64,000 nucleotides of DNA from an uncultured Acidobacteriota bacterium (GTDB taxonomy: Bacteria; Acidobacteriota; Terriglobia; Terriglobales; Acidobacteriaceae). The notes under the pieces were generated by a model. The model saw only the letters and a program-made list of their open reading frames with translations, did no database searches and had not been told where the DNA came from. Positions 1 to 64,000 of this stretch are shown in pieces. The stretch is from NCBI GenBank assembly GCA_903873705.1, contig CAIQPK010000002.1, positions 62,001-126,000 of the forward strand. Reading direction: 5' to 3'. How positions within the stretch are numbered: position 1 is the stretch's first letter; each line of letters starts with the position of its first letter. The translations under genes were made by a program, and so were the position numbers.

Positions 1-402
1 GTTCACTGCCGGATAACCCAGCAGTAACTGCCCGCTCGGGGTTGTCAGTTGGCCTGCGTTGTTCGTCGTAAAGTCACCGGCGCGCGTAAAGCTCTCCAGG
101 CCCGTCGAGTCCTCGGTAACAAAGAAGCCATTTCCCGATAACGCCATGTTCGATGACGTACCGGTCGAGTTAATGTTGCCTTCAGTAAAGTTCGCGTCGG
201 TCGCCGCGATCTGTACACCCGACCCCGTCTGCAGCGGGTCGCCGCTGCCGTTGGTGTTGCTTACCTGCGAGAACAGGTCGCTGAAGCTGACGTTCTGGTC
301 TTTGTAGCCATCCGTATTCAGGTTGGCGAGATTGTTGGAGACCGACTGCAGCTGCTGTTGCGCCGCAGTCAAACCGGATAAGGGAATTGAAAATGAAGCC
401 AT
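1..402 (-). CDS. flgE: Flagellar hook protein FlgE, N-terminal part (cut by window edge)
   Basis: The first 134 codons of a flagellar hook protein, running off the left end of the window. The translation opens MASFSIPLSGLTAAQQQL and continues into SNNLANLNTDGYK, the rod/hook N-terminal motif shared by FlgE, FlgG and FlgF. FlgE polymerises into the hook outside the outer membrane. A strong Shine-Dalgarno (AGGAGGAAAGTA) precedes the ATG. The ATG shares one base with the TAA stop of flgD (TAATG), so the two are translationally coupled in a fliK-flgD-flgE operon. FlgE is preferred over FlgG or FlgF because it directly follows flgD. The C-terminal half cannot be seen. Confidence 0.88.
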   Translation of the reverse strand, partial: MASFSIPLSGLTAAQQQLQSVSNNLANLNTDGYKDQNVSFSDLFSQVSNTNGSGDPLQTGSGVQIAATDANFTEGNINSTGTSSNMALSGNGFFVTEDSTGLESFTRAGDFTTNNAGQLTTPSGQLLLGYPAVN

Positions 403-899
403 TACTTTCCTCCTGAAATCGTGGTGCCGGGGAAGCCCATCGCTGCAGCATTGAGGGGCGAGTTGATGTCGGCCACAGGCGTGGTGCCCACGGGCATCAT
501 CGTGTTGGGGTCAAAAGGCAGCGTATTCCCTGCTGCAGCAGCAGTTGCCGGCGACGTGGCTGCAGCATTGGGCGAAGTCTTCACGACCGTTGAACTCGCC
601 GCCGGCACGGGAGTCGTGCCGCTGGCCGCGCCTCCGAGAGTCTGGTTGATGCCGATCAACTGGTTCAACTGGTTCAGAGAAATCATCTGGCCCACCATCG
701 CCGTTGAATCCATCGGCGCCGTCGGGTCCTGGTTCTGCAACTCCTTCACCAGCAGGCTAAGGAACGTCGAATCCAGGTTGCCGTCCGCTGCATTGCTGGC
801 GCTGCTTCCAGTTGTGGAGTCGGCAGCCTTCGCCGTCGGCGTGGTTACCGCTGCGGGTGTGTACATCGATGTTGAAAAATTTGTTGCCACTGCGCTCAT
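402..899 (-). CDS. flgD: Flagellar hook-capping protein FlgD (short form)
   Basis: The scaffold cap on which hook subunits assemble. The diagnostic FlgD N-terminal region lies at about residues 45-90: TFLSLLVKELQNQDPTAPMD followed by VGQMISLNQLNQL. At 165 residues it is shorter than the roughly 220-residue enterobacterial protein. After the core there is only an Ala/Thr/Pro-rich tail, with no recognisable beta-rich C-terminal domain. Two ATGs stand side by side; AGGAGGA touches the first (902), so the second (899) has the better spacing and is chosen. It sits between fliK and flgE. Confidence 0.87.
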   Translation of the reverse strand: MSAVATNFSTSMYTPAAVTTPTAKAADSTTGSSASNAADGNLDSTFLSLLVKELQNQDPTAPMDSTAMVGQMISLNQLNQLIGINQTLGGAASGTTPVPAASSTVVKTSPNAAATSPATAAAAGNTLPFDPNTMMPVGTTPVADINSPLNAAAMGFPGTTISGGK

Positions 900-941
900 C
901 ATTCCTCCTGCTTGCTCACAACTGCTTTCAAAAACGACCCG

Positions 942-2786
942 CTAAGCCCTCACATCCAACCGGACACTGCCTCGGCTCTCGTTGGTTGCGCCCGAAACAG
1001 CACTGGGCACAAATCGCTGCGCTACCGAATACCCCCGCGCGCTTGCCGCCCCCTGCTCGCGCTGCTGGCGAGGCTCCCGGCCATCACCAGCATTGGCGTT
1101 CGCTCCATGCGCCTCTCGCGAGGATTCAGACGACCCATTCGATCCACCCTGGGCACCACGCCCGTTCAAATCGATCTGCACATGACTGGTCTGCCCAGTG
1201 CCGGCGAGCTTCGCCTGCATCTCCGGAATGTGTGTCGCCAGCGCACGTGCGAGATCACCATGATCAAGAGAGATTTGTGCGGACACCCTATCCGGCGTAG
1301 TAGAAGTGCGGATCGAGATCGACCCAAACTCCGCCGACCGCATCCCGACCCGCATCTCTGTCTGGCCAATCCCCTGCACCAGCTTCGCCATACTCACTCC
1401 GGGAAGCACTTGTGGTACGACCGCAGGAGTCATTGCGCCGTCTGCACCAACATCAACGCCCGTCTTTTCTGCATGCGCACTCACTAGCGCGCCTGCTGCG
1501 GGCGGGATCGCAATGCCGGCCGTCCCTGCGCTCGTGCGCCCATCCATCACGGCCGGTGCGTTCCCGTTCGTAACCGCAGGCCCTCCCATCGCTTCGTCAC
1601 GCTGGCTGTGCTCCAATCCCGCGTGCACTGGCAAGGCGTCAGGGACTTCATTCACTTCGGGCGCATCGCTCAGCGCCGCGACACTCTTCTCATGCTTCGC
1701 TGCCCCATCATCCTTTGCACTGGCTTTGCCCTTCCCCTTTGCCGCTTGGCCCGCCACCGATGGGGTCTTGCTGACTGGCCCGGCCGCAGCAGCGGCCACC
1801 CGCGTCACGCCCGTGCCCTTCAAATCCGTACGCGCCACCGGGACCGCGGGAACCTGGGCCGGTTGCACCGTCGCAGCCTGCGCGTTCGTCTGTACCGGAA
1901 CCGCGATCTGCTGCATGGCCGCCAGGTGCTTCTCAACGGGGTCGCCTTGCGGAGTAGCTGGAACCGGCGTACCGGCTCCAGGAGCAGCTGCCGGTCCCCT
2001 GTCCATCATCCCCAAGAGTGCTTCCGGCAACACCGAAGGTGGAGACGGTCGCGTGGCTTCCTGGATGGTCGGCTCTGCTGCATCCGCCACCGCCGGCTTG
2101 TCGAGGTCAACATTCGGCACAGCACCGCCAGCCACAGTACGGCCCTCCATCGCCGGCATAGCAGGACGCACATCGTGTTGCCCACTCACGTCAGCCATCG
2201 TCGCCTCAACGGGGACAAGCACCATCTCCACAGCTGGCATTTTCTCTGCTGGCACCGCGGCCGATTGCACCCCCTCTACCTTGGTCACTCTTGCCACAGC
2301 CTGACCCAGGTAGGGCGTAGCATCCAGCGGTAGTGCTGCGTTCTTGTCTATAGTTGCCAGCGGCGCCGGCTCCCCATCCCGGCTAATTTGAACTCCAGGG
2401 AGGTTGCTCCGCCCGCCATTGGGAACATCCACCACCGGACCATCGCCCTTCACCACCGGTGTCACGTCATCGCCCATCGAGATGACCGCCATCGGCTGCA
2501 CCACCACCTGCTGCGGAACGAAAACAGCCACCATCACCGGCTGGCCATCGGTCGACGCTCCCTGGGTTTTCGCGTCCTCGCTGTCCTGTTTAGCCCGCCG
2601 CGCCGGCTTCGCTCCATCGCCCAAAGGGGCATCCGCCAGCGTTGCGGCATCAGCGGAAACCGGGTCACCCGCGTTGGCTTTTACGGCATCGGCCAGCGAC
2701 ACGCTAAAGGCCTGCAGCAAACCCATCCCTGGGTCAGCCGCATCATTGCCCGTAATAGGGCCCATCCAGGTTGGCAGAGAAGACAT
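942..2786 (-). CDS. fliK: FliK-type flagellar hook-length control protein
   Basis: A long low-complexity Ala/Pro/Val-rich protein with a C-terminal hook-length-control domain, roughly residues 450-560 (VGMRSAEFGSISIRTSTTPD, then an ISLDHGDLARAL helix and HVQIDLNG). FliK is secreted as a molecular ruler and switches export from hook to filament substrates. About 614 residues from the ATG at 2786. GTG (2810) and TTG (2849) codons lie upstream in frame and none has a convincing ribosome-binding site, so the start is uncertain. First gene of the fliK-flgD-flgE operon; 39 bases separate it from flgD. Confidence 0.8.
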   Translation of the reverse strand: MSSLPTWMGPITGNDAADPGMGLLQAFSVSLADAVKANAGDPVSADAATLADAPLGDGAKPARRAKQDSEDAKTQGASTDGQPVMVAVFVPQQVVVQPMAVISMGDDVTPVVKGDGPVVDVPNGGRSNLPGVQISRDGEPAPLATIDKNAALPLDATPYLGQAVARVTKVEGVQSAAVPAEKMPAVEMVLVPVEATMADVSGQHDVRPAMPAMEGRTVAGGAVPNVDLDKPAVADAAEPTIQEATRPSPPSVLPEALLGMMDRGPAAAPGAGTPVPATPQGDPVEKHLAAMQQIAVPVQTNAQAATVQPAQVPAVPVARTDLKGTGVTRVAAAAAGPVSKTPSVAGQAAKGKGKASAKDDGAAKHEKSVAALSDAPEVNEVPDALPVHAGLEHSQRDEAMGGPAVTNGNAPAVMDGRTSAGTAGIAIPPAAGALVSAHAEKTGVDVGADGAMTPAVVPQVLPGVSMAKLVQGIGQTEMRVGMRSAEFGSISIRTSTTPDRVSAQISLDHGDLARALATHIPEMQAKLAGTGQTSHVQIDLNGRGAQGGSNGSSESSREAHGANANAGDGREPRQQREQGAASARGYSVAQRFVPSAVSGATNESRGSVRLDVRA

Positions 2787-2942
2787 CGCGGTAGTGGCGT
2801 TAGCAATCACGCCAGTACATAGTGCAACTCGCCTGCCAGACTCTGACAATCCCGATTGTCGTCAATTCGCCCGTAAAACCGCGTCTTTCAAAGACGTCCA
2901 CCATTCCAGGTAAGACAGGCGGCAACCTTTGCCGGGCATTCA

Positions 2943-2961
2943 CCGGGCAAAATCTGCCCGG
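2943..2961 (-). terminator. GC-rich hairpin just after the response-regulator stop
   Basis: A perfect 7-bp inverted repeat (CCGGGCA / TGCCCGG, 5-base loop) begins a few bases beyond the stop codon of the minus-strand response regulator. No T-tract follows on that strand, so it may be a weak or Rho-assisted terminator or an RNA-stability hairpin. It separates the kinase/regulator pair from fliK. Confidence 0.35.
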
Positions 2962-2967
2962 CGGGCC

Positions 2968-3363
2968 TTACGCTATAAGCCGAAAATTTCGCAGATGCTG
3001 CGTCAGTTGAGCCGTATCGATCGGCTTGAAGATGTAGGCATCGCACAATGCATGGAACGAGTCGATGACATCTTTCGCCTCATCCACCGCCGTCGTCATG
3101 ATGATCTTTGCGCTGCGGTCCGAGTAGATCCCGGCAGCCTCCTCGATATTCCTCACGCGCTGCACCGCCTCCTTGCCGTCCATTTCCGGCATCAGGATGT
3201 CCATGCAGATCAGCTCATAAGGCGTACCCGTCTGCGTCGCCATGCGAAAAGCCTCGACCGCTTCGCGGCCATTCACGGCAACATGGCATTCCCCAAAACG
3301 CGACAGGAACGCCTGCAGAAAGAATCGCCCGGTAAAGTCGTCTTCAACAATCAGTGTTTTCAT
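2968..3363 (-). CDS. Single-domain (CheY-like) response regulator
   Basis: A stand-alone receiver domain of 131 residues. The acidic pocket is visible (EDD near residues 7-9), the phosphoacceptor is Asp55 in ICMDILMPE, the T/S position is within IIMTTA, and the conserved lysine is in IFKPID. There is no output domain, so it should act by protein contact or as a relay intermediate. Three ATGs occur in a row; AAGGA abuts the first, so the third (MKTLIVEDD) has the best spacing. It lies 18 bases downstream of the LOV hybrid kinase, whose C-terminal Hpt domain is the obvious phosphodonor. Chemosensory operon 1 carries no cheY, so it could serve that system too; this is inference. Confidence 0.85.
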   Translation of the reverse strand: MKTLIVEDDFTGRFFLQAFLSRFGECHVAVNGREAVEAFRMATQTGTPYELICMDILMPEMDGKEAVQRVRNIEEAAGIYSDRSAKIIMTTAVDEAKDVIDSFHALCDAYIFKPIDTAQLTQHLRNFRLIA

Positions 3364-3381
3364 CATCATTCCTTGTCTGTG

Positions 3382-6300
3382 TCATAGCCAGCCCGTCTCA
3401 ACAAGCTCGCTTCTGAACACTTCAAACTCTTCAACGGCAGCCGGCAGCAGTTCAGCAAACCTGTCCAGATTTCCTGCGATCGCGGCTCTTTCCATCTCCC
3501 GCGCCCTGGCCGACAACCGGCATGCCGCCACCGTCGCGGAGGAGCCCTTCAATGTGTGCGCAGCCAACCGCCCCCCCGTGCTATCGCGCTCGGCCACCGC
3601 CCCGCGCAACGCGATCAACTGGTTCGAGAAATCTCCCACGAATCCCTGCACGACCATCCCCGCCAACTCACGGTCATCCATCAACCTGCCGAGCAAAGCG
3701 CCCTCATCGAAGATGCTCAGACCTGGCTCGCGCTCCGGTGCAGCTTCCGACATCGGCTCCGAGCGCCTCGGCTGCAAAACCCAGCGCGTCAGCATCTTTT
3801 CCAGTTCTTGCATATCGATCGGCTTGGAGAGAAAGTCGTTCATCCCCGCCTGCTCGCACTTCTCGCGGTCGCCCTGCATCGCATGCGCCGTTACCGCCAC
3901 TATCGGCGTCTTCACGTCGCCGGAGGCCCGAATCCTGCGCGTCGCCTCATAGCCATCCATCATCGGCATCGAGCAGTCCATCAACACCACGTCATACGCC
4001 TGATGTTGCAGCATAGCGACCGCTTCCACGCCATTGACCGCAGCGTCTGCCTCGAACCCCAGCTTACCCAGCTGCGCCATCACCACCTGCCGGTTTGTAG
4101 GATTATCCTCCGCCACCAGGATCTTCACGCACTTACGCTCCAAAAGCGGGGCCGGTATCGCGAGCGCCATTGCTGGTGCCATCAATCCGTTAGTTCGCTC
4201 GTCATGAGGCATTGCCGACACGACCCCCAGCGGAAGAGTGAACCAGAACGTGGATCCCTTGCCCTCCTCGCTCTCGATTCCAATTTCACCGTGCATCAAC
4301 TCCACCAGCTGGCGGCAGATCGCCAGACCCAGCCCGGTGCCACCGAAGCGCCGCGTCGTCGAAGCATCCGCCTGGGCGAACGGTGAGAATAACTCAGCCC
4401 TCTGGTCCACGCGGATGCCGATTCCGGTGTCCGCCACCGACACCCGCATCACCACCTGATCGCCGCCGCCTTCTAACACCTCCGCACGCAGAGCCACTTC
4501 CCCCCGCTCGGTAAACTTCACCGCATTCGAGAGCAGGTTGTGCACAATCTGCGAAAAGCGATGCGAATCTCCCCGCACCCTCTGTGGCGTCGCGGCGGCC
4601 ATCTCCAGCGACAGCCTTACGCCTTTGGCCTCAGCCTGCAGCCGCCATGTCTCGCTCAGCACCGACAGCGTCCGCCGCAGGTTGAACTCCACGCTCTCAA
4701 TCGCAATCTTGCCTGCCTCAATTTTCGAGAGATCAAGAATGTCCCCGATCAATGACAGCAGAATTTTTCCGCTGCTCTGCGCAATCTCGGCATACTGCTT
4801 CTGTTCTCCCGTCAGCGACGTCGTCAACAGCAGCTGAATCATCCCCACGATCCCGTTCATCGGTGTACGAATCTCGTGGCTCATGTTCGCCAGGAACGCG
4901 CTCTTGGCCGCATTCGCGACCTCGGCCGACGCCGCTAGCTCCTTCGCCTGCGTCGTGGTCTGCTGCAGCCGCAGGTTGGTTACCATCAGCTCGTCGGCTG
5001 CCATCCTCTGCGATGTAATGTCAACGCTCACCCCGATGTGCCCAAGGAATTCTCCCGTCGATGACAGGCGCGGCTCGCCACGCGAAAGCAGGTGCCGCCA
5101 TTTGCCACTGGCGCTGAGAATCCGCGATTCCATCTCAAAGGCCGTCTGGTCACGCACCGCCTCCATGAACACCGCGGTCACCCGATCAGCGTCCTCCGGA
5201 TGAAGCAGCACATGCCATTGCTCTCCCGCCACGCGTTCGAGAGTCGTTCCACAGAGTTCTCGATACTCGCGATTGATGAATTCGAGCCCACCCTCTGCAC
5301 CCATCACCCAGATCATTACCGGGCAGCTGTCAGCCATAATCTGGAAGCGATCTTCGCTCTCGCGCAGCGCCTGCTCCGCGCGATCGTGTTCGCGCACGAG
5401 CTCCGAATGCAGTTGATGGTGTTCAATCGCCAGCCGCGCCAAATCCAGTGCGTTATAAATCGACTTCCTCACCCGCCGGTCCACGTCGCTATCATCCGGC
5501 GCAAGTATCTCCAGCACGCCCAGCAACTCGCCCGTCGTCGACCGTACCGGCATTGCCAGACAGGCCTTCACCCAGTCTTCGGAAAACTCCTTGAAGATCG
5601 GCCGCTTGGCGTACGTCCTTCTGGCCAGTAGTTCCTTGCCCATCTCGGCCACCACGCCGCCGCAGGTGGTCCCGACATTATCAACCGCCGACGCTTCCAG
5701 CTCGCGACGCAGCGCTTCCGACATTCCCGCCTGTGCCTTCAACGTGACTTCGCCGTCCGACACGCGAAATACCGCCACCACCGTCGCTGGGTAGAAGTCA
5801 ACGAACGCCTGCGCGATCATCGTCAGGGTCGTTTCCAGTGAAAGGTGGCTCGAAATCCCAAACAGAACACCGTTCTTGTTCTTCTCCCAGGTCTCAATCC
5901 TCTTGCGTAGCGAGATGTCCTTAAACGCCACCACCGCCCCGCGCGGTCGACCATCGACCATGATCGGCCGGCTCGTATACGCCACCGGAAAAGAGCTTCC
6001 ATCCTTTTTCCAGAACACCTCGCTGTCGCTGCTGTGCACTTGCCCATCGCGCAAAGCCTTGTATATATGACAGGCTTCCCTGGGATAATTAGTCCCGTCA
6101 GCATGGGAGTGATGGATCATCGCATGTTGCGGTTTGCCCACCATCTCTTCGGCGGTCCATCCGGTGATTGCCTCCGCCGCTGGGTTGGCAAACGTCGTTA
6201 CGCCGTTCTCATCCAGCCCATAAATGCCGTCACCAACCGTCCGCAGAATCAGGTTGGCTTCGTTCCCGATCCGGCTTGACTCGCGTTCCGACCGCAGTGT

Positions 6301-6690
6301 CGCCTCAACCTGCGCCGTTACGTCGTTTTGGATCCCCAGAAAGTGGGTCAGACGTCCCGCTTCATCGTGAATGAGCGAGAGATGCAGCTCGTTCCAGAAC
6401 AGCGTGCCGTCCTTACGGTAGTTCCGCAGCAGCACGCGGGCCTCACGCCGCTCCCGCACCGACGCCCTTATCTCCAGTACGCCCGGCTGTTGATCGTCCC
6501 CGCGATGCAGGAACCGGCAATTCTGCCCGCACACCTCCGCCGCGGCGTAGCCTGTCAGTTTTTCAAACGCCGGATTCACATAGATTACGGGACACCCCGG
6601 CGTAGTCGCGTCACTGATGACCACGCTGTTGCTCAGCGACTCCAGAATGGCGCGCGGAAGATAAATCTCCTCGATCGTTGCCGCTGTCAC
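3382..6690 (-). CDS. LOV-PAS-GAF-PAS hybrid histidine kinase with receiver and Hpt domains
   Basis: About 1,102 residues with no transmembrane segment. Order: LOV-type PAS (about 10-125) with GQNCRFL carrying the flavin-reactive cysteine (Cys58), then NYRKDGTLFWN and LGIQNDVT, which supply the flavin-contacting Asn/Asn/Gln; a second PAS (about 135-255); GAF (about 265-420); a third PAS (about 435-550); HisKA with [11 protein letters not shown] (His near 604); HATPase; receiver (about 855-975, VVLMDCSMP); C-terminal Hpt (AHTLKGSS near 1045). This is a complete internal phosphorelay probably driven by blue light. The start is taken as GTG 6690, behind GAGGA; the frame stays open to 6969 but that would overlap the STAS gene. 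A GCCGATAA box lies 53 bases upstream. The next gene down is a lone receiver. Confidence 0.9.
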   Translation of the reverse strand: MTAATIEEIYLPRAILESLSNSVVISDATTPGCPVIYVNPAFEKLTGYAAAEVCGQNCRFLHRGDDQQPGVLEIRASVRERREARVLLRNYRKDGTLFWNELHLSLIHDEAGRLTHFLGIQNDVTAQVEATLRSERESSRIGNEANLILRTVGDGIYGLDENGVTTFANPAAEAITGWTAEEMVGKPQHAMIHHSHADGTNYPREACHIYKALRDGQVHSSDSEVFWKKDGSSFPVAYTSRPIMVDGRPRGAVVAFKDISLRKRIETWEKNKNGVLFGISSHLSLETTLTMIAQAFVDFYPATVVAVFRVSDGEVTLKAQAGMSEALRRELEASAVDNVGTTCGGVVAEMGKELLARRTYAKRPIFKEFSEDWVKACLAMPVRSTTGELLGVLEILAPDDSDVDRRVRKSIYNALDLARLAIEHHQLHSELVREHDRAEQALRESEDRFQIMADSCPVMIWVMGAEGGLEFINREYRELCGTTLERVAGEQWHVLLHPEDADRVTAVFMEAVRDQTAFEMESRILSASGKWRHLLSRGEPRLSSTGEFLGHIGVSVDITSQRMAADELMVTNLRLQQTTTQAKELAASAEVANAAKSAFLANMSHEIRTPMNGIVGMIQLLLTTSLTGEQKQYAEIAQSSGKILLSLIGDILDLSKIEAGKIAIESVEFNLRRTLSVLSETWRLQAEAKGVRLSLEMAAATPQRVRGDSHRFSQIVHNLLSNAVKFTERGEVALRAEVLEGGGDQVVMRVSVADTGIGIRVDQRAELFSPFAQADASTTRRFGGTGLGLAICRQLVELMHGEIGIESEEGKGSTFWFTLPLGVVSAMPHDERTNGLMAPAMALAIPAPLLERKCVKILVAEDNPTNRQVVMAQLGKLGFEADAAVNGVEAVAMLQHQAYDVVLMDCSMPMMDGYEATRRIRASGDVKTPIVAVTAHAMQGDREKCEQAGMNDFLSKPIDMQELEKMLTRWVLQPRRSEPMSEAAPEREPGLSIFDEGALLGRLMDDRELAGMVVQGFVGDFSNQLIALRGAVAERDSTGGRLAAHTLKGSSATVAACRLSARAREMERAAIAGNLDRFAELLPAAVEEFEVFRSELVETGWL

Positions 6691-6742
6691 GATTGCTCGT
6701 TCCTCGATTGAGGCGGCGCGGATCGCCTGCCTCTGAAGCTCC

Positions 6743-6750
6743 TTATCGGC
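6743..6750 (-). promoter_or_regulatory. GCCGATAA box upstream of the LOV kinase (FliA -10-like)
   Basis: On the minus strand this octamer equals the -10 consensus of FliA (sigma-28) promoters. It lies in the gap between the kinase and the divergent STAS/cheA operon and points at the kinase. The -35 is weak: TGAA at a 16-base spacing instead of TAAA at 15. Confidence 0.45.
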
Positions 6751-6879
6751 GACGCATCCTTCCTCATTCAGTCCATTCAGACGTGACCCGCCGTTAACGT
6801 GTCCACGCTCGCAGCCGATAGAGCCGTGAAGAGCATGCGCCGCGCCTCGCTCGGGCGTAAGTTGCGACAGGAGATCACA

Positions 6880-7185
6880 GTGGAGATCAGTCTCGAACAA
6901 GGTGACGCCACCGCCACCGTGCGCATCACCGGCGACGTAAGCATCGACCACGCCTCCGATCTCAGGCAACTTCTACTCCAGGCCGTCGCCTCGGACCAGC
7001 CGCTGCTCATCAATCTAGAGCAAACCACCAGCGTCGACGTTACCGCCCTGCAGATTCTATGTTCCGTTCAGCATGGGCTCTCTGCCAATGGCCGCGCTCT
7101 GGCTTTCCACCCCGCTGTCTCAGCGCCCATCGCAGCAGCTTTCGCCGGCGCGGGCCTCGACTCATTCCTGGCTGCGACCAAATGA
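6880..7185 (+). CDS. Stand-alone STAS-domain protein at the head of chemosensory operon 1
   Basis: A 101-residue STAS protein of the SpoIIAA / anti-sigma-antagonist fold (EISLEQGDATATVRITGD, then LLINLEQTTSVDVTALQIL). The usual D-S-S/G phosphoacceptor motif is altered to VDVTAL, so a conventional serine phosphorylation site is not evident. GTG at 6880 is chosen because CAGGAG sits 6 bases upstream and the STAS fold begins there; the frame is open further 5', but that would run into the kinase. Its last four bases overlap the cheA start (ATGA), implying coupled translation and a role with that chemosensory complex. What it binds cannot be told from sequence. Confidence 0.78.
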   Translation: MEISLEQGDATATVRITGDVSIDHASDLRQLLLQAVASDQPLLINLEQTTSVDVTALQILCSVQHGLSANGRALAFHPAVSAPIAAAFAGAGLDSFLAATK

Positions 7186-9089
7186 GCCAGCCCAACAGCA
7201 ACATTGAGAAGTACAAACTGGCCTTCCAGGAGGAAGCGCGCGACCTCCTCGTCGAGCTTGAGGCCACCCTCCTTCAGCTAAACGAGGACCGCACGAGCAT
7301 CGAGCTCGTAGGTCAGGCCTTCCGCGCTCTCCACACCATCAAGGGTTCCGGCGCCATGTTCGGTTTTACCGTCATCGCTGCTTTTACCCACAACATCGAA
7401 AACGCCTTCGATGAAGTCCGCAACGAAAATCTTGCCGTCACCGCCGACCTCGTCGACCTCGCCCTCGCCGGCCTCGACCACATCAAAGCCCTCCTCGACG
7501 AAGCCACCGGTAGCGATCCCGCCGATCCCGCCGTCGGCGCAGCCATCCTCGCCAAACTCGAGAAACTCACCGGCACCAGCGCGCACTTCGCCGCTCCCGT
7601 TGAGAGTACTTCGTCTCCCGCAGCCGCCGGCATCACGCGAACCTGGCGCATCCATTTTGCCCCCGGCCCCGATCTCCTCACCAACGGCACCGATCCACTC
7701 CTCCTACTCGACGAGCTCCGCCAACTGGGCGCCCTCGACGTCACCGCTGACACCACCGCTATCCCCGCACTCGCCGACCTTGATCCTCACCGCTGCTACA
7801 TCGCCTGGGATCTTATCCTCGCCACGGCGTCTCCCGCAGAAGCCATCCGCGACATATTCATCTTCGTCGAAGACGCCTGCAATCTCACAATCGAACCCGT
7901 CGTAGCAGCGCCTGCTCTCGCTAGCGCGCCACCTGTAGAGGAGCCCCGCACCTTCGGCCGCCGAGCCGACGACTCAACCGGCAGTGCCGCCAACATTCGC
8001 GTACCTACGCTCAAGCTCGACCAGTTTGTCGACCTCGTCGGCGAACTCGTCACCGTGCAGGCACGTCTTGCGCAGATCGCCTCCCACAGCGAAGACCCCG
8101 AAATTGAATCCATCTCCGAGGAAGTCGAACGCCTCACTTCGGCTCTGCGCGAAAACTCCATGAGCATACGCATGCTCCCCATCCGCGCCACCTTCGACCG
8201 CTTCCGCCGTCTCATCCATGATCTCGCCAGCGACCTCCACAAGGAGGTTGAACTCTCCATCGAAGGCGCCGAAACGGAGCTCGACAAAACCGTCCTGGAC
8301 CAGCTTAACGACCCGCTCATGCACCTTATCCGCAACAGCATGGATCACGGCATCGAAGCTCCAGAACAGCGCCTTGTCGCCGGCAAAACTGCCGCTGCCA
8401 CCGTCCATCTTTCCGCGCGCTACTCTGGCGCCAGCGTTCTCATCACCGTTTCCGACGATGGCCGCGGCATCGACACCGCCGCCGTCCGCCAGCGCGCCAT
8501 CGAGCGCGGCATTATCACCGCCGACGCGCAACTCTCCGACCGCGATATCTTCGCTCTGATCTTCGAACCCGGATTCTCCACCGCCCAGCAGATCACCGAT
8601 ATCTCCGGACGCGGCGTCGGAATGGACGTCGTGCGCCGCCGCATCGAATCCCTTCGCGGCTCCATCGATATTGCCAGCACACCGAATTCCGGCACGGCCG
8701 TGACCCTCCGCCTTCCGCTGACCCTCGCCATCATCGATGGACTGCTGGTCACTGTCGGCGAAGCCAGCTTTGTGCTTCCGCTCTCCAACATCCTCGAGTG
8801 CATCGAGCTCACCCGCCATGACATACAGAGCGCCAACGGCAAACACGTTGTGAATGTCCGTGGCGAAATCATCCCCTACATTCGCCTCAAGGACTTCTTC
8901 CACATCGACACGCCGCAGCGTGACCGCGAGCAGGTCCTCATCGTCACCACCGACCACGGCCGGTTCGGCTTCGTCGTCGACGAGGTGCTCGGCGACCACC
9001 AGACCGTCATCAAGAACCTCGGCCGGTTCTACAAGGACGTCCAGGTCGTCCTGGCGCCACCGTCCTCGGCAGTGGAGGCGTGGCACTGA
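7182..9089 (+). CDS. cheA: Chemotaxis histidine kinase CheA (operon 1), 3' end frameshifted
   Basis: Autophosphorylates and passes phosphate to CheY and CheB. Hpt domain with His51 in ALHTIKGSGAMFGF; a ferredoxin-like P2 region (about 135-235); dimerisation helices from about 265; HATPase with MHLIRNSMDHGIE, SDDGRGID and GRGVGMDVVRRRIE; C-terminal CheW-like domain. The frame ends after VVLAPPSSAVEAWH, missing the last strands of the CheW-like domain. The missing piece (GATVLGSGGVALILD) is encoded in the -1 frame from 9050 to a TAG at 9196, so one base appears lost between 9041 and 9050. This is either a sequence error, a real truncation, or less likely recoding. The start overlaps the STAS gene by four bases. 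Confidence 0.9.
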   Translation: MSQPNSNIEKYKLAFQEEARDLLVELEATLLQLNEDRTSIELVGQAFRALHTIKGSGAMFGFTVIAAFTHNIENAFDEVRNENLAVTADLVDLALAGLDHIKALLDEATGSDPADPAVGAAILAKLEKLTGTSAHFAAPVESTSSPAAAGITRTWRIHFAPGPDLLTNGTDPLLLLDELRQLGALDVTADTTAIPALADLDPHRCYIAWDLILATASPAEAIRDIFIFVEDACNLTIEPVVAAPALASAPPVEEPRTFGRRADDSTGSAANIRVPTLKLDQFVDLVGELVTVQARLAQIASHSEDPEIESISEEVERLTSALRENSMSIRMLPIRATFDRFRRLIHDLASDLHKEVELSIEGAETELDKTVLDQLNDPLMHLIRNSMDHGIEAPEQRLVAGKTAAATVHLSARYSGASVLITVSDDGRGIDTAAVRQRAIERGIITADAQLSDRDIFALIFEPGFSTAQQITDISGRGVGMDVVRRRIESLRGSIDIASTPNSGTAVTLRLPLTLAIIDGLLVTVGEASFVLPLSNILECIELTRHDIQSANGKHVVNVRGEIIPYIRLKDFFHIDTPQRDREQVLIVTTDHGRFGFVVDEVLGDHQTVIKNLGRFYKDVQVVLAPPSSAVEAWH

Positions 9090-9208
9090 TCCTCGACCCT
9101 AACAGACTTGCGCAGGAAGTAATCCGGATCGCTTCCACCACTCCAGCGCCGCACCACCAACGACATTCACCAGCACCACAAGCCATAGCCGCATAGGGAG
9201 ACACCACA

Positions 9209-11956
9209 ATGAAATGGTTTTATGACATGAAAATCGGCACCAGGCTCATCGCAGCCTTCATCATCGTGGGTGCTATCACCTCCGCCGTCGGCATCGTCGG
9301 CGTACGCAGTCTCGGCAAGGTCTCTGACGATGCGGCCCTCGCCTATACACGCGACTCGCTCGGCATCGCTCTTATCGAGCAGACCAACGCCGATCAGATC
9401 CTCGCTTCGCGTTACGAAAAGAACATTCTGCTCTCCACCACCGCCGACCAACGCGAAAAGTACCGGCAAAAAACCGTCGACACCATCGCAAAGATCGACA
9501 AGGAAATGGACCAGATCGGTCCCCTGCTCCACGCTGACCGCGGCCGCGCCGCTTACGCCATTACGCAGGAGCAGTGGAAGCTTCGCAAGGAAGTCGCCGC
9601 CCGCATCATCGCCCTCGCCATGAAGCAGCCGCTGCAGATCCACCGCCCCGCCGACGAACTCGCGCTCGGTGAAGGAAGCCAGAAAACCGCCACCATGCTG
9701 GACGCCATGCAGGGTCTCGAAGCCGCCAAGCTAGCCGTCACCAAGGCCACTGCCGACGGCACCCAGGACACCTATCACTCCAGCCGCACCTTCATTCTCT
9801 GGCTGGTCATCGGTGGCATCTTCGCTGGAACTCTCCTGGGGTACTTCATCTCCCGCAGCATCTCCAAACCGCTTGCCGCACTCTCTGAAGCAGCCCGCGC
9901 CCTCTCGCTCGGCAACGTGCAACAGGTCATCGACCACCACTCCGCCAGCGAGATCGGATCACTCGCCGACTCCTTCCGCGCCATGATCGACTACATCCGC
10001 GACGTCGCCGGCGTGCTCGCGAAAATGGCAGACGGCGAACTCAGCACCACCATCGTCGCCCGCTCCGAACACGACATCCTCACCCAGAGCTATCACCGCA
10101 CCGTCGAAGCCGTAAACGCTCTCGCGCACGACACGTCGCTACTCACCGAAGCTTCCGTGCAAGGCCAGCTCACCACCCGCGCCGACGCCACCCGCCATCA
10201 CGGGGACTTCCGCAAGATCGTCGAAGGCTTCAACGAAACCCTCGACGCCATCCTCCTCCCTATCGGCGAAGGCAATCGCATCCTGTCACAGATCTCGGCC
10301 GGCAAAATCGATGAACTCATCGCGGAGACCTACAAAGGCGACCACGAAAAGATGAAGCTCGCCGTCAATAACGTCGCCATCGTCACCCAGGGTCTCCAGA
10401 AAGAAATGGCCCGCCTCACCGACGCCTCACGCGACGGCCAGCTCTCCGAACGCGGCAAACCCCAGCAATTCCAGGGCGCCTACGCGGAAATCGTCGTCGG
10501 CGTAAACGACATGCTCGATGCCATCCTCCTCCCCATCGGCGAAGGCAACCGCATCCTGTCGCAGATCTCCTCCGGCAAAATCGACGAACTCATCGCCGAA
10601 ACCTACAAAGGCGACCACGAAAAAATGAAGCTCGCCGTCAATAACGTTGCCATCGTCCTCCAGGGTTTGCAGAAAGAACTCGATCGGCTCACCCAGGCTT
10701 CCAACGACGGCAAGCTCTCCGAACGCGGTAAACCTGACCAGTTCCAGGGCGCCTATGCCGACATCGTTCGCGGCGTCAACGCCATCCTCGATGCCGTCAT
10801 CGCTCCACTCCACGTCGCCGCCAGCTATGTCGACAAGATCAGCAAGGGCGACATGCCCGAGCCCATCACCGACACCTACTACGGCGACTTCAACACCATC
10901 AAGAACAACCTCAACACCCTCATCGACGCCACCAACGACATCACCGCAGCCGCGGTCGAAATCGCCAACGGCAACCTTACCGTCGCCATCCGCGAACGCT
11001 CGCCGCAAGACAAGCTGATGCAGGCGCTAGGCTCGATGGTCTCAGGTCTTGTCCGCACCGTCTCTGAGGTCCGCGCCATCGCCGGCGAAGTCGCCTCCGC
11101 CAGCCAGGCCATCAGCACTACCTCGGTGCAGGTCTCCACTGGAGCCAGTGCGCAGGCCGCCTCTGCCGAAGAAGCATCGTCTTCGATGGAAGAGATGGTC
11201 TCCAACATCAAGCAGAACGCCGACAACGCGCAGCAGACCAATAAGATCTCCATCAAATCGGCCAAGGACGCGCAGGAGAGCGGGCAGTCGGTACTCGAAG
11301 CCGTCACCGCTATGAAGGAGATCGCAAGCAAAATCTCCATCATTGAGGAGATCGCGCGTCAGACCAACCTGCTCGCCCTCAACGCCGCCATTGAAGCAGC
11401 CCGCGCCGGAGAACACGGCAAGGGCTTCGCGGTGGTCGCAGCCGAGGTCCGCAAGCTCGCTGAACGCAGTCAACGTGCCGCCGGCGAAATCAACGAGCTC
11501 TCCGGCACCACGGTCAAGGTCTCTGAAAAGGCGGGCGAAATGCTCGACAAACTCGTCCCCGATATCCAGCGCACCGCCGAGCTCGTGCAGGAAATCACCG
11601 CAGCCAGCCAGGAGCAGGATACCGGAGCCGAGCAGATCAACAAGGCCCTCCAGCAGCTCGAACGCGTGATCCAGCAGAACGCTTCCGCATCTGAGGAGAT
11701 GGCCGCCACCACCGAGCAGCTCACCGCTCAGTCCGACCAGCTCGTCAGCGCGCTAGGCTTCTTCCGCACTACGCCCGAAACGGTTGTTCCCGTCGCGAAG
11801 CCTGCTGCCAAACCGCAGCAGGCTCGCGCGGCCGCTCCCGCCAAGCCCTCCTCCAACGGCCACAGCAAGCAAAAAGTAGCCACCCTGCAGCCCGGCTTCA
11901 ACCTCAAGCTCAACCACCACGACGACGACCTCGACAAAGGCTTCGAACGCTACTAG
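9209..11956 (+). CDS. Membrane chemoreceptor (MCP) with duplicated HAMP-like modules
   Basis: 915 residues. TM1 (about 10-32), a four-helix-bundle type sensor region, TM2 (about 193-213), HAMP (about 214-266), then a long cytoplasmic stretch holding two near-identical copies of a roughly 91-residue module beginning near 346 and 437 ([18 protein letters not shown]), followed by a diverged third. The signalling hairpin contains [19 protein letters not shown] (tip near 721). The last five residues GFERY fit the CheR/CheB-tethering pattern (aromatic at positions 2 and 5). SD AGGGAGA is upstream. It lies between cheA and cheW and is the only receptor in operon 1. The stacked modules resemble poly-HAMP receptors. 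Confidence 0.9.
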
Positions 11957-11960
11957 CAGT

Positions 11961-12050
11961 TAGCGCTGAAAGCGCGGTCTACACCAGCATGGCGCGTAGC
12001 CCATGTACGCAGCACCTCACAAATCAAGGGCTGAAAGTCCGCCCTATCGC
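11961..12050. repeat. Degenerate intergenic repeat between MCP and cheW
   Basis: A non-coding stretch with two short imperfect hairpins of the same design (GCGCTGAAAGCGC and GGGCTGAAAGTCCGCCC) flanking CAGCATGGCGCGTAGCCCATG. It resembles a dispersed palindromic element I associate with acidobacterial genomes ('GGCTGAAAGCC ... CAGCCTGGGG'); that association is from memory, not from a search. Confidence 0.4.
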
Positions 12051-12093
12051 TACCCTCGAAGCCAGCACCACCAAAGAAAGGAGCGGAGTCTCC

Positions 12094-12582
12094 ATGAGCA
12101 CCGAAACCACCGAAGCCGTCCAGTACCTCACCTTCAAGCTCGGCAATGAAATCTTCGCCACCGAAGTCGCCAAGGTCCGCGAAGTCCTCGACTTCACCGC
12201 CATCACCGCCATCCCCCGCACGCCCGAATTCATGAGCGGCGTCATCAATCTCCGCGGCTCGGTCGTCCCCGTCGTCGACATGCGCCTCTGCCTCAACATG
12301 TCCCGCACCGAACGGACCACCAACACCTGCATCGTCGTGCTCGAAGTCCAGCTCGATGGCGAACCCGTCGTCATCGGCGCGCTCGCAGACTCCGTCGAAG
12401 AGGTCATCGATCTCGACTCCAGCCAGATCAGTCCCGCCCCGCAGATCGGCATGCAGGTCCGCATCGACTTCATCAAGGGCATGGGCAAACGCGACGCCGA
12501 ATTCATCGTCATCCTCGATATCGATCGTGTCTTCTCGAGCGAAGACATCACAGCCATGCACTCCACCGAGATTGCCGCCTAG
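12094..12582 (+). CDS. cheW: Chemotaxis coupling protein CheW (operon 1)
   Basis: 162-residue scaffold bridging receptors and CheA. It opens VQYLTFKLGNEIFATEVAKV and has the CheW fold signatures FMSGVINLRGSVVPVVDMR and FIKGMGKRDAEFIVILDIDR. The ATG at 12094 is chosen because AAGGAG precedes it; the frame is open further upstream into the repeat element, where no homology is visible. The next gene, cheR, starts at the base after its stop. Confidence 0.93.
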   Translation: MSTETTEAVQYLTFKLGNEIFATEVAKVREVLDFTAITAIPRTPEFMSGVINLRGSVVPVVDMRLCLNMSRTERTTNTCIVVLEVQLDGEPVVIGALADSVEEVIDLDSSQISPAPQIGMQVRIDFIKGMGKRDAEFIVILDIDRVFSSEDITAMHSTEIAA

Positions 12583-13408
12583 ATGTCCAACGACCTCTCC
12601 ACCAGCGATCTCACCCGCCTCCGCGCGCTCATCTACGAGCACGCCGGCATCGTGCTGGGCGCCGACAAAAAGACCATGCTCGAGCTGCGCATCAAGCCCC
12701 GCCTCCGCGCGCTTGCGTTTGACTCCTTCAAGCAATACTGCGCCTTGCTCTTCGAGGGCAGCGACCCGCAGGAACTCATCCACCTCATTGACGCCGTCAC
12801 CACCAACAAAACCGACTTCTTCCGTGAGCCCGCCCACTTCGACTTCCTCACCCGCAAAGCCCTCCCAGAATTCACGTCTCGCTATGGCACCACCCGACCC
12901 TTCGTCGTCTGGAGCGCCGGCTGCTCATCCGGCGAGGAACCCTACACCCTGGCCATCGTTCTCAGTGAGTACGCCTCGGCACATCCCGGCTTCCGTTTCA
13001 AAATTCTCGCTACCGACATTTGCACCACCGTTCTGCAAAAGGCCAGCCTTGGCATCTACAACGCAGAAGCCCTCGCTCCCATCGCGCACGACCTTCGCAA
13101 GCAATACCTCATGCGCAGCCGCGAACGCCACATCGACCAGTGGCGCGTCGTCCCCGAACTTCGCCAGAAAATCGAATTCCGCCGCCTCAACTTCATGGAC
13201 GCCCACTATGGCCTCACCGAAAAGGTCGACGCCTTTTTTTGTCGCAACGTCATCATTTACTTCGATCGCCAAACCCAGCAGCAGATCCTCTGCAAACTCA
13301 CCACCAACCTCATTCCCGGCGGCTACGCTTTCCTCGGCCACTCCGAAACCCTCCACGGCCTCGACGTCCCACTCACCGCCATTGCTCCCGCGCTCTACAG
13401 AAAGCCCG

Positions 13409-13419
<11 letters not shown>
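12583..13419 (+). CDS. cheR: Chemoreceptor methyltransferase CheR (operon 1)
   Basis: 278 residues. Methylates glutamates of MCPs using S-adenosylmethionine. The N-terminal helical domain is followed by TTNKTDFFREPAHFDFL, the AdoMet motif VVWSAGCSSGEEPYTLA, LATDICTTVLQKAS and FCRNVIIYFD, all standard for CheR. It follows cheW with no gap and overlaps cheD by 11 bases. Confidence 0.94.
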
Positions 13420-14973
<1,554 letters not shown>

Positions 14974-15015
14974 CCTGCGCGGAGGCGCTGCCGTTGTTCT
15001 TTTCTTTCTTGGACG

Positions 15016-15063
15016 ATTTCTCGCAAGAGAAATTGTCATCCTGAGCGCAGCGAACGGATCTGC
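15016..15063. repeat. Dispersed intergenic repeat with hairpin
   Basis: In the 274-base gap after cheB. A perfect 7-bp stem with a GCAA tetraloop (15016-15033) is followed by GTCATCCTGAGCGCAGCG, a widely dispersed bacterial intergenic motif that I recognise from acidobacterial genomes. No T-tract follows the hairpin. The rest of the gap is C/T-rich with nothing else recognisable. Confidence 0.5.
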
Positions 15064-15247
15064 TTCACCGCTTTTGCCTTCTCCCGTTGTTGCCGTTGCT
15101 CTTACTACGGCCGTTGCTCTGACAAGGCTGCATCTTTCACCCTGAAGACCAAACCTCACCCAACCTGCTCTTCGCTCGACTCATCCAACCCACACCTTTA
15201 CCCCTCCTTCCCAATCCCTCATCATGTAGGCAGAGGGCACCAATCCA

Positions 15248-16234
15248 ATGGACTACCGCAGAATGGGCAACACCGGCGTGCGCATCTCGCAGCTCTGCCT
15301 CGGCATGATGACCTACGGCTCAAAGCAGTGGCGCGAGTGGATCCTCGAAGAGAACGAGGCACGCCCCCTCATCCAGAAGGCCGTTGAAGCCGGCATCAAC
15401 TTCTTCGATACCGCCGACGTCTACTCCCTCGGCGAAAGCGAAGTCCTCACCGGTAAGCTCCTCCGCGAGTTCCAGCCCCGCCGCGACGAACTCGTCGTCG
15501 CCACCAAGGTCTTCAACCCCATGGGTCCCGGCCCCAACGAGCGCGGCCTCTCCCGCAAACACATCATGGCCTCCATCGACGCCAGCCTCAAGCGCCTCAA
15601 CATGGACTACGTCGACCTCTACCAGATTCACCGCTTCGACCCCGACACACCCATCGAAGAAACCTGCGATGCGCTCAACGACGTCGTAAAGGCCGGCAAG
15701 GCACTCTACATCGGAGCCTCCAGCATGTACGCCTGGCAGTTCGCAAAGATGCTCGAGTACCAGCGCACCGCTGGCCTCGCAAAATTCGTCATGATGCAGA
15801 ACCACTACAACCTCGTCTACCGCGAAGAAGAGCGCGAAATGATTCCGCTCTGTCTCGACCAGCAGATCGGCTGCATCCCCTGGAGCCCGCTCGCCCGCGG
15901 CTTCCTCACCGGCTCCCGCAGGCGCGGCGACGGCAAGAGCGAAACCATCCGCGCCAAATCCGACGACTTCGCCCACAGCCTCTACTACCGCGACTCCGAC
16001 TTCACCGTCGTCGACCGCGTTGCCGAAATTGCCCTGCAGCGCGGCATTCCCAACGCCCAGGTCGCCCTCGCCTGGGTCCTGTCAAAACCCGTAGTCAGTG
16101 CGCCCATCATCGGCGCCAGCAAGGGCTATCAGTTCGACGACGCGCTCAACGCCCTGGCCGTCAAGCTCACCGAAGACGAAATCAAGCGCCTCGAAGAACC
16201 CTACGAGCCGCACCCGATCCTCGGCCACAGTTAG
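15248..16234 (+). CDS. Aldo/keto reductase
   Basis: 328 residues of the aldo/keto reductase barrel family, close to the YajO/Tas-like or potassium-channel beta-subunit-like group. Catalytic tetrad residues are visible: Asp in FFDTADVYS, Tyr in the same segment, Lys in ELVVATKVF, His in YQIHRFD. The C-terminal NADP-binding part includes PIIGASKGYQ. The substrate cannot be assigned. Not obviously linked to the chemotaxis genes; 274 bases separate it from cheB. Confidence 0.88.
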   Translation: MDYRRMGNTGVRISQLCLGMMTYGSKQWREWILEENEARPLIQKAVEAGINFFDTADVYSLGESEVLTGKLLREFQPRRDELVVATKVFNPMGPGPNERGLSRKHIMASIDASLKRLNMDYVDLYQIHRFDPDTPIEETCDALNDVVKAGKALYIGASSMYAWQFAKMLEYQRTAGLAKFVMMQNHYNLVYREEEREMIPLCLDQQIGCIPWSPLARGFLTGSRRRGDGKSETIRAKSDDFAHSLYYRDSDFTVVDRVAEIALQRGIPNAQVALAWVLSKPVVSAPIIGASKGYQFDDALNALAVKLTEDEIKRLEEPYEPHPILGHS

Positions 16235-16275
16235 CTCCCCGGCATCTCACTTAGCTGGAGTTCAGAAAGGCGTCC

Positions 16276-17070
16276 ATGGCCAGCAAGACCGCCCATCCCC
16301 TAGAGCTGCTCCGCGAGCACGCCACAGCGCTCGAAGCCGCGATGACCGTCGTCCTCGCCAACCCCCGCAAGCCGGCCGTGCACAAGGTCCGCGCTCTGGT
16401 CCGCCGTCTCGAATCCCAGGTCGAGCTCCTCACCCAGCTCGCCGCCATGCCGTCCGGATCACCCGAAGCAGAGGAGCTCCAAAAGCGTCTCCGCCGCCTG
16501 CGCCGTGCCGCCGGCCGCGTGCGCGACCTCGACGTCCAGCGCAAGACCCTCAAAACTCACACCAGCCTTCCCCGCCGTTCCGCGCTCGCCCTGCGCGAAG
16601 AACTCAAGACCACGCGTGACGAGAAGGCCAAAAAGCTCCAGCGCGTACTCATCAAACAGCTCCCCAAGATCGCCGGCGCCATCGAGCAGCTGGTCCAGTC
16701 CGTCGGCACCGCCAACGGACTCGTCCTCCCCGACCTCCGTCTCCTCCCGCTGATCGAGCGCTGGAGCCAGTCCCACGAAGAACCCATGCCACCCGAGCAG
16801 CTCGATGACGACCAGCTCCACACCGTCCGCAAGGCGGCCAAGACCGCACGCTACATGGTCGAAAACGCGTCCGGCTCCGCCAAAGCCAAACATGCACTGG
16901 AGCACTACGAAGAACAGCAGAACGCCGGCGGCGTCTGGCACGACTGGCTCGACCTCGCCGCCACCTCCAAGGACCACTTCGGCAAAAAGCACCCCCTCAC
17001 CCGCGCCGCGGAAGAGCAAAGCCGCCTCGCCCGCGCCCGCTACGTCAAGCTCTTGAAGCGTTCGTCATAA
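16276..17070 (+). CDS. CHAD-domain protein
   Basis: 264 residues, nearly all alpha-helical. The CHAD signature of conserved histidines and basic helices is visible (VHKVRALVRRLESQ near the N-terminus, DDQLHTVRKAAKTARYM near residue 185). CHAD domains bind inorganic polyphosphate and are often found with polyphosphate granules or adenylate-cyclase-like CYTH enzymes; there is no CYTH domain here. It stands 42 bases after the aldo/keto reductase and 33 before a glycosyltransferase, so all three may be co-transcribed. Confidence 0.75.
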   Translation: MASKTAHPLELLREHATALEAAMTVVLANPRKPAVHKVRALVRRLESQVELLTQLAAMPSGSPEAEELQKRLRRLRRAAGRVRDLDVQRKTLKTHTSLPRRSALALREELKTTRDEKAKKLQRVLIKQLPKIAGAIEQLVQSVGTANGLVLPDLRLLPLIERWSQSHEEPMPPEQLDDDQLHTVRKAAKTARYMVENASGSAKAKHALEHYEEQQNAGGVWHDWLDLAATSKDHFGKKHPLTRAAEEQSRLARARYVKLLKRSS

Positions 17071-17102
17071 CACGCAGACTAGAATGAGCGCGGGAGTGTG
17101 TA

Positions 17103-18425
17103 ATGCGCGTTGGCTTAATGACACGAGAGTATCCGCCCTACGTTTACGGCGGCGCCGGTGTGCACGTCGAGTATCTCTCGCGTGAACTGGCCAGGATGAT
17201 CGAAGTAGAAGTCCACGCCTGGGGCGACGCCCCCGCCGACGCGCCACCGCCCGTCTCTAACCTCACCATCATCTTCGAAAAGCCCTGGGACGCCATCACC
17301 ACCGGCACGCAGGCAAAATTCAAGGGCGCCATCGAAGCCCTCTCCCTCAACCTCCTGCAGCAGCTCAACCTCTCGCAGCTCGACATCGTGCACACCCACA
17401 CCTGGTACGTCGCGATGGCCGGCTTCTTCGCCAAAAAACTCTACAACATCCCGTTCGTCCTCACCACCCACTCACTCGAGCCCCTCCGCGCCTGGAAGGC
17501 CGAGCAGCTCGGCACCGGCTACGCCATGAGCAGCTGGATGGAGCGCACCGCCATCCTCGACGCCGACGCCATCGTCGCCGTCTCCCATGGCACCAAGGCC
17601 GACATCATCAACGCCTACCCCGACGTCGACGCCGAAAAAATCCACGTCATCTACAACGGTATCGACCTCAACCAGTACCAGTGGACCCCCGACACCTCCG
17701 CCCTTACCAAGTACGGCGTCGACATCACCCGTCCCTACGTCCTCTTCGTCGGCCGCATCACCCGCCAGAAAGGCGTCACCCACCTCGTCGACGCCATCCC
17801 CTACCTCCCACCCGGCACCCAGGTCGTGCTCTGCGCCGGCGCACCCGACACACCCGAAATCGCCACCGAGATGCGCGACAAGGTCGAAGCCGTCCGCCGC
17901 ATGACGCCCCTCAGCCAGCCCGCCGCCGTCGAAAACTTCACCCCGCCAGAAGTCGACCCGCCCGGCCACTCCATCGCCACCGGCGACCCCCTCGGCGTCG
18001 GCCACAACATCGTCTGGATCGAGCAGATGGTCACTAAAGAAGAAGCCATTCAGCTCTACTCCCATTGCGCCGTCTTCTGCTGCCCCAGCGTCTACGAGCC
18101 CTTCGGCATCATCAATCTCGAAGCCATGGCCTGCCGCGCCCCGGTCGTCGCCAGCGCCGTCGGCGGCATCCTCGAGGTCGTCGTAGAAGGCGAAACCGGC
18201 CACCTCGTCCCCTTCGATCCCGCCCCGGAAACCGGTTTCCCCATCGACGGCGACCGCTTCTCCCGCGACCTCGCCCTCCACCTCACCGCGCTCCTGCAGA
18301 ACCCCGAGAAAGCAAAGCAGATGGGCGAAGCCGGCCGCCGCCGCGTAGAGCAGATCTTCTCCTGGACCGCCATCGCCGAACAGACCGTCGCGCTTTACCG
18401 CAGCTTAATCGAGGGCCGCAAATAG
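17103..18425 (+). CDS. Glycogen-synthase-like glycosyltransferase (GT4/GT5, GlgA/GlgM type)
   Basis: 440 residues with two Rossmann halves. The N-terminus MRVGLMTREYPPYVYGGAG and the motifs DIVHTHTWY, VTTHSLEPLRAWK and GRITRQKGVTHL match the short bacterial glycogen / alpha-maltose-1-phosphate synthases. The C-terminal donor-sugar motif is VYEPFGIINLEAMACRAPVV. It should extend or prime alpha-1,4-glucan from a nucleotide sugar in the cytoplasm. An insert at about residues 280-305 is Pro/Asp-rich. The choice between glycogen synthase and maltose-1-phosphate synthase cannot be made from sequence alone. Confidence 0.85.
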   Translation: MRVGLMTREYPPYVYGGAGVHVEYLSRELARMIEVEVHAWGDAPADAPPPVSNLTIIFEKPWDAITTGTQAKFKGAIEALSLNLLQQLNLSQLDIVHTHTWYVAMAGFFAKKLYNIPFVLTTHSLEPLRAWKAEQLGTGYAMSSWMERTAILDADAIVAVSHGTKADIINAYPDVDAEKIHVIYNGIDLNQYQWTPDTSALTKYGVDITRPYVLFVGRITRQKGVTHLVDAIPYLPPGTQVVLCAGAPDTPEIATEMRDKVEAVRRMTPLSQPAAVENFTPPEVDPPGHSIATGDPLGVGHNIVWIEQMVTKEEAIQLYSHCAVFCCPSVYEPFGIINLEAMACRAPVVASAVGGILEVVVEGETGHLVPFDPAPETGFPIDGDRFSRDLALHLTALLQNPEKAKQMGEAGRRRVEQIFSWTAIAEQTVALYRSLIEGRK

Positions 18426-18520
18426 CCTCACCCGGCCATAAACCAGCCCCTAAGCGCTGGTCGGAAATTTTTCATGCGATGTAGTCTTCCCCACCCCGCC
18501 CTCGTCAGTAGTAAGTGACG

Positions 18521-19117
18521 ATGATGTTGGAACAAATGGCCCAACCCGCTGATCTCCTCACCGCCGTTGCACCGGCCACGCCGTTTGACAACATCGCTGA
18601 CGTGCACGCGCTTTACGAGCAACGCATCTTCCGCTTTCTGCTGCTCTCCCTGCGCGATCGCGACGCCGCGCTGGAGCTCACGCAGGACACCTTCCTCAGC
18701 GCCTGGCGCTCCCGGGCCTTCTTTCGCGGCGACTGCTCCGTAGCCACCTGGCTCATGCGCATCGCCATCAACCACCTGCGCGACCACACCCGCACCGGCG
18801 CATTCAAGTTCTGGAAGCGCGCCGCTGCCACGGCCATCGATGCCACCGAGCTGCAAAGCCAGCTCCGCCACCCCGCCAGCTCCGCGGAAAGCGCTCTTGC
18901 CGCCCACCAGCAACTCGGTGTCGTCTGGGAAAGCGTCAACAAGCTCACCGAACGCCAGCGCACCATCTTTTTGCTGCGCTTTGTCGACGAGCTGGAACTG
19001 AACGAGATTGCCGAAGCCACGGGGCTTTCACTGCCCACGGTAAAGAGTCACCTGTACCGGGCACTCGACCACGTGCGCACGGCCGCGCGCGACGCCGGAA
19101 AGAGAGACACACGATGA
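18521..19117 (+). CDS. ECF-type RNA polymerase sigma factor
   Basis: 198 residues with sigma region 2 (RIFRFLLLSLRDRDAALELTQDTFL, near residues 30-65, then FRGDCSVATWLMRIAINHLRD) and region 4 with the helix-turn-helix LNEIAEATGLSLPTVKSHL. Region 3 is absent, as in ECF sigma factors. ATG 18521 is used; GTG 18515 and ATG 18524 or 18536 are alternatives, none with a clear SD. It overlaps the anti-sigma gene by four bases. A possible autoregulated promoter (GGAAAT near 18463, GTC near 18484) lies upstream. Confidence 0.92.
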   Translation: MMLEQMAQPADLLTAVAPATPFDNIADVHALYEQRIFRFLLLSLRDRDAALELTQDTFLSAWRSRAFFRGDCSVATWLMRIAINHLRDHTRTGAFKFWKRAAATAIDATELQSQLRHPASSAESALAAHQQLGVVWESVNKLTERQRTIFLLRFVDELELNEIAEATGLSLPTVKSHLYRALDHVRTAARDAGKRDTR

Positions 19118-19563
19118 ACCCACACCTCAGCAGCGAACAACTCGATGACGTGCTCGCCGGAAAGGCCAACCCCGCGGCAGTCGCACACGCCGCCACCTGC
19201 GTCCATTGCTCGCAAGAGCTCGCCGCGTTGAGCGGCATCTTCGGCAATCTCCGCATCACCACCGCCGCAGTAGCCGAGAACCACCGCCTGATCGCCTCTC
19301 CCCGCAATGCTCCGCGCGCACCGCGCATGGCGTGGGCTCTGGCCACCATCGCGCTCTTCGCCAGCGTTGCCGTTCCGCTCGCCGTACGCCGCCCGGCCAC
19401 CGTCCAGAACCATCCAGCAGCAACGCCCCCCGTCGCCATGTCCGACGAGGCGCTGATGGAAAGCGTTCGCAACGATCTTGCTTCTTCTGTGCCCGAGTCG
19501 CTGCAGCCGCTCGCCAGCACCACGACCAACGAAACATCCACAACGACCACAAGGAAAGACTGA
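19114..19563 (+). CDS. Putative zinc-type anti-sigma factor with one membrane segment
   Basis: 149 residues. The cytosolic part carries an H-x3-C-x2-C motif (HAATCVHC, about residues 27-34) like zinc anti-sigma domains, then one hydrophobic segment (MAWALATIALFASVAVPLAV, about 70-89) and a Thr/Ser-rich periplasmic tail. Start and stop overlap both neighbours (ATGA with the sigma gene, TGATG with the Spy-like gene). It should hold the ECF sigma factor at the inner membrane until a periplasmic signal arrives. The role is inferred from position and motif. Confidence 0.72.
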   Translation: MNPHLSSEQLDDVLAGKANPAAVAHAATCVHCSQELAALSGIFGNLRITTAAVAENHRLIASPRNAPRAPRMAWALATIALFASVAVPLAVRRPATVQNHPAATPPVAMSDEALMESVRNDLASSVPESLQPLASTTTNETSTTTTRKD

Positions 19564-20216
19564 TGACTCCCAGACTTTTACTAGCTGCTTCGCTTTTGCT
19601 GGCAGTACCAACGGCCTACGCGCAGGTAGCGCCGCCGCCTGCATCCAACGTCCCCGCAGCCGCTCCCGCGCCACGCGCACCGCGCGCCTCGCGCGGCCCC
19701 GAACGCCCTATGGGCGACATGCACGACCGCATGCACGGCCGCGGTGAAATGGGCGAAATGGGTGGCCCCATGGGCGGCGGCCTGCCGCACGGAACCTGGT
19801 GGCGCAACCCCGAAATCGTCTCCCGCATCGCGCTCACCGCAGACCAGCAGAAGCGTATCGACGACCTCTTCCTGCAGAGCAAGGTGCAGCTCATCCACAT
19901 CCACGCCACGCTCGAAGAAGCGCAGCTGATGCTCGAGCCGCTACTGAATGCCAACCCCGTCGACCAGGCCAAAGCGATGGTGCAGATCGGCAAGATCGCC
20001 GACACCCGCGCCGAGCTCGAGAAAACCGACGCCAGGATGCTCCTCAGCATCCGCGCCGTCCTCAACGCCGACCAGTGGACCAAGCTGCGTGAAGGCCATC
20101 GCGGCATGGAAATGGGCCCCGGCCCCATGGGCTCGGATCAGCGTGGCCCTCGCGGCGCCGGCCAGCGCGGCCCCATGGGCAAAGGCGGCCCCGGCATGGC
20201 GCCTCCCCCGCAGTAA
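19563..20216 (+). CDS. Spy/CpxP-like periplasmic protein
   Basis: 217 residues with a clear signal peptide (MTPRLLLAASLLLAVPTAYA, cleavage near residue 20). A Pro/Ala/Arg-rich and Gly/Met/His-rich region (GDMHDRMHGRGEMGEMGG) is followed by a helical core of the Spy/CpxP or heavy-metal-resistance type (LTADQQKRIDDLFLQSKVQL, then LNADQWTKLREG). The Met/His-rich part could bind metal. As the third gene of the sigma / anti-sigma operon it is probably the periplasmic sensor or a target chaperone; inference. A strong terminator follows. Confidence 0.7.
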   Translation: MTPRLLLAASLLLAVPTAYAQVAPPPASNVPAAAPAPRAPRASRGPERPMGDMHDRMHGRGEMGEMGGPMGGGLPHGTWWRNPEIVSRIALTADQQKRIDDLFLQSKVQLIHIHATLEEAQLMLEPLLNANPVDQAKAMVQIGKIADTRAELEKTDARMLLSIRAVLNADQWTKLREGHRGMEMGPGPMGSDQRGPRGAGQRGPMGKGGPGMAPPPQ

Positions 20217-20240
20217 CTCGCAGCACACTCAACGTTGAAA

Positions 20241-20276
20241 AGGGAAGCCGGTCTAAACTGGCTTCCCTCTTTTTTC
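20241..20276 (+). terminator. Rho-independent terminator of the ECF sigma operon
   Basis: A 12-bp stem (AGGGAAGCCGGT / ACTGGCTTCCCT, one G-T wobble) with a CTAA loop, followed by CTTTTTT on the plus strand. On the minus strand four Ts follow the stem, so it may also help end the convergent cheB operon. Confidence 0.85.
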
Positions 20277-20289
20277 TCAAACAACGCAC

Positions 20290-21396
20290 TCAACCGGCCT
20301 TCGACAGACCCAGCGTCGCCACCGGCTGAGCGAGATGCCGCAGCACAGCAGGCGCAATCTTGCTCAGCGCAAGCGTCGCTTCCGCCCCACCAAGCCGGAC
20401 CGCCTCCTTCGGCATCCCGAATACCACGCACGTCTCTTCACTCTGCGCGACGGTGAAGGCTCCCTGGTTTCGCATCTCCAGCAACCCGCGCGCACCGTCG
20501 CTCCCCATGCCCGTCAGCAGAACGCCCACGGCCTTCTTTCGCGCCACCGACGCCACCGAGGTGAACAACACGTCCACCGACGGTCGGCTGAAGCAAACCG
20601 CCGGCCCTTCGCCCACCGCAACAAAATACCCGCGCGCCGACTGCTTCAGCGTCATGTGAAAATTCCCCGGTGCCACCAGCGCCCTGCCCGGGACAACCAG
20701 GTCGCCATCCACGGCTTCCTTTACTTCAATCTGGCACTCCTGGTTCAGCCGTTCGGCAAAGTGCGTGGTAAACACCGCCGGCATGTGCTGCACAATCAGT
20801 ACCGGTGGCGCGTTCGCCGGCAACCCGGCCAGCACCTCAGCCACCGCCGACGGCCCACCCGTAGACGCGCCAATCGCAATGATGCGGTCGCTGGCAAATC
20901 GCGCCGCACTTCCAACACCCGGCGCCGCAACCAACTGCGGCGACGCCTTCCTCGCGGCACCCGCGGGCGCAAACCGTCCCCGATTGCGCACCTGCGATGC
21001 CGCAGCCGTTCGAATTTTTTCAGCCAGTGAAAGCCCAAGGTCGCCCACCGAGCATGGCCCGTTCGGTTTGCATAGGATCTCCACCGCACCCGCCTGCAAA
21101 GCATCAATCGTCGCCGCAGCGCCCGCCGATCCCAGTGAGCTGATCACAATCACCGGCAGCGGTTTGAACTGCATCAGCTTTTTCAGGAACGTGATGCCAT
21201 CCATCCGCGGCATCTCGATGTCCAGCGTAATGACGTCCGGATTCAACGCCAGAATTTTATCCCGCGCAATGAACGCGTCCGGCGCCGTGCCCACAACCAC
21301 TATCTGTGGATCGGCAGCCAGCGCCTGCGTCAGCATCTTGCGCACCAGTGCGGAGTCGTCAACGATCAGTACCCTGATGGGCGCGGACGAACTCAT
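20290..21396 (-). CDS. cheB: Chemotaxis methylesterase/response regulator CheB (operon 2)
   Basis: 368 residues. Receiver domain (VDDSALVRKML, Asp59 in [12 protein letters not shown]), linker, then methylesterase with Ser in GASTGGPSAV, His in IVQHMPAVF and Asp in LTGMGSDGARG. The ATG at 21396 overlaps the stop of the cheX-like gene (ATGA). It closes operon 2. It is a clear paralogue of the cheB at 13906 but diverged through the linker. Confidence 0.95.
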   Translation of the reverse strand: MSSSAPIRVLIVDDSALVRKMLTQALAADPQIVVVGTAPDAFIARDKILALNPDVITLDIEMPRMDGITFLKKLMQFKPLPVIVISSLGSAGAAATIDALQAGAVEILCKPNGPCSVGDLGLSLAEKIRTAAASQVRNRGRFAPAGAARKASPQLVAAPGVGSAARFASDRIIAIGASTGGPSAVAEVLAGLPANAPPVLIVQHMPAVFTTHFAERLNQECQIEVKEAVDGDLVVPGRALVAPGNFHMTLKQSARGYFVAVGEGPAVCFSRPSVDVLFTSVASVARKKAVGVLLTGMGSDGARGLLEMRNQGAFTVAQSEETCVVFGMPKEAVRLGGAEATLALSKIAPAVLRHLAQPVATLGLSKAG

Positions 21397-21851
21397 GCGG
21401 CCGCCTGTAGAGCGCACGATACCGAAATCAAACCGCCGTCGATCGCGAAATTCGCCGTCGCCGTGCGGTGCATCGGCATCGCCAGCGTTGCCGAATGCGC
21501 AGCCACGTCACACAGCTGCGGCGTAGACAGCGGGCAAAGATGGTCAGGCGCATATGCCGAGAGCGTTGACCCCGCCAGCATGTTCGTCAGCTCGCACAAC
21601 AACTCCAGCTCGCGAATCATGCCCGGCTCATCGTCTTCGCCAAAGAACGCCTCGCATAGCAGCAGCAGCGCAGCGCGATCAATCGCCACCTTGAAACTGC
21701 CTTCTTCCGCGCCCGTGCAAAGCAGCGAACACGCCACGGCATCGCTATGCACCGCTCCGTGCGCTGGCTCGGCGTCTGCAAAAAACATCGTTTCCAGCAC
21801 GTTAGTTGAAGCTTCACGCAGCGTGGGCTGAAGTTCGGGCCTAGCTTTCAT
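21393..21851 (-). CDS. cheX: CheX-type CheY-P phosphatase
   Basis: 152 residues with the CheC/CheX/FliY core: an E-x2-N active-site motif in LELLCELTNMLAGST (about residues 85-98), preceded by a strand/helix region with FKVAIDRAALLLLC. CheX dephosphorylates CheY-P and adjusts signal decay. The start at 21851 overlaps the end of cheY by 11 bases, and its stop overlaps cheB. Only one E-x2-N motif is seen, as in CheX rather than CheC. Confidence 0.7.
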   Translation of the reverse strand: MKARPELQPTLREASTNVLETMFFADAEPAHGAVHSDAVACSLLCTGAEEGSFKVAIDRAALLLLCEAFFGEDDEPGMIRELELLCELTNMLAGSTLSAYAPDHLCPLSTPQLCDVAAHSATLAMPMHRTATANFAIDGGLISVSCALQAAA

Positions 21852-22233
21852 CGTCGGACGCCTCCCATAGCAACCGCACCACTTCTGTCTCCAGCGACTC
21901 CGGCGAAAACGGCTTCGCAATATATCCCTTCGCCCCCAGCGCGTGCATCTGCTCCTTGCGCTCGGTGCTCGAATCCGTAGACACCACCACCACGGGAATC
22001 TTCCGCATCGTTTCCCTCTTGGCAAGCTCCCCAACAAACACCGCGCCATCCATCACCGGCATGTTAATGTCAGAAAAAATGACCTCGACCTTGTGCTCGT
22101 CGAGCACACCAAGAGCTTCAAGTCCGTTTTCAGCTTCGTGAACCTGCCCAATTTCAAGGCTGGTCATGGATAGGGCGCGGCGAAGAAAACTTCGCATCGC
22201 CCGGGAGTCGTCGACAATCAATATGTCACGCAC
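21841..22233 (-). CDS. cheY: CheY-like response regulator (operon 2)
   Basis: 130-residue single receiver: VDDSRAMRSFL, phosphoacceptor Asp55 in IFSDINMPVMDG, VVVSTDS at the Thr/Ser position, and IAKPFSPE with the conserved Lys. GTG start (GTGCGTGAC), overlapping the cheD stop by 8 bases. It is the natural phosphoacceptor for the CheA of this operon and the likely substrate of the adjacent CheX. Confidence 0.92.
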   Translation of the reverse strand: MRDILIVDDSRAMRSFLRRALSMTSLEIGQVHEAENGLEALGVLDEHKVEVIFSDINMPVMDGAVFVGELAKRETMRKIPVVVVSTDSSTERKEQMHALGAKGYIAKPFSPESLETEVVRLLWEASDDES

Positions 22234-22756
22234 TGTGGGCCCTCTCTCTCTGCTGCATGGGCTGATAATGCGGCCCTGATGCCTGCTCCGCCGCTCCGCC
22301 GGCGACCTTCATAAAAACGTTTCCTGTATCGACTGCCATGTGGATCGTCCGCGAGTGCTCGCCGCCCAGCTCTTCGCGCTCAGTCAACACACCCGCCCGC
22401 CACATGATCTTCTTCAGCGCCAGCTGGTTGCGCTTGCCCACCTGGAACAACTCCGAAGCCAGCACCTGCGCACCACCCGCCACAAACACCCGCAGCCGCC
22501 GCTTCTCCGCACCCATCGCATAAGCGCGATGGAAGAGCGCTGGAATCCCGGTGTCCGCATACATGTACGGGTTCGTGGCCGCTTTCTCCGGATCGATCTT
22601 CGAGTCCGGCAACAGGTAGTGCAACAACCCGCCAACGTGCGCCACGGGATCATAAATAGCCACGCCTACACAAGAGCCCAGCGCATACGTAATGAGGCGA
22701 TGCGAGGGATCCTTGGAAACCTGGCAGTCGCCAATGCGAACAATAAGGTCACTCAT
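22226..22756 (-). CDS. cheD: Chemoreceptor glutamine deamidase CheD (operon 2)
   Basis: 176 residues with Cys29 in ALGSCVGVAIYD and His46 in GGLLHYLLPDS, and the FVAGGAQVL segment. It deamidates receptor glutamines and may be controlled by CheX or CheC partners. Its ATG overlaps the cheR stop (ATGA). It resembles the canonical Bacillus/Thermotoga-type CheD more than the copy in operon 1. Confidence 0.93.
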   Translation of the reverse strand: MSDLIVRIGDCQVSKDPSHRLITYALGSCVGVAIYDPVAHVGGLLHYLLPDSKIDPEKAATNPYMYADTGIPALFHRAYAMGAEKRRLRVFVAGGAQVLASELFQVGKRNQLALKKIMWRAGVLTEREELGGEHSRTIHMAVDTGNVFMKVAGGAAEQASGPHYQPMQQRERAHSA

Positions 22757-23628
22757 GCGGCCTGGCTCCGTCCGGCAGCTTCACCCTTTAGCAAACCCGG
22801 CTTCCGATAGATCGCCGGGCAAACATATTCAAAGTCATGCTCAATGCGGTTCAGACTCTCCGAGTGCCCGATAAACAAGTAGCCTCCCGGCTCCATCTGC
22901 TGAAAGAAGCGATGAATCAACGCCTCCTGCGTCGTCGCATTGAAATAGATCATCACGTTGCGGCACAGGATCAGCGGAAACACCGTTGTAATATCGCCAA
23001 ATGCTTCGGTTAGATTCACGCGTTGGAAGCGAACGTCAGCCCGCACCTCCGGCTTTACGCGATAGAGATCCGAAGACGCTCCTCGCCCGCGTAGAAAGTA
23101 GCGCTGCTGCACCGCGCGCGGTATCGCCTTTAGCCTCACACTGTCATACGTAGCCTGCCGCGCTGTTTCCAGAATGCGTGTCGAGATATCCGACGCCAGG
23201 ATGCGTATCGCCGGCGAGGCGGAGCCATAGAACTCCCGCGCCGCAATAGCCACCGAGTAAGGCTCTTCTCCACTCGACGACGCCGCCGACCAGATGTCGA
23301 GTTGCGGACGATGAGCCAGCGCCGGAAATACCTGCTGATTCAGAAAATCAAAATGTTGCTGCTCGCGAAAGAAAGCCGTGTGATTGGTTGTCAACGAATC
23401 AATCATCGTCACCAGCGCCTGCGTGCTCTGGTCGCCAACCACGTATTCGAAGTAATCCGAGTACGAGCAGATGCCCAGCTTGCGCATGATCTTCCCCAGG
23501 CGCGATGCCACCAGCTCTTCTTTGCCCGTTGAAATATCGAGCCCGCAATAATCGAACGCAAGCTTCCGAATGCGATCAAAATCGCGTGCCGAAAGCGACG
23601 CGCGGACGGGTTGTGTAGAGGGCGTCAT
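22753..23628 (-). CDS. cheR: Chemoreceptor methyltransferase CheR (operon 2)
   Basis: 291 residues with SLTTNHTAFFREQQHFDFL, the AdoMet motif IWSAASSSGEEPYSVAIA, LASDISTRILETA and FPLILCRNVMIYFN. It methylates MCP glutamates. It overlaps cheA upstream and cheD downstream by four bases each. The three membrane receptors of the window end in sequences that fit the CheR-tethering pentapeptide. Confidence 0.94.
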   Translation of the reverse strand: MTPSTQPVRASLSARDFDRIRKLAFDYCGLDISTGKEELVASRLGKIMRKLGICSYSDYFEYVVGDQSTQALVTMIDSLTTNHTAFFREQQHFDFLNQQVFPALAHRPQLDIWSAASSSGEEPYSVAIAAREFYGSASPAIRILASDISTRILETARQATYDSVRLKAIPRAVQQRYFLRGRGASSDLYRVKPEVRADVRFQRVNLTEAFGDITTVFPLILCRNVMIYFNATTQEALIHRFFQQMEPGGYLFIGHSESLNRIEHDFEYVCPAIYRKPGLLKGEAAGRSQAA

Positions 23629-25760
23629 GCCGCGCGATGCTCCGGTTCAATTTCGTGTATCGCTTCTTCAAACACGTGCACAGGCCGAAGAAAGATACCC
23701 GCAACATCCAGGATGAGGCCAATGCGTCCATCCCCGAGTATCGCCGACCCCACCAGCCCCTTCACCGTCTTGAACGCCTCATCCAGGCTCTTGATAACCA
23801 CTTCCTGCCGCCCAAGTAGGTCATCCACGAAAAGGCAGTAGCGCTTGGCGGCAAACTCGCACACCACCAGCAGACCTTCGCAAATATTCTCGCTGCGCGG
23901 CGTCGTCTCAAAGCGCTTGTGCAGACGGACCAGCGGAAGCAGCGTCCCCCGCAGCAGGATCATCTCATCCGATCCCTGCACCGTAAACAGCATCTCCTCC
24001 GTCGGCCGCAGCATCTCGCGTACGGAAAACAGCGGGATGATGTATCGATGCTCACCCACCACGATCACCAGGCCTTCGATGATGGCCAGCGTGAGCGGAA
24101 GATGAATTTTGAAAGTAGTTCCTTTGCCGAGCACGGAATCGATTTCAATTCGCCCGCGCAGACCCTCCACATGCTGGCGAACCACATCCATACCGACACC
24201 GCGCCCGGAGATGTCCGTAATCTTTTCCGCGGTAGAAAACCCCGGCGCAAAGATCAGGTGAAAAATTTCCTGCTCCGTCAGTTGCGCCGCTTCGTCAATT
24301 AGCCCATTCTGCAAGGCCTTGCGGCGGATTCGGTCCGGGTCCAGCCCGCGCCCGTCGTCGGAAATAGAAATGACAATCTGCCCAGCCTGGTGCTCAGCCG
24401 TAATGCACAACGACGCCGTCGCGTCCTTCCCCGCCGCAACACGTTCCTCGGGCGGCTCAATGCCGTGATCCAGTGCATTGCGAATCATGTGCAGCAGTGG
24501 GTCAGATAGCTCCTCCGCAATCGTCTTGTCGAGCTCCGTCGACTCACCCACCAGCTCCAACGAGACATGTTTCCCGTTCCGCCGTGAGAGGTCGCGCACC
24601 AGCTTCGCATTCTTTTGGAACAACGGCCCGATCGGCATCATCCGCATGCTCATCGCACAGCGTTGCACCTCGCTCGTAATCCGGGCCAGCTGCGACATCT
24701 TCCCCGCCAGGGAAGCGTCGTCCTGCGCGGATACCCGAGTGTTGGCAAGAATCGCCTGCGCAATCACCATTTCGCCCACCATATCCATCAGGCGATCCAG
24801 CTTCGAAGTCTCCACGCGGATAGACGTACTTGCGGTCTCGCGAACGGTTACAGGCGCAAGCGTAGGCTCAACTGCAGGACTCGCAAGCGAGGGCACAATC
24901 GCAATCGGCGTAGCCATGACAGGTTCCACAGCGCTGGCCGGGGCTGCGGATATCATTTCTTCGATCTCCGCTTCGGCTGCTGCGTTCTCAACAGCCGTGT
25001 GGTCCAGCGGAGTAGCCCCAGATGCTACAAGAACAGGCTTGGTTTCGATCGAAATGGACTTGCCCGCAGCAATATCCGCCGTAGCTTTGGAAAGTACGGC
25101 AAGAAGCTTCGCGTTATCGCGCACCGCTGGCAGCGCCGCTCCCGCAAGCTTCGCCTTGATTAACGCCACTTCTTCCTTCAGATACTCGGAGCTCTCCAGC
25201 ACCAGGTCCACTACCTCCGAAGTAACCCCGATGCGGCCATTGCGTGCATGGTCCAGCAGCGTTTCCACTTCGTGTGCAACGGCCTGAACTCCTGCGAGCC
25301 CGAGAAAGCCCGCCAGACCCTTGATAGAGTGAAAGCTGCGAAAAACGGCATGGATCGTGTCCATCAGCGACGGATCCTTTTCAAGCACCAGAATTTTTTC
25401 TTCAATGGTCGCCAGGTGCTCTTCAGACTCCAGCACAAAGTCGCCGAGCAGCTCCGGGTCTTCCTCAAACGAAAAGCTCTGTACCGCTTCCACCTTCGGC
25501 ACCTCTTCCTTCGCCACCAGCACCTGCAGCCGCGCGACCAGCTCCCTCCCGAAGTCTTCGGTCAGCGGCTTGGATTTACTAAGTTTGATCGTCTTCAGTT
25601 CGGCAACAACATCCCTTTGCCCGGCCGCCTCTGCCAGGGTCGCCAGCGCGGTGATGCACTTCTGCGTGATCGAAACCGCACCCTGCACCATCAGCTGCAG
25701 GGCGAGGTCGTCAATGGCTTGTAAGAGACCGCGAGTCGCGTTGTCTTCCGGCGCTGGCAT
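23625..25760 (-). CDS. cheA: Chemotaxis histidine kinase CheA (operon 2)
   Basis: 711 residues from ATG 25760 (AAGGA seven bases upstream). About 100 N-terminal residues of unknown fold precede the Hpt domain (His144 in FRSFHSIKGLAGFLG). A variable linker rich in Ala/Pro/Val follows (about 250-330), then dimerisation (ETSKLDRLMDMVGEMVIAQ), HATPase (MIRNALDHGIEPP, SDDGRGLD, GRGVGMDVVRQHVEGL) and an intact CheW-like domain ending ILGDGRIGLILD. Unlike the operon 1 copy, its C-terminus is complete. Phosphotransfer targets are CheY, CheB and possibly the lone receivers nearby. Confidence 0.95.
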   Translation of the reverse strand: MPAPEDNATRGLLQAIDDLALQLMVQGAVSITQKCITALATLAEAAGQRDVVAELKTIKLSKSKPLTEDFGRELVARLQVLVAKEEVPKVEAVQSFSFEEDPELLGDFVLESEEHLATIEEKILVLEKDPSLMDTIHAVFRSFHSIKGLAGFLGLAGVQAVAHEVETLLDHARNGRIGVTSEVVDLVLESSEYLKEEVALIKAKLAGAALPAVRDNAKLLAVLSKATADIAAGKSISIETKPVLVASGATPLDHTAVENAAAEAEIEEMISAAPASAVEPVMATPIAIVPSLASPAVEPTLAPVTVRETASTSIRVETSKLDRLMDMVGEMVIAQAILANTRVSAQDDASLAGKMSQLARITSEVQRCAMSMRMMPIGPLFQKNAKLVRDLSRRNGKHVSLELVGESTELDKTIAEELSDPLLHMIRNALDHGIEPPEERVAAGKDATASLCITAEHQAGQIVISISDDGRGLDPDRIRRKALQNGLIDEAAQLTEQEIFHLIFAPGFSTAEKITDISGRGVGMDVVRQHVEGLRGRIEIDSVLGKGTTFKIHLPLTLAIIEGLVIVVGEHRYIIPLFSVREMLRPTEEMLFTVQGSDEMILLRGTLLPLVRLHKRFETTPRSENICEGLLVVCEFAAKRYCLFVDDLLGRQEVVIKSLDEAFKTVKGLVGSAILGDGRIGLILDVAGIFLRPVHVFEEAIHEIEPEHRAA

Positions 25761-25785
25761 GTTCGTTCCTTCTGCTGAGAGCACC

Positions 25786-26316
25786 TCAGGCGGCGATTTT
25801 GATCACAGCTTCGCTGCGTATAACAGCATCGGTGCGGAATACTTCGTGAATGTCCAGCAGCAGCTTAACCTTGCCGTTCACCTTGGCCATACCCAACACG
25901 TAGGGAATAGGATTACCGCTCCCAAAGTCGGGGCTAGCCTCTATGTCATCGGCGGAAATAGTCAGCACTTCAGAAACGCCGTCGGCAATAGCCCCAATCA
26001 GGCGGTCGCCACTGACGCCCTGGCAGCGGACAACAATCACGCATGTCCGATACGTATACTCCTGCGGCACCAGCGAGAATTTCAACGACAGGTCGATCAC
26101 CGGGATCACCTGCCCGCGAAGATTGATCACGCCCCTAATATGCTTCGGCATCTTGGGGACCGGTGTAATTTCCTGCATGCCGATGATCTCTTTGATCGCC
26201 AGCACCTGGATGCCAAACTCCTCCTTACCAAGCGAGAAGATGAGGTGCTTGTCTGCCGACGTGCGGCGCGTGGAAGAGACAATCGCCGGATTGGTTGTAG
26301 TGGATGGAGTGATCAT
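25786..26316 (-). CDS. cheW: Chemotaxis coupling protein CheW (operon 2)
   Basis: 176 residues with DKHLIFSLGKEEFGIQVLAI, MPKHIRGVINLRGQVIPVIDL and YVLGMAKVNGKVKLLLDI, all CheW signatures. It couples receptors to the CheA encoded 25 bases downstream. It sits between the MCP pair and cheA. Confidence 0.94.
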   Translation of the reverse strand: MITPSTTTNPAIVSSTRRTSADKHLIFSLGKEEFGIQVLAIKEIIGMQEITPVPKMPKHIRGVINLRGQVIPVIDLSLKFSLVPQEYTYRTCVIVVRCQGVSGDRLIGAIADGVSEVLTISADDIEASPDFGSGNPIPYVLGMAKVNGKVKLLLDIHEVFRTDAVIRSEAVIKIAA

Positions 26317-26337
26317 GAATTACCTTTCGCGGACGCT

Positions 26338-27864
26338 CTAAAAATCGGAAAATACGGTGCCGGAGGCGGAGCGACCGGCAGGCGAAGCCGTCCCTGGGTG
26401 ACGTACCAGATGTACGGACGCTGACCCGCTCTCAATGCCAGCCATGCGGGCAATCGTTCCGGCCGCTTCGCGGAGCGCTTCAGACTGCGCGCTGAGCTCC
26501 TCGGCTGCGGCAGCAGACTCTTCCGCATTGGCCGCGGACTTCTGCGTCCCTTGCTCCATCTTCTGGATCGCGCGGCCAATCTGGTCGATCCCGCGGCCCT
26601 GCTCTTCGCTGGAAAGAGAGATCTCTTCGACCAGGACCTTCATCTGGGCAAATACCTGGTTGACTCTTTCACCCGATTCGACCAGTGTCGACATCTTGGC
26701 GCGTCCCTCGGCGGAGTTCGCCAGCGACTGCTCGATCAAACCCGATATTTCTTCCGACGCAGCGGCGCAGCGCTGGGCCAGATTGCGCACCTCTTCAGCA
26801 ACAACGGCAAAACCCATGCCCGCTTCGCCGGCGCGAGCGGCCTCCACGGCTGCATTCAGTGCGAGTATGTTCGTCTGGAACGCAATCTTGTCGATCACCT
26901 GCAGCGTCTTGGCGATGTCGGCGCTGGAATTTCCAATGGCGTTCACCGCTTGAACAGCCTGCTGCACGGCACAGTTGGTCTGCTCCGTCGACTCCACGGC
27001 CTCCGACACGAGTGCGGTCGCACTTTGCGCACTTTGGGCATTGCGCCTGGCCATGGCGTTGATCTCTTCGGCCGAAGCCGAGGTTTCTTCGATCATCGCG
27101 GCCTGTTCGGACGTGTCGCGCGCCAGCGACTGACTGGATGAGGAAACTTCCGTGGCTGCCGACGAAACCTGGTCGGATCCGGTAGAAAGTTCGGAGACGA
27201 GAGCGCGCAGCTGGCGAGCCAGCGTCGTGATCATCAGCCAGGCTAGCCCGGTGCCAACAAGAATCGCTATCAAGGCGAGCACGATCGTCATTATGCGGGC
27301 GCTGCTTACCGCGCTCGTTGTTCGCGCGAGAGTATCGTTATTGCCTTTGTTGTTCCACTCAACCACGACGAGAGCTTGATCTTGAAATGCGAAGATGGCC
27401 GGAGCCACCACCGTAAACTGCACCTGTAGCGCTTCCTTGTCTCGGCCCTCCTGCCGAAGTGTCACTTCCTTCTGCCATCCTTGGTCGATAGTTGGAAGAA
27501 AGGACTTGAGCCGTTCGAAATTGGGACGGTCGACAACCTGGTCGTGGATCGTGATGTCGTAAGCCTGAACGTCGTTGGTGAGCTTGTTCCGTGTCGCTGC
27601 GATCTTGAGGTCCCACTTCTCAGCTTCGGTAGGATTGTTCACGAGGATGCGCCGGAGTTCGTCACCACGTAGGTTGGCAACATCGCCATATATAGCATCA
27701 GCCGCAACCAGGCCCGGACCGGTATCGGTGGAAAGCGATACAACGCCGGTGTCGACCCGGTAAAAACCGGCGACAGCCACTGTGGCAATCAGTGTCGTCA
27801 ACAACAGCAGCGACGCAGCCGTAATGATGAACCGCTTTCCGATAGTAAGTGAATTCAGACTCAT
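26338..27864 (-). CDS. Methyl-accepting chemotaxis protein (operon 2, second receptor)
   Basis: 508 residues: TM1 (about 12-35), periplasmic four-helix-bundle-type sensor domain, TM2 (about 190-215) and a cytoplasmic signalling domain with [20 protein letters not shown] (tip near 338). No standard HAMP is obvious after TM2, so the linker may be short or diverged. It ends VFSDF, fitting the CheR/CheB-tethering pentapeptide. SD AGGACCC precedes the ATG. Its signalling half is almost the same as that of the receptor upstream. Confidence 0.93.
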
Positions 27865-27893
27865 GGGTCCTCGGTCCTATTGGGGATGAAAGC

Positions 27894-29492
27894 TTAGAAC
27901 TCGGTGAAGTCGCCGTCATCCGCGGAGGAGAAGCCAGCTGCGGGTGCCGTCGCAAAGACCGGACGCGACTTGGACTGCGGACGTGGAAGAGTGAAGCTGG
28001 ATGCCTTCGATGACTTTGTCCGCGTTGGCGCGATAGAGCGCTGCGCCCCGCCGTTGCTCACCCCCACCATCTGGCTCAGCACATCAGCTACCGCGCGCAG
28101 CGCTTCCGACTGCGCATTCAGCTCCTCAGCCGCAGCCGCCGACTCCTCCGCATTGGCCGCAGACTTCTGCGTCCCCTGCTCCATCTTCTGAATCGCACGG
28201 CCGATCTGGTCGATGCCACGTCCCTGCTCTTCACTCGAAAGCGATATCTCCTCCACCAGCACCTTCATCTGCGCAAAAACCTGGTTCACCTTCTCGCCAG
28301 ACTCCACCAGCGTTGCCATCTTCGCCCGGCCCTCATCAGAGTTGCCCAGCGACTGCTCAATCAGCCCAGATATTTCTTCCGAGGCCGCCGCACAACGCTG
28401 CGCCAGGTTACGCACTTCCTCAGCAACCACTGCAAACCCCATGCCCGCCTCACCCGCGCGAGCCGCTTCCACCGCCGCGTTCAATGCCAGGATGTTGGTC
28501 TGGAAGGCGATCTTATCGATCACCTGCAACGTCTTCGCGATCCGCGATGACGAGTCACCGATCGCATCCATCGCCTGCACACAATCCGAAACCGCACGGT
28601 TGGTCTGCTCCGTGCTCTTCACCGCTTCAATAACCAGGGCAGTCGCCTGCTGCGCGCTGTCCGTATTGCGCTTGGCCATCGCGTTGATCTCTTCGGCCGA
28701 CGCCGAAGTCTCTTCGATCATCGCTGCCTGCTCAGAGGTGTCTCGCGCCAGCGACTGGCTCGAAGAGGAGACTTCAGTGGCCGCGGAGGAAACCTGGTCC
28801 GAGCCTTCGGTCAACTCGTGAACGCTCTGGCGTAGTTGGGCGTCGAGACCTCGAATAACAAAGACCAGGAAGACGCTCACAACAATGGAGACGATCATCA
28901 GGACGACCATCAGCCAGTATGCGTGGGTTACCTCCGCCTGGGCTGTGACGTTCACTTGAGCCATCGCATCGCGCTGGTGATCGATAAGATCGTTTCCTAG
29001 GCTGTCGACCTTCGTGAGCACCTGGATTAGTTCGGTCGTATAGATCACAAACGCAGCCTTGAATGACCCTGCTTGGATCGCGGCAATGTACCTGCGAAAG
29101 ATGGGATCGCTGCCGTTGAACGTGGTCTCGATATTGTCGGCGATTTGGGTAGCCCCACTGTCCATCCCGGCAGCCCGCATAGCTGCGACGCTCTTCTTCA
29201 AGTCAGCGGCGGTCGCGTCGTACTTTGTAAGGTAGCTTTGAACCGTGGCCAAGTCGCCATTCTCAGCCCGCATATAGATGCCCCTGGCCAAAGAGGCAAA
29301 CTCTGCCGACGTACCGTTAATATTGCCTGCCTCTCCCAGCTGGCCGGCATGGGCCACACCGAGATCTTCGGTCGTTTTAGCGAGCCCATGCAGAATGGCG
29401 ATTGAGGCAACGCCCATGCCCAGCGTCAGAGCGCCGAGGAGGCCATAGCTGAGATAAAGTTTGCGTTTGACGGTCATTGAATCAAGGCTCAT
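27894..29492 (-). CDS. Methyl-accepting chemotaxis protein (operon 2, first receptor)
   Basis: 532 residues with TM1 (about 14-36), a periplasmic helical sensor region, TM2 (about 190-215) and the hairpin [20 protein letters not shown] (near 339). The C-terminus DFTEF fits the tethering pentapeptide. Start [17 protein letters not shown] parallels [12 protein letters not shown] of the next gene. From the [19 protein letters not shown] segment onward the two proteins are nearly identical while their sensor regions differ, so a tandem duplication has kept the output and changed the input. First gene of operon 2. Confidence 0.93.
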
Positions 29493-29818
29493 AGGTCCTG
29501 CTTCCCCAATGGTGAAAAGGCAGCGCAGCGCAGCGTGCGCACATACTTCCGCTCACGAAGTACATCGGCGGTTTGTGAGAGTCCATCAGTGTTGAGCAGG
29601 ACGGGGATCGGCACGGCTCTTCTAAGGGCGGCTTATTGATGGAGAGGAAGGCGCTTGCCGATAGGAGGCCTAGCGAGTTTTCGAGAGACACGCTGCCGTT
29701 GTTTTCGGTTGCCCACTTATCGCGCGCAAAGGGGTGTGCGGTAGGTGGGTCGCCAAGCATCCAAAGGCACCCTTCACCTCGGGAACGAAAACCAGAAAAG
29801 CAAAGGCGAAAACAACGG
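29493..29818. promoter_or_regulatory. Divergent regulatory gap between chemosensory operon 2 and cheY
   Basis: 326 non-coding bases between a minus-strand receptor and a plus-strand cheY, so it should hold promoters in both directions. GCCGATAG (29657-29664, plus strand) matches seven of eight bases of the FliA -10, without a clear -35. On the minus strand there are only weaker forms (GCCGATCC, GCCGATGT). No RNA gene or mobile element was seen. Confidence 0.35.
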
Positions 29819-30181
29819 ATGGACATCCTCCTGGTCGACGACAGCAAAACGATGCGCATGATTGTGCAGCGCGCCATCCGTCAGGCCGGCTTTCGCGGCC
29901 TGTCGGTATGCGAAGCCGAGAACGGCGTGCAGGGTCTCGCGAAGGTAGCCTCCGAAAAGCCCAAGGTCATCCTCTCCGACTGGAACATGCCAGAAATGTC
30001 GGGCATCGAGTTCCTCACCCAGGTCCGCGCAGCCAACATCAAAACGCCCTTCGGCTTCATCACCTCGGAAGCCTCCGCGGAAATCAAGGAGCTCGCAATG
30101 AGTTCCGGCGCATCGTTCCTCATCACCAAACCCTTCAGCCCGGAAGACGTGCAGGACGCACTCACTCGAATACTGGGATAA
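29819..30181 (+). CDS. cheY: CheY-like response regulator
   Basis: 120-residue single receiver: MDILLVDDSKTMRMIVQRAI, phosphoacceptor Asp54 in ILSDWNMPEMSG, FITSEAS, and FLITKPFSPED with the conserved Lys. The NMPEMSG context is like motor-binding CheY proteins. Start taken at MDILLVDD; the frame is open upstream without homology. It is followed four bases later by a possible CheC/CheX-like gene, and is divergent from operon 2. Confidence 0.92.
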   Translation: MDILLVDDSKTMRMIVQRAIRQAGFRGLSVCEAENGVQGLAKVASEKPKVILSDWNMPEMSGIEFLTQVRAANIKTPFGFITSEASAEIKELAMSSGASFLITKPFSPEDVQDALTRILG

Positions 30182-30185
30182 AAAC

Positions 30186-30668
30186 ATGGCAGAAGTAACC
30201 GGTTACGCCCTCTCGCACCACCTCAGCGATCTGGTCGGACGCAAAGTAGAGTTCAAGCAGGCTACCGTCGCCGTCGAAACGGCCAGGGCCGTCTACGGCA
30301 TCTACAACGTGCTGCCAGACAACACTCCCGTCGTCGTCAAAACTGATCTCGCTCTCCTCGGCTCCTTCGCCGGCCTGCTCGTAGGCCTGCCCGACGAGGA
30401 AGTAAAGCAACGCCTCAAAGTCTCGCCGATCGAAGAGCTCCTGCGCGACGCCATGTACGAGGTCCTCAACATCACCTCCACCGTCGTCACCACCGAAGGC
30501 CGCGCCGTCTTCGGGCGAATGGTTACTGACGTCGCCTACGTCGACGGCCAGGCTGGCGAAGTCCTCAAGAAGCCGGGTCGTCGCAGCTACTTCAACGTCA
30601 GCGTCGAAGGCTACCAGGGCGGCCGGTTCACCGTGCTCTCGCCCATCCTCGCCGTAAAGATCGCATAG
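30186..30668 (+). CDS. Possible CheC/CheX-like protein next to cheY
   Basis: 160 residues. Not recognised as a standard family at full confidence. Two features point to the CheC/CheX/FliY fold: an E-x2-N motif in LLRDAMYEVLNITSTVV (about residues 85-101), placed as in the phosphatase helix, and an earlier helix (LALLGSFAGLLVGLPDEEVK) that could be the pseudo-symmetric counterpart without the motif. It begins four bases after cheY and ends at a terminator, so the two form a bicistron. It could dephosphorylate that CheY. An alternative is a motor- or c-di-GMP-related protein of unknown type. Confidence 0.5.
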   Translation: MAEVTGYALSHHLSDLVGRKVEFKQATVAVETARAVYGIYNVLPDNTPVVVKTDLALLGSFAGLLVGLPDEEVKQRLKVSPIEELLRDAMYEVLNITSTVVTTEGRAVFGRMVTDVAYVDGQAGEVLKKPGRRSYFNVSVEGYQGGRFTVLSPILAVKIA

Positions 30669-30671
30669 CCT

Positions 30672-30720
30672 CGACGCAGACCTCGCGGAATCCAGGAGCC
30701 TCCGCTCCTTTTTCTGCGTC
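30672..30720 (+). terminator. Terminator after the cheY bicistron
   Basis: An inner hairpin AGGAGC / GCTCCT with a CTCC loop (30694-30709) runs into TTTTT. It is nested inside an outer inverted repeat GACGCAGA / TCTGCGTC (30672-30679 and 30713-30720). Position and T-run fit termination of the plus-strand pair. Confidence 0.7.
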
Positions 30721-30762
30721 CGTCTACGAGCCTCCGGCGGGCTGCTTTCATCCACCAATTCA

Positions 30763-30794
30763 AAGGCTCGCCCCCTATTCAGAGAGCGAGCCTT
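30763..30794 (-). terminator. Hairpin at the 3' side of the export-barrel gene
   Basis: A 9-bp inverted repeat (AAGGCTCGC / GCGAGCCTT) with a 14-base loop, 26 bases beyond the stop of the minus-strand barrel gene. Only a short T-run follows on the minus strand, so its strength is unclear. Confidence 0.45.
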
Positions 30795-30819
30795 GGCACA
30801 CTGCAATGAAGAGCTGCGA

Positions 30820-32181
30820 CTATGGCTTGTTGTTGAGTGTGAAACGATACGTGACCGCAAAATACGCAATAGTGATCGGCGTGTCATGCGCGTTGGCCGT
30901 CATCACCGGCCCCGGAGAGAAGTGTCCCACGCCGGCATTCAGTGTGTAATCTTTGCCGAGCACATACCGCGCCGAGGCGTCGAACTCCCCCCCAATGCTG
31001 TGCGCCGCGAAGCCTGCCGCGGGTGGCTTCAAAAACTGGCTGGCGCTGCCGCTGTACAGTCCATCATGCCGATTCGCGGCCTGCAGAAAGCCCTGCTGCA
31101 GCAGTACGGTCAGGCGGCGACCTGGCGCCAGGTCGAGGTGCACGCGTTCCTGCTGAATATTCTGCCAGCCTACTAGGTCGGTAAGCCCAAACACATTATG
31201 CGCACTCGGATACAACTGATCGAACGTGGAGATGCGCGCCGCATTGCGGTGAGAATTCCCCGTTGCATAGTCGTACTCCACCTGCACGCGCGGCGACCAG
31301 CGAAGACGCTTCGCCGTATACCCCAGCTTGGCGTAACCGGCACCGGAGTGGATGGAGTTGTTTGAAAAGCTCCCGCGCTGTAGTGCACCTTCCGCCACAT
31401 ATTCCAGCCCGTATCGTGTCGCGCCCAGAACACGCATGCCCTCGGTAGTTTCAGTCTCTGTACCCGGAACGCCCTGTTGACTCTTCACGCTGGGCAAGGC
31501 CTTGATCAGAAAATAAGGCTCAAACGTCGTGTGAGGAACAAGCGCCGGCAGCGTAAAGTAAGCGCCGTGAAAATTCAGTCCGGCCGAGTGCCGATCAAAG
31601 GATGTCGGCGTCACTTTCACCACCGAAGCGGAAAAAAGATCCACGCGATTGCTGGCCCCGATCCGCGCCGTAAAGCCATCGAACGTACGGCTCACATTGG
31701 TCCAGTCAGATATCCCGATCAGCCGCTCCCCGCCAAACTTCAACTCCATCCGCCCCGCTGCAAGCGACGCCTTCTCGGCATGCAGACGCAGGTAAGCCTG
31801 GCGCACGTCGAAGTTGTCCCGCATGTTCGCCGCGGTGTTCGGCAACGGCAAAACTAACGCGTGGGAATCCATGAACTGCGCATAGCCGTTTATCCATTTC
31901 GTCGGCCGCACTTCAAAGCCAACCCAGGCGCGCGTTAGCTGATACCCATGGTCGCTCCCGGAAGCGTAAGCCATCGACGTCTGGCCCTCGCTACGGGTGC
32001 GCAGATAGGCATCTACCGACACCCAGGACGGAACGCGCGTTGTCGCGAACTTCTCCACACGTGCAGGAGCCTGCGGATAATCCTTGAACTGGGCGAAGCT
32101 TGTCAGCCCCGCCGCACTGAACAGCACGGCAAGAATGAAACCGAAAATTCGGAAGATCGTTGTTGAGCGAAGGTGGGTCAC
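30820..32181 (-). CDS. Alginate-export-family outer-membrane beta-barrel
   Basis: 453 residues with a signal peptide (hydrophobic core about residues 10-30, ending FAQ) and then alternating beta-strand sequence to the C-terminus, which ends in an aromatic strand (IAYFAVTYRFTLNN). It resembles the alginate export (AlgE-like) family: WVSVDAYLRTRSEG at the start and DVRQAYLRLHAEKASLAAGRMELKFGGERLIG in the middle. Likely a porin or polysaccharide exporter. The GTG at 32181 has GAGGA seven bases upstream. It follows the REC-GGDEF-EAL gene after 105 non-coding bases with a GCCGATAA box, so it may be a c-di-GMP-linked output of that cluster; inference. Confidence 0.75.
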   Translation of the reverse strand: MTHLRSTTIFRIFGFILAVLFSAAGLTSFAQFKDYPQAPARVEKFATTRVPSWVSVDAYLRTRSEGQTSMAYASGSDHGYQLTRAWVGFEVRPTKWINGYAQFMDSHALVLPLPNTAANMRDNFDVRQAYLRLHAEKASLAAGRMELKFGGERLIGISDWTNVSRTFDGFTARIGASNRVDLFSASVVKVTPTSFDRHSAGLNFHGAYFTLPALVPHTTFEPYFLIKALPSVKSQQGVPGTETETTEGMRVLGATRYGLEYVAEGALQRGSFSNNSIHSGAGYAKLGYTAKRLRWSPRVQVEYDYATGNSHRNAARISTFDQLYPSAHNVFGLTDLVGWQNIQQERVHLDLAPGRRLTVLLQQGFLQAANRHDGLYSGSASQFLKPPAAGFAAHSIGGEFDASARYVLGKDYTLNAGVGHFSPGPVMTANAHDTPITIAYFAVTYRFTLNNKP

Positions 32182-32285
32182 AGTTTTTCCTCAATAGCGC
32201 GGGGATAGGCCTTACCTGCACCGATTCGCCTATGCCAGGAACCAACCCGGTGGCGCGATGCATCTGCCGTTGTCGGGTTATCGGC
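32182..32285 (-). promoter_or_regulatory. Structured 5' leader of the export-barrel gene, with GCCGATAA box
   Basis: GCCGATAA (32285-32278, minus strand) is followed by two inverted repeats. One is AACCCG / CGGGTT (32244-32249 with 32274-32279), enclosing the palindrome GATGCATC. The other is ATAGGC / GCCTAT (32205-32210 with 32228-32233), enclosing 17 bases. Then come GAGGA and the GTG start. The first repeat overlaps the octamer by two bases, so box and stem may not both be functional. It does not match the c-di-GMP-I, c-di-GMP-II, cobalamin, TPP or glycine riboswitch cores as I know them. Confidence 0.4.
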
Positions 32286-32286
32286 G

Positions 32287-34035
32287 CTATGCGGCTTTGA
32301 GTGAGTGGTGTAGCGGAGATTGCCACAGCATCTCCGCAGCACGCGCGGCTTCCACTGGCTTCGAAAACAGGTAGCCCTGCCCCAGGTCGCAGTGCAGCGT
32401 CTTCAGCAACTCACGCTGGGCTTCACTCTCAATGCCCTCAGCAACCACCTTCATCCCCAGGTTGTGAGCCAGCGAAATGATGGTCTGCACGATGGCCGAG
32501 CTCTCCGCACTGCTATCGATGTTGGCCACAAACGAGCGATCGATCTTCAGAGTACGAATCGGCAGTCGCAACAGATAACTAAGCGAGGAGTAGCCCGTCC
32601 CGAAATCGTCAAGAGAAATCGAGATCCCAAGATCGCTAAGACTCGTCAGTATTTTCACGGCGCGCCCTGCATCCTGCATAGTCAGGTTTTCCGTCACTTC
32701 AAGGTGCAGCCGTGCTGGGTCCAGCCCTGTTGAAGACAATATTTCTCCAATGCGCTTCACCAGGTCCTCTTCCATGAACTGCCGCGGAGAAACGTTTACC
32801 GAGATAGACACCGGATGCTCCCGCGCCACATCCGCGTTCCACATTTGTGCCTGTTTGCACGCCTGCCGCATAACCCAGGCACCGATAGGAATGATGAGCC
32901 CCGTCTCTTCGGCTGCCGCGATGAACGACCCAGGCTGCAGCATCCCACGACCCATATGTCTCCATCGCACCAGCGCCTCAAAGCTCAAAATATTGCCGCT
33001 CGCAAGATCGACAATCGGCTGATAGAACACCTCAAACTCCTCGTGGTCCACGGCCCGGCGCAGATCGTTTTCCAGTCTCAGCAACCCCACGGCGTCGTTG
33101 TTCCCGCTGGAATCGTTCACCTGGTAGCGGTCCTTGCCCAGTAGCTTTGCCTTGTACATCGCCGCATCGGCGCCGCGGATCACTTCTGACGAGTCCGTTG
33201 TGTTGCCACCACCGGTCGAAATGCCAATGCTGGCGGTGATAAAAACTTCATGCTCCTGGATAGTGAACGCGGGATGCAGTTCAGTCTGCACACGCTCGGC
33301 CACCCGAACGCCGTCGTCCGCTCCCGCAAAATCCTCCAGAAGAATGACAAACTCATCCCCACCGATGCGTGCGACCAGGTCCGTCGTCTCGTCGCCTTGC
33401 TCCCCACTCCCGGCGGCATCCGCGCGCACTGCTCGCAACAGCCGTTGGGCCACGCCTTTCATCAAGTCATCCCCGGCCAGATGGCCAAGCGAGTCGTTGA
33501 TGTTTTTAAAGCGATCGATGTCTACAAACAGAAGTGCGAACTGGTAACCCTCAACCTCACGAGCTTTCCTCGTGCACTGCGCCAGCCGCTTCACAAAGAA
33601 CGCGCGATTAGGTAAGCCCGTCAGCGTATCGTGCTCCGCCTCGTGGATCAGCGAATCCTGTAGCTGTAGCGTCCGCATCCCCACTTGTATGCGCGCCTTC
33701 AACTCCTCAGGGTTGCACGGCTTAATCAGGTAGTCGTCAGCACCCGCGTCGAAACCGCGCACCACATCGTCCACGGCTTCTTTGGACGTAAGCAGGATGA
33801 GGTAAGTAAACGCACGGCTGTTGCGCCGCGCACGAACTTCGCGACACACCGCAGGGCCATCCTTGCCCGGCATTACCCAGTCCAGAATCGCCATGCGCGG
33901 CCCGTCTTCCGTCAACAAGCAATCGAGCGCGGCCTGGCCATCCGAGAAGCTGACGACTTCAAAGCCGGCACGCTGCAACGTCCGCTTCAGCAGCGTACGT
34001 GTTACCGCATCATCATCGGCAAGGAGTATTTTCAT
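32287..34035 (-). CDS. Response regulator with GGDEF and EAL domains
   Basis: 582 residues: receiver (MKILLADDDAVTRTLL, phosphoacceptor in MAILDWVMPGKDG), GGDEF domain (ARIGGDEFVILL near 225) and EAL domain (FEALVRW near 353, EVTENLTMQDA, LDDFGTGYSSLSYL, VVAEGIES). Both catalytic signatures look intact, so it may both make and degrade c-di-GMP, switched by phosphorylation. Its start shares one base with the Hpt gene stop (TGATG). Probable end point of the phosphorelay from the CHASE8 hybrid kinase through the Hpt protein. Confidence 0.93.
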   Translation of the reverse strand: MKILLADDDAVTRTLLKRTLQRAGFEVVSFSDGQAALDCLLTEDGPRMAILDWVMPGKDGPAVCREVRARRNSRAFTYLILLTSKEAVDDVVRGFDAGADDYLIKPCNPEELKARIQVGMRTLQLQDSLIHEAEHDTLTGLPNRAFFVKRLAQCTRKAREVEGYQFALLFVDIDRFKNINDSLGHLAGDDLMKGVAQRLLRAVRADAAGSGEQGDETTDLVARIGGDEFVILLEDFAGADDGVRVAERVQTELHPAFTIQEHEVFITASIGISTGGGNTTDSSEVIRGADAAMYKAKLLGKDRYQVNDSSGNNDAVGLLRLENDLRRAVDHEEFEVFYQPIVDLASGNILSFEALVRWRHMGRGMLQPGSFIAAAEETGLIIPIGAWVMRQACKQAQMWNADVAREHPVSISVNVSPRQFMEEDLVKRIGEILSSTGLDPARLHLEVTENLTMQDAGRAVKILTSLSDLGISISLDDFGTGYSSLSYLLRLPIRTLKIDRSFVANIDSSAESSAIVQTIISLAHNLGMKVVAEGIESEAQRELLKTLHCDLGQGYLFSKPVEAARAAEMLWQSPLHHSLKAA

Positions 34036-34460
34036 CAGCTCGCCTGCGCGCAAAACTTTTCCAGGCTGTTACCAGCCAGCAGCGCATCGCGCTCCAGTAA
34101 CTGGACCTCGGCCGGCACACCCGTCAGGTCGCAAAGCTGTGCCATCTTTTCAATCCGCATCGCGGTGGCTGAGGCCTTACGAAACGACAGGCTGGCAAGC
34201 ATGCCCTTCAGCGTGTGCGCGTTCGTCTGAATCTGCTCAAAGTCAGAAGTAACTACTGCAGCATGCAGGAGTTCATAGAGCTTGGGAAACTCCTCCACGA
34301 AAATGCCGTACATATCCTGTAGCAGTTCGCGATCATACTCAACCCGCGCAAACAATTCGATCAGGTTAACGCCGACCTCGTCGGCTGTTTCTTCCGGCTG
34401 CGTCAGCATCACGCCGCGCGCTGCTAATTCGAGAATGGGTGCTTGATAAGACACGATCAC
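34035..34460 (-). CDS. Histidine phosphotransfer (Hpt) protein
   Basis: 141-residue helical protein with the Hpt motif AHTLKGMLASLSF (His near residue 82). It would shuttle phosphate from the receivers of the hybrid kinase upstream to the receiver of the GGDEF-EAL protein downstream. GTG start at 34460; a second GTG lies two codons later. A GCCGATAA box is in the 33-base gap just upstream. Confidence 0.82.
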   Translation of the reverse strand: MIVSYQAPILELAARGVMLTQPEETADEVGVNLIELFARVEYDRELLQDMYGIFVEEFPKLYELLHAAVVTSDFEQIQTNAHTLKGMLASLSFRKASATAMRIEKMAQLCDLTGVPAEVQLLERDALLAGNSLEKFCAQAS

Positions 34461-34472
34461 CGCCTGCTGACT

Positions 34473-34480
34473 TTATCGGC
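34473..34480 (-). promoter_or_regulatory. GCCGATAA box between the hybrid kinase and Hpt genes
   Basis: An exact octamer on the minus strand, inside the 33-base gap between two co-directional genes and 12 bases before the Hpt GTG. It could be an internal FliA-type promoter for the Hpt and GGDEF-EAL genes, but the upstream 35 bases show no TAAA. Confidence 0.35.
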
Positions 34481-34493
34481 AGCGCGCCTTGCT

Positions 34494-36860
34494 TCAACAC
34501 ACCAGGACACCGGTTTGCACGCCCACCCCGCTGTCCGATGTCGGTACAGGCGACAGCGTACTCAACACATTGTCCAGTTCAATCGGACTGATTGGCTTAG
34601 CCAGGTAGCCGTCCATGCCGCTCTCAATGTAGCGTTCACGATCGCCCTTCATCGCATTTGCAGTCAGCGCAAAGATGGGCAAATGCTCGCCAGTCGATTG
34701 TTCCTGTCGGCGAATGGCCCGCGTCGCTTCAACCCCATCCATCAGGGGCATCTGCACGTCCATCAGAATGAGATCGAAAGTGTGCTTCTGCAGCAGCGCC
34801 AGCACCTCAAGGCCATCTTGCGCCAGCGTGGCTTTGTGCCCTCGCTTCTCCAACAGCCGGATAGCCAAACGCTGGTTGACCAGGTTATCTTCCGCAACCA
34901 GAATGCTGAGAGGCGTAGCGCTGCGCACGGCGCGCTGGGCCTGCACGGCAGGGCCCTTCACCACGAGCGGGTTCAGAGCAAGCGCCGCACCCAGCAAACG
35001 CCCCACAACTTCGCGCAGTTCGGACTCGCGAATCGGCTTCAACAGATACGCGTCCACCTGCAGCTGCTGACACCGCGCCACGTCCCTGCGATGTCCCGCG
35101 GACGTCAGCATCATGATCGTCGGCGGAAGAATGTCCGTCCGTGCACGCACCATCTCGATCAACTCAAATCCATCGGCGTCGGGCATGTGCATATCGGTGA
35201 GGATCAACCGGAACGGATCACCCTCGGCGTCAGCCGCAAGAATCGCAAGCATCGCATCGGCCACGCCCTCCACGGCGTGCGGCCGCATACCCCAGTTAGT
35301 CATCATGCGGAACAGGATGAGACGGTTCGTTGCGTTGTCGTCTACCACCAGAGCCCGCACATGTCGCATCGCCGCCGGCGAGGCCACCGGGCCGCGCGTC
35401 AACCGTGTCAAGTTCGAGTCCCCCAGCACTGCCGTGAAGGAAAATGTGCTCCCGCGGCCCACTTCGCTCTTCACGCTCATCTCTCCATTCATGTACGAGA
35501 CCAGTCGTGTCGAAATCGTCAACCCAAGCCCCGTACCGCCATAACGGCGGGTCGTTGAGGCATCTGCCTGCGAGAAGGGTTCGAAGATATGAGACAGTTT
35601 GTCCTGCGGAATCCCGATGCCCGTGTCTGCCACATTGAATCGCAGCAGTCGCGCATGGTCGCGCTGTTCTTCAACCGCCGCAGTGAGCGATATCTCCCCC
35701 TTCGCCGTGAACTTGATCGCATTGCCAACCAGGTTCAGCACAATCTGCCGCAGCCGAGCCGCATCGCCCGTTACAATCTCGGGCACATCCGCAGCCACGT
35801 CGCAAAGCAGTTCAATTCCCTTTTCGTCTGCTCTTATTGCCAGCGTTTTTAGCGCATGGTCCAGGCACTCGCGGAGGTCGAAGGGAGCAATTTCCAGTTC
35901 AACCCGCCCAGCTTCGATCTTCGAGAAGTCCAGGATGTCGTTGATCACCGTAAGCAGCGCATCCGCCGATAGCTTCGCCATCTCTAGATACTCGCGCTGC
36001 TCGGGCGACAGGTCCGTTTCCAGTGCAAGCTCCGTCATGCCCAGCACGCCATTCATCGGCGTACGAATTTCGTGGCTCATGTTCGCGAGAAATTCGCTCT
36101 TGGAGCGGTTGGCAGCTTCGGCATCGTCCTTGGCCTGCACCAACACCTTGTCCCGCCCGCGAATCTCTTCCAGCATGGCGTTGAAGCTATCGATGAGGTC
36201 GCCAATCTCGTCGCCATGCTCTTTCACGACAGCCACGTCGCCCGAGTAGTCGCGGCTGGCAGAGACGCCCCGAGTGGCCGCAGCCAGCTTCAGGATCGGT
36301 CGCGTAATCGTCTGCTGCATCCACGAGGCCAGCAGCAACGCCAGTAACAGCGCCGGTGGAATGATAAAGAGCATCATCTGCGTGTAACGCGCACGACGCT
36401 GCGCCAGTTCGGCCAAGTCGTACCGAATGTAGATGGACCCGATCTTCTCGCCATCGATCAGAACGTCGCGAAACACCGTAAGCGTTCGCGCATCCGGCGT
36501 AGAGACGGCATTGCTGCCCGCCGCCGGCACAGCCAGGCCCCGCCGCTCCTGTGGCGAAGTAAATGTCGCAAAGACTTTCCCATGACGGTCATACGTCGCC
36601 GCCTGCTGCACGTGGGGTGTGAAGCTCAATGCCTTGAGTACTTCATTCGCTGCGTTCGGATCTTGAAACGCCAGTGCGCCGGTGCTGTTAGAGCCCAGCA
36701 CTTCCGCAAGGAGCGTCACTTCAGTCGTCTTGTTCAGTCGAAACGTATGTCCGTCATAAGCAATAAATCCCACACACGCGAGGCAAAGCGCCGGCACAGT
36801 TGCCGCTGTGATAATCCACTTGAGACGAGTCGCAATAGAAAGAGCCTTCAGGCGGTTCAT
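34494..36860 (-). CDS. CHASE8-HAMP hybrid histidine kinase with two receivers
   Basis: 788 residues. TM1 (about 12-33), a periplasmic CHASE8 sensor (about 34-150: [38 protein letters not shown]), TM2 (about 155-178), HAMP, HisKA with [11 protein letters not shown] (His near 261), HATPase ([10 protein letters not shown]), receiver 1 (about 498-620, [13 protein letters not shown]) and receiver 2 (about 653-770, [13 protein letters not shown]). CHASE8 is the sensor domain of YfiN/TpbB, where it is controlled by periplasmic YfiR. Here the same sensor drives a kinase, and yfiR is the next gene upstream, overlapping by four bases. There is no Hpt domain in the protein; a separate Hpt gene follows. 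Confidence 0.92.
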
Positions 36861-37450
36861 GGCTTAGTCGCCTCCTTTGGTTTGTCGTTGACAAGGCGCG
36901 AGACGGCCAGCAAACGTGCACTGATTTTCAAGCCGGCGCGGCCTCCGGCTTCGGGATTAATCTCCAGCCGGACCTTGTTTTCCTGGTCGAAGAAATTGAT
37001 GACACCACCGGACTGGGCAAATCCGGGCGACTCTCCCACCGTGAGGACAGCTGATCCCTTCAGCGATTCGAGAAGGCGTTCCGTACTGCGCGCTTCGGTC
37101 GCGTCTACAAAGACAAGGTGACAGAAGTGGAGATCGTCGCTCGCTCGAGGATGCCGAACATGGACGGCGCGCGCCCCAATCACCTTCCCTGCGGCGGCCT
37201 CAGCCACCAGGCTTGCCACCGGCGTATCACCGACAATACAAACCGTGATGGGTGAGGTTGCAGAAGGAAACATGCGCTCCGGCCATTCCACAAAACGAAT
37301 GAAATTGATCAGGTAACCAGCCTTGATCTGGTCTTCATCCAGCTCGGGGTTGTCGGTAGCGCGTAGAGGCATAGGGGCCAACACCAGCAACAAGGCCGCG
37401 ACCGCAACGCGCAGGTGTTTTGGCTGGCGCAAAATCGAGTGGCAGTACAT
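36857..37450 (-). CDS. YfiR-family periplasmic protein
   Basis: 197 residues with a signal peptide (hydrophobic core about residues 14-27) and the YfiR/DUF4154 fold: [69 protein letters not shown] and [13 protein letters not shown]. In Pseudomonas YfiR represses the CHASE8 diguanylate cyclase YfiN from the periplasm; here the adjacent CHASE8 kinase is the likely partner. ATG 37450 is chosen because GGAGG lies six bases upstream and it forms TGATG with the receptor stop. Confidence 0.88.
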
Positions 37451-39492
37451 CAGAACCTCCACGTGGATCGGATGTAAGCGCTCCGCGTAACAGCCTCAGA
37501 CTTGGCTAGCGTGTCTGTGTCGAACTCATAGTGATAAGCCTGCAAGAGGTTGTGCCCGCCCAGGTCAACCTCGAAGTTGGACCGCACATGCCAGGCCAAC
37601 CGCAGGTCGAGCCGCGTGTACGAGGGCACTACACCATTGGCAATGCTGCCAACGTAGTAGAGTGCCGTATCAAACTCAGTCTTGCCAGGCAGGTTAAGCA
37701 TGGAGTGGATTTGAAACTGATGTCGCGGGCTGCTGCTCTCGCTGTCGCCGGCACTCGTGTAATCCATGCTCGCACTCGACGAACGCACACTCATCAGCAT
37801 GGCGGTATAGGAAGCCGACAATTTCCAGGAGCGGGTCACGGGAGCAGTAACCAGTAATTCAGCGCCTCGCGAGGTGCCATAGTTATTGCTGCTCACGTAA
37901 TCGGGAATCACCAGGTGCAGAGCCATGCCCGCCGTCTCCATAAACGGCGTTCCTGGCTCCGTCGTGTGCAGGCTGCTGTAGTGATTGACGAACGTAGCCA
38001 GATCAAGCGAAAGCTTAGGATGCGCAGCATAACGCACTCCGGTTTCATAAGCGACCACAGCCTCCGGAGGAAGATGAGCTGTCCCGAAGTGGCTGTAAAG
38101 AACCGTGCCAACTCCAGGCACGGTCACCAGCGCTTCATTGAAGCGAACATCGGTGTCAATTCGCGAAGGGGTAGCAGCGGCGCGGCCAATGGACCCCCAT
38201 ATAGCGACTTGGCGGGACGCCGTCAGAATGGCGCGCACGTTCGGCTGAATTGCAAAGCCGTTATAAAAGCTATGTTCCACCTTGCTTCCGGCAGTGAGCT
38301 TCAGCCGAGCCGGAATGAGTGTCACCTCATCCTGCACGTAGGCGCCGTAAAGCTGCAGGTTGCGATTGGCTGGCATAAACGACAAACCAAAACTGCCGTC
38401 CGTATGGTCAATGTTGTCGCGAAAATTGAATCCCCAGCTCGCTTCGTTACGTGTCCCTGCGCGGTAGTGCTGGTCAGTGTCTAGGTCGAATGTCTGGCGC
38501 GACTCACTCAATACATTCGACTGATCGCGGCGGACATTTTCGAAGTAGAACTGGACGCGAGTGTCCACCTGCTCGCCACTGCGGGTCCAGGTGGAAAGGA
38601 CGTCTCCGCCACGATCTGTCTGGCGGTCCGCAAAGGGCGCGCCCAGCGGGTTCGAGAGCGAGATGAAATTGGTTGCCGTCCCGCCGGTTCGGCTTGTATA
38701 GATGTCTCCCTGCAGGTTGAAGGTCTTCCCTTGCGAGAGCTTCCAATCCGCACGAAAGCCGCCGCGAATGTGCTGCCAGTCATCGGGCGCCGTCTCCCCG
38801 CTGGGTCGTGCAGTGCCCATCCGGTCGAGATACCGCGCATACAGACGATACGATCCAGACGTTCCCAGTCGGCCGCCGTAACGCAAAGCCCCCGACTGCT
38901 TATCCTGTATAGAAATTCTTCCCACCAGAAGCCCGCCCAGGCTGTGGCCGGCATTACTGGTAATGATGTTGATCACGCCATTCATCGCATTGGCGCCCCA
39001 CATCGTCGCGCCGGGTCCACGGATCACTTCAATGCGATCAATGTCATTGAGCATCGTTTCCTGCGCGTCCCAGTTCACGCCGGAGGTTAGCGGTGAATAC
39101 ACTGACCGCCCATCGATCATGATGAGTGTCCGATCGGCATAGCGCTCATTGAATCCGCGCGTCGTCACGGCCCACTTGTTGGCGTCGATCTGTGCCACGT
39201 CGAGTCCGGGCACAAGCCGCAGCGCCTCGGCAATGTTTGAAGCGCCAGAGCGCCGAATGTCTTCGCGAGTAATCACGAATACTGCCGCAGCTGCATCCGA
39301 AAGGTTCTGTTGCTTACGCGCCACCGATGTAATCTGCATCGCTGAAAGACTCTCCAGCGACAAGTTCCCGAGGTCCGGCGTGGTCTGCTGTGCGCGAGTT
39401 GAAAGCGTAAGCGCCAGCACTCCTGCCGTCTTGGCGATCGTGCCTAGCAGGCGATACGCAAGCTGTGTGCATGGGTTGAAGCGGGCAGGCAT
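37450..39492 (-). CDS. TonB-dependent outer-membrane receptor
   Basis: About 680 residues: a signal peptide, a plug domain (VFVITREDIRRSGASNIAEAL, LRLVPGLDVAQID, VIRGPGATMWGANAMNGVIN) and a 22-strand type barrel ending in an aromatic strand (AYIRSTWRF). It would take up or sense a ligand through TonB energy. The ligand cannot be told. It is the first gene of a tightly packed run: receptor, yfiR, CHASE8 kinase, Hpt, GGDEF-EAL. It takes the place that the OmpA-like lipoprotein YfiB has in the Pseudomonas system. ATG 39492 (MPARFNP) is preferred; the frame is open to 39537. Confidence 0.9.
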   Translation of the reverse strand: MPARFNPCTQLAYRLLGTIAKTAGVLALTLSTRAQQTTPDLGNLSLESLSAMQITSVARKQQNLSDAAAAVFVITREDIRRSGASNIAEALRLVPGLDVAQIDANKWAVTTRGFNERYADRTLIMIDGRSVYSPLTSGVNWDAQETMLNDIDRIEVIRGPGATMWGANAMNGVINIITSNAGHSLGGLLVGRISIQDKQSGALRYGGRLGTSGSYRLYARYLDRMGTARPSGETAPDDWQHIRGGFRADWKLSQGKTFNLQGDIYTSRTGGTATNFISLSNPLGAPFADRQTDRGGDVLSTWTRSGEQVDTRVQFYFENVRRDQSNVLSESRQTFDLDTDQHYRAGTRNEASWGFNFRDNIDHTDGSFGLSFMPANRNLQLYGAYVQDEVTLIPARLKLTAGSKVEHSFYNGFAIQPNVRAILTASRQVAIWGSIGRAAATPSRIDTDVRFNEALVTVPGVGTVLYSHFGTAHLPPEAVVAYETGVRYAAHPKLSLDLATFVNHYSSLHTTEPGTPFMETAGMALHLVIPDYVSSNNYGTSRGAELLVTAPVTRSWKLSASYTAMLMSVRSSSASMDYTSAGDSESSSPRHQFQIHSMLNLPGKTEFDTALYYVGSIANGVVPSYTRLDLRLAWHVRSNFEVDLGGHNLLQAYHYEFDTDTLAKSEAVTRSAYIRSTWRF

Positions 39493-39636
39493 GTAGGCGG
39501 AGTCTCCGTTAGACCGCGTTGAAGTCGCCAGCCACAAAGGCAGGCTCTTACACCTTCATCGGCACCACAAGCAAAGTGTTGAGCGCGAAGTATCTGGCTC
39601 CCTTGCCGAGTCGGCGTTAGCGGAAGCGCCGTCGAT

Positions 39637-39644
39637 GCCGATAA
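39637..39644 (+). promoter_or_regulatory. GCCGATAA box upstream of motA (FliA -10-like)
   Basis: An exact octamer in the 242-base divergent gap between the TonB receptor and motA, pointing at motA, 90 bases before its ATG. The -35 at the usual 15-base spacing reads TAGC, two of four matches to TAAA. FliA control of motA is common in flagellated bacteria, so this is the best supported of the five boxes. Confidence 0.5.
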
Positions 39645-39734
39645 GGGAGGGAGTGATTTACTTCCCTGCCGGCGCGGAACGTTACGCCTCTGCGTGCCGC
39701 GGTCGCAGGCTATGCACACAAGACGGAGTGACGC

Positions 39735-40604
39735 ATGTTTTCCATTGTTGGGGTTCTGGTGGTGTTCGGTTGCGTGATCGGCGGCTTCCTTATGGACAAG
39801 GGGAAGCTCGGCGTACTCATTCAACCGGCCGAGCTGGTCATTATCTTCGGCGCGGCCGTCGGCACCGTCCTCACAGCCAATCCCATCCATATCCTGAAGG
39901 GCATCGTCTCCGGCCTTATCGGCGTTCTCAAAGGGTCGCCCTTCACCAAAAAGCGCTACATCGAAACTCTCAAGATGTTGTTCGACCTGCTCGCCCGCGC
40001 GCGCAAGGAAGGCGCCATCGCCATCGAGGCGGACGTCGAAGAGCCGGACAAAAGCCCCACTTTCTCTAAATATCCGGCGTTCCTCAAAGACCATCACGCA
40101 CTCCACTTCGTCTGCGACACCCTCCGTATGGCCATCACCGGCGGCGTCAATCCCTTTGACGTCGATCAAATGATGGAGCTCGACATGGACACCCATCACC
40201 ACTCCGCCGCCGCCCCCAGCGCCTCGCTCACCACCATGGCCGACTCGCTTCCCGGCCTCGGTATCGTGGCCGCGGTGCTTGGCATCGTTGTCACCATGGG
40301 ATCACTTGGAGGGCCTCCCGAAGCCATCGGAGAAAAGGTCGCGGCCGCGCTCGTCGGCACCTTCCTCGGCATCCTGCTCTGCTACGGCATGATTGGCCCC
40401 ATAGCCTCCTACATGTCCAAAATCGTCGACGAGGAGCACAACTACTACTCCGTCTTGCGCGTCGTACTGCTCGCCTTCATCAAGGGCACCGCTCCCATCA
40501 TGGCGGTAGAAATGGGCCGCCGCGCTATCCCCGGCCACGTCAGGCCCACATTCGCCGAAGTCGAAAAGGCGTGCCGCGACAAGGGGGATGCGCCTGCTGC
40601 CTAG
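39735..40604 (+). CDS. motA: Flagellar motor stator protein MotA
   Basis: 289 residues, four membrane segments: near 1-20, 33-52, about 170-195 (LPGLGIVAAVLGIVVTMG) and 205-225 (VAAALVGTFLGILLCYGMIGPIA). The cytoplasmic loop carries the charged region that contacts FliG. With MotB it forms the proton-conducting stator in the inner membrane. GGAG lies upstream of the ATG. motB follows after 21 bases. Confidence 0.96.
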   Translation: MFSIVGVLVVFGCVIGGFLMDKGKLGVLIQPAELVIIFGAAVGTVLTANPIHILKGIVSGLIGVLKGSPFTKKRYIETLKMLFDLLARARKEGAIAIEADVEEPDKSPTFSKYPAFLKDHHALHFVCDTLRMAITGGVNPFDVDQMMELDMDTHHHSAAAPSASLTTMADSLPGLGIVAAVLGIVVTMGSLGGPPEAIGEKVAAALVGTFLGILLCYGMIGPIASYMSKIVDEEHNYYSVLRVVLLAFIKGTAPIMAVEMGRRAIPGHVRPTFAEVEKACRDKGDAPAA

Positions 40605-40625
40605 GGCCGCACACGCACACTTTCT

Positions 40626-41459
40626 ATGGCAGACGCTCCCATCATCGTCATCAAGAAGAAAGGCGGTCACGCAGGCCATCACGGCCGCGCATGGAAGGTC
40701 GCCTATGCCGACTTCGTCACCGCCATGATGGCCTTCTTCCTCGTTATGTGGCTGCTCAGCAGCAGCAAGCCCGTTCAGGAAGCCGTCGGCGGTTACTTCC
40801 GCGACCCCAGTGGCACCGCCCAGAAAAAAGGCACCGAGCTCAACGGCGCCTCAGCCGCAAAAGAGGGAAAAGAAGACGACCTGAACGCTCTCAAACAGCA
40901 GCTCACGAAGTCGCTCGAAAAGATGTCGAACTTTGACAAACTGAAGGACCAGATAGAAATCACCATCACACCGGAGGGTCTGCGGATCGAAATGATGGAA
41001 GGCGCCAACGGCACCTTCTTTGAAAACGGTAAGTCTCAACCCACCCCGGCATTGCAGGATCTCCTCCAGGTCCTCTCCACCGAAATCGGCAAGCTCCCCA
41101 ACACGCTCTCCATCGAAGGCCACACCGACGCGAAGCCATTCTCCTCCTCCGGCGGCTACGGCAACTGGGAACTCTCCACCGATCGCGCCAACATCGCACG
41201 GCGCCTGATGGAAGGCAGTGGACTGAAGCCAGACCAGGTAGTGCAGGTGCGCGGGTTCGCCGACCGCAACCTGCGCAAACCCGCTCAACCCGAAGACCCC
41301 TCCAATCGCCGCGTCACCGTCATTGTTCAGGACATGCCCAAAGGAATGCAGCGCCCCTCCTTCGTCTTCAACGGAAAGCTTCCCGATGCGGCACTGCCTG
41401 CGCCAGCAACAGCGTCCGCCATAAAGAAGGAAGAAAAGCCGAAAGAAGAAAAAAAGTAG
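40626..41459 (+). CDS. motB: Flagellar motor stator protein MotB
   Basis: 277 residues. A short basic N-terminus, a single TM helix holding the proton-binding Asp29 (VAYADFVTAMMAFFLVMWLL), a plug/linker region, and a periplasmic OmpA-like peptidoglycan-binding domain (IEGHTDAKPF, NWELSTDRANIARRLM, GFADRNLR). A Lys/Glu-rich tail ends the protein. It anchors the stator to the cell wall. Asp-type, so proton-driven is more likely than sodium-driven. Confidence 0.96.
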   Translation: MADAPIIVIKKKGGHAGHHGRAWKVAYADFVTAMMAFFLVMWLLSSSKPVQEAVGGYFRDPSGTAQKKGTELNGASAAKEGKEDDLNALKQQLTKSLEKMSNFDKLKDQIEITITPEGLRIEMMEGANGTFFENGKSQPTPALQDLLQVLSTEIGKLPNTLSIEGHTDAKPFSSSGGYGNWELSTDRANIARRLMEGSGLKPDQVVQVRGFADRNLRKPAQPEDPSNRRVTVIVQDMPKGMQRPSFVFNGKLPDAALPAPATASAIKKEEKPKEEKK

Positions 41460-41492
41460 ACATTTCTCGAACTCATCCCGGCGCGATCTTCT

Positions 41493-41500
41493 GCCGATAA
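41493..41500 (+). promoter_or_regulatory. GCCGATAA box upstream of the soluble receptor gene
   Basis: An exact octamer in the 159-base gap after motB, in the direction of the soluble chemoreceptor-like gene and 119 bases before its ATG. No convincing TAAA at 15 bases upstream. Confidence 0.4.
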
Positions 41501-41618
41501 CCTTCACGTCCACACTCTCGCGCGACACCGGCAGCACAACAGGCTACCCTCGCGCGAAGCGTGACAATGCAGCCCAGCGAGCAAAGCGCTCCGCACAACT
41601 TCGGAGAAAGACCCCGCA

Positions 41619-43340
41619 ATGACCAGGCAAACCAGCGAGCACATTGCCGGCCTTCTCGAGCAAGCCAGGCGAGAACTGCAACAGCTCGCACGCCATAGCG
41701 ACCAGCAGATCGAAGGACTGTCGCGCGGTTTTCAGCAACTCGCCAGCTTCACTCAGCAGACGTCGTCGCTCGCTGCGGCCACCGTCGACCGTCTCGAAAG
41801 TGAAAGCGTCCGCTCCGTGCTCCCCAAAGTTCAAGCCCTCGGCATAACCGCCCGGGCTATCTTTGAGGAACGCCTCAACGCCACCACCGGAATCCTCTCG
41901 GCCATCGAAAGCGAAGCCCGCCTCCTCCGCCAGTTCTCGCTCGTCACCCGGCGCCAGGCCAGCATCGCGCTCAAGACATCCGTTCTCACCATGTACACCA
42001 ACATCGAGGTTGGCCGTCTCGGCTCCGAAGGCGCCGGCTTCCAACATCTTGCCGAAACTCTTTCCGCGTTCTCCAAATCCCTCACCGCCGATACCGAAGA
42101 ACTCGTCCTCCACATCGACTCGCGCAAGCCGGCACTCGAAGCTACCCGCCGCGCACTCTCCGCTGAAGTGCCGCACCTGCAAGCCGAGTTCGTCCGCATC
42201 GACGCCGGCCTCGAAGCCGACACCGCCGCGCTGCAAGCGGGGCTCGACCAGCTCACTGAAGCTCCTGTCCAGTTCCGCCTCTCGCTCGACGACATCGCCC
42301 AGCAGGTCGCCCAGGTCGTCTCCGCCGTCCAGGCGCACGACATCACCCGTCAGCAGCTTGAGCACGTCGAAGAAGCCCTGACGCAAAGCGCGACCGCCAT
42401 CCGTCGGCCCCGTCCTGCTGACCTTGCCCGCGCCTACGCCACCATCAAAGTGCAGCTATATCAGCTGCAGAACATCAAGGCTACCGTAGCTCAGTGGACC
42501 ACGCAGATTCGCGACTGCACCCGTGTCATCATGAACATCAGTGCCTCCGGCATCGCCGGCATCAGCCCTCTCGTCCTCGCACAGGAGCGCGAAGTCGCCG
42601 CCCGGCTCGCGCACATCAACCAGTTACAGAGCGAAGGCCGCGGCTGCACCGAACGCATCCGCTCCAACGTCGGCAGCCGCTCCGCCCTGCTCAACCTCGT
42701 CGCCGAGCACACCGAAACCTCGCGCTCGGTCCGCCACCAGCTTCACCTGCTCTCGCTCAACTCCATCATCGAAGCCACTCGCCTCGGCTCCCAGGCCGAC
42801 GCCGTCTTCGAACTCGCCAAGAGCATCTCCGACATCTCCACGGACTGGGGCAAGGTCACCGCCCAATCCGAAGCTGCCATGCAGGAAATTCTGGAGCTCG
42901 TCACGCAGACCAGTGGGATGATGCAGATCTTCTCTGACGACGGTCACGAGCACCTCGCCGCCGCCGAAGCCCAAACCCGCATCGGTCTCGCGGATCTCCA
43001 CACCACCGCTTCCTTCGCCGCGCAACAGGCCAGCGAACTCCAAGCCATCACCACAACCATGCAATCCACCAGCACGGCGGTCGACGCCCAAAGCCACGCG
43101 CTCGACGTCACGTACGCCATCGTCGACAACGTACTCGAATCGCTCGAAACGTTGAAGCAGCAACTCAAACACGAAAGCCCCAGCGCATCAACATCCATCA
43201 ATCCCGCCGAGATCGAGCATCTCCTCTCGCCCTCATACACCACCGGCATCGAGCGCGATATCCTGCACGCCGCCCTCCACGGCCAGCCACTCCCCATCGC
43301 TCAGGAAGTCTTCACCGGCAACAGCGTCGAGCTCTTCTGA
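41619..43340 (+). CDS. Soluble, degenerate chemoreceptor-like protein
   Basis: 573 residues, helical throughout, with no transmembrane segment or HAMP domain. Near residues 380-415 it has LHLLSLNSIIEATRLGSQAD, which aligns with the MCP hairpin tip ([15 protein letters not shown]) but lacks the canonical Ala-Ala and Gly-Glu positions. Flanking heptad-rich helices suggest an antiparallel coiled coil. It ends HGQPLPIAQEVFTGNSVELF, with no tethering pentapeptide of the usual form. It is followed by cheY 22 bases after its stop and preceded by motAB. Possibly a cytoplasmic receptor or a CheA/CheW-independent scaffold. Not assigned to a named family. Confidence 0.65.
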   Translation: MTRQTSEHIAGLLEQARRELQQLARHSDQQIEGLSRGFQQLASFTQQTSSLAAATVDRLESESVRSVLPKVQALGITARAIFEERLNATTGILSAIESEARLLRQFSLVTRRQASIALKTSVLTMYTNIEVGRLGSEGAGFQHLAETLSAFSKSLTADTEELVLHIDSRKPALEATRRALSAEVPHLQAEFVRIDAGLEADTAALQAGLDQLTEAPVQFRLSLDDIAQQVAQVVSAVQAHDITRQQLEHVEEALTQSATAIRRPRPADLARAYATIKVQLYQLQNIKATVAQWTTQIRDCTRVIMNISASGIAGISPLVLAQEREVAARLAHINQLQSEGRGCTERIRSNVGSRSALLNLVAEHTETSRSVRHQLHLLSLNSIIEATRLGSQADAVFELAKSISDISTDWGKVTAQSEAAMQEILELVTQTSGMMQIFSDDGHEHLAAAEAQTRIGLADLHTTASFAAQQASELQAITTTMQSTSTAVDAQSHALDVTYAIVDNVLESLETLKQQLKHESPSASTSINPAEIEHLLSPSYTTGIERDILHAALHGQPLPIAQEVFTGNSVELF

Positions 43341-43362
43341 TCGAAACTCTGAAAGGCAAACT

Positions 43363-43725
43363 ATGAAACGCATCCTCACCGTAGACGACTCCGCCAGCAT
43401 CCGACAGATGGTTACCTTCACCCTCCGCGGAGCAGGTTACGAAGTAGCCGAAGCTGTCGACGGCCGCGACGGCCTCGCCAAAGTCGCCGCCTCAAAATTC
43501 GACCTCGTCATCACCGACCTCAACATGCCCAACGTCGACGGCATCCAGATGATCGCCGGCACCCGCAAAGTCCCCGGCTACGCCTTCACCCCCATCCTCA
43601 TGCTCACCACCGAATCGCAAGCCGAAAAGAAAGACGCCGGTCGAAAAGCCGGAGCCACCGGCTGGATAGTAAAGCCTTTCAACGCCGCCCAACTCCTCGC
43701 TGCTGCCCAGAAACTCATTAGATAG
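43363..43725 (+). CDS. cheY: CheY-like response regulator
   Basis: 120-residue receiver: MKRILTVDDSASIRQMV, phosphoacceptor Asp52 in VITDLNMPNVDG, LMLTTES and WIVKPFNAAQL with the conserved Lys. LTTES and the C-terminal pattern are like motor-binding CheY proteins. It directly follows the soluble receptor-like gene and is near motAB, making it a good candidate for the CheY that binds FliM; inference. Confidence 0.94.
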   Translation: MKRILTVDDSASIRQMVTFTLRGAGYEVAEAVDGRDGLAKVAASKFDLVITDLNMPNVDGIQMIAGTRKVPGYAFTPILMLTTESQAEKKDAGRKAGATGWIVKPFNAAQLLAAAQKLIR

Positions 43726-43749
43726 GCCAGCAACACGCAGTCATGCTTG

Positions 43750-44166
43750 TCACTTCATTTGCAATCCCATGACGACTTCCGGTGGTGTTGGCACAGGGCA
43801 GGGCTTTGTTTGCAGCTTCTGCACCGAAAGCAGCCTGAATTCCAACCTGCCATCGGCTGTATAGGCCACTCTTCCCGTGAAGACGCCAGGCACAGTTCCC
43901 CGATGCGAACTCCATGCGCAGTCATGAAAAATGTCCGATACAAGTCGTTCTGCGGAATCATCGGCATCCGGAAGGTCGCGCCCCAGCCCCAATCCCTTGC
44001 CTCGGCATCGCTTATCCACCACCATCGCTCCGTGGGGCCACGCCAAGAGAACTTCAGCAGGAATACTCACAACCCGATGCCGATAGGTAGAGGGTCTCCT
44101 CAACACGGCGCAGAGGTCAACCTGCTGTCTCACTTGCATCGCCGCTGCGAAAGCCAATCCCAACAT
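43750..44166 (-). CDS. Small probable exported protein of unknown function
   Basis: 138 residues. A short hydrophobic start (MLGLAFAAAMQV) is followed by DLCAVLRRPSTYRHRVVSIPAEVLL and VVDKRCRG, a cysteine-bearing pattern I have seen in uncharacterised secreted acidobacterial proteins. It follows fliJ after 30 bases on the same strand and may be the last gene of the flagellar operon. No SD is evident at the ATG, and the signal peptide is short. Function unknown. Confidence 0.5.
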   Translation of the reverse strand: MLGLAFAAAMQVRQQVDLCAVLRRPSTYRHRVVSIPAEVLLAWPHGAMVVDKRCRGKGLGLGRDLPDADDSAERLVSDIFHDCAWSSHRGTVPGVFTGRVAYTADGRLEFRLLSVQKLQTKPCPVPTPPEVVMGLQMK

Positions 44167-44196
44167 GCAAGCAAGGTACCAGAGAAGTAGTGCAGC

Positions 44197-44646
44197 CTAA
44201 GCGCAGCGCCGTTCCACCCTGCGCCGCGCCATAAAGTTATCATCCAGCGCAGCCTGCTCCCGCCGCCCCAGTTCCGTCTCATACGCATCCCGTTTCTCAT
44301 CGCGCATCCCATCCAGGAGCTCCCGATCCCGTCGCGCCGCGCTGTAAGCCCTCATCTGCGTCTCCCGCCACTCATGGAGCTTCCGCAGCTGCTCTTCCAG
44401 CTCCACCCGGCTCATCTTCAACTGCTCCAGCTCCCCATAGCTCGCATGAACATGCAACCCCGCCGACGCCTGAAACAAGTTCTGACGCCGCGCCGCATTC
44501 ATCTCCGCCACCCGCGCATCAATCTCCGCCACGCTCCCCAGCGTCTGCACAATCTGCTGCAAAATCCGCATCAGCATCTGCTCCTCACGCTCTTCCGCCA
44601 TCCCGCGAACCAGCGCCACCGTCGCGAGCGAAAATTCAAATCCCAT
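44197..44646 (-). CDS. fliJ: Flagellar export chaperone FliJ
   Basis: 149 residues forming a long coiled coil (EELQ/ELEQLKMSRVELEEQLRKL), the length and character of FliJ. It binds the FliI ATPase and escorts substrates to the export gate. Its ATG shares a base with the fliI stop (TAATG). Assigned mainly by position, length and helical pattern. Confidence 0.82.
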   Translation of the reverse strand: MGFEFSLATVALVRGMAEEREEQMLMRILQQIVQTLGSVAEIDARVAEMNAARRQNLFQASAGLHVHASYGELEQLKMSRVELEEQLRKLHEWRETQMRAYSAARRDRELLDGMRDEKRDAYETELGRREQAALDDNFMARRRVERRCA

Positions 44647-45962
44647 CAGTTAGGAATCCCTTCCAACTCACTCACCACATCCGCATACGCAAAAATCTCA
44701 TCGGGCCGTTGATGCAGAAACGCATTCACCGCCGGCAGAACCTCCACCGCGCGGTCGAGGATTGGGTCACTCCCTCGCTGATAAGCCCCAATCCGAATCA
44801 AATCCTCCGACCGTCCATACGTCGCCATCAACAGCCGCAGCGCCTTCGCCTTATGCATATGTTCCTCGGTCGCAATCGCGGGCATCAACCGGCTCAGACT
44901 CTCCAATATCGATATCGGCGGGTAATGGCCTTTCATCGCCAGGTTCCGATCCAGGATCACGTGCCCATCCAGCAGTGACCGTACCGTGTCCGCCACCGGA
45001 TCCTGCTGATCGTCGCCCTCCATTAGCACCGTATAGAACGCCGTGATACTCCCGCCCTTGAAACATCCTGCGCGCTCCACCAGCCGAGCCAGCATGTTCA
45101 ACACCGAAGGCGTATACCCCTTCGCCGTCGGCGGCTCGCCTGCCGCCAACCCAATCTCTCTTTGCGCCATCGCGAACCGCGTCAGTGAATCCACCACCAG
45201 CAATACATTCTTCCCCGTCTCCGCAAAGTGTTCCGCAATCGCCGTAGCCGCCAGCGCCGCGCGCAGCCGCAACAGCGGTGACTGGTCCGAAGTTGACACC
45301 ACCACCACGCACCGCTTCATGCCTTCTTCGCCGATCACCTCAAGAAACTCACCCACCTCGCGCCCGCGTTCTCCCACCAGCGCCAGCACAGTCATGTCCG
45401 CGCTCGTTCCCCGAGCCATCATGCCCAGCAGCGTACTCTTGCCCACACCGCTCCCGCCAAAAATGCCGATCCTCTGCCCGCGCCCACACGTCACAAACGC
45501 ATCCAGCGCCTTGATCCCGCAACCTAGCGCCTCCCGTATCGGCACGCGGTCCAGCGGCTGCGGAGCCGGCCCATCCACCCACACCGTCTTCTCTCCGCGA
45601 TACTCGCCCTGCCCGTCCAGGGTCTCGCCCGTCGCATCGATCACACGTCCCAGCAAGTCCTCTCCCACGCGAATCGAAGCCCGCGTCCCCCACGCCGTTA
45701 TCCTGTCGCCAAACCGAATCCCCTGGGGCGGCTCCACGGCCATCGACAGCATCGTTGACCCACGAAACCCCACCACCTCTCCGGTATATTTCTTCCCCGT
45801 CGCACTCGTGATCTCGCAAGACTCCCCCACCGAACAAAAGGGCCCTTCCGACTCGATCAAATTTCCCACTACCTGCAACACACGTCCCCGCCACCGCAAC
45901 GTCGCTCCCCGCTCCAGACGGTCGAAGTAAGGCGCCAGCAGTCCTTCACCCTCGGCGCTCAA
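44646..45962 (-). CDS. fliI: Flagellum-specific ATPase FliI
   Basis: 438 residues of the F1-ATPase-beta-like family. Walker A GGSGVGKST near residue 174, Walker B VLLVVDSLTRFAMAQREIGLAAGEPP, and the conserved PSVLNMLARLVERAG. It powers the flagellar type III export apparatus in the cytoplasm. A TTG start (45962) overlapping the fliH stop is implied, as no ATG lies nearby. Confidence 0.95.
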   Translation of the reverse strand: MSAEGEGLLAPYFDRLERGATLRWRGRVLQVVGNLIESEGPFCSVGESCEITSATGKKYTGEVVGFRGSTMLSMAVEPPQGIRFGDRITAWGTRASIRVGEDLLGRVIDATGETLDGQGEYRGEKTVWVDGPAPQPLDRVPIREALGCGIKALDAFVTCGRGQRIGIFGGSGVGKSTLLGMMARGTSADMTVLALVGERGREVGEFLEVIGEEGMKRCVVVVSTSDQSPLLRLRAALAATAIAEHFAETGKNVLLVVDSLTRFAMAQREIGLAAGEPPTAKGYTPSVLNMLARLVERAGCFKGGSITAFYTVLMEGDDQQDPVADTVRSLLDGHVILDRNLAMKGHYPPISILESLSRLMPAIATEEHMHKAKALRLLMATYGRSEDLIRIGAYQRGSDPILDRAVEVLPAVNAFLHQRPDEIFAYADVVSELEGIPN

Positions 45963-46624
45963 CGGATCACCGGCCTCTGCGCCAGCAGGTCAAAGAACCC
46001 TTGTTCCACTTCTTTCAACTGTGCATCCACGCTGAAGTTCGCCGACCCCAGGTCCGTCTCCAGAATGCACTCCTTCGCGCCCAGCGTATCGTCCTCCAGC
46101 ACATGCACGGTCGTTCCGTTGCGCGGATTCGCCAGGTACCGCCGCCACTTCTCCACCTCATCCGAGCCCACCCGCACCGATACGCTCGACCCATCATGCA
46201 GCTTATCGATCGCCACCCGCACCAGCCCCGCAATCAGCATCGGGTCCACCTGCGCTTCGCGATGCAGAATCTTCGCCGCAATCGCCATCGCCAGGTGCAC
46301 TACATCCGACTCCACTCGCGCAAAGTAATCTCTTCGCTCCAACGTAAAGTGTTCGATCGTCTCCACCACCTTCGCCGCCTGCTCATCCACACCCGCGCGA
46401 TACTGCGCCGCCAGCAAGCGCTCCGTCTCCGCCACAGCTTCCGCCCGCGCGGCATCCACCCGTGATTCAACCTCTTCGACTGGCACTCCCACCACGGCAG
46501 CCTCCACCTGCTCTGCGACCTCAACCTGCGCCTCTTTCACCACGGGCAGCGGCGCCGCTACATCGCGATACAGCAACGAACTCCCCGGAACCAGCACGCT
46601 CTCGCTACACAACATATTCATCAT
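45959..46624 (-). CDS. fliH: Flagellar assembly protein FliH
   Basis: 221 residues from ATG 46624 (AAGGG ten bases upstream; ATG 46621, ATG 46615 or GTG 46633 are alternatives). The Val/Glu/Ala-rich N-terminal half and the C-terminal VHLAMAIAAKILHREAQVDPMLIAGLVRVAI pattern fit FliH, the regulator of FliI. The start overlaps the end of fliG by 20 bases. Confidence 0.85.
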   Translation of the reverse strand: MMNMLCSESVLVPGSSLLYRDVAAPLPVVKEAQVEVAEQVEAAVVGVPVEEVESRVDAARAEAVAETERLLAAQYRAGVDEQAAKVVETIEHFTLERRDYFARVESDVVHLAMAIAAKILHREAQVDPMLIAGLVRVAIDKLHDGSSVSVRVGSDEVEKWRRYLANPRNGTTVHVLEDDTLGAKECILETDLGSANFSVDAQLKEVEQGFFDLLAQRPVIR

Positions 46625-47624
46625 TCGATTCACCCTTCAGCACCATCTTTCCTTCGGCTTCCAGCTTCCGAGCCACAGCCACCACTTCGGTCTGCGCCTT
46701 CACCACTTCCTTGTTTCTGATCGGCCCCAGCGCCTCAATGTCTTCCTTCAACATCTCCACAGCGCGCGACGACATCGTCCGGAAGAAGTGGTTCTTCAAG
46801 TCCTCATTCGTCCCCTTCAACGCGGTCGCGAGTATCCGCTTGTCCACCGCACCCGTCAGCTCGCGTATATGCGTCTCACCCACCTCCAGCAGATCGTCGA
46901 ACGTAAACATCAGGTCGCGAATGCTGATGGCCAGCGTCGGCTCCTCGTTCTCAATGCTCGCCAGGATCTCCTGCGCCACAGTCGTGTCGATGCAGTTCAT
47001 AATGTCAGCCACACTCTGGAAGCCCGAGTAAGTCTTCTTGCCTTGCTCACCCACCGACTTCATCCGCTGACTCAGCACCACCGAAACCTTCTCCGCCATC
47101 TCCGGCGAAAACTTTCGCAGCGCCGCCAGCCGCTTTACAGCCTGCGCGCGCAACTCTGCGGGCAGCATCATCAGCAACGCCGAAGCCTGCCGATCGCCCA
47201 GCTGTCCCAGCACCAGCGCCACAGTCTGCGGATGCTCGCCTTCCAGGAACCGCGCCAGCTTCTGCGGATCAGCGCGCTGCAGACTCTCCAGCGGCGTTAG
47301 CTCATGCGCCTTCGTAAGTCGCTGAAGAATCCCCTGCGCATCTTCTTCACCAAACGCCTTGATCAGCAGCCGCTTCGCCAGGTCATGACCACCCTGCACA
47401 ATAAAGTCCTGCGCTTTGGTCATGTGCTGATACTCTTCAAAAATCTTCAGCGACAACTCCACCGGCACCTTGCCCAGCAGTGCCACTTCGTCAGCCACGC
47501 GCTGCAGGTCCTCTTCATTCAGGTTGCGGAACACCGTCGCCGCCGCTTCCTCACCCAGCACCGTCAGCAGTATCGCCGCCTTCCGCGCGCCACCCAACTT
47601 CGCTATCTCCACTGCTCCGGTCAT
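46605..47624 (-). CDS. fliG: Flagellar motor switch protein FliG
   Basis: 339 residues with the N-terminal domain (KAAILLTVLGEEAAATVFRN), the middle domain (EHPQTVALVLGQL, LP.ELRAQAVKRLA) and the C-terminal charged-ridge domain contacting MotA. ATG 47624 is chosen because GAGGGAGG lies eight bases upstream and it overlaps the fliF stop (ATGA). FliG is the rotor part where torque is generated. Confidence 0.95.
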   Translation of the reverse strand: MTGAVEIAKLGGARKAAILLTVLGEEAAATVFRNLNEEDLQRVADEVALLGKVPVELSLKIFEEYQHMTKAQDFIVQGGHDLAKRLLIKAFGEEDAQGILQRLTKAHELTPLESLQRADPQKLARFLEGEHPQTVALVLGQLGDRQASALLMMLPAELRAQAVKRLAALRKFSPEMAEKVSVVLSQRMKSVGEQGKKTYSGFQSVADIMNCIDTTVAQEILASIENEEPTLAISIRDLMFTFDDLLEVGETHIRELTGAVDKRILATALKGTNEDLKNHFFRTMSSRAVEMLKEDIEALGPIRNKEVVKAQTEVVAVARKLEAEGKMVLKGESNDEYVV

Positions 47625-49249
47625 TGCGCTCCCTCCCTCAGCCACGCGCGCACCGCCACCGTGCTGCTCTCCGGCTCAGCTTCAATAAACTCCGTAATTT
47701 CCCGCTTCAACACCAGCGCCCGCTGCGCCATGATCGCGGCGGAGTCCACTTCCACCGGTAGGGCCACCGTCGGCTCGGCACCGCTGCCCGCCGCCTCGCC
47801 GTCAAGCAACTTCTGCTCCGGCATCGCCAGTGCCCGCTTCTGCACCGGACGAACCATCAGCAGATACACCAGCCCAAACAACCCGAACAGCGCCACATAC
47901 CGCACCACGGCCGCATAGTCATTGATCCCCTTGCGCGCCTTGTCGGCCATCGTCGGCAGCGGCGCCTCCACCACCGGCGCATGTTCAAAGCTCAAATTCT
48001 GAACACTCACCACATCGCCGCGCGCGCTGTTGAACCCCACCGCCGCCTGCGCCAGCTCCGCAATCAGCTTCAAATCATCCGGCGTCCGCTTGCGATACGT
48101 CTCCACCCACTTGCCCTTCTCCTGCCTGCGCTCCACCACATCGTCCAGCAACACCGCAGCGGTCAACCTCCGGATACTCCCCGCCGGCTGGATCACATGC
48201 CGTGTCGTTCGATTCACGCCATACGTCGCACTCTGCGACTTCGAGCTCTGCCCCGTGGCCGCCTGCGCAGCCGCCGCTCCCGCCTTCGTCGGCAACACAT
48301 TACTCGACGTCCCCGGAACCCCACCCACCGGCGTTCCCGTCGCACTCTCTTCCGAAGTCTGCATCGTCAGCGGAGCGCTCACCGCCGGATCATACTTCTC
48401 CTGGCTCTCCTCGCTGCTGCCCGTCTCGTACTCCACATTCACAGTCGCGCGAATCCGGTCCGCTCCCACCACCGGCCCCAGGGTCGCAACCAGCCGCTGC
48501 GTCAGCGTCCGTTCCACTTCATCATTGCCTTCGTTCCCACTCGCACCCATACCCATCGACTGGTTCGAGTCCGCATCCACAATCGCCACATCCGCCGGCT
48601 TCAAATCATCGACAGCCCCCGCCACCAGCCGCGTAATCGCCCCCAGCTCCTCCCGAGACAACGTCCCGCGCTTCAACCGCAACGTCACCGAGGCCTTCGC
48701 CCCACGCTCCTTATCCAGGAACACCGAGTCCGACGCCATCACCAGGTGCACCCGCGCACTCTTGATATTGCTCATCGTAAGAATCGTCCGCTCCAGCTCA
48801 CCCTCCAGCGCCCGCTGATAATTCACCTTCTCGTCAAACTCGGTCTGCCCCCACGACACCTTGTCGAAAATCTCAAAGCCCATCCGCCCGCTGTGCGGCG
48901 CATCATGCGAAGCCACCTCCAGCCGCGCCGCATCCACCTGGTCAGCCGCCACACTGATCGACGTCCCATCCGCACTCACCTGGTAAGGAATCTTCTTCGC
49001 CGCCAGCTGCGCCGACACCGCCTGCGCATCCGCTGCCTCCAGCCCGCTCATCAGCGTCTTCATATCCGGCGTCGACATCATCTGCGCAAACACCACCGCC
49101 GCAGCCAACGTAATCGCCAACCCAACGCCCAGGTAGATCCGCTGCTTCGACGTCCGCGAAGCCCAGAAAATCTTCACCCGCTCCATAGCCTGCAGTGTCA
49201 CCACCGGTTGTTTCATCGTCGCCAACTGCACCGCATTCGCCGTAGCCAT
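47621..49249 (-). CDS. fliF: Flagellar MS-ring protein FliF
   Basis: 542 residues. TM1 near 32-55 (IYLGVGLAITLAAAVVFA), periplasmic ring-building motifs, and TM2 near 450-470. The region LVASHDAPHSGRMGFEIFD-like and ALEGELERTILTMSNIKSARVHL is typical. FliF forms the membrane ring on which the motor is built. Two ATGs are 6 bases apart (49255 and 49249). The second is chosen because AGGG of the heptamer array is then six bases upstream. The GGGAATA array itself ends at the first ATG. Confidence 0.94.
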   Translation of the reverse strand: MATANAVQLATMKQPVVTLQAMERVKIFWASRTSKQRIYLGVGLAITLAAAVVFAQMMSTPDMKTLMSGLEAADAQAVSAQLAAKKIPYQVSADGTSISVAADQVDAARLEVASHDAPHSGRMGFEIFDKVSWGQTEFDEKVNYQRALEGELERTILTMSNIKSARVHLVMASDSVFLDKERGAKASVTLRLKRGTLSREELGAITRLVAGAVDDLKPADVAIVDADSNQSMGMGASGNEGNDEVERTLTQRLVATLGPVVGADRIRATVNVEYETGSSEESQEKYDPAVSAPLTMQTSEESATGTPVGGVPGTSSNVLPTKAGAAAAQAATGQSSKSQSATYGVNRTTRHVIQPAGSIRRLTAAVLLDDVVERRQEKGKWVETYRKRTPDDLKLIAELAQAAVGFNSARGDVVSVQNLSFEHAPVVEAPLPTMADKARKGINDYAAVVRYVALFGLFGLVYLLMVRPVQKRALAMPEQKLLDGEAAGSGAEPTVALPVEVDSAAIMAQRALVLKREITEFIEAEPESSTVAVRAWLREGAQ

Positions 49250-49255
49250 AGCCAT

Positions 49256-49283
49256 CCCTATTCCCTATTCCCTATTCCCTATT
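49256..49283 (-). repeat. Four GGGAATA heptamers upstream of fliF
   Basis: On the mRNA-sense strand there are four G3 tracts spaced by four bases, a potential RNA or DNA G-quadruplex in the fliE-fliF gap. The last unit reads straight into the fliF ATG and supplies its ribosome-binding site. Confidence 0.8.
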
Positions 49284-49292
49284 CGCTGCTTT

Positions 49293-49607
49293 TTAGAACT
49301 GCATCTTCTCAATGTCCTGATAAGCATTCACAATCTTGTTCCGCACCTGCATCATCAGCTGAAACGCCACATCCGCCTTCTCCACCGCGATCATCACGCT
49401 CGACATATCCGCGTTACCGCCCTGCAACAAGTTCCCCACCTGCTGCTCCGCGCCACCACTCAACTGGTTCACCTGCGCCAGCGCATTCTTCAACACCCCA
49501 CCAAACCCCTCACCCGACTCCGCATCCGGCGCCAACCCAGGCGACTTCGGCAAACTCCCAATCCCGCCAATCGACCCCAAACTTCCTAATCCCGTCACAC
49601 CACTCAT
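49293..49607 (-). CDS. fliE: Flagellar hook-basal body protein FliE
   Basis: 104 residues with a Gly/Ser-rich N-terminus and the FliE core (GFGGVLKNALAQVNQLSGGAEQ, MSSVMIAVEKADVAFQLMMQVRNKIVNAYQDIEKMQF). FliE joins the MS ring to the rod. SD AGGAGAG precedes the ATG. It lies between flgC and fliF with a heptamer array on each side. Confidence 0.93.
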   Translation of the reverse strand: MSGVTGLGSLGSIGGIGSLPKSPGLAPDAESGEGFGGVLKNALAQVNQLSGGAEQQVGNLLQGGNADMSSVMIAVEKADVAFQLMMQVRNKIVNAYQDIEKMQF

Positions 49608-49617
49608 CTCAAACTCT

Positions 49618-49649
49618 CCTAATCCCTAATCCCTATTCCCTATTCCCTA
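49618..49649 (-). repeat. GGGAATA/GGGATTA heptamers between flgC and fliE
   Basis: Four G3 tracts with period 7 on the mRNA strand, two GGGAATA and two GGGATTA units, then AGGAG serving fliE. The TAG stop of flgC is the first part of the array (TAGGG). Same architecture as the array before fliF. Confidence 0.8.
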
Positions 49650-50096
49650 GCTTTTAAGAATGTCCACCGTCTGCTGAATCATCTGCTTCTCCGCAGACAC
49701 CGCCGACGCATTCAACTGATAAGCCCGCACCGACCCCATCAAATCCACCATCTCCATCGCCGGATTGATCGCCGGATAAGCCACATACCCATCCTTGTTC
49801 GCATCCGGATGACCCGGCTGATACCGCATCACCGGGGCCGAAGGATCATCCCGCACCTCGGAAATCTGCACGCTCCCGGCCACCGGCGCATTATTAAAAT
49901 TCCCTGAGCTCGCCAGCGCCAGCCGAAACCCCGTCGCCGAAGGCGAAGTGAACACCACCTCGCGCCGCTTGAACGGCCCACCCGCCTCAGTGTGCGTCGT
50001 CTCCGCATTCGCCATATTGGCGGCAACAATCTCCGCCCGCTGCCGCTCCGCCGCCAACGCCGACCCGCTAATCGAAAGCATGTCAAAAAGCTTCAT
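49647..50096 (-). CDS. flgC: Flagellar basal-body rod protein FlgC
   Basis: 149 residues: N-terminal rod motif (FDMLSISGSALAAERQRAEIVAANMANAETTHT), central DGYVAYPAINPAMEMVDLM and C-terminal coil ending VDILKS. Part of the proximal rod. Overlaps flgB by four bases (ATGA). Confidence 0.95.
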   Translation of the reverse strand: MKLFDMLSISGSALAAERQRAEIVAANMANAETTHTEAGGPFKRREVVFTSPSATGFRLALASSGNFNNAPVAGSVQISEVRDDPSAPVMRYQPGHPDANKDGYVAYPAINPAMEMVDLMGSVRAYQLNASAVSAEKQMIQQTVDILKS

Positions 50097-50449
50097 CCCT
50101 GACCTCCGCCATTGATCGCACTCAGCAAATTATGAAATTCATGCTTCACCAGCTGCGTACCCAGCTGATACTGCAATTGAGTCTCCGAAAGCAGCAGGCT
50201 CTCCCGGTCCAGGCTCACATTATTTCCGTCCGCCCGTTCCATCAGCCCTTTCACTTCCTGCACCGCCGGCGTCAGCTCCGCGCTGGCGCCGCCAAACGAC
50301 GCCTGCACCATCGCCCGATGCATCTCGTGCTCGAAGTCCACATCCCGCGTCCGGTATCCCGGCGTATCCACGTTCGCCATGTTCTGCGACACCGCCTGCT
50401 GACGGCTCGTTGTCAACTTCAAATAGTTCTCAAGCAATCCAAGATTCAT
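50093..50449 (-). CDS. flgB: Flagellar basal-body rod protein FlgB
   Basis: 118 residues with the rod N-terminal motif LTTSRQQAVSQNMANVDTPGYRTRDVDF and the C-terminal LSETQLQYQLGTQLVKHEFHNLLSAING. Proximal rod subunit. Its ATG overlaps the stop of the sigma-54 regulator (ATGA), so regulator and structural genes are in one transcription unit. Confidence 0.95.
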   Translation of the reverse strand: MNLGLLENYLKLTTSRQQAVSQNMANVDTPGYRTRDVDFEHEMHRAMVQASFGGASAELTPAVQEVKGLMERADGNNVSLDRESLLLSETQLQYQLGTQLVKHEFHNLLSAINGGGQG

Positions 50450-51930
50450 GATGCGTAGCTCCGCGGCGGCAGCCCATACTCCCTGATCTTGTTCCGCACC
50501 GTCCGCAGGCTGATCCCCAGCATCTCCGCCGCATGTGTCCGATTGCCCCCAGCCAGCGCCAGCGTCCGCTCCAGGTGCTGCTTTTCAATCTCCGAAATCC
50601 TCGTCCCCGCCGCCGACATCTGCAGTACCCGACCCATTGACTGCGCCCGCATCACCGGCCGAAACTCCAGCTCAAAACAGCCGGCATCGATCACCACATC
50701 ACGGTGCAGCGACAACACCCGCCGCATAAAATTCCCCAGCTCCCGCACATTCCCCGGCCAGCTATGCGTCTGCAATAGCTCCAGGAACGCCTCATCCATC
50801 ACCGGCATCGCGCACCCCGCATCCTTAGCAAACCGCTCGGCAAAAAACCGCGCCAGCAGCGGGATATCTTCACTCCGCTCCCGCAGCGCCGGTATCGACA
50901 GCGGAATCACATTCAGCCGGTAGTACAGATCGCTCCGGAAACTCCCTTCCTCCACCATCGCGCTCAGCGAGCGGTTCGTCGTCGCAATCACGCGTATGTC
51001 CACCTTCTGCGACCGCGCCTCCCCCAGCCGCTCAAACTCTCTCTCCTGCAACACCCGCAGCAGCTTCGGCTGCAAATTCAGCGGCATCTCGCCAATCTCG
51101 TCCAACAGAATCGTTCCGCCATCAGCCAGCTCAAACTTCCCCGCTTTGGCCATCGTCGCCCCGGTGAACGCGCCCTTCGCATGACCAAACAACTCGCTCT
51201 CAATCAGGTGCTCAGGAATCGCCGCACAATTCACCGCCACAAACGCCTTCCCCGCACGGTCGCTGTTCTCATGAATGAATCGCGCCATCAACTCCTTGCC
51301 CGTCCCGCTCTCGGCCTCCACCAGCACATCCGCACCCGTACTTGCCGCCGCCCGCGCCCGCTGCAGAGCCTGCAACAAAGCCGGAGCCCGCCCCACAATC
51401 CCAGCATTCCCCAAAGCCGCACAAAACCCGACGGGTGCCCGCAGCCTGCCCTGAGCAAAGCCGAAGGGTCCCTCGCCTTTGGGGACATGGGCTTCCACCG
51501 AACCGTCCCCGCCTTCTGAACCCTGGGCCCTGGACCCTGGACCCTGTCCCTTCGCCATCACCCGCTCCGCCACCGCCTGCAGCTGGTCAAACGACACCGG
51601 CTTAGTCAAATAATCCAGCGCGCCATCCCGCATCGACCGCACCGCCTCCGGCACGTTCCCAAACGCCGTCAACACAATCACCGCCGCCCCCGGCAAATGC
51701 TGCCGCACCAACCCGATCACCTCAAATCCGTCCCCATCGCGCATCCGCACATCGGTCACAACCAGATCAAAACTCCCGCGCTCCGCTGCTACCGCTGCCT
51801 CGCGAACGCCGCTGGCCGTCTTCACGCTCCAGCCATGCCGCACAAAGTTAGCCTCCAGCGCCGTACGCATCCCCGGCTCGTCATCCACCACCAACACCGT
51901 CCGCCGCTCTGCATTGCCTATACCGTTCAT
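50446..51930 (-). CDS. Sigma-54-dependent response regulator (FlrC/FlgR-like)
   Basis: 494 residues. Receiver (VLVVDDEPGMRTALEANF, LVVTDVRMRDGDG), an unusual Gly/Pro/Ser-rich linker (about 130-190), an AAA+ domain with AESGTGKE (first Gly of Walker A replaced by Ala), GAFTGA (contacting sigma-54) and a C-terminal Fis-type helix-turn-helix (GGNRTHAAEMLGISLRTVRNKI). It probably activates middle flagellar genes. Start MNGIGNAERRT overlaps the sensor stop (ATGA). The linker DNA holds repeat-like sequence, including a third GGG-N4 array. Confidence 0.9.
   Translation of the reverse strand: MNGIGNAERRTVLVVDDEPGMRTALEANFVRHGWSVKTASGVREAAVAAERGSFDLVVTDVRMRDGDGFEVIGLVRQHLPGAAVIVLTAFGNVPEAVRSMRDGALDYLTKPVSFDQLQAVAERVMAKGQGPGSRAQGSEGGDGSVEAHVPKGEGPFGFAQGRLRAPVGFCAALGNAGIVGRAPALLQALQRARAAASTGADVLVEAESGTGKELMARFIHENSDRAGKAFVAVNCAAIPEHLIESELFGHAKGAFTGATMAKAGKFELADGGTILLDEIGEMPLNLQPKLLRVLQEREFERLGEARSQKVDIRVIATTNRSLSAMVEEGSFRSDLYYRLNVIPLSIPALRERSEDIPLLARFFAERFAKDAGCAMPVMDEAFLELLQTHSWPGNVRELGNFMRRVLSLHRDVVIDAGCFELEFRPVMRAQSMGRVLQMSAAGTRISEIEKQHLERTLALAGGNRTHAAEMLGISLRTVRNKIREYGLPPRSYAS
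51521..51544 (-). repeat. Four GGG-N4 heptamers inside the regulator gene
   Basis: Within the linker of the sigma-54 regulator: CCC tracts at 51521, 51528, 51535 and 51542 on the plus strand, i.e. GGGTCCA and GGGCCCA units on the coding strand. Neighbouring bases (about 51446-51470) hold CCTGAGCAAAGCCGAAGGG, a widespread intergenic repeat motif, here translated in frame. Confidence 0.7.
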
Positions 51931-53300
51931 GCGCTCACCATCTCCAATCGCAGCGCCGGAAACTCCAGCCGAAACCGCGCTCCCGACCCCACTACATTCA
52001 TCACCGAAATCCGTCCGCCATGCTGCTTCATCATCCGTTCGCACACCGCCAGCCCCAGCCCCGACGACTCCCCACTCCCACTGAACCCCGCCTCAAACAG
52101 CCGCGCCATCTGGTCCCGCCGCACGCCACATCCCGTATCCAATACGTCCACCACCACCCACTCACCCAGGAACTCATCGGGCTGAGTCTCCATCGTTACC
52201 GTGATCAACCCTCCCATCGGTGTATGCCGAATCGCGTTCGTCAGCAGGTTCAACATCACCTGCTGAATTGCCGAGTCATTTCCCTTCACCAGCAGCGGAC
52301 ACACCTCGTCCCACCACGCCACCGATATCCCCGCCTGGTCCGCCAGCGGCCGCACAAACTCGATCGCGTGCGTCACCAGCGCGGCCAGCGGCAGCGGCAC
52401 CAGCTTCAACGCTCCCGCCGCGTGCAGACTTAGCACGTTGTTCACCATCCCCGAAAGCGAGCGAATGCCTGCGCGCAGGTTGGAAATCCACTCCGCACGC
52501 CGCACCTCATCCCGCTCAATCAACTCCGAAAACAGCTCCAGGCTCGCTAACGGATTTCTAATCTCATGCGCCAGCATGGTCGTCACTTCAGCCAGCGCCA
52601 TCGCATTCCGGCTGCTCTCGCGGTCGCTCTCCGCACGCTTCTGCGCCGTCACATCGCGCAAAATCAGAATCGTCTGGTCCGGCGCGCCGCCGCGTTCGCG
52701 CCCATTGAAAATCTTCCGGTTGCGAATCTCCACCCACCGCTTGCCACCCTTGCTCACTACACAGAACTCCTGCGCCGCCTCATCTTCCAGCCGCGCAAAA
52801 ACCTTATCCAACCCCACGCCACTCTTCGCCGCCATCTCCCGCAGCGTCTCCGGCCGCGCCTCTGCACCGTCGAACCCCAGCAGCCGCCCCGTCTCCGGGT
52901 TCATCATCGCAATCGCGCCTTCCGGTTCCACCACCATCACGCCGCAAGGCATCGACCCCACAATCTCTTCCAGTGCGAGCCTCATCCGCTGGTTTTCGGC
53001 AAGACTCGTATTCAACGCCGCATTACGCTGGGCCAGTTCCTGCCCAAGCTCAAACACTTCCGCCTGCAACTGGCGATAGGAAGTCTCCAGCCGCGACGAC
53101 GTTCTAATAAACTCCGAGAACGCCTCCGCCAGCATGGCCGCCTGCCCTGCCGCCGCCGTCTCAACACCACCCTCGACCTCATCATCAACATCCTCACCCT
53201 CGTTTAAGAGCAAGTCGTCTTCTAATGAATCCTCGACCGCCTCATGACGAATGCTCGTCAGCGGAGGATTGATGAGCGCGAAATGAGAAGTAGGCAGCAT
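51927..53300 (-). CDS. Soluble PAS-type sensor histidine kinase (FlrB/AtoS-like)
   Basis: 457 residues, no transmembrane segment. N-terminal acidic region, coiled coil (about 60-105), PAS (about 110-220), HisKA with MLAHEIRNPLASLELFSELI, and HATPase (LNLLTNAIRHTP, DTGCGVRRDQ, GLGLAV). It should phosphorylate the sigma-54 regulator that overlaps its stop. The pairing and location ahead of flgB are like FlrB-FlrC or FleS-FleR. The start ATG at 53300 sits in the loop of a perfect inverted repeat. No clear SD. Confidence 0.88.
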   Translation of the reverse strand: MLPTSHFALINPPLTSIRHEAVEDSLEDDLLLNEGEDVDDEVEGGVETAAAGQAAMLAEAFSEFIRTSSRLETSYRQLQAEVFELGQELAQRNAALNTSLAENQRMRLALEEIVGSMPCGVMVVEPEGAIAMMNPETGRLLGFDGAEARPETLREMAAKSGVGLDKVFARLEDEAAQEFCVVSKGGKRWVEIRNRKIFNGRERGGAPDQTILILRDVTAQKRAESDRESSRNAMALAEVTTMLAHEIRNPLASLELFSELIERDEVRRAEWISNLRAGIRSLSGMVNNVLSLHAAGALKLVPLPLAALVTHAIEFVRPLADQAGISVAWWDEVCPLLVKGNDSAIQQVMLNLLTNAIRHTPMGGLITVTMETQPDEFLGEWVVVDVLDTGCGVRRDQMARLFEAGFSGSGESSGLGLAVCERMMKQHGGRISVMNVVGSGARFRLEFPALRLEMVSA

Positions 53301-53307
53301 CTGCCTA
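53291..53307 (-). promoter_or_regulatory. Perfect inverted repeat with the sensor start codon in its loop
   Basis: TAGGCAG / CTGCCTA, 7-bp arms, 3-base loop made of the ATG itself. In RNA the hairpin would hide the start codon; in DNA it could be an operator. No other copy of the arm pair was seen. Confidence 0.4.
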
Positions 53308-53422
53308 TGTAATAAGCAACCCGATAGCCAAACCGGCTAGGCCACCAGACCGTCATCTCGACCCAGGCGCAGACCGCACACTGGAGAGACCCCCATATTG
53401 GCAACCGCAACTGCCCAGCACT
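53301..53422. other. Non-coding gap at the strand-composition switch
   Basis: 122 bases between the flagellar sensor kinase and the first efflux pump. It contains a short hairpin (TAGCC / GGCTA), and 53351-53394 resembles an acidobacterial dispersed repeat (GTCATCTCGACC ... GGAGAGACCCC). Plus-strand base composition changes from C-rich to G-rich here. No dnaA, dnaN or DnaA-box cluster was seen. Confidence 0.5.
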
Positions 53423-55084
53423 TTAGTGGCCCGCGCTGGGGGAGGCGTTCTTGGGGGGTTTGGGGATGAAGAAGAGCAGGGGGAGCATGCAGGCGCAGAA
53501 GGCGGCCATGTAATAGATGATGTCGACGTAGGCGAGCGTGGCGGCCTGGCGGTGCATCATGTTGTAGATGTAGGCCTGCGCGGCGTGCATGGCGCCGGGG
53601 GAGGGGCCGCCTGTGGTGGGTCCGGCACCGTTGCCGGGAGCGAATGCGTGGGCTAGCGAACGCAGTCGATTCATGTAGCCGGGGTTTCCGGGGGTGAGGT
53701 TGCGGGTCATCATGGACTCGTGTGCGGCGATGCGGCGGGTGAGCATGGTGGCGAGGAACGCGGTGCCGCAGGAACCGCCGATGTTGCGGGCGAGGTTGGT
53801 GAGGCCGGAGACGTCGTTGGACTCGGTCTGCTTTACGCCGATGTAAGAAATCATGTTGATCGGAATAAAGAGGAACGCGAGACCTGAGGCCTGGAAGATG
53901 CGCATGAAGACCAGCTGGCCGTAGCTGAGCCCGAGGTTGAGGTGACTCATCCAAAGCAGGCTGAGGGTGAGCACGCTGAAGCCGTAGGCCATGAGTTTGC
54001 GCGGGTCCACCTTGCTGGATAAGAAGCCGACGATGGGCATCATGGCCATCATCATGAGGCCGGCGGGAGACAGGACTTTGCCGGCAAGCTCGGCGGTGTA
54101 GCCGAGCAGCGTTTGTACGAACTGCGGGATGAGTACCGTCGTGCCGTAGAGCGAGAAGCCGAGCACAAACATCAGCGAGAAGCTGATGGCGAAACTGCGT
54201 CGCTTGAAGAGGGTGAGGTTCAGGATGGGGCGATGGTTTTCGCGGAGCTGCTTGAGCTCCCACCAGATCATGACGATGAAGGCGACGACCATGAGCGCGC
54301 AGAAGAAGACGATGAGCGGGGAAGAGAACCAGTCGTCTTCCTGGCCCTTGTCGAGAACGAACTCGAGTGAGCCGAACGTCATGGCGAGCAGGGTGAAGCC
54401 GATGAGGTCGAGCTTGATCCCGCCCTTCTGCGAGATGGCAACCTGCTTGGCGACCCACGGTGGGTCTTCGACGATGCGGTTGGTGAGGTAGAGCGAGAGC
54501 AGGCAGATGGGGACGTTGAGGAAGAAGATCCAGCGCCAGTCGAAGTGGTCGGTGATGTAACCGCCGAGGGTGGGGCCGATGGCTGGCGCGCAGACTACTG
54601 CAAGACCGTACATCGCGAAGGCCTGGCCGCGTTTTTCAGGGGGAAAGGTGTCAGCGAGGATGGCCTGCTCAGATGGGGCGAGACCGCCGCCGCCGATCCC
54701 CTGGAGGACTCGGCAGAAGACCAGCAGGCCGAGCGAGGGGGCCAGGCCGCACAGGGCCGAGCTGATGCCGAAAAGGGCGACGCAGATCATGTAGAACTTC
54801 TTGCGCCCGATGAAGGTGGTCATGTAGGCGCCGGCCGGAAGGATGATGGCGTTGGCGACGAGGTAGGCGGTCAGGACCCAGGTGGCTTCGTCCTGCGTGG
54901 CGCCGAGGCCGCCGGCGATGTGCGGGAGGGCGACGTTGGCGATCGAGGAGTCGAGCACCTCCATGAAAGTGGCCAGGGTGACGGTCATGGCGACGATCCA
55001 CGGATTGATGCGCGGACGCCAGCGGACTTCCGGCGCAGCGACGGTGGTTTGATTTTCGGGCAGATCGAGGGTCGCCGCAGCCAT
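53423..55084 (-). CDS. DHA2-family multidrug efflux MFS transporter
   Basis: 553 residues with 14 predicted membrane helices, EmrB/QacA type. Motifs: NPWIVAMTVTLATFMEVLDSS in TM1, GAYMTTFIGRKKFYM (motif A), GGGLAPSEQAILADTFPPEKRG, and LGGYITDHFDWRWIFFLNVP (motif C region). Probably exports hydrophobic drugs with a proton gradient. Ends PSAGH. The ATG at 55084 has AGAGAGA upstream. It follows a related pump after 155 bases. No periplasmic adaptor (EmrA/HlyD) gene lies nearby. Confidence 0.92.
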   Translation of the reverse strand: MAAATLDLPENQTTVAAPEVRWRPRINPWIVAMTVTLATFMEVLDSSIANVALPHIAGGLGATQDEATWVLTAYLVANAIILPAGAYMTTFIGRKKFYMICVALFGISSALCGLAPSLGLLVFCRVLQGIGGGGLAPSEQAILADTFPPEKRGQAFAMYGLAVVCAPAIGPTLGGYITDHFDWRWIFFLNVPICLLSLYLTNRIVEDPPWVAKQVAISQKGGIKLDLIGFTLLAMTFGSLEFVLDKGQEDDWFSSPLIVFFCALMVVAFIVMIWWELKQLRENHRPILNLTLFKRRSFAISFSLMFVLGFSLYGTTVLIPQFVQTLLGYTAELAGKVLSPAGLMMMAMMPIVGFLSSKVDPRKLMAYGFSVLTLSLLWMSHLNLGLSYGQLVFMRIFQASGLAFLFIPINMISYIGVKQTESNDVSGLTNLARNIGGSCGTAFLATMLTRRIAAHESMMTRNLTPGNPGYMNRLRSLAHAFAPGNGAGPTTGGPSPGAMHAAQAYIYNMMHRQAATLAYVDIIYYMAAFCACMLPLLFFIPKPPKNASPSAGH

Positions 55085-55239
55085 GAGTCTCTCTAGATTC
55101 TATCGGCGGGGGTGGGGATTCAGGAATGTAGGGAATCGGCAGGATTTTGAGACCGACCCGTGAGAACGGAGCTGTCACGCATGGGCACCCGGCACGTGGG
55201 GGAATACTGAGGATATTGTGTGGGAAGGCTGCAGATTGG

Positions 55240-56766
55240 TTAGTGGGCGCCTACTTCTTCAGGTTGGGGTTTCGGCGCGTTCTTCGGGGGCAGGCGCATG
55301 ATCCAGACCAGGGGCGAGAGCAGAAAGACCGTGGCGGCGAGGATGGCGAACGCGTTCTTGTAGGCGAGCATGCTGGCCTGGCGCTGCATCTGGCCATAGA
55401 TCTGCGCGAGGGCGATGGGTTGCGCGGCGGCGAAGGTCATGTGGGTGGTGCGGGCGAAGTTCGCGATGAAGGAAGTAACAGCGTAGCTGCCCATGGTGAT
55501 GTTGGCGGCGAGGTTGGTCTGGTGGATCTGGGCGGAGCGGGCGAGAAAGGTGGTGAGCAGCGCGGTGCCTGCGGATCCTCCCATGTTGCGGGCGAAGTTG
55601 GAGAGCGAGGAGATCTGGTTGGACTTTTCGCGGGGGACGCCGACGTAGTTGAGCGTGCTGATGGGGATGAAGATGAAGGGCAGGCCGATGACCTGGAGCA
55701 TGCGCCAGAGGGTGACGGTACCGAAGCTGGAGTAGAGGTCGAGCCGGGTGAGGTTGTAGAGGCCGCAGGCGACGGCGAGGTAGCCGAGCATGACGGTGAG
55801 CCGGGGGTCGGATTTGCCGAGGGTGCGGCCGGCGATGGCCATCATGATCATCATGACGAAGCCGGCCGGCGAGAGCGCCATGCCGGCGCGCTCGGCGGTG
55901 TAGCCGAGCAGGACCTGGAGGTATTGCGGGATCAGGACGGTCGAGCCGAAGAGCACCATGCCGAGGACGAGCTGGAGGAAGACGGCGGTGCCGAAGTTAC
56001 GGTTTTTTAGGAGCTTAAGGTCGACGATGGGGTCGACGTGGTTCCACTCCCAGATGGCGAAGAAGATGAGGACGATGACGGCGCAGAGGGCGGTGAGCTG
56101 GATCTGGCCCGAACCGAACCAGTCTTTCTGCTGGCCTTTATCGAGGGTGTATTCGAGCAGGCCTACTCCTATTGCCACAGCCGCGAGGCCGGTGAAGTCG
56201 ATCGGGTCGCGGCGCGTCATGCGGGCCTTGATTTCGGGTGGGTCTTCGACCATCTTGTTGGAGAGATCGAGCGAGATAAGGCCGATGGGGATGTTGATGA
56301 AGAAGATCCAGTGCCAGTTGTAGTTGTCGGTGATCCAGCCGCCGAGTGTAGGGCCGATGGCGGGGGCGACAACGACGGCCATGCCGTAGAGGGCGAAGGC
56401 CTGCCCGCGCTTTTCTATGGGGAAGGTGTCGGCGAGGATAGCCTGTTCTGAGGGCGCGAGCCCGCCGCCGCCAAGGCCTTGCAGGATGCGGGCGACGATC
56501 AAGAAGCCGAGGCTGGGAGCGAAGCCGCAGAGCGCGGAGCAGATGGTGAACATGAGCACGCAGGTCATGTAGAAGCGTTTGCGTCCGAAGCGGTTGGAGA
56601 GCCAGCCGGAGATGGGGAGGATGATGGCGGAGGAGACCAGATAGCTGGTGAGGACCCAGGTGGCTTCCTCCTGCGACGCGCCAACGGAGCCGGCGATGTG
56701 CGGGAGGGCCACGTTGGCAATGGAGGTGTCAAGGACCTCCATGAAAGTGGCAAGCGTCACCGTCAA
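55240..56766 (-). CDS. DHA2-family multidrug efflux MFS transporter (start codon unclear)
   Basis: 508 residues from a TTG at 56766, 14-helix EmrB/QacA type, paralogous to the neighbouring pump: MTVTLATFMEVLDTSIANVALPHIAG, GWLSNRFGRKRFYM, LGGWITDNYNWHWIFFINIP. Reading upstream of the TTG still gives pump-like sequence (EAVWKPKHNPWLIAL, matching the paralogue), but no ATG, GTG or TTG occurs before the MarR sites. A rare ATC start at 56814, after GGGAGCGGG, or a lost start codon is possible. Likely repressed by the divergent MarR protein through the two palindromes. Confidence 0.88.
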   Translation of the reverse strand: MTVTLATFMEVLDTSIANVALPHIAGSVGASQEEATWVLTSYLVSSAIILPISGWLSNRFGRKRFYMTCVLMFTICSALCGFAPSLGFLIVARILQGLGGGGLAPSEQAILADTFPIEKRGQAFALYGMAVVVAPAIGPTLGGWITDNYNWHWIFFINIPIGLISLDLSNKMVEDPPEIKARMTRRDPIDFTGLAAVAIGVGLLEYTLDKGQQKDWFGSGQIQLTALCAVIVLIFFAIWEWNHVDPIVDLKLLKNRNFGTAVFLQLVLGMVLFGSTVLIPQYLQVLLGYTAERAGMALSPAGFVMMIMMAIAGRTLGKSDPRLTVMLGYLAVACGLYNLTRLDLYSSFGTVTLWRMLQVIGLPFIFIPISTLNYVGVPREKSNQISSLSNFARNMGGSAGTALLTTFLARSAQIHQTNLAANITMGSYAVTSFIANFARTTHMTFAAAQPIALAQIYGQMQRQASMLAYKNAFAILAATVFLLSPLVWIMRLPPKNAPKPQPEEVGAH

Positions 56767-56825
56767 GGCTATGAGCCAGGGGTTGTGCTTCGGCTTCCAG
56801 ACGGCTTCGATGATCCCGCTCCCAG

Positions 56826-56841
56826 TATCAGTGTACTGATA
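56826..56841. promoter_or_regulatory. MarR-type operator 1
   Basis: TATCAGT-GT-ACTGATA, a perfect palindrome with 7-base arms, between the efflux pump and the divergent MarR gene. Size and symmetry fit a MarR dimer site. Confidence 0.75.
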
Positions 56842-56846
56842 TAGAG

Positions 56847-56862
56847 TATCAGTAGGCTGATA
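56847..56862. promoter_or_regulatory. MarR-type operator 2
   Basis: TATCAG-TAGG-CTGATA, 6-base arms, centre 21 bases from that of operator 1 (two helical turns). It touches the first MarR ATG, so binding would block expression of the regulator as well as the pump. Confidence 0.7.
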
Positions 56863-57380
56863 TGATGCCAGCCGGCGGTGTTGTGATGAAGCATGACAAG
56901 AAACATAAGTTGCCTAAAGAGGAACGCAAGGCGGCGGAAGCGCGGGTGTGCACGGAAAACATGCGCGCGCTCACGATCGGGTTTCGGGCGTTGCTGGAAG
57001 ATGCGCTGCGGGATGAAGGTTTGACGCTACCGCAGTTGCGGCTGCTGAAGGCAGTTAAGCGCGAGGCGGATGTGAGCGCGGCGGAGTTGGCGAGGCGGTG
57101 CATGGTGACGCCGCAGACGCTGCAGGCGATCCTGGTCCGGGCGGTGCAGGCGAAGTGGATTGTGCGGGGCAAGTCGGCGAAGAACGAGCGGATTGTGACG
57201 GCGAAGCTGACGGCACTGGGCGAGGCCATGGTTGAGAAGGGGATGGGGATGGTAGGGCAGATCGAGGAGCGCATCTGGCAGGATGTGGGGTTATCGGAGC
57301 TTAGGCAGCTGAATGAAACGATGAGGTTGGGAATCGCGAAGATCGAATCTGCGACAGCTGACCTGGCTGTAGCGAGTTGA
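56862..57380 (+). CDS. MarR-family transcriptional regulator
   Basis: 172 residues from ATG 56862 (ATG 56865 or 56886 also possible). Winged helix: LTLPQLRLLKAVKREADVSAAELARRCMVTPQTLQAILVRAV, then wing KSAKNERIVTAKLTALGEAM. A dimerisation helix is at each end. Divergent from the efflux pumps, with two palindromes between. It probably represses both directions and is released by a drug-like ligand. The N-terminus is Lys/His-rich. Confidence 0.92.
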   Translation: MMPAGGVVMKHDKKHKLPKEERKAAEARVCTENMRALTIGFRALLEDALRDEGLTLPQLRLLKAVKREADVSAAELARRCMVTPQTLQAILVRAVQAKWIVRGKSAKNERIVTAKLTALGEAMVEKGMGMVGQIEERIWQDVGLSELRQLNETMRLGIAKIESATADLAVAS

Positions 57381-57425
57381 GATGGCGGCGAAGGCGCGGC
57401 GGATTTCTGCGGGAAGGCATGGCTG

Positions 57426-58028
57426 ATGGCGGTGAAGGTGCTCATGGTCGACGTGGATGGCGTGGTTTTGGTCCATCCTGATCCACGAGGCTGGTCCGTT
57501 CATCTGGAGCGAGACCTGGGCCTAACTTATGACGCGCTTCAAAGCGCCTTCTTCCAACCGCATTTTGGCGAGATTATTCATGGGCGCGCCGGACTGCGTG
57601 AGCGGCTGGGCCCGGTACTGCGGGAGATTGCGCCTCACCTTACGTGTGACCAGTTGATTGACTATTGGTTTTCTAACGATGCGCACGTGAATGTGAGCCT
57701 TCTGCAGGAGCTCGATCAAGCGCGAGGGCGTGGGTTGAAGCTTCACCTGGCGACGGTGCAGGAGCATGAGCGGGCGGATTTTATTTGGCGCACGCTTGGG
57801 CTTCAAAAGCGGTTTGATGCGATCCACTATGCTGCGGAATTGGGTTGGGCTAAGCCTGAGCCAGAGTTTTACCTGGAGATCGAACGTCGCAGCGGCTTCA
57901 GGCCAAGCGAGATTTTCTTTATCGACGACAAGATTGAGAATGTTGAAGCAGCACGCGGCTGCGGCTGGGGTGCGGCGGTGTGGACGGGAGCGAACACGTT
58001 GGAGGAATTGCTGGAGAAGGCCGGCTGA
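57426..58028 (+). CDS. HAD-superfamily hydrolase
   Basis: 200 residues. HAD motif I VDVDGVVL (nucleophile and acid Asp near residues 9 and 11), motif II in HLATVQ, motif III Lys in GWAKPEPEFY and motif IV IDDKIENVEAA. Small phosphatase of the YihX/epoxide-hydrolase-like subgroup; substrate unknown. Plus strand, G-rich coding sequence like its neighbours. 45 bases after the MarR gene. Confidence 0.87.
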   Translation: MAVKVLMVDVDGVVLVHPDPRGWSVHLERDLGLTYDALQSAFFQPHFGEIIHGRAGLRERLGPVLREIAPHLTCDQLIDYWFSNDAHVNVSLLQELDQARGRGLKLHLATVQEHERADFIWRTLGLQKRFDAIHYAAELGWAKPEPEFYLEIERRSGFRPSEIFFIDDKIENVEAARGCGWGAAVWTGANTLEELLEKAG

Positions 58029-58141
58029 ATTGGCTGGAGAGTGCGGCCGACGGCGGGTTCCGGGAGTTCGGCGCCCGGGTGGGTTGGGTCGTGCTAGTTT
58101 TGAGTTTGGCCTATGCGTGTGTGGGCGGGAAGGAGTTGCGG

Positions 58142-58903
58142 ATGAATGCTGATCTTGAACGTCTCATCGCGCTCCAGCAGCAGGACCTGGAGGGTAAGCG
58201 ACTGCGGGCGGAGTTGGTGGAGGCTCCGAAGTGGGTGGCCGCTGCGGAAGCGGCGCTGAAGAAGGCGCAGACGGCGCTGGCTGCTGCGGAGGCGGCGCTG
58301 AAGAAGGAAGAGGTGCTGCGGCGGAGCCAGGAGTCGGATGTGCTGGACCGGCGGGGGAAGATTGCGCGGTTGAGCAAGCAGATGGAGACGGCGACGAGCG
58401 CGGCGCAGATTTCGGCTCTGGAGCACGAGATCACGTTTGCTACCGATGCGATTGGCAAGCTCGAGGACGAAGAGATTGAATCGATGGAGCGGACCGAGAC
58501 GCAGGACACGGCGCGGGCTGCGGCGGTGATCGCGGTGGCCGAGACAACGGGGAAGTTGGCGAGTGAGCGCGAGCGGGCAGCGAAGACGACGGCTGTCGAT
58601 ACCGAAGCGGTGAAGGTGGTGGAAGGCGAGCGGACGCGGCTGCGGGCGGAGATTGCCGAGCAGTGGCTCAGCGTCTATGACCGGGTGTCGAAGGCGAAAG
58701 GGACGGGCGTTTCGGAGGGCGTGGACCACAAGTGCTCGGCTTGCCAGATGATGGTGCGGCCGCAGCGGTGGAACGACTTTACCGACCCCGCGAACGAGAC
58801 GATTTTCACCTGCGAGAGCTGTGGGAGGCTGCTGTACTGGGACCCGCGGCGGGATGCTCCAGTGGACTGGAAGCCGGGGCAGGTGACGGGGCGTGCGCAG
58901 TGA
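58142..58903 (+). CDS. Coiled-coil protein with C-terminal zinc ribbon
   Basis: 253 residues: two long coiled-coil helices (about 1-190) and a C4 zinc ribbon (CSACQMMV ... CESCGRLLYW). This domain order matches the 'C4-type zinc ribbon domain-containing protein' family found in many bacteria, with an unclear role possibly in RNA or DNA binding. AAGGAG lies seven bases upstream of the ATG. Its stop overlaps the next gene's GTG (GTGA). Confidence 0.8.
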   Translation: MNADLERLIALQQQDLEGKRLRAELVEAPKWVAAAEAALKKAQTALAAAEAALKKEEVLRRSQESDVLDRRGKIARLSKQMETATSAAQISALEHEITFATDAIGKLEDEEIESMERTETQDTARAAAVIAVAETTGKLASERERAAKTTAVDTEAVKVVEGERTRLRAEIAEQWLSVYDRVSKAKGTGVSEGVDHKCSACQMMVRPQRWNDFTDPANETIFTCESCGRLLYWDPRRDAPVDWKPGQVTGRAQ

Positions 58904-59439
58904 TTGGCGAGCGAAAGGTTATTTGCGTCGACATGGATGAAGTGATTGCGGATGCCCTGGGTGAGCACCTTTCGCGCTACAACCGGGACTTCAATGCCAG
59001 CCTGACGGCAGAAGAGTTGAAGGGGCAGTGGCTTTCGGATTATGTGCCGGTTGAGCAGCAGGCGACGGTGATTGACTACCTGCATTCCGAGGATTTCTTT
59101 GCCGTGCTGCAGGTGTTGCCGGATGCGCAGCGGGTGCTGCGGCGGCTGCAGGACCGGTACGAGGTCTATATTGCTACGGCGGCGATGCAGGTTCCGAACA
59201 GTTTCAGTGCGAAGTTCAAGTGGCTGGAGAAGCACTTTCCGTTTATTTCACCGTCGCGCATTGTGTTTTGCGGAGACAAGAGCATATTGCGGGGGGATTA
59301 TTTGATTGACGATAATCCTCGGCAGCTGCGGTTGTTTCGCGGTGAAGGAATTCTGTTTACAGCGCCGGCGAACCTGGAGGTGACGGGGTTTCGGCGGGTG
59401 GATAACTGGCTGGATGTTGAGAGAATGTTTTTGAGTTAG
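58900..59439 (+). CDS. 5'(3')-deoxyribonucleotidase family protein
   Basis: 179 residues from GTG 58900. HAD-like phosphatase: VICVDMDEVIADALGEHLSRYN (motif I), ATAAMQVPNS (motif II), FCGDKSILRGDYLIDDNPRQL (motifs III and IV). Matches the NT5C group that removes phosphate from deoxynucleoside monophosphates. The frame is open further upstream inside the zinc-ribbon gene without homology. Overlapping GTGA suggests coupled translation. Confidence 0.82.
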   Translation: MIGERKVICVDMDEVIADALGEHLSRYNRDFNASLTAEELKGQWLSDYVPVEQQATVIDYLHSEDFFAVLQVLPDAQRVLRRLQDRYEVYIATAAMQVPNSFSAKFKWLEKHFPFISPSRIVFCGDKSILRGDYLIDDNPRQLRLFRGEGILFTAPANLEVTGFRRVDNWLDVERMFLS

Positions 59440-59444
59440 ACGAG

Positions 59445-60665
59445 GTGGACGGTTTGGCCTGGCGGACGAAGCGTGGGGAGTGCGTGGGGTGCTGGGCCGG
59501 GCTGTCGTTGCTGATGGCATTGGTGACGGGATGCGCGAGTCCGGGACCGCCGCGTGCGCCGTCGTTGCATTTGCCGCAGCCCGTGAAGGAGTTGAGTGCG
59601 GAACGGCGGGGGGACGTGGTGGTGTTGCGGTTTGCGACGCCGCAGAGGACGACGCTGGATGAGCCGGTGATGGAGGCCGTGACGGCGACGCTTTGCCGGT
59701 CGGTGGGCACGGGGCCGTGCGTGGCTACGGCGTCTTATCCGGGTAAGGTGGCAATTGCGGGTGAGGTGGAGTGGACGGATGCGTTGCCAGCGGGGCTGGC
59801 TTCGGGGCCGTCGCGAGCGGTGGCTTACCGTATTGAGGTTTTCAACGTTGCGGGGAGGAGTGCCGGGCCTTCAAGTGCCGCGTGGGTGATGGCGGGAGAG
59901 GCTCCGAAAGCGGTGGAGGGGCTGAGTGTTACCGGGTCGCGTGATGGCGTGGTGCTGCGATGGGCGCCCGATCCAACGGGGAGCGGCGAGGTGTTGGTGC
60001 GGCGCGTGGCTGTGGAGGTGCGTGCGGCCGTGAAGGCGGAAGCGGCCAGGCAGCCGGAGATGGCGGCAGAGAAGAAGGCGCAGCAGCGGAAGAAGAAGCG
60101 TGTGGGGCAGAGCGGAGCGTCGGTGGCAGGAGTAACCCCGGTGGAGCGCGATGGCTCGGTATGGCTGCATGCGGCGATGAGCGGAGGTGGCGGAGCGGTC
60201 GATAATGGCGGCATGGTGGATGCGACGGCGAGTGCTGATGTGGCTTATCGGTATACGGCGGTGCGGAGCCGAACGGTGATGCTCGATGGCCGCTCATTGG
60301 AGCTGCGGAGTGTGACCTCTGCTCCGGCGACGGTGACATTGCATGATGTGTTTCCACCAGCAGCGCCGAAGGGCTTGCTGGCGGCGGCGTTTCCGCTGCC
60401 GCAGGGTGATGGCGTGGCGGTCGACCTGGTGTGGCAGCCCAACGGCGAGCGCGATCTCGCGGGGTATAACGTCTATCGGCAGGCTTTGGGGGCGGATGGG
60501 GCGGTGACGGGTTCAATGGTCAAGCTGAGTGCGACGCCGGTGCAGACACTGGTGTTTCATGATGTGGGCGTGGTGCGCGGTCGGGGTTATCGTTATACGG
60601 TTACGGCCGTGGATGCGAAGGGCAATGAGAGTGCGGCGTCGGTTGCCGCGGATGTTACGCCCTAG
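59445..60665 (+). CDS. Lipoprotein with fibronectin type III-like repeats
   Basis: 406 residues. Lipobox LVTGC near residue 30, so lipid-anchored. Two or three Fn3-like beta-sandwich segments: AYRIEVFNVAGRSAGPSSAAW (about 120-150), YRYTAVRSRTVML, and the C-terminal DLAGYNVYRQAL ... YRYTVTAVDAKGNESAAS. A basic Lys/Arg/Gln-rich stretch (about residues 200-225) interrupts the middle one. GTG start, six bases after the previous stop. Function unknown; probably cell-surface or periplasmic binding. Confidence 0.75.
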   Translation: MDGLAWRTKRGECVGCWAGLSLLMALVTGCASPGPPRAPSLHLPQPVKELSAERRGDVVVLRFATPQRTTLDEPVMEAVTATLCRSVGTGPCVATASYPGKVAIAGEVEWTDALPAGLASGPSRAVAYRIEVFNVAGRSAGPSSAAWVMAGEAPKAVEGLSVTGSRDGVVLRWAPDPTGSGEVLVRRVAVEVRAAVKAEAARQPEMAAEKKAQQRKKKRVGQSGASVAGVTPVERDGSVWLHAAMSGGGGAVDNGGMVDATASADVAYRYTAVRSRTVMLDGRSLELRSVTSAPATVTLHDVFPPAAPKGLLAAAFPLPQGDGVAVDLVWQPNGERDLAGYNVYRQALGADGAVTGSMVKLSATPVQTLVFHDVGVVRGRGYRYTVTAVDAKGNESAASVAADVTP

Positions 60666-60696
60666 GAATTGAGATTGATTTTGAGGAGTGAGAGCG

Positions 60697-61503
60697 ATGC
60701 GTTATTGCCGGTATCTATCTGCTGAAGGAGCGCGTTATGCGCGGGTTGACGAGCGCGACGGTGCGTTGTGGGCGGTAGAGGCGATGACGCCTCCGGTGGA
60801 GGACCTGGCGGCGGCTCGGGGTGAGACGGCGTTTGTGGCGGTTTCGCTGGATGACCTGCAGGCGCAAGGCAAGCTACTGGCGCCGGTGGTGCCTTCGAAG
60901 ATTGTTTGCGTGGGGCGAAATTATCGCGATCATGCGGCGGAGTTGGGTAATGATGCGCCGGCCGAGCCGCTGCTGTTTTTGAAGCCGCCGAGCACGCTGC
61001 TGGCGCCGGGTGGGACGGTAAGGATGCCGGCGATTTCGAAGCGCGTGGACTTCGAGGGCGAGTTGGCGATCGTGATCGGGAAGAGTTGCTCGAAGCTCGG
61101 CGAGGGCGAGGATGTGAAGGGCTACATCCGCGGGTATACGTGTTTGAACGATGTGACGGCGCGTGACATTCAGAAGTCGGATGCGCAGTGGACGCGGGGC
61201 AAGGGGTTCGACACGTTCTGCCCGGTGGGGCCGGTGGTGACGGATGAGGTTGACCCTATTGATGGGCAGGTGACGCTGGAGACGCGGGTGAATGGCGTGG
61301 TGACGCAGCGCGGGGATACGAAGGATTTGATCTTCGACGTGGGGCACCTGCTGCGGTACATCAGCGCGGTGATGACGCTGGAGCCGGGCGATGTGATCGC
61401 CACGGGCACGCCGGCTGGGGTGGCCGGGCTGAGTGCGGGGGATGTGGTGGAGGTGGCGATTCCGGGGATTGGGGTGTTGCGGAATCCGTTTGCGGCGGGT
61501 TGA
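60697..61503 (+). CDS. Fumarylacetoacetate hydrolase family protein
   Basis: 268 residues. Core motifs: IVCVGRNYRDHAAELG, LLFLKPPSTLLAPGG, RVDFEGELAIVIGK, GYTCLNDVTARDIQ, KGFDTFCPVGPVV, and the metal-binding acidic residues. Such enzymes act as acylpyruvate hydrolases, oxaloacetate decarboxylases or HHDD isomerases; the substrate is not clear. ATG 60697 is chosen for GAGGAG eight bases upstream. Confidence 0.9.
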   Translation: MRYCRYLSAEGARYARVDERDGALWAVEAMTPPVEDLAAARGETAFVAVSLDDLQAQGKLLAPVVPSKIVCVGRNYRDHAAELGNDAPAEPLLFLKPPSTLLAPGGTVRMPAISKRVDFEGELAIVIGKSCSKLGEGEDVKGYIRGYTCLNDVTARDIQKSDAQWTRGKGFDTFCPVGPVVTDEVDPIDGQVTLETRVNGVVTQRGDTKDLIFDVGHLLRYISAVMTLEPGDVIATGTPAGVAGLSAGDVVEVAIPGIGVLRNPFAAG

Positions 61504-61525
61504 TTGGGTTGTCGGTAGTCGGTTG

Positions 61526-61840
61526 TTACGTGGGGCGAGTGGTGAGGGAGGCCATGAAGCGGGTGGTGAGGCCGCGTTGCTGGGGTGAGTCGTAGATGAA
61601 GGTGAGGCCGGCGAGGGTGCGCTCGGTGTGGGCAATGCGGGCTTCTACCTTGCGGGTGTGGGTGGGGTGGTAGAGGGTGAGGATGCCGAAGGTGCCGGGC
61701 TTGAGGGTCTGGTGAAACTCACCGCAGATGCCAGTGTCGGATACGTTGCGGCAGGTTCCGGGGACGGTTTCTCCGTCGATGGTGAAGTCGATGGGGAAGA
61801 CCGCGGGGGTGCGGGGCTTGCGGTATTCGAGGCTGCGCAT
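61526..61840 (-). CDS. Small PilZ-like protein
   Basis: 104 residues: RKPRTPAVFPIDFTIDGETV then CRNVSDTGICGEF, similar to the PilZ pattern (R-x3-R, then D/N-x-S-x3-G), a c-di-GMP-binding fold. The RxxxR motif is incomplete (RKPRTP), so c-di-GMP binding is uncertain. AGGAAG precedes the ATG at 61840. Convergent with the FAH gene and divergent from the OmpR-type regulator. Possible read-out of the c-di-GMP enzymes in the window. Confidence 0.6.
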   Translation of the reverse strand: MRSLEYRKPRTPAVFPIDFTIDGETVPGTCRNVSDTGICGEFHQTLKPGTFGILTLYHPTHTRKVEARIAHTERTLAGLTFIYDSPQQRGLTTRFMASLTTRPT

Positions 61841-62023
61841 GGCGGGAGTCTTCCTTTCCTGACCGGAGGGACCGGGCTGCAGGGTGTATCGGTCGGCGGC
61901 GGGGGTTGGCGGCAAAATTCCCAAAATGAGTCTGCACGCATGGCGGCTTTTTTTAATCTTGCGCGGCGACGCAGGCATTGGCCCGTGACGATACATAGTT
62001 TTCATAAGAGGAGACGGGCTGAG

Positions 62024-62788
62024 ATGAATGCGTCGATTGTGGAAATGGGGAGGGCAGCAGTGGGTCCGACATTATTAGAAGAGGTCCGTCCGGAGGTTGC
62101 GGCGAGTCATCGGGTTCTGATTGTTGAGGACGATATTTCGTTGAGCAAGTTTCTGAGCCGCGAGTTGAAGCGGATGCGCTTTGCGGTAGATGTGAGCCAT
62201 GATGGCGAGTCAGCTTATGAGTTTTTACGGGTGGCGACCTATGACCTGATCATCCTCGACTTGAACCTGCCGAATATGGATGGGATCGCGTTTCTGGACC
62301 AGGCGCGGGCGCTGGCGAGGCCGCGGTTTCCCGTGCTGGTGCTGACGGGACGATCACGGACCGAGGATGTGATCCTGGCGCTGGACCACGGGGCGGATGA
62401 TTGCCTGATCAAGCCGTTTTCCTTTCAGGAGCTGACGGCGCGGATGCGGAGTTTACTGCGGCGGAACTACGCGGGGCCGTCAGGGGGCGAGGTGGCGCAG
62501 GTGGGGGACCTGGTGATGCATCGCGAAGAGCGGCGGGTGATGCGCGGGGCGAGGCGGATTGAGCTGACGCCGCGGGAGTTCGCGATCCTGGAGTACCTGA
62601 TGCGCCATGCGGGCAAGCCGGTATCGCGGGCGAGCCTGATGAAGGACGTGTGGAACATCGACTTCGATCCGACGACGAATGTGGTGGACGTTTATATGAA
62701 GTATCTGCGCGACAAGATTGATTGCGATGGTGAAGTGAAACTGCTGCGCACGGTGCGGGGCGTGGGGTACGAGCTGAGCAATGAGTAG
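62024..62788 (+). CDS. OmpR/PhoB-family response regulator
   Basis: 254 residues. Short N-terminal extension, receiver (VLIVEDDISLSKFLSREL, LIILDLNLPNMDG, VLTGRSR, LIKPFSFQEL), then a winged-helix DNA-binding domain (RRIELTPREFAILEYLMRHAGKPVSRASLMKDVW ... VDVYMKYLRDKID, GVGYEL). GAGGAG lies twelve bases before the ATG. The 183-base gap upstream, shared with the PilZ-like gene, likely holds divergent promoters. Overlaps the next gene by eight bases. Confidence 0.94.
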   Translation: MNASIVEMGRAAVGPTLLEEVRPEVAASHRVLIVEDDISLSKFLSRELKRMRFAVDVSHDGESAYEFLRVATYDLIILDLNLPNMDGIAFLDQARALARPRFPVLVLTGRSRTEDVILALDHGADDCLIKPFSFQELTARMRSLLRRNYAGPSGGEVAQVGDLVMHREERRVMRGARRIELTPREFAILEYLMRHAGKPVSRASLMKDVWNIDFDPTTNVVDVYMKYLRDKIDCDGEVKLLRTVRGVGYELSNE

Positions 62789-63473
62789 TGCACTGGTACA
62801 GGACGAAGGACGGGCAGTGACGTTTCCGGTAGCGGCGGCCGGACAGGAGCGGCTGTGCGTGGGGCTTATGGAAATGCTGCACGCGGCGGCGCAGCCGTTG
62901 ACGATCATGCAGGGACGGACGGATGCGCTGTTCGTCGACCAGATGGAGCCCGATGAGCTGCGCGGCGCTCTCCACGATGCGGCGAAGGAGGCGGAGCGGC
63001 TGCGGGTGTTGTTTGGGTATATGCAGGAGCTGGTAGCGGCCGAGAGCGCGAAGCCCAGCCTTTGGGCTCAGCCGCTGGCGCCGGCGCTGGAGAGGGTGGC
63101 GGAGGGGCTGGAGACGTTCCTGGCGGAAACGGGCGTGAGGCTGAAGGTTGGTGTGGGTGCGGGGCTGGAGATGGTGTTCGCTGATCGGAGCCGGTTGGAG
63201 CAGGCGCTGTCGCGGGTGGTGCTGGTGGCGTATGGACTCTCGCTGCCTTCAGACACGATCGAGATGATGGCGGACGTGACGCCGACGGGGGCACGGATTG
63301 TGGTTCGCCATGAGCGTGCGCGAGGAGGGTTGAAAACGGAAGCGAAGATGAAGCTGGCCCTGGCCGAGGCCAGCGTGCGCAGCCAGCGCGGGGAGCTGGT
63401 GTGGACGACTGACCCGTTCAGCGTGGAGCTACGGCTGCGGAAGGCGCCGTCTGTGGGACAGGTGTTGGCGTGA
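62781..63473 (+). CDS. Degenerate sensor histidine-kinase-like protein
   Basis: 230 residues, soluble. HisKA-like start (MLHAAAQPLTIMQGRTDAL; the H-x4-P pattern is present) and a region resembling a HATPase (FADRSRLEQALSRVVLVAYGLS) but without recognisable N, G1 or G2 boxes. Thus it may be a dimeric phosphotransfer or pseudokinase protein. It overlaps the OmpR-type regulator upstream and the sigma-54 regulator downstream (GTGA), so all three belong together. Confidence 0.6.
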   Translation: MSSALVQDEGRAVTFPVAAAGQERLCVGLMEMLHAAAQPLTIMQGRTDALFVDQMEPDELRGALHDAAKEAERLRVLFGYMQELVAAESAKPSLWAQPLAPALERVAEGLETFLAETGVRLKVGVGAGLEMVFADRSRLEQALSRVVLVAYGLSLPSDTIEMMADVTPTGARIVVRHERARGGLKTEAKMKLALAEASVRSQRGELVWTTDPFSVELRLRKAPSVGQVLA

Positions 63474-64000
63474 GTGCACAGGCCTTTCTGCCGCGAAGCG
63501 TAGAGGATGGGCAGCCGGTGGGGATCATGCTGGTGAGCCCTAACAGCCGGTTGCGCGCCGATCTGCGGGAGAAGCTGCGGCTGCCGCGGTGGGACCTGGT
63601 GGAGGCGGGGAGCGGGGCGGAGGCGCTGGAGTCATTGCATGAGCGGGTCAGCGAGATACTGCTGCTGGACCCTCTGTTGCCGGACCTCGTGTCGACGGAG
63701 TTCAGCGACATGGTGCGGCAGCAGTTTCCGAGTGTGCAGATACTGACGGTGAACGGGCATACCGGGCAGCTCGTGCTGGGGTCGGCTTCGCCTACGCCGC
63801 TGAGTGCGCGGGTGGCCGAGATGCTGTACGGTGGCAGCGTGCCGGTGCAGGTGGCGTCTCCGATCCAGATGCAGCGCATGCGGGAGAAGGCGACGGGGCC
63901 GGGGCTGCGGGGGAGGGTGGGGGACTCGGATGCGATGCGGCGCGTTTATGAGCTGGCGCATCTGGTGGCGCATCGCGATACGACCGTGCTGGTGACGGGG
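63470..64000 (+). CDS. Sigma-54-dependent regulator, N-terminal part (cut by window edge)
   Basis: First 177 codons from a GTG (GTGA overlap with the gene before). A receiver-like domain (GIMLVSPNSRLRADLREKL, EILLLDPLLPDL) lacks the usual acidic pair at its start, so phosphorylation is doubtful, as in FleQ-type regulators. Then RGRVGDSDAMRRVYELAHLVAHRDTTVLVTG, the beginning of the AAA+ domain just before Walker A. The rest lies beyond the window. Likely an NtrC/FleQ-type activator. Confidence 0.85.
   Translation, partial: MSAQAFLPRSVEDGQPVGIMLVSPNSRLRADLREKLRLPRWDLVEAGSGAEALESLHERVSEILLLDPLLPDLVSTEFSDMVRQQFPSVQILTVNGHTGQLVLGSASPTPLSARVAEMLYGGSVPVQVASPIQMQRMREKATGPGLRGRVGDSDAMRRVYELAHLVAHRDTTVLVTG

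Follow-up and report, generated by a model that had tools for sequence, protein, structure and literature searches.

Removal of the phosphoryl group from CheY~P helps to set the speed of chemotaxis and is carried out by CheZ as well as by the CheX, CheC and FliY proteins, whose fold is unrelated. E. coli CheZ is a protein of 214 amino acids in which residues 143 and 147, checked in the sequence to be Asp and Gln, are what we take to be the catalytic pair; its tip-to-Asp distance is about 35 residues. The DxxxQ motif of CheZ and the ExxN motif of CheX are both reported to coordinate the water molecule that attacks phospho-CheY (PMC3510030). CheT of Sinorhizobium meliloti has been described as a cryptic phosphatase of CheY that resembles CheZ, with a DXXXQ motif and no significant homology to known chemotaxis proteins (PMC12654446). 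By analogy, this alphaproteobacterial enzyme is the closest conceptual precedent for the protein described here; the likeness is drawn from its description, in the passages of which MCP hairpins go unmentioned (PMC12654446). A soluble MCP hairpin is found in the Thermotoga maritima chemoreceptor 3g67/3g6b, a 213-residue chain with an ordinary tip (LALNATIEAARAG) and, unlike the protein described here, without a second hairpin.

The window analysed was a stretch of 64,000 nucleotides from an uncultured Acidobacteriota bacterium. An open reading frame at 41619..43340 on the + strand (ATG start, no internal stop) encodes a protein of 573 amino acids, P0001, which we consider, from sequence comparison, to be probably a CheZ-type phosphatase for CheY~P, built as a single-chain MCP pseudo-dimer. 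As a sequence-only reading of the window had it, the gene lies between motAB and cheY: MotA (39735..40604, +) and MotB (40626..41459, +), both recognised by Pfam, are encoded upstream, and a CheY (43363..43725, +; Pfam Response_reg, E 1.5e-25), the proposed substrate, starts 22 nt past the P0001 stop codon, a linkage that is kept in relatives. The same reading saw no HAMP or recognised sensor domain, in agreement with Pfam, which gave none at E <= 10. AF2 predicted an all-helical protein (pLDDT 90.1, pTM 0.71) with a low-confidence tail. The claim that there is no membrane segment could be kept in part: P0001 is likely soluble, short of proven, because its highest 19-residue Kyte–Doolittle mean (1.74, aa 303–321) lies marginally over the classic limit of 1.6 and the AF2 model places a helix boundary there (helices 266–305 and 310–352). 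Plasmid and IMG/VR searches returned no relative of P0001.

With P0001 as sole query, matches were obtained in 3 of 61 related genomes, the window's own counted, and in 8 of 395 genomes drawn over the phylum. The seven non-own matches in the phylum draw comprised a sole long form (L005), three shorter proteins with D-x-x-x-Q blocks (L004, L006 and L009) and three proteins resembling other MCPs (L007, L008 and L010). A contig scan with a four-sequence profile (A1) gave 179 relatives, from which 80 loci were kept; because the scan pattern was anchored on D-I-T-R-Q, conservation of that block among these first-scan loci is by construction. The scan relatives, mostly from MAGs, came from Acidobacteria, Geobacter and other deltaproteobacterial groups, Nitrospirae, Ignavibacteria and Bacteroidetes, and complete long forms were mostly 570–730 amino acids. 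A full-length profile, itself built from motif-anchored rows, was run against 296 genomes from the phylum of a Geobacter record (G453), presumably Desulfobacterota, and yielded 30 loci, taken as one per genome, with further full-length matches beyond these; 5 were at least 95% identical to first-scan loci and 25 were new (<95% identical to earlier sets). A C-terminal-half profile (A4) was run against 295 genomes from the phylum of G456 (Nitrospirae) and 396 from the window's own phylum, and 35 of the 60 returned loci (L148–L177 and L179–L183) were examined, giving 18 long forms (13 new under the same 95% identity criterion) and 17 short forms. Within the window's own phylum only two full-length-type matches stood out in this search (G000 and G226), and the long form is thus sparse there. 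A search of titles and abstract openings, with subscription journals mostly outside its reach, returned no paper apparently describing such a protein, and neither did a literature search by motif strings.

The MCP-like hairpin of the sequence-only reading was borne out. Pfam MCPsignal matched P0001 in two stretches (E 5.6e-4; 20.2 bits, below the gathering score of 34.6), and the same domain was found at E <= 1 in 53 of 56 aligned relatives (best 7e-24), with all eight family members that were run singly exceeding the cut-off. Using phmmer against the PDB, residues 31–237 matched the soluble Thermotoga chemoreceptor 3g67 (E 7e-4), and a second region starting at residue 368 or 369 and ending at 427 matched the MCP fragments 4jpb_B and 3ur1_C (E 0.019). 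Comparison of MCPs with the family by hhalign gave 98.2% and E 4e-14. Judged by sequence, the MCP likeness of P0001 is above chance.

One hairpin tip had been described earlier, and two were found. When profiles of the two halves were compared by hhalign, they matched tip on tip over 257 columns (98.7%, E 2e-16), and the protein is therefore read as an MCP-type hairpin duplicated within one chain. Half 1 (aa 1–262; 41619..42404, +) carries tip 1 (aa 127–141, TNIEVGRLGSEGAGF; 41997..42041, +; family consensus TxIESARLGxxxxGF) and a CheZ-like block, and half 2 (aa 263–522; 42405..43184, +), in which DxxxQ is not conserved, carries tip 2 (aa 380–391, LNSIIEATRLGS; 42756..42791, +), the one that had been seen. 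Half 1 was also modelled alone (AF2, aa 8–268; pLDDT 92.7, pTM 0.60), and all 12 Foldseek hits to this model at E <= 0.001 were chemoreceptors. Foldseek E-values were relied on here because SMC coiled coils tie with chemoreceptors when ranked by Z; the half-1 model aligned with 3g67/3g6b over 212 of 212 residues (rmsd 2.9) at a Z of 12.2 that is tied with some unrelated coiled coils, and the Z of 10.2 for half 2 against the MCP 2ch7 is within helical-bundle noise. A fold search with the whole model gave no match at E <= 0.001, with unrelated helical proteins and MCPs on top, and was left out of the functional argument. CheZ was absent among the listed rows of the fold searches, which was not counted against a likeness to CheZ.

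The tips are altered in most members of the family. E385, R388 and N381 are conserved MCP tip residues in Tsr numbering; at tip 2, the position equivalent to E385 is Lys in 32 of the 56 aligned sequences and Glu in 7, that of R388 is His in 37 and Arg in 12, and the Asn of tip 1 is missing from most rows. The earlier statement that key tip residues differ is supported across the family; P0001 itself keeps Glu and Arg at both tips and has no Asn at tip 1.

Below tip 1, the segment QAHDITRQQLEHV aligned to the catalytic DxxxQ of CheZ by profile comparison (E 8e-8). It falls within a CheZ-like block, QAHDITRQQLEH (aa 238–249; 42330..42365, +), whose proposed catalytic residues, put forward from profile comparison and conservation, are D241 and Q245. 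An hhalign comparison of eight CheZ sequences with the family alignment of 56 rows (A2) gave 94.5% and E 8.3e-8 over 52 columns, with DLTGQ of E. coli CheZ falling over DITRQ of P0001. This match scored 60.6; the best of 100 column shuffles scored 19.4, the reversed alignment 25.7, and a control alignment of 32 ordinary MCPs, when compared with CheZ, 28.4. A CheZ HMM scored above 10 bits with 97 family domains, repeats included, of which 96 covered the catalytic states, and Asp and Gln stood at those states in 94; not one of the 29 MCP domains scoring above 10 bits extended over these states. Since the unfiltered CheZ HMM matches ordinary MCPs too, at similar scores, it was used solely to locate the Asp and Gln.

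The match to CheZ becomes apparent at the level of the family. Pfam CheZ (PF04344) was listed at E <= 1 for 22 of the 56 members (best 3.5e-6) and not for the other 34, and for 4 of the 8 run singly; at the same threshold it was listed neither for the ordinary MCP L007 nor for the shorter L004, which has the block. Members shown with bit scores stayed below the cut-off of 30.7, the best scores being 26.5 and 26.1, and P0001 alone gave no Pfam CheZ match at E <= 10. A direct comparison of the CheZ HMM with P0001 gave 2.4 bits at the motif and 5.4 bits elsewhere. Bare DxxxQ occurs three times in P0001 against 1.9 expected, and because this is near chance frequency the motif is meaningful through its conservation alone. 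At family-profile level, the sequence comparisons place the DxxxQ pair in a CheZ-like context. By the same comparisons P0001 is MCP-derived, lacks receptor inputs and fails as a member of the CheZ family. The family shares with CheZ a DxxxQ in a helix, preceded by F[QH] in most members and by AH in P0001; it differs in its size (mostly 570–730 amino acids), in having MCP-type hairpins with tips and an internal duplication in which one block is conserved, and in a tip-to-Asp distance of about 111 residues, far longer than that of CheZ.

In alignment A2 the invariant positions are E130, F141, Q238, D241, T243, R244, Q245, E248, Q279, N381, Y540, E545 and F573, and their densest run is the DxxxQ block, not a tip. 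D241 and Q245 are found in 56 of 56 rows of this motif-anchored set. D241, R244 and Q245 were also present in 30 of 30 loci from the full-length profile, with T243 in 26, and Asp and Gln stood at 241 and 245 in all 18 long forms found with the C-terminal-half profile. Every long-form copy for which the column was read thus has the Asp and the Gln. In half 2 the corresponding positions are variable: the equivalent of D241 is Glu in 20, Arg in 6 and Lys in 6 among mixed residues in the 56 rows, and that of Q245 is Glu in 12, Gly in 8, Ala in 7 and Gln in 7. In P0001 the half-2 equivalent, identified from the alignment of the two halves, is DVTYA (aa 496–500; 43104..43118, +), from which the Gln is absent.

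The Glu of tip 1 lies 111 residues from D241 in 44 of 56 rows. At the start of half 2, Q279 (56/56 and 30/30) and Q282 (51/56 and 28/30) form a second conserved patch (42453..42464, +), and Q279 lies mostly 108–110 residues before the Asn of tip 2. This spacing resembles that of D241 to tip 1 and would therefore bring Q279 near D241 in a paired bundle, the two patches facing each other. Towards the C terminus, the alignment has a conserved YTTGIER segment (aa 540–546; 43236..43256, +; YTMxSER in the family), and the chain finishes in a tail ending NSVELF (43314..43337, +; GDNVELF in the family; pLDDT < 50), a candidate CheY- or CheR-binding peptide. Most complete long forms end in NVELF-like letters, which lie outside the search pattern. 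This conserved, low-confidence tail is like the tails of CheZ but shorter; an acidic and hydrophobic conserved C-terminal end and a neighbouring partner CheY are common to CheZ and the family. The NWETF pentapeptide is known to tether CheR (PMC2577667), and the family ending NVELF (SVELF in the window, 43323–43337) was seen to resemble it, minus the aromatic second residue.

The 17 short forms among the A4 loci examined (314–452 amino acids) all carry an FQDxxxQ block, with Gln at the position of H240, and 15 of them combine it with an ordinary-looking MCP tip. In 9 of the 12 that were measured the tip Leu lies 116 residues, and hence the Glu 111 residues, before the Asp; the other three gave, in one case each, a distance of 114 residues, no recognisable tip and a pattern match elsewhere. 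Pfam CheZ was found at E <= 0.1 in 7 of 10 short forms, the best shown (25.8 bits) being under the cut-off. Among these proteins, L165–L177, L182 and L183 have the ordinary-looking tip and FQDxxxQ, often with an NVTLF- or NVELF-like end. The 19-residue hydropathy peak exceeded 1.6 in 9 of the 12 measured, L180 and L181 included. It is possible, from their sequences, that the short forms are membrane-anchored receptor-phosphatases.

Gene neighbourhoods were compared at 113 long-form loci (106 distinct), with approximate labels assigned by phmmer using the window proteins and by simple ORF picking. Among the 95 distinct loci that had 900 nt or more of downstream sequence, 71 had a CheY on the same strand no further than two genes downstream; for CheA, looked for up to four genes downstream where 3.2 kb or more was available, the count was 49 of 58. 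The 24 loci lacking such a CheY were of several sorts: in some, CheY, STAS or CheA lay upstream or on the opposite strand, others had a STAS or CheA gene but no CheY was called, and a few were without any che gene. A frequent order was family gene–STAS–cheY–cheA; in L011, L013 and L018 the family gene is followed by cheY and then cheA, and the window copy has its gene–cheY pair by motAB instead. In many of L021–L090 and L102–L131 the gene for a STAS protein (about 95–150 amino acids) separates the family gene from cheY, which is not so at the window copy; the STAS identity was taken from Pfam for one protein, that of L005.

How P0001 would act can be proposed from these data. The two hairpins would pack against each other in one chain as the two subunits of an MCP dimer do; D241 and Q245 would act on CheY~P like the CheZ pair, Q245 positioning the water for attack; CheY~P would be caught by the VELF tail, as it is by the tail of CheZ; and the tips would either no longer build a normal CheA–CheW core unit or build one solely to keep the enzyme close to the kinase. 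The sequence-only reading had put forward a degenerate, uncoupled receptor or a passive scaffold that forms a cytoplasmic cluster of its own or keeps CheY close to the motor, with no catalytic role, and it had seen neither the internal duplication, nor the CheZ-like block rich in family invariants, nor the conserved tail. Its tie to CheY is supported and its scaffold for CheY comes close to the best reading. The altered tips of most relatives, the MCP homology of both halves and the position of the gene between motAB and cheY all agree with this account. A protein without catalysis now appears unlikely: the densest invariant run is the DxxxQ block and not a tip, the match of this block to CheZ is absent from the ordinary MCPs tested, and an invariant Asp and Gln are better explained by a phosphatase. 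Because it carries the two CheZ catalytic residues, P0001 is more probably a switch that turns CheY off than a receptor that has lost its function, and the relatives in several soil and sediment bacterial groups suggest the same.

Two further accounts were considered. P0001 might join arrays through its tips, the state of which would regulate phosphatase activity over the 111-residue distance; the ordinary tip, FQDxxxQ block and equal spacing of most short forms are consistent with this, as is the frequent presence of cheA, cheW and mcp near the long form, but most long forms are without the tip 2 Glu/Arg pair and the tip 1 Asn, and P0001 has no sensor domain; we hold such array control to be quite improbable for this protein. 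Alternatively, H240-D241-xxx-Q245, which is reminiscent of the HisKA_3 kinase H-box, could accept a phosphoryl group from CheA or CheY on its His. The order HDxxxQ is shared with NarX, a HisKA_3 kinase that needs DxxxQ for its phosphatase activity (PMC3510030). However, P0001 gave no HisKA_3 match at E <= 10 and no ATPase domain in Pfam, and the His is not invariant: Gln stands in its place in 2 of the 56 aligned rows, in 4 of the 30 loci from the full-length profile and in all 17 short forms, and in these the Asp and Gln are unchanged. We regard phosphotransfer as highly improbable. Nor is P0001 of the CheX or CheC kind, since CheX uses ExxN (PMC3510030) and Pfam found neither domain in P0001 at E <= 10. 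Should the proposed CheZ-like phosphatase be active, a receptor hairpin can be an enzyme, and look-alikes of degenerate MCPs may be signal terminators. More tentatively, the long and short forms may, from their sequences, belong to a widespread receptor-phosphatase class of hairpins in which about 111 residues separate the tip from a CheZ-type active site. The class would comprise single-hairpin forms with an ordinary tip and duplicated single-chain forms with altered tips, through which the state of the array could directly govern the removal of CheY~P in lineages regarded as lacking CheZ; we hold this broader view to be conceivable but rather doubtful.

Other CheY phosphatases were looked for in 29 carrier genomes, a number that holds repeats, as judged by identical family proteins (G027/G451 in all three lists, G032/G450 in the CheZ list). 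CheX was found at E <= 0.001 in 27 of 29 (25 over the cut-off), CheC in 15 and CheZ over the cut-off in 7; nine were CheZ-positive in all, G462 and G464 solely via the family protein itself. The idea that the family replaces other phosphatases was unsupported by these counts. The window's own genome had no CheZ match, and its che cluster encodes a CheX-like protein (21393–21857, −; Pfam CheX 27.5 bits, cut-off 27), so that with CheX in 27 of 29 carriers no phosphatase is "missing" here. FliG was matched in 28 of the 61 related genomes, and the family gene was present in 2 of these 28 and without a match in 26; one carrier (G032, locus L002; 98% completeness) had no FliG match, and the CheY of that genome may therefore not act on a flagellum. 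Given these CheX and FliG patterns, the family protein would not be the only phosphatase in this group, and its gene is not tied to flagella there. At L021, L023, L032 and L075 of the Geobacter group, the family gene stands ahead of a STAS gene, cheY and cheA and the carriers have no CheZ match; CheX and CheC were matched in all three of these that were searched, so a P0001-type enzyme, if active, would be a candidate additional, not sole, CheY phosphatase there. Within the window, the CheX-like protein lies between a CheY and CheB and contains ELTN, an ExxN. A 160-amino acid protein at 30186–30668 (+), without a Pfam match at E <= 0.01, directly follows a CheY-like gene (29822–30181) and contains EVLN, a possible ExxN.
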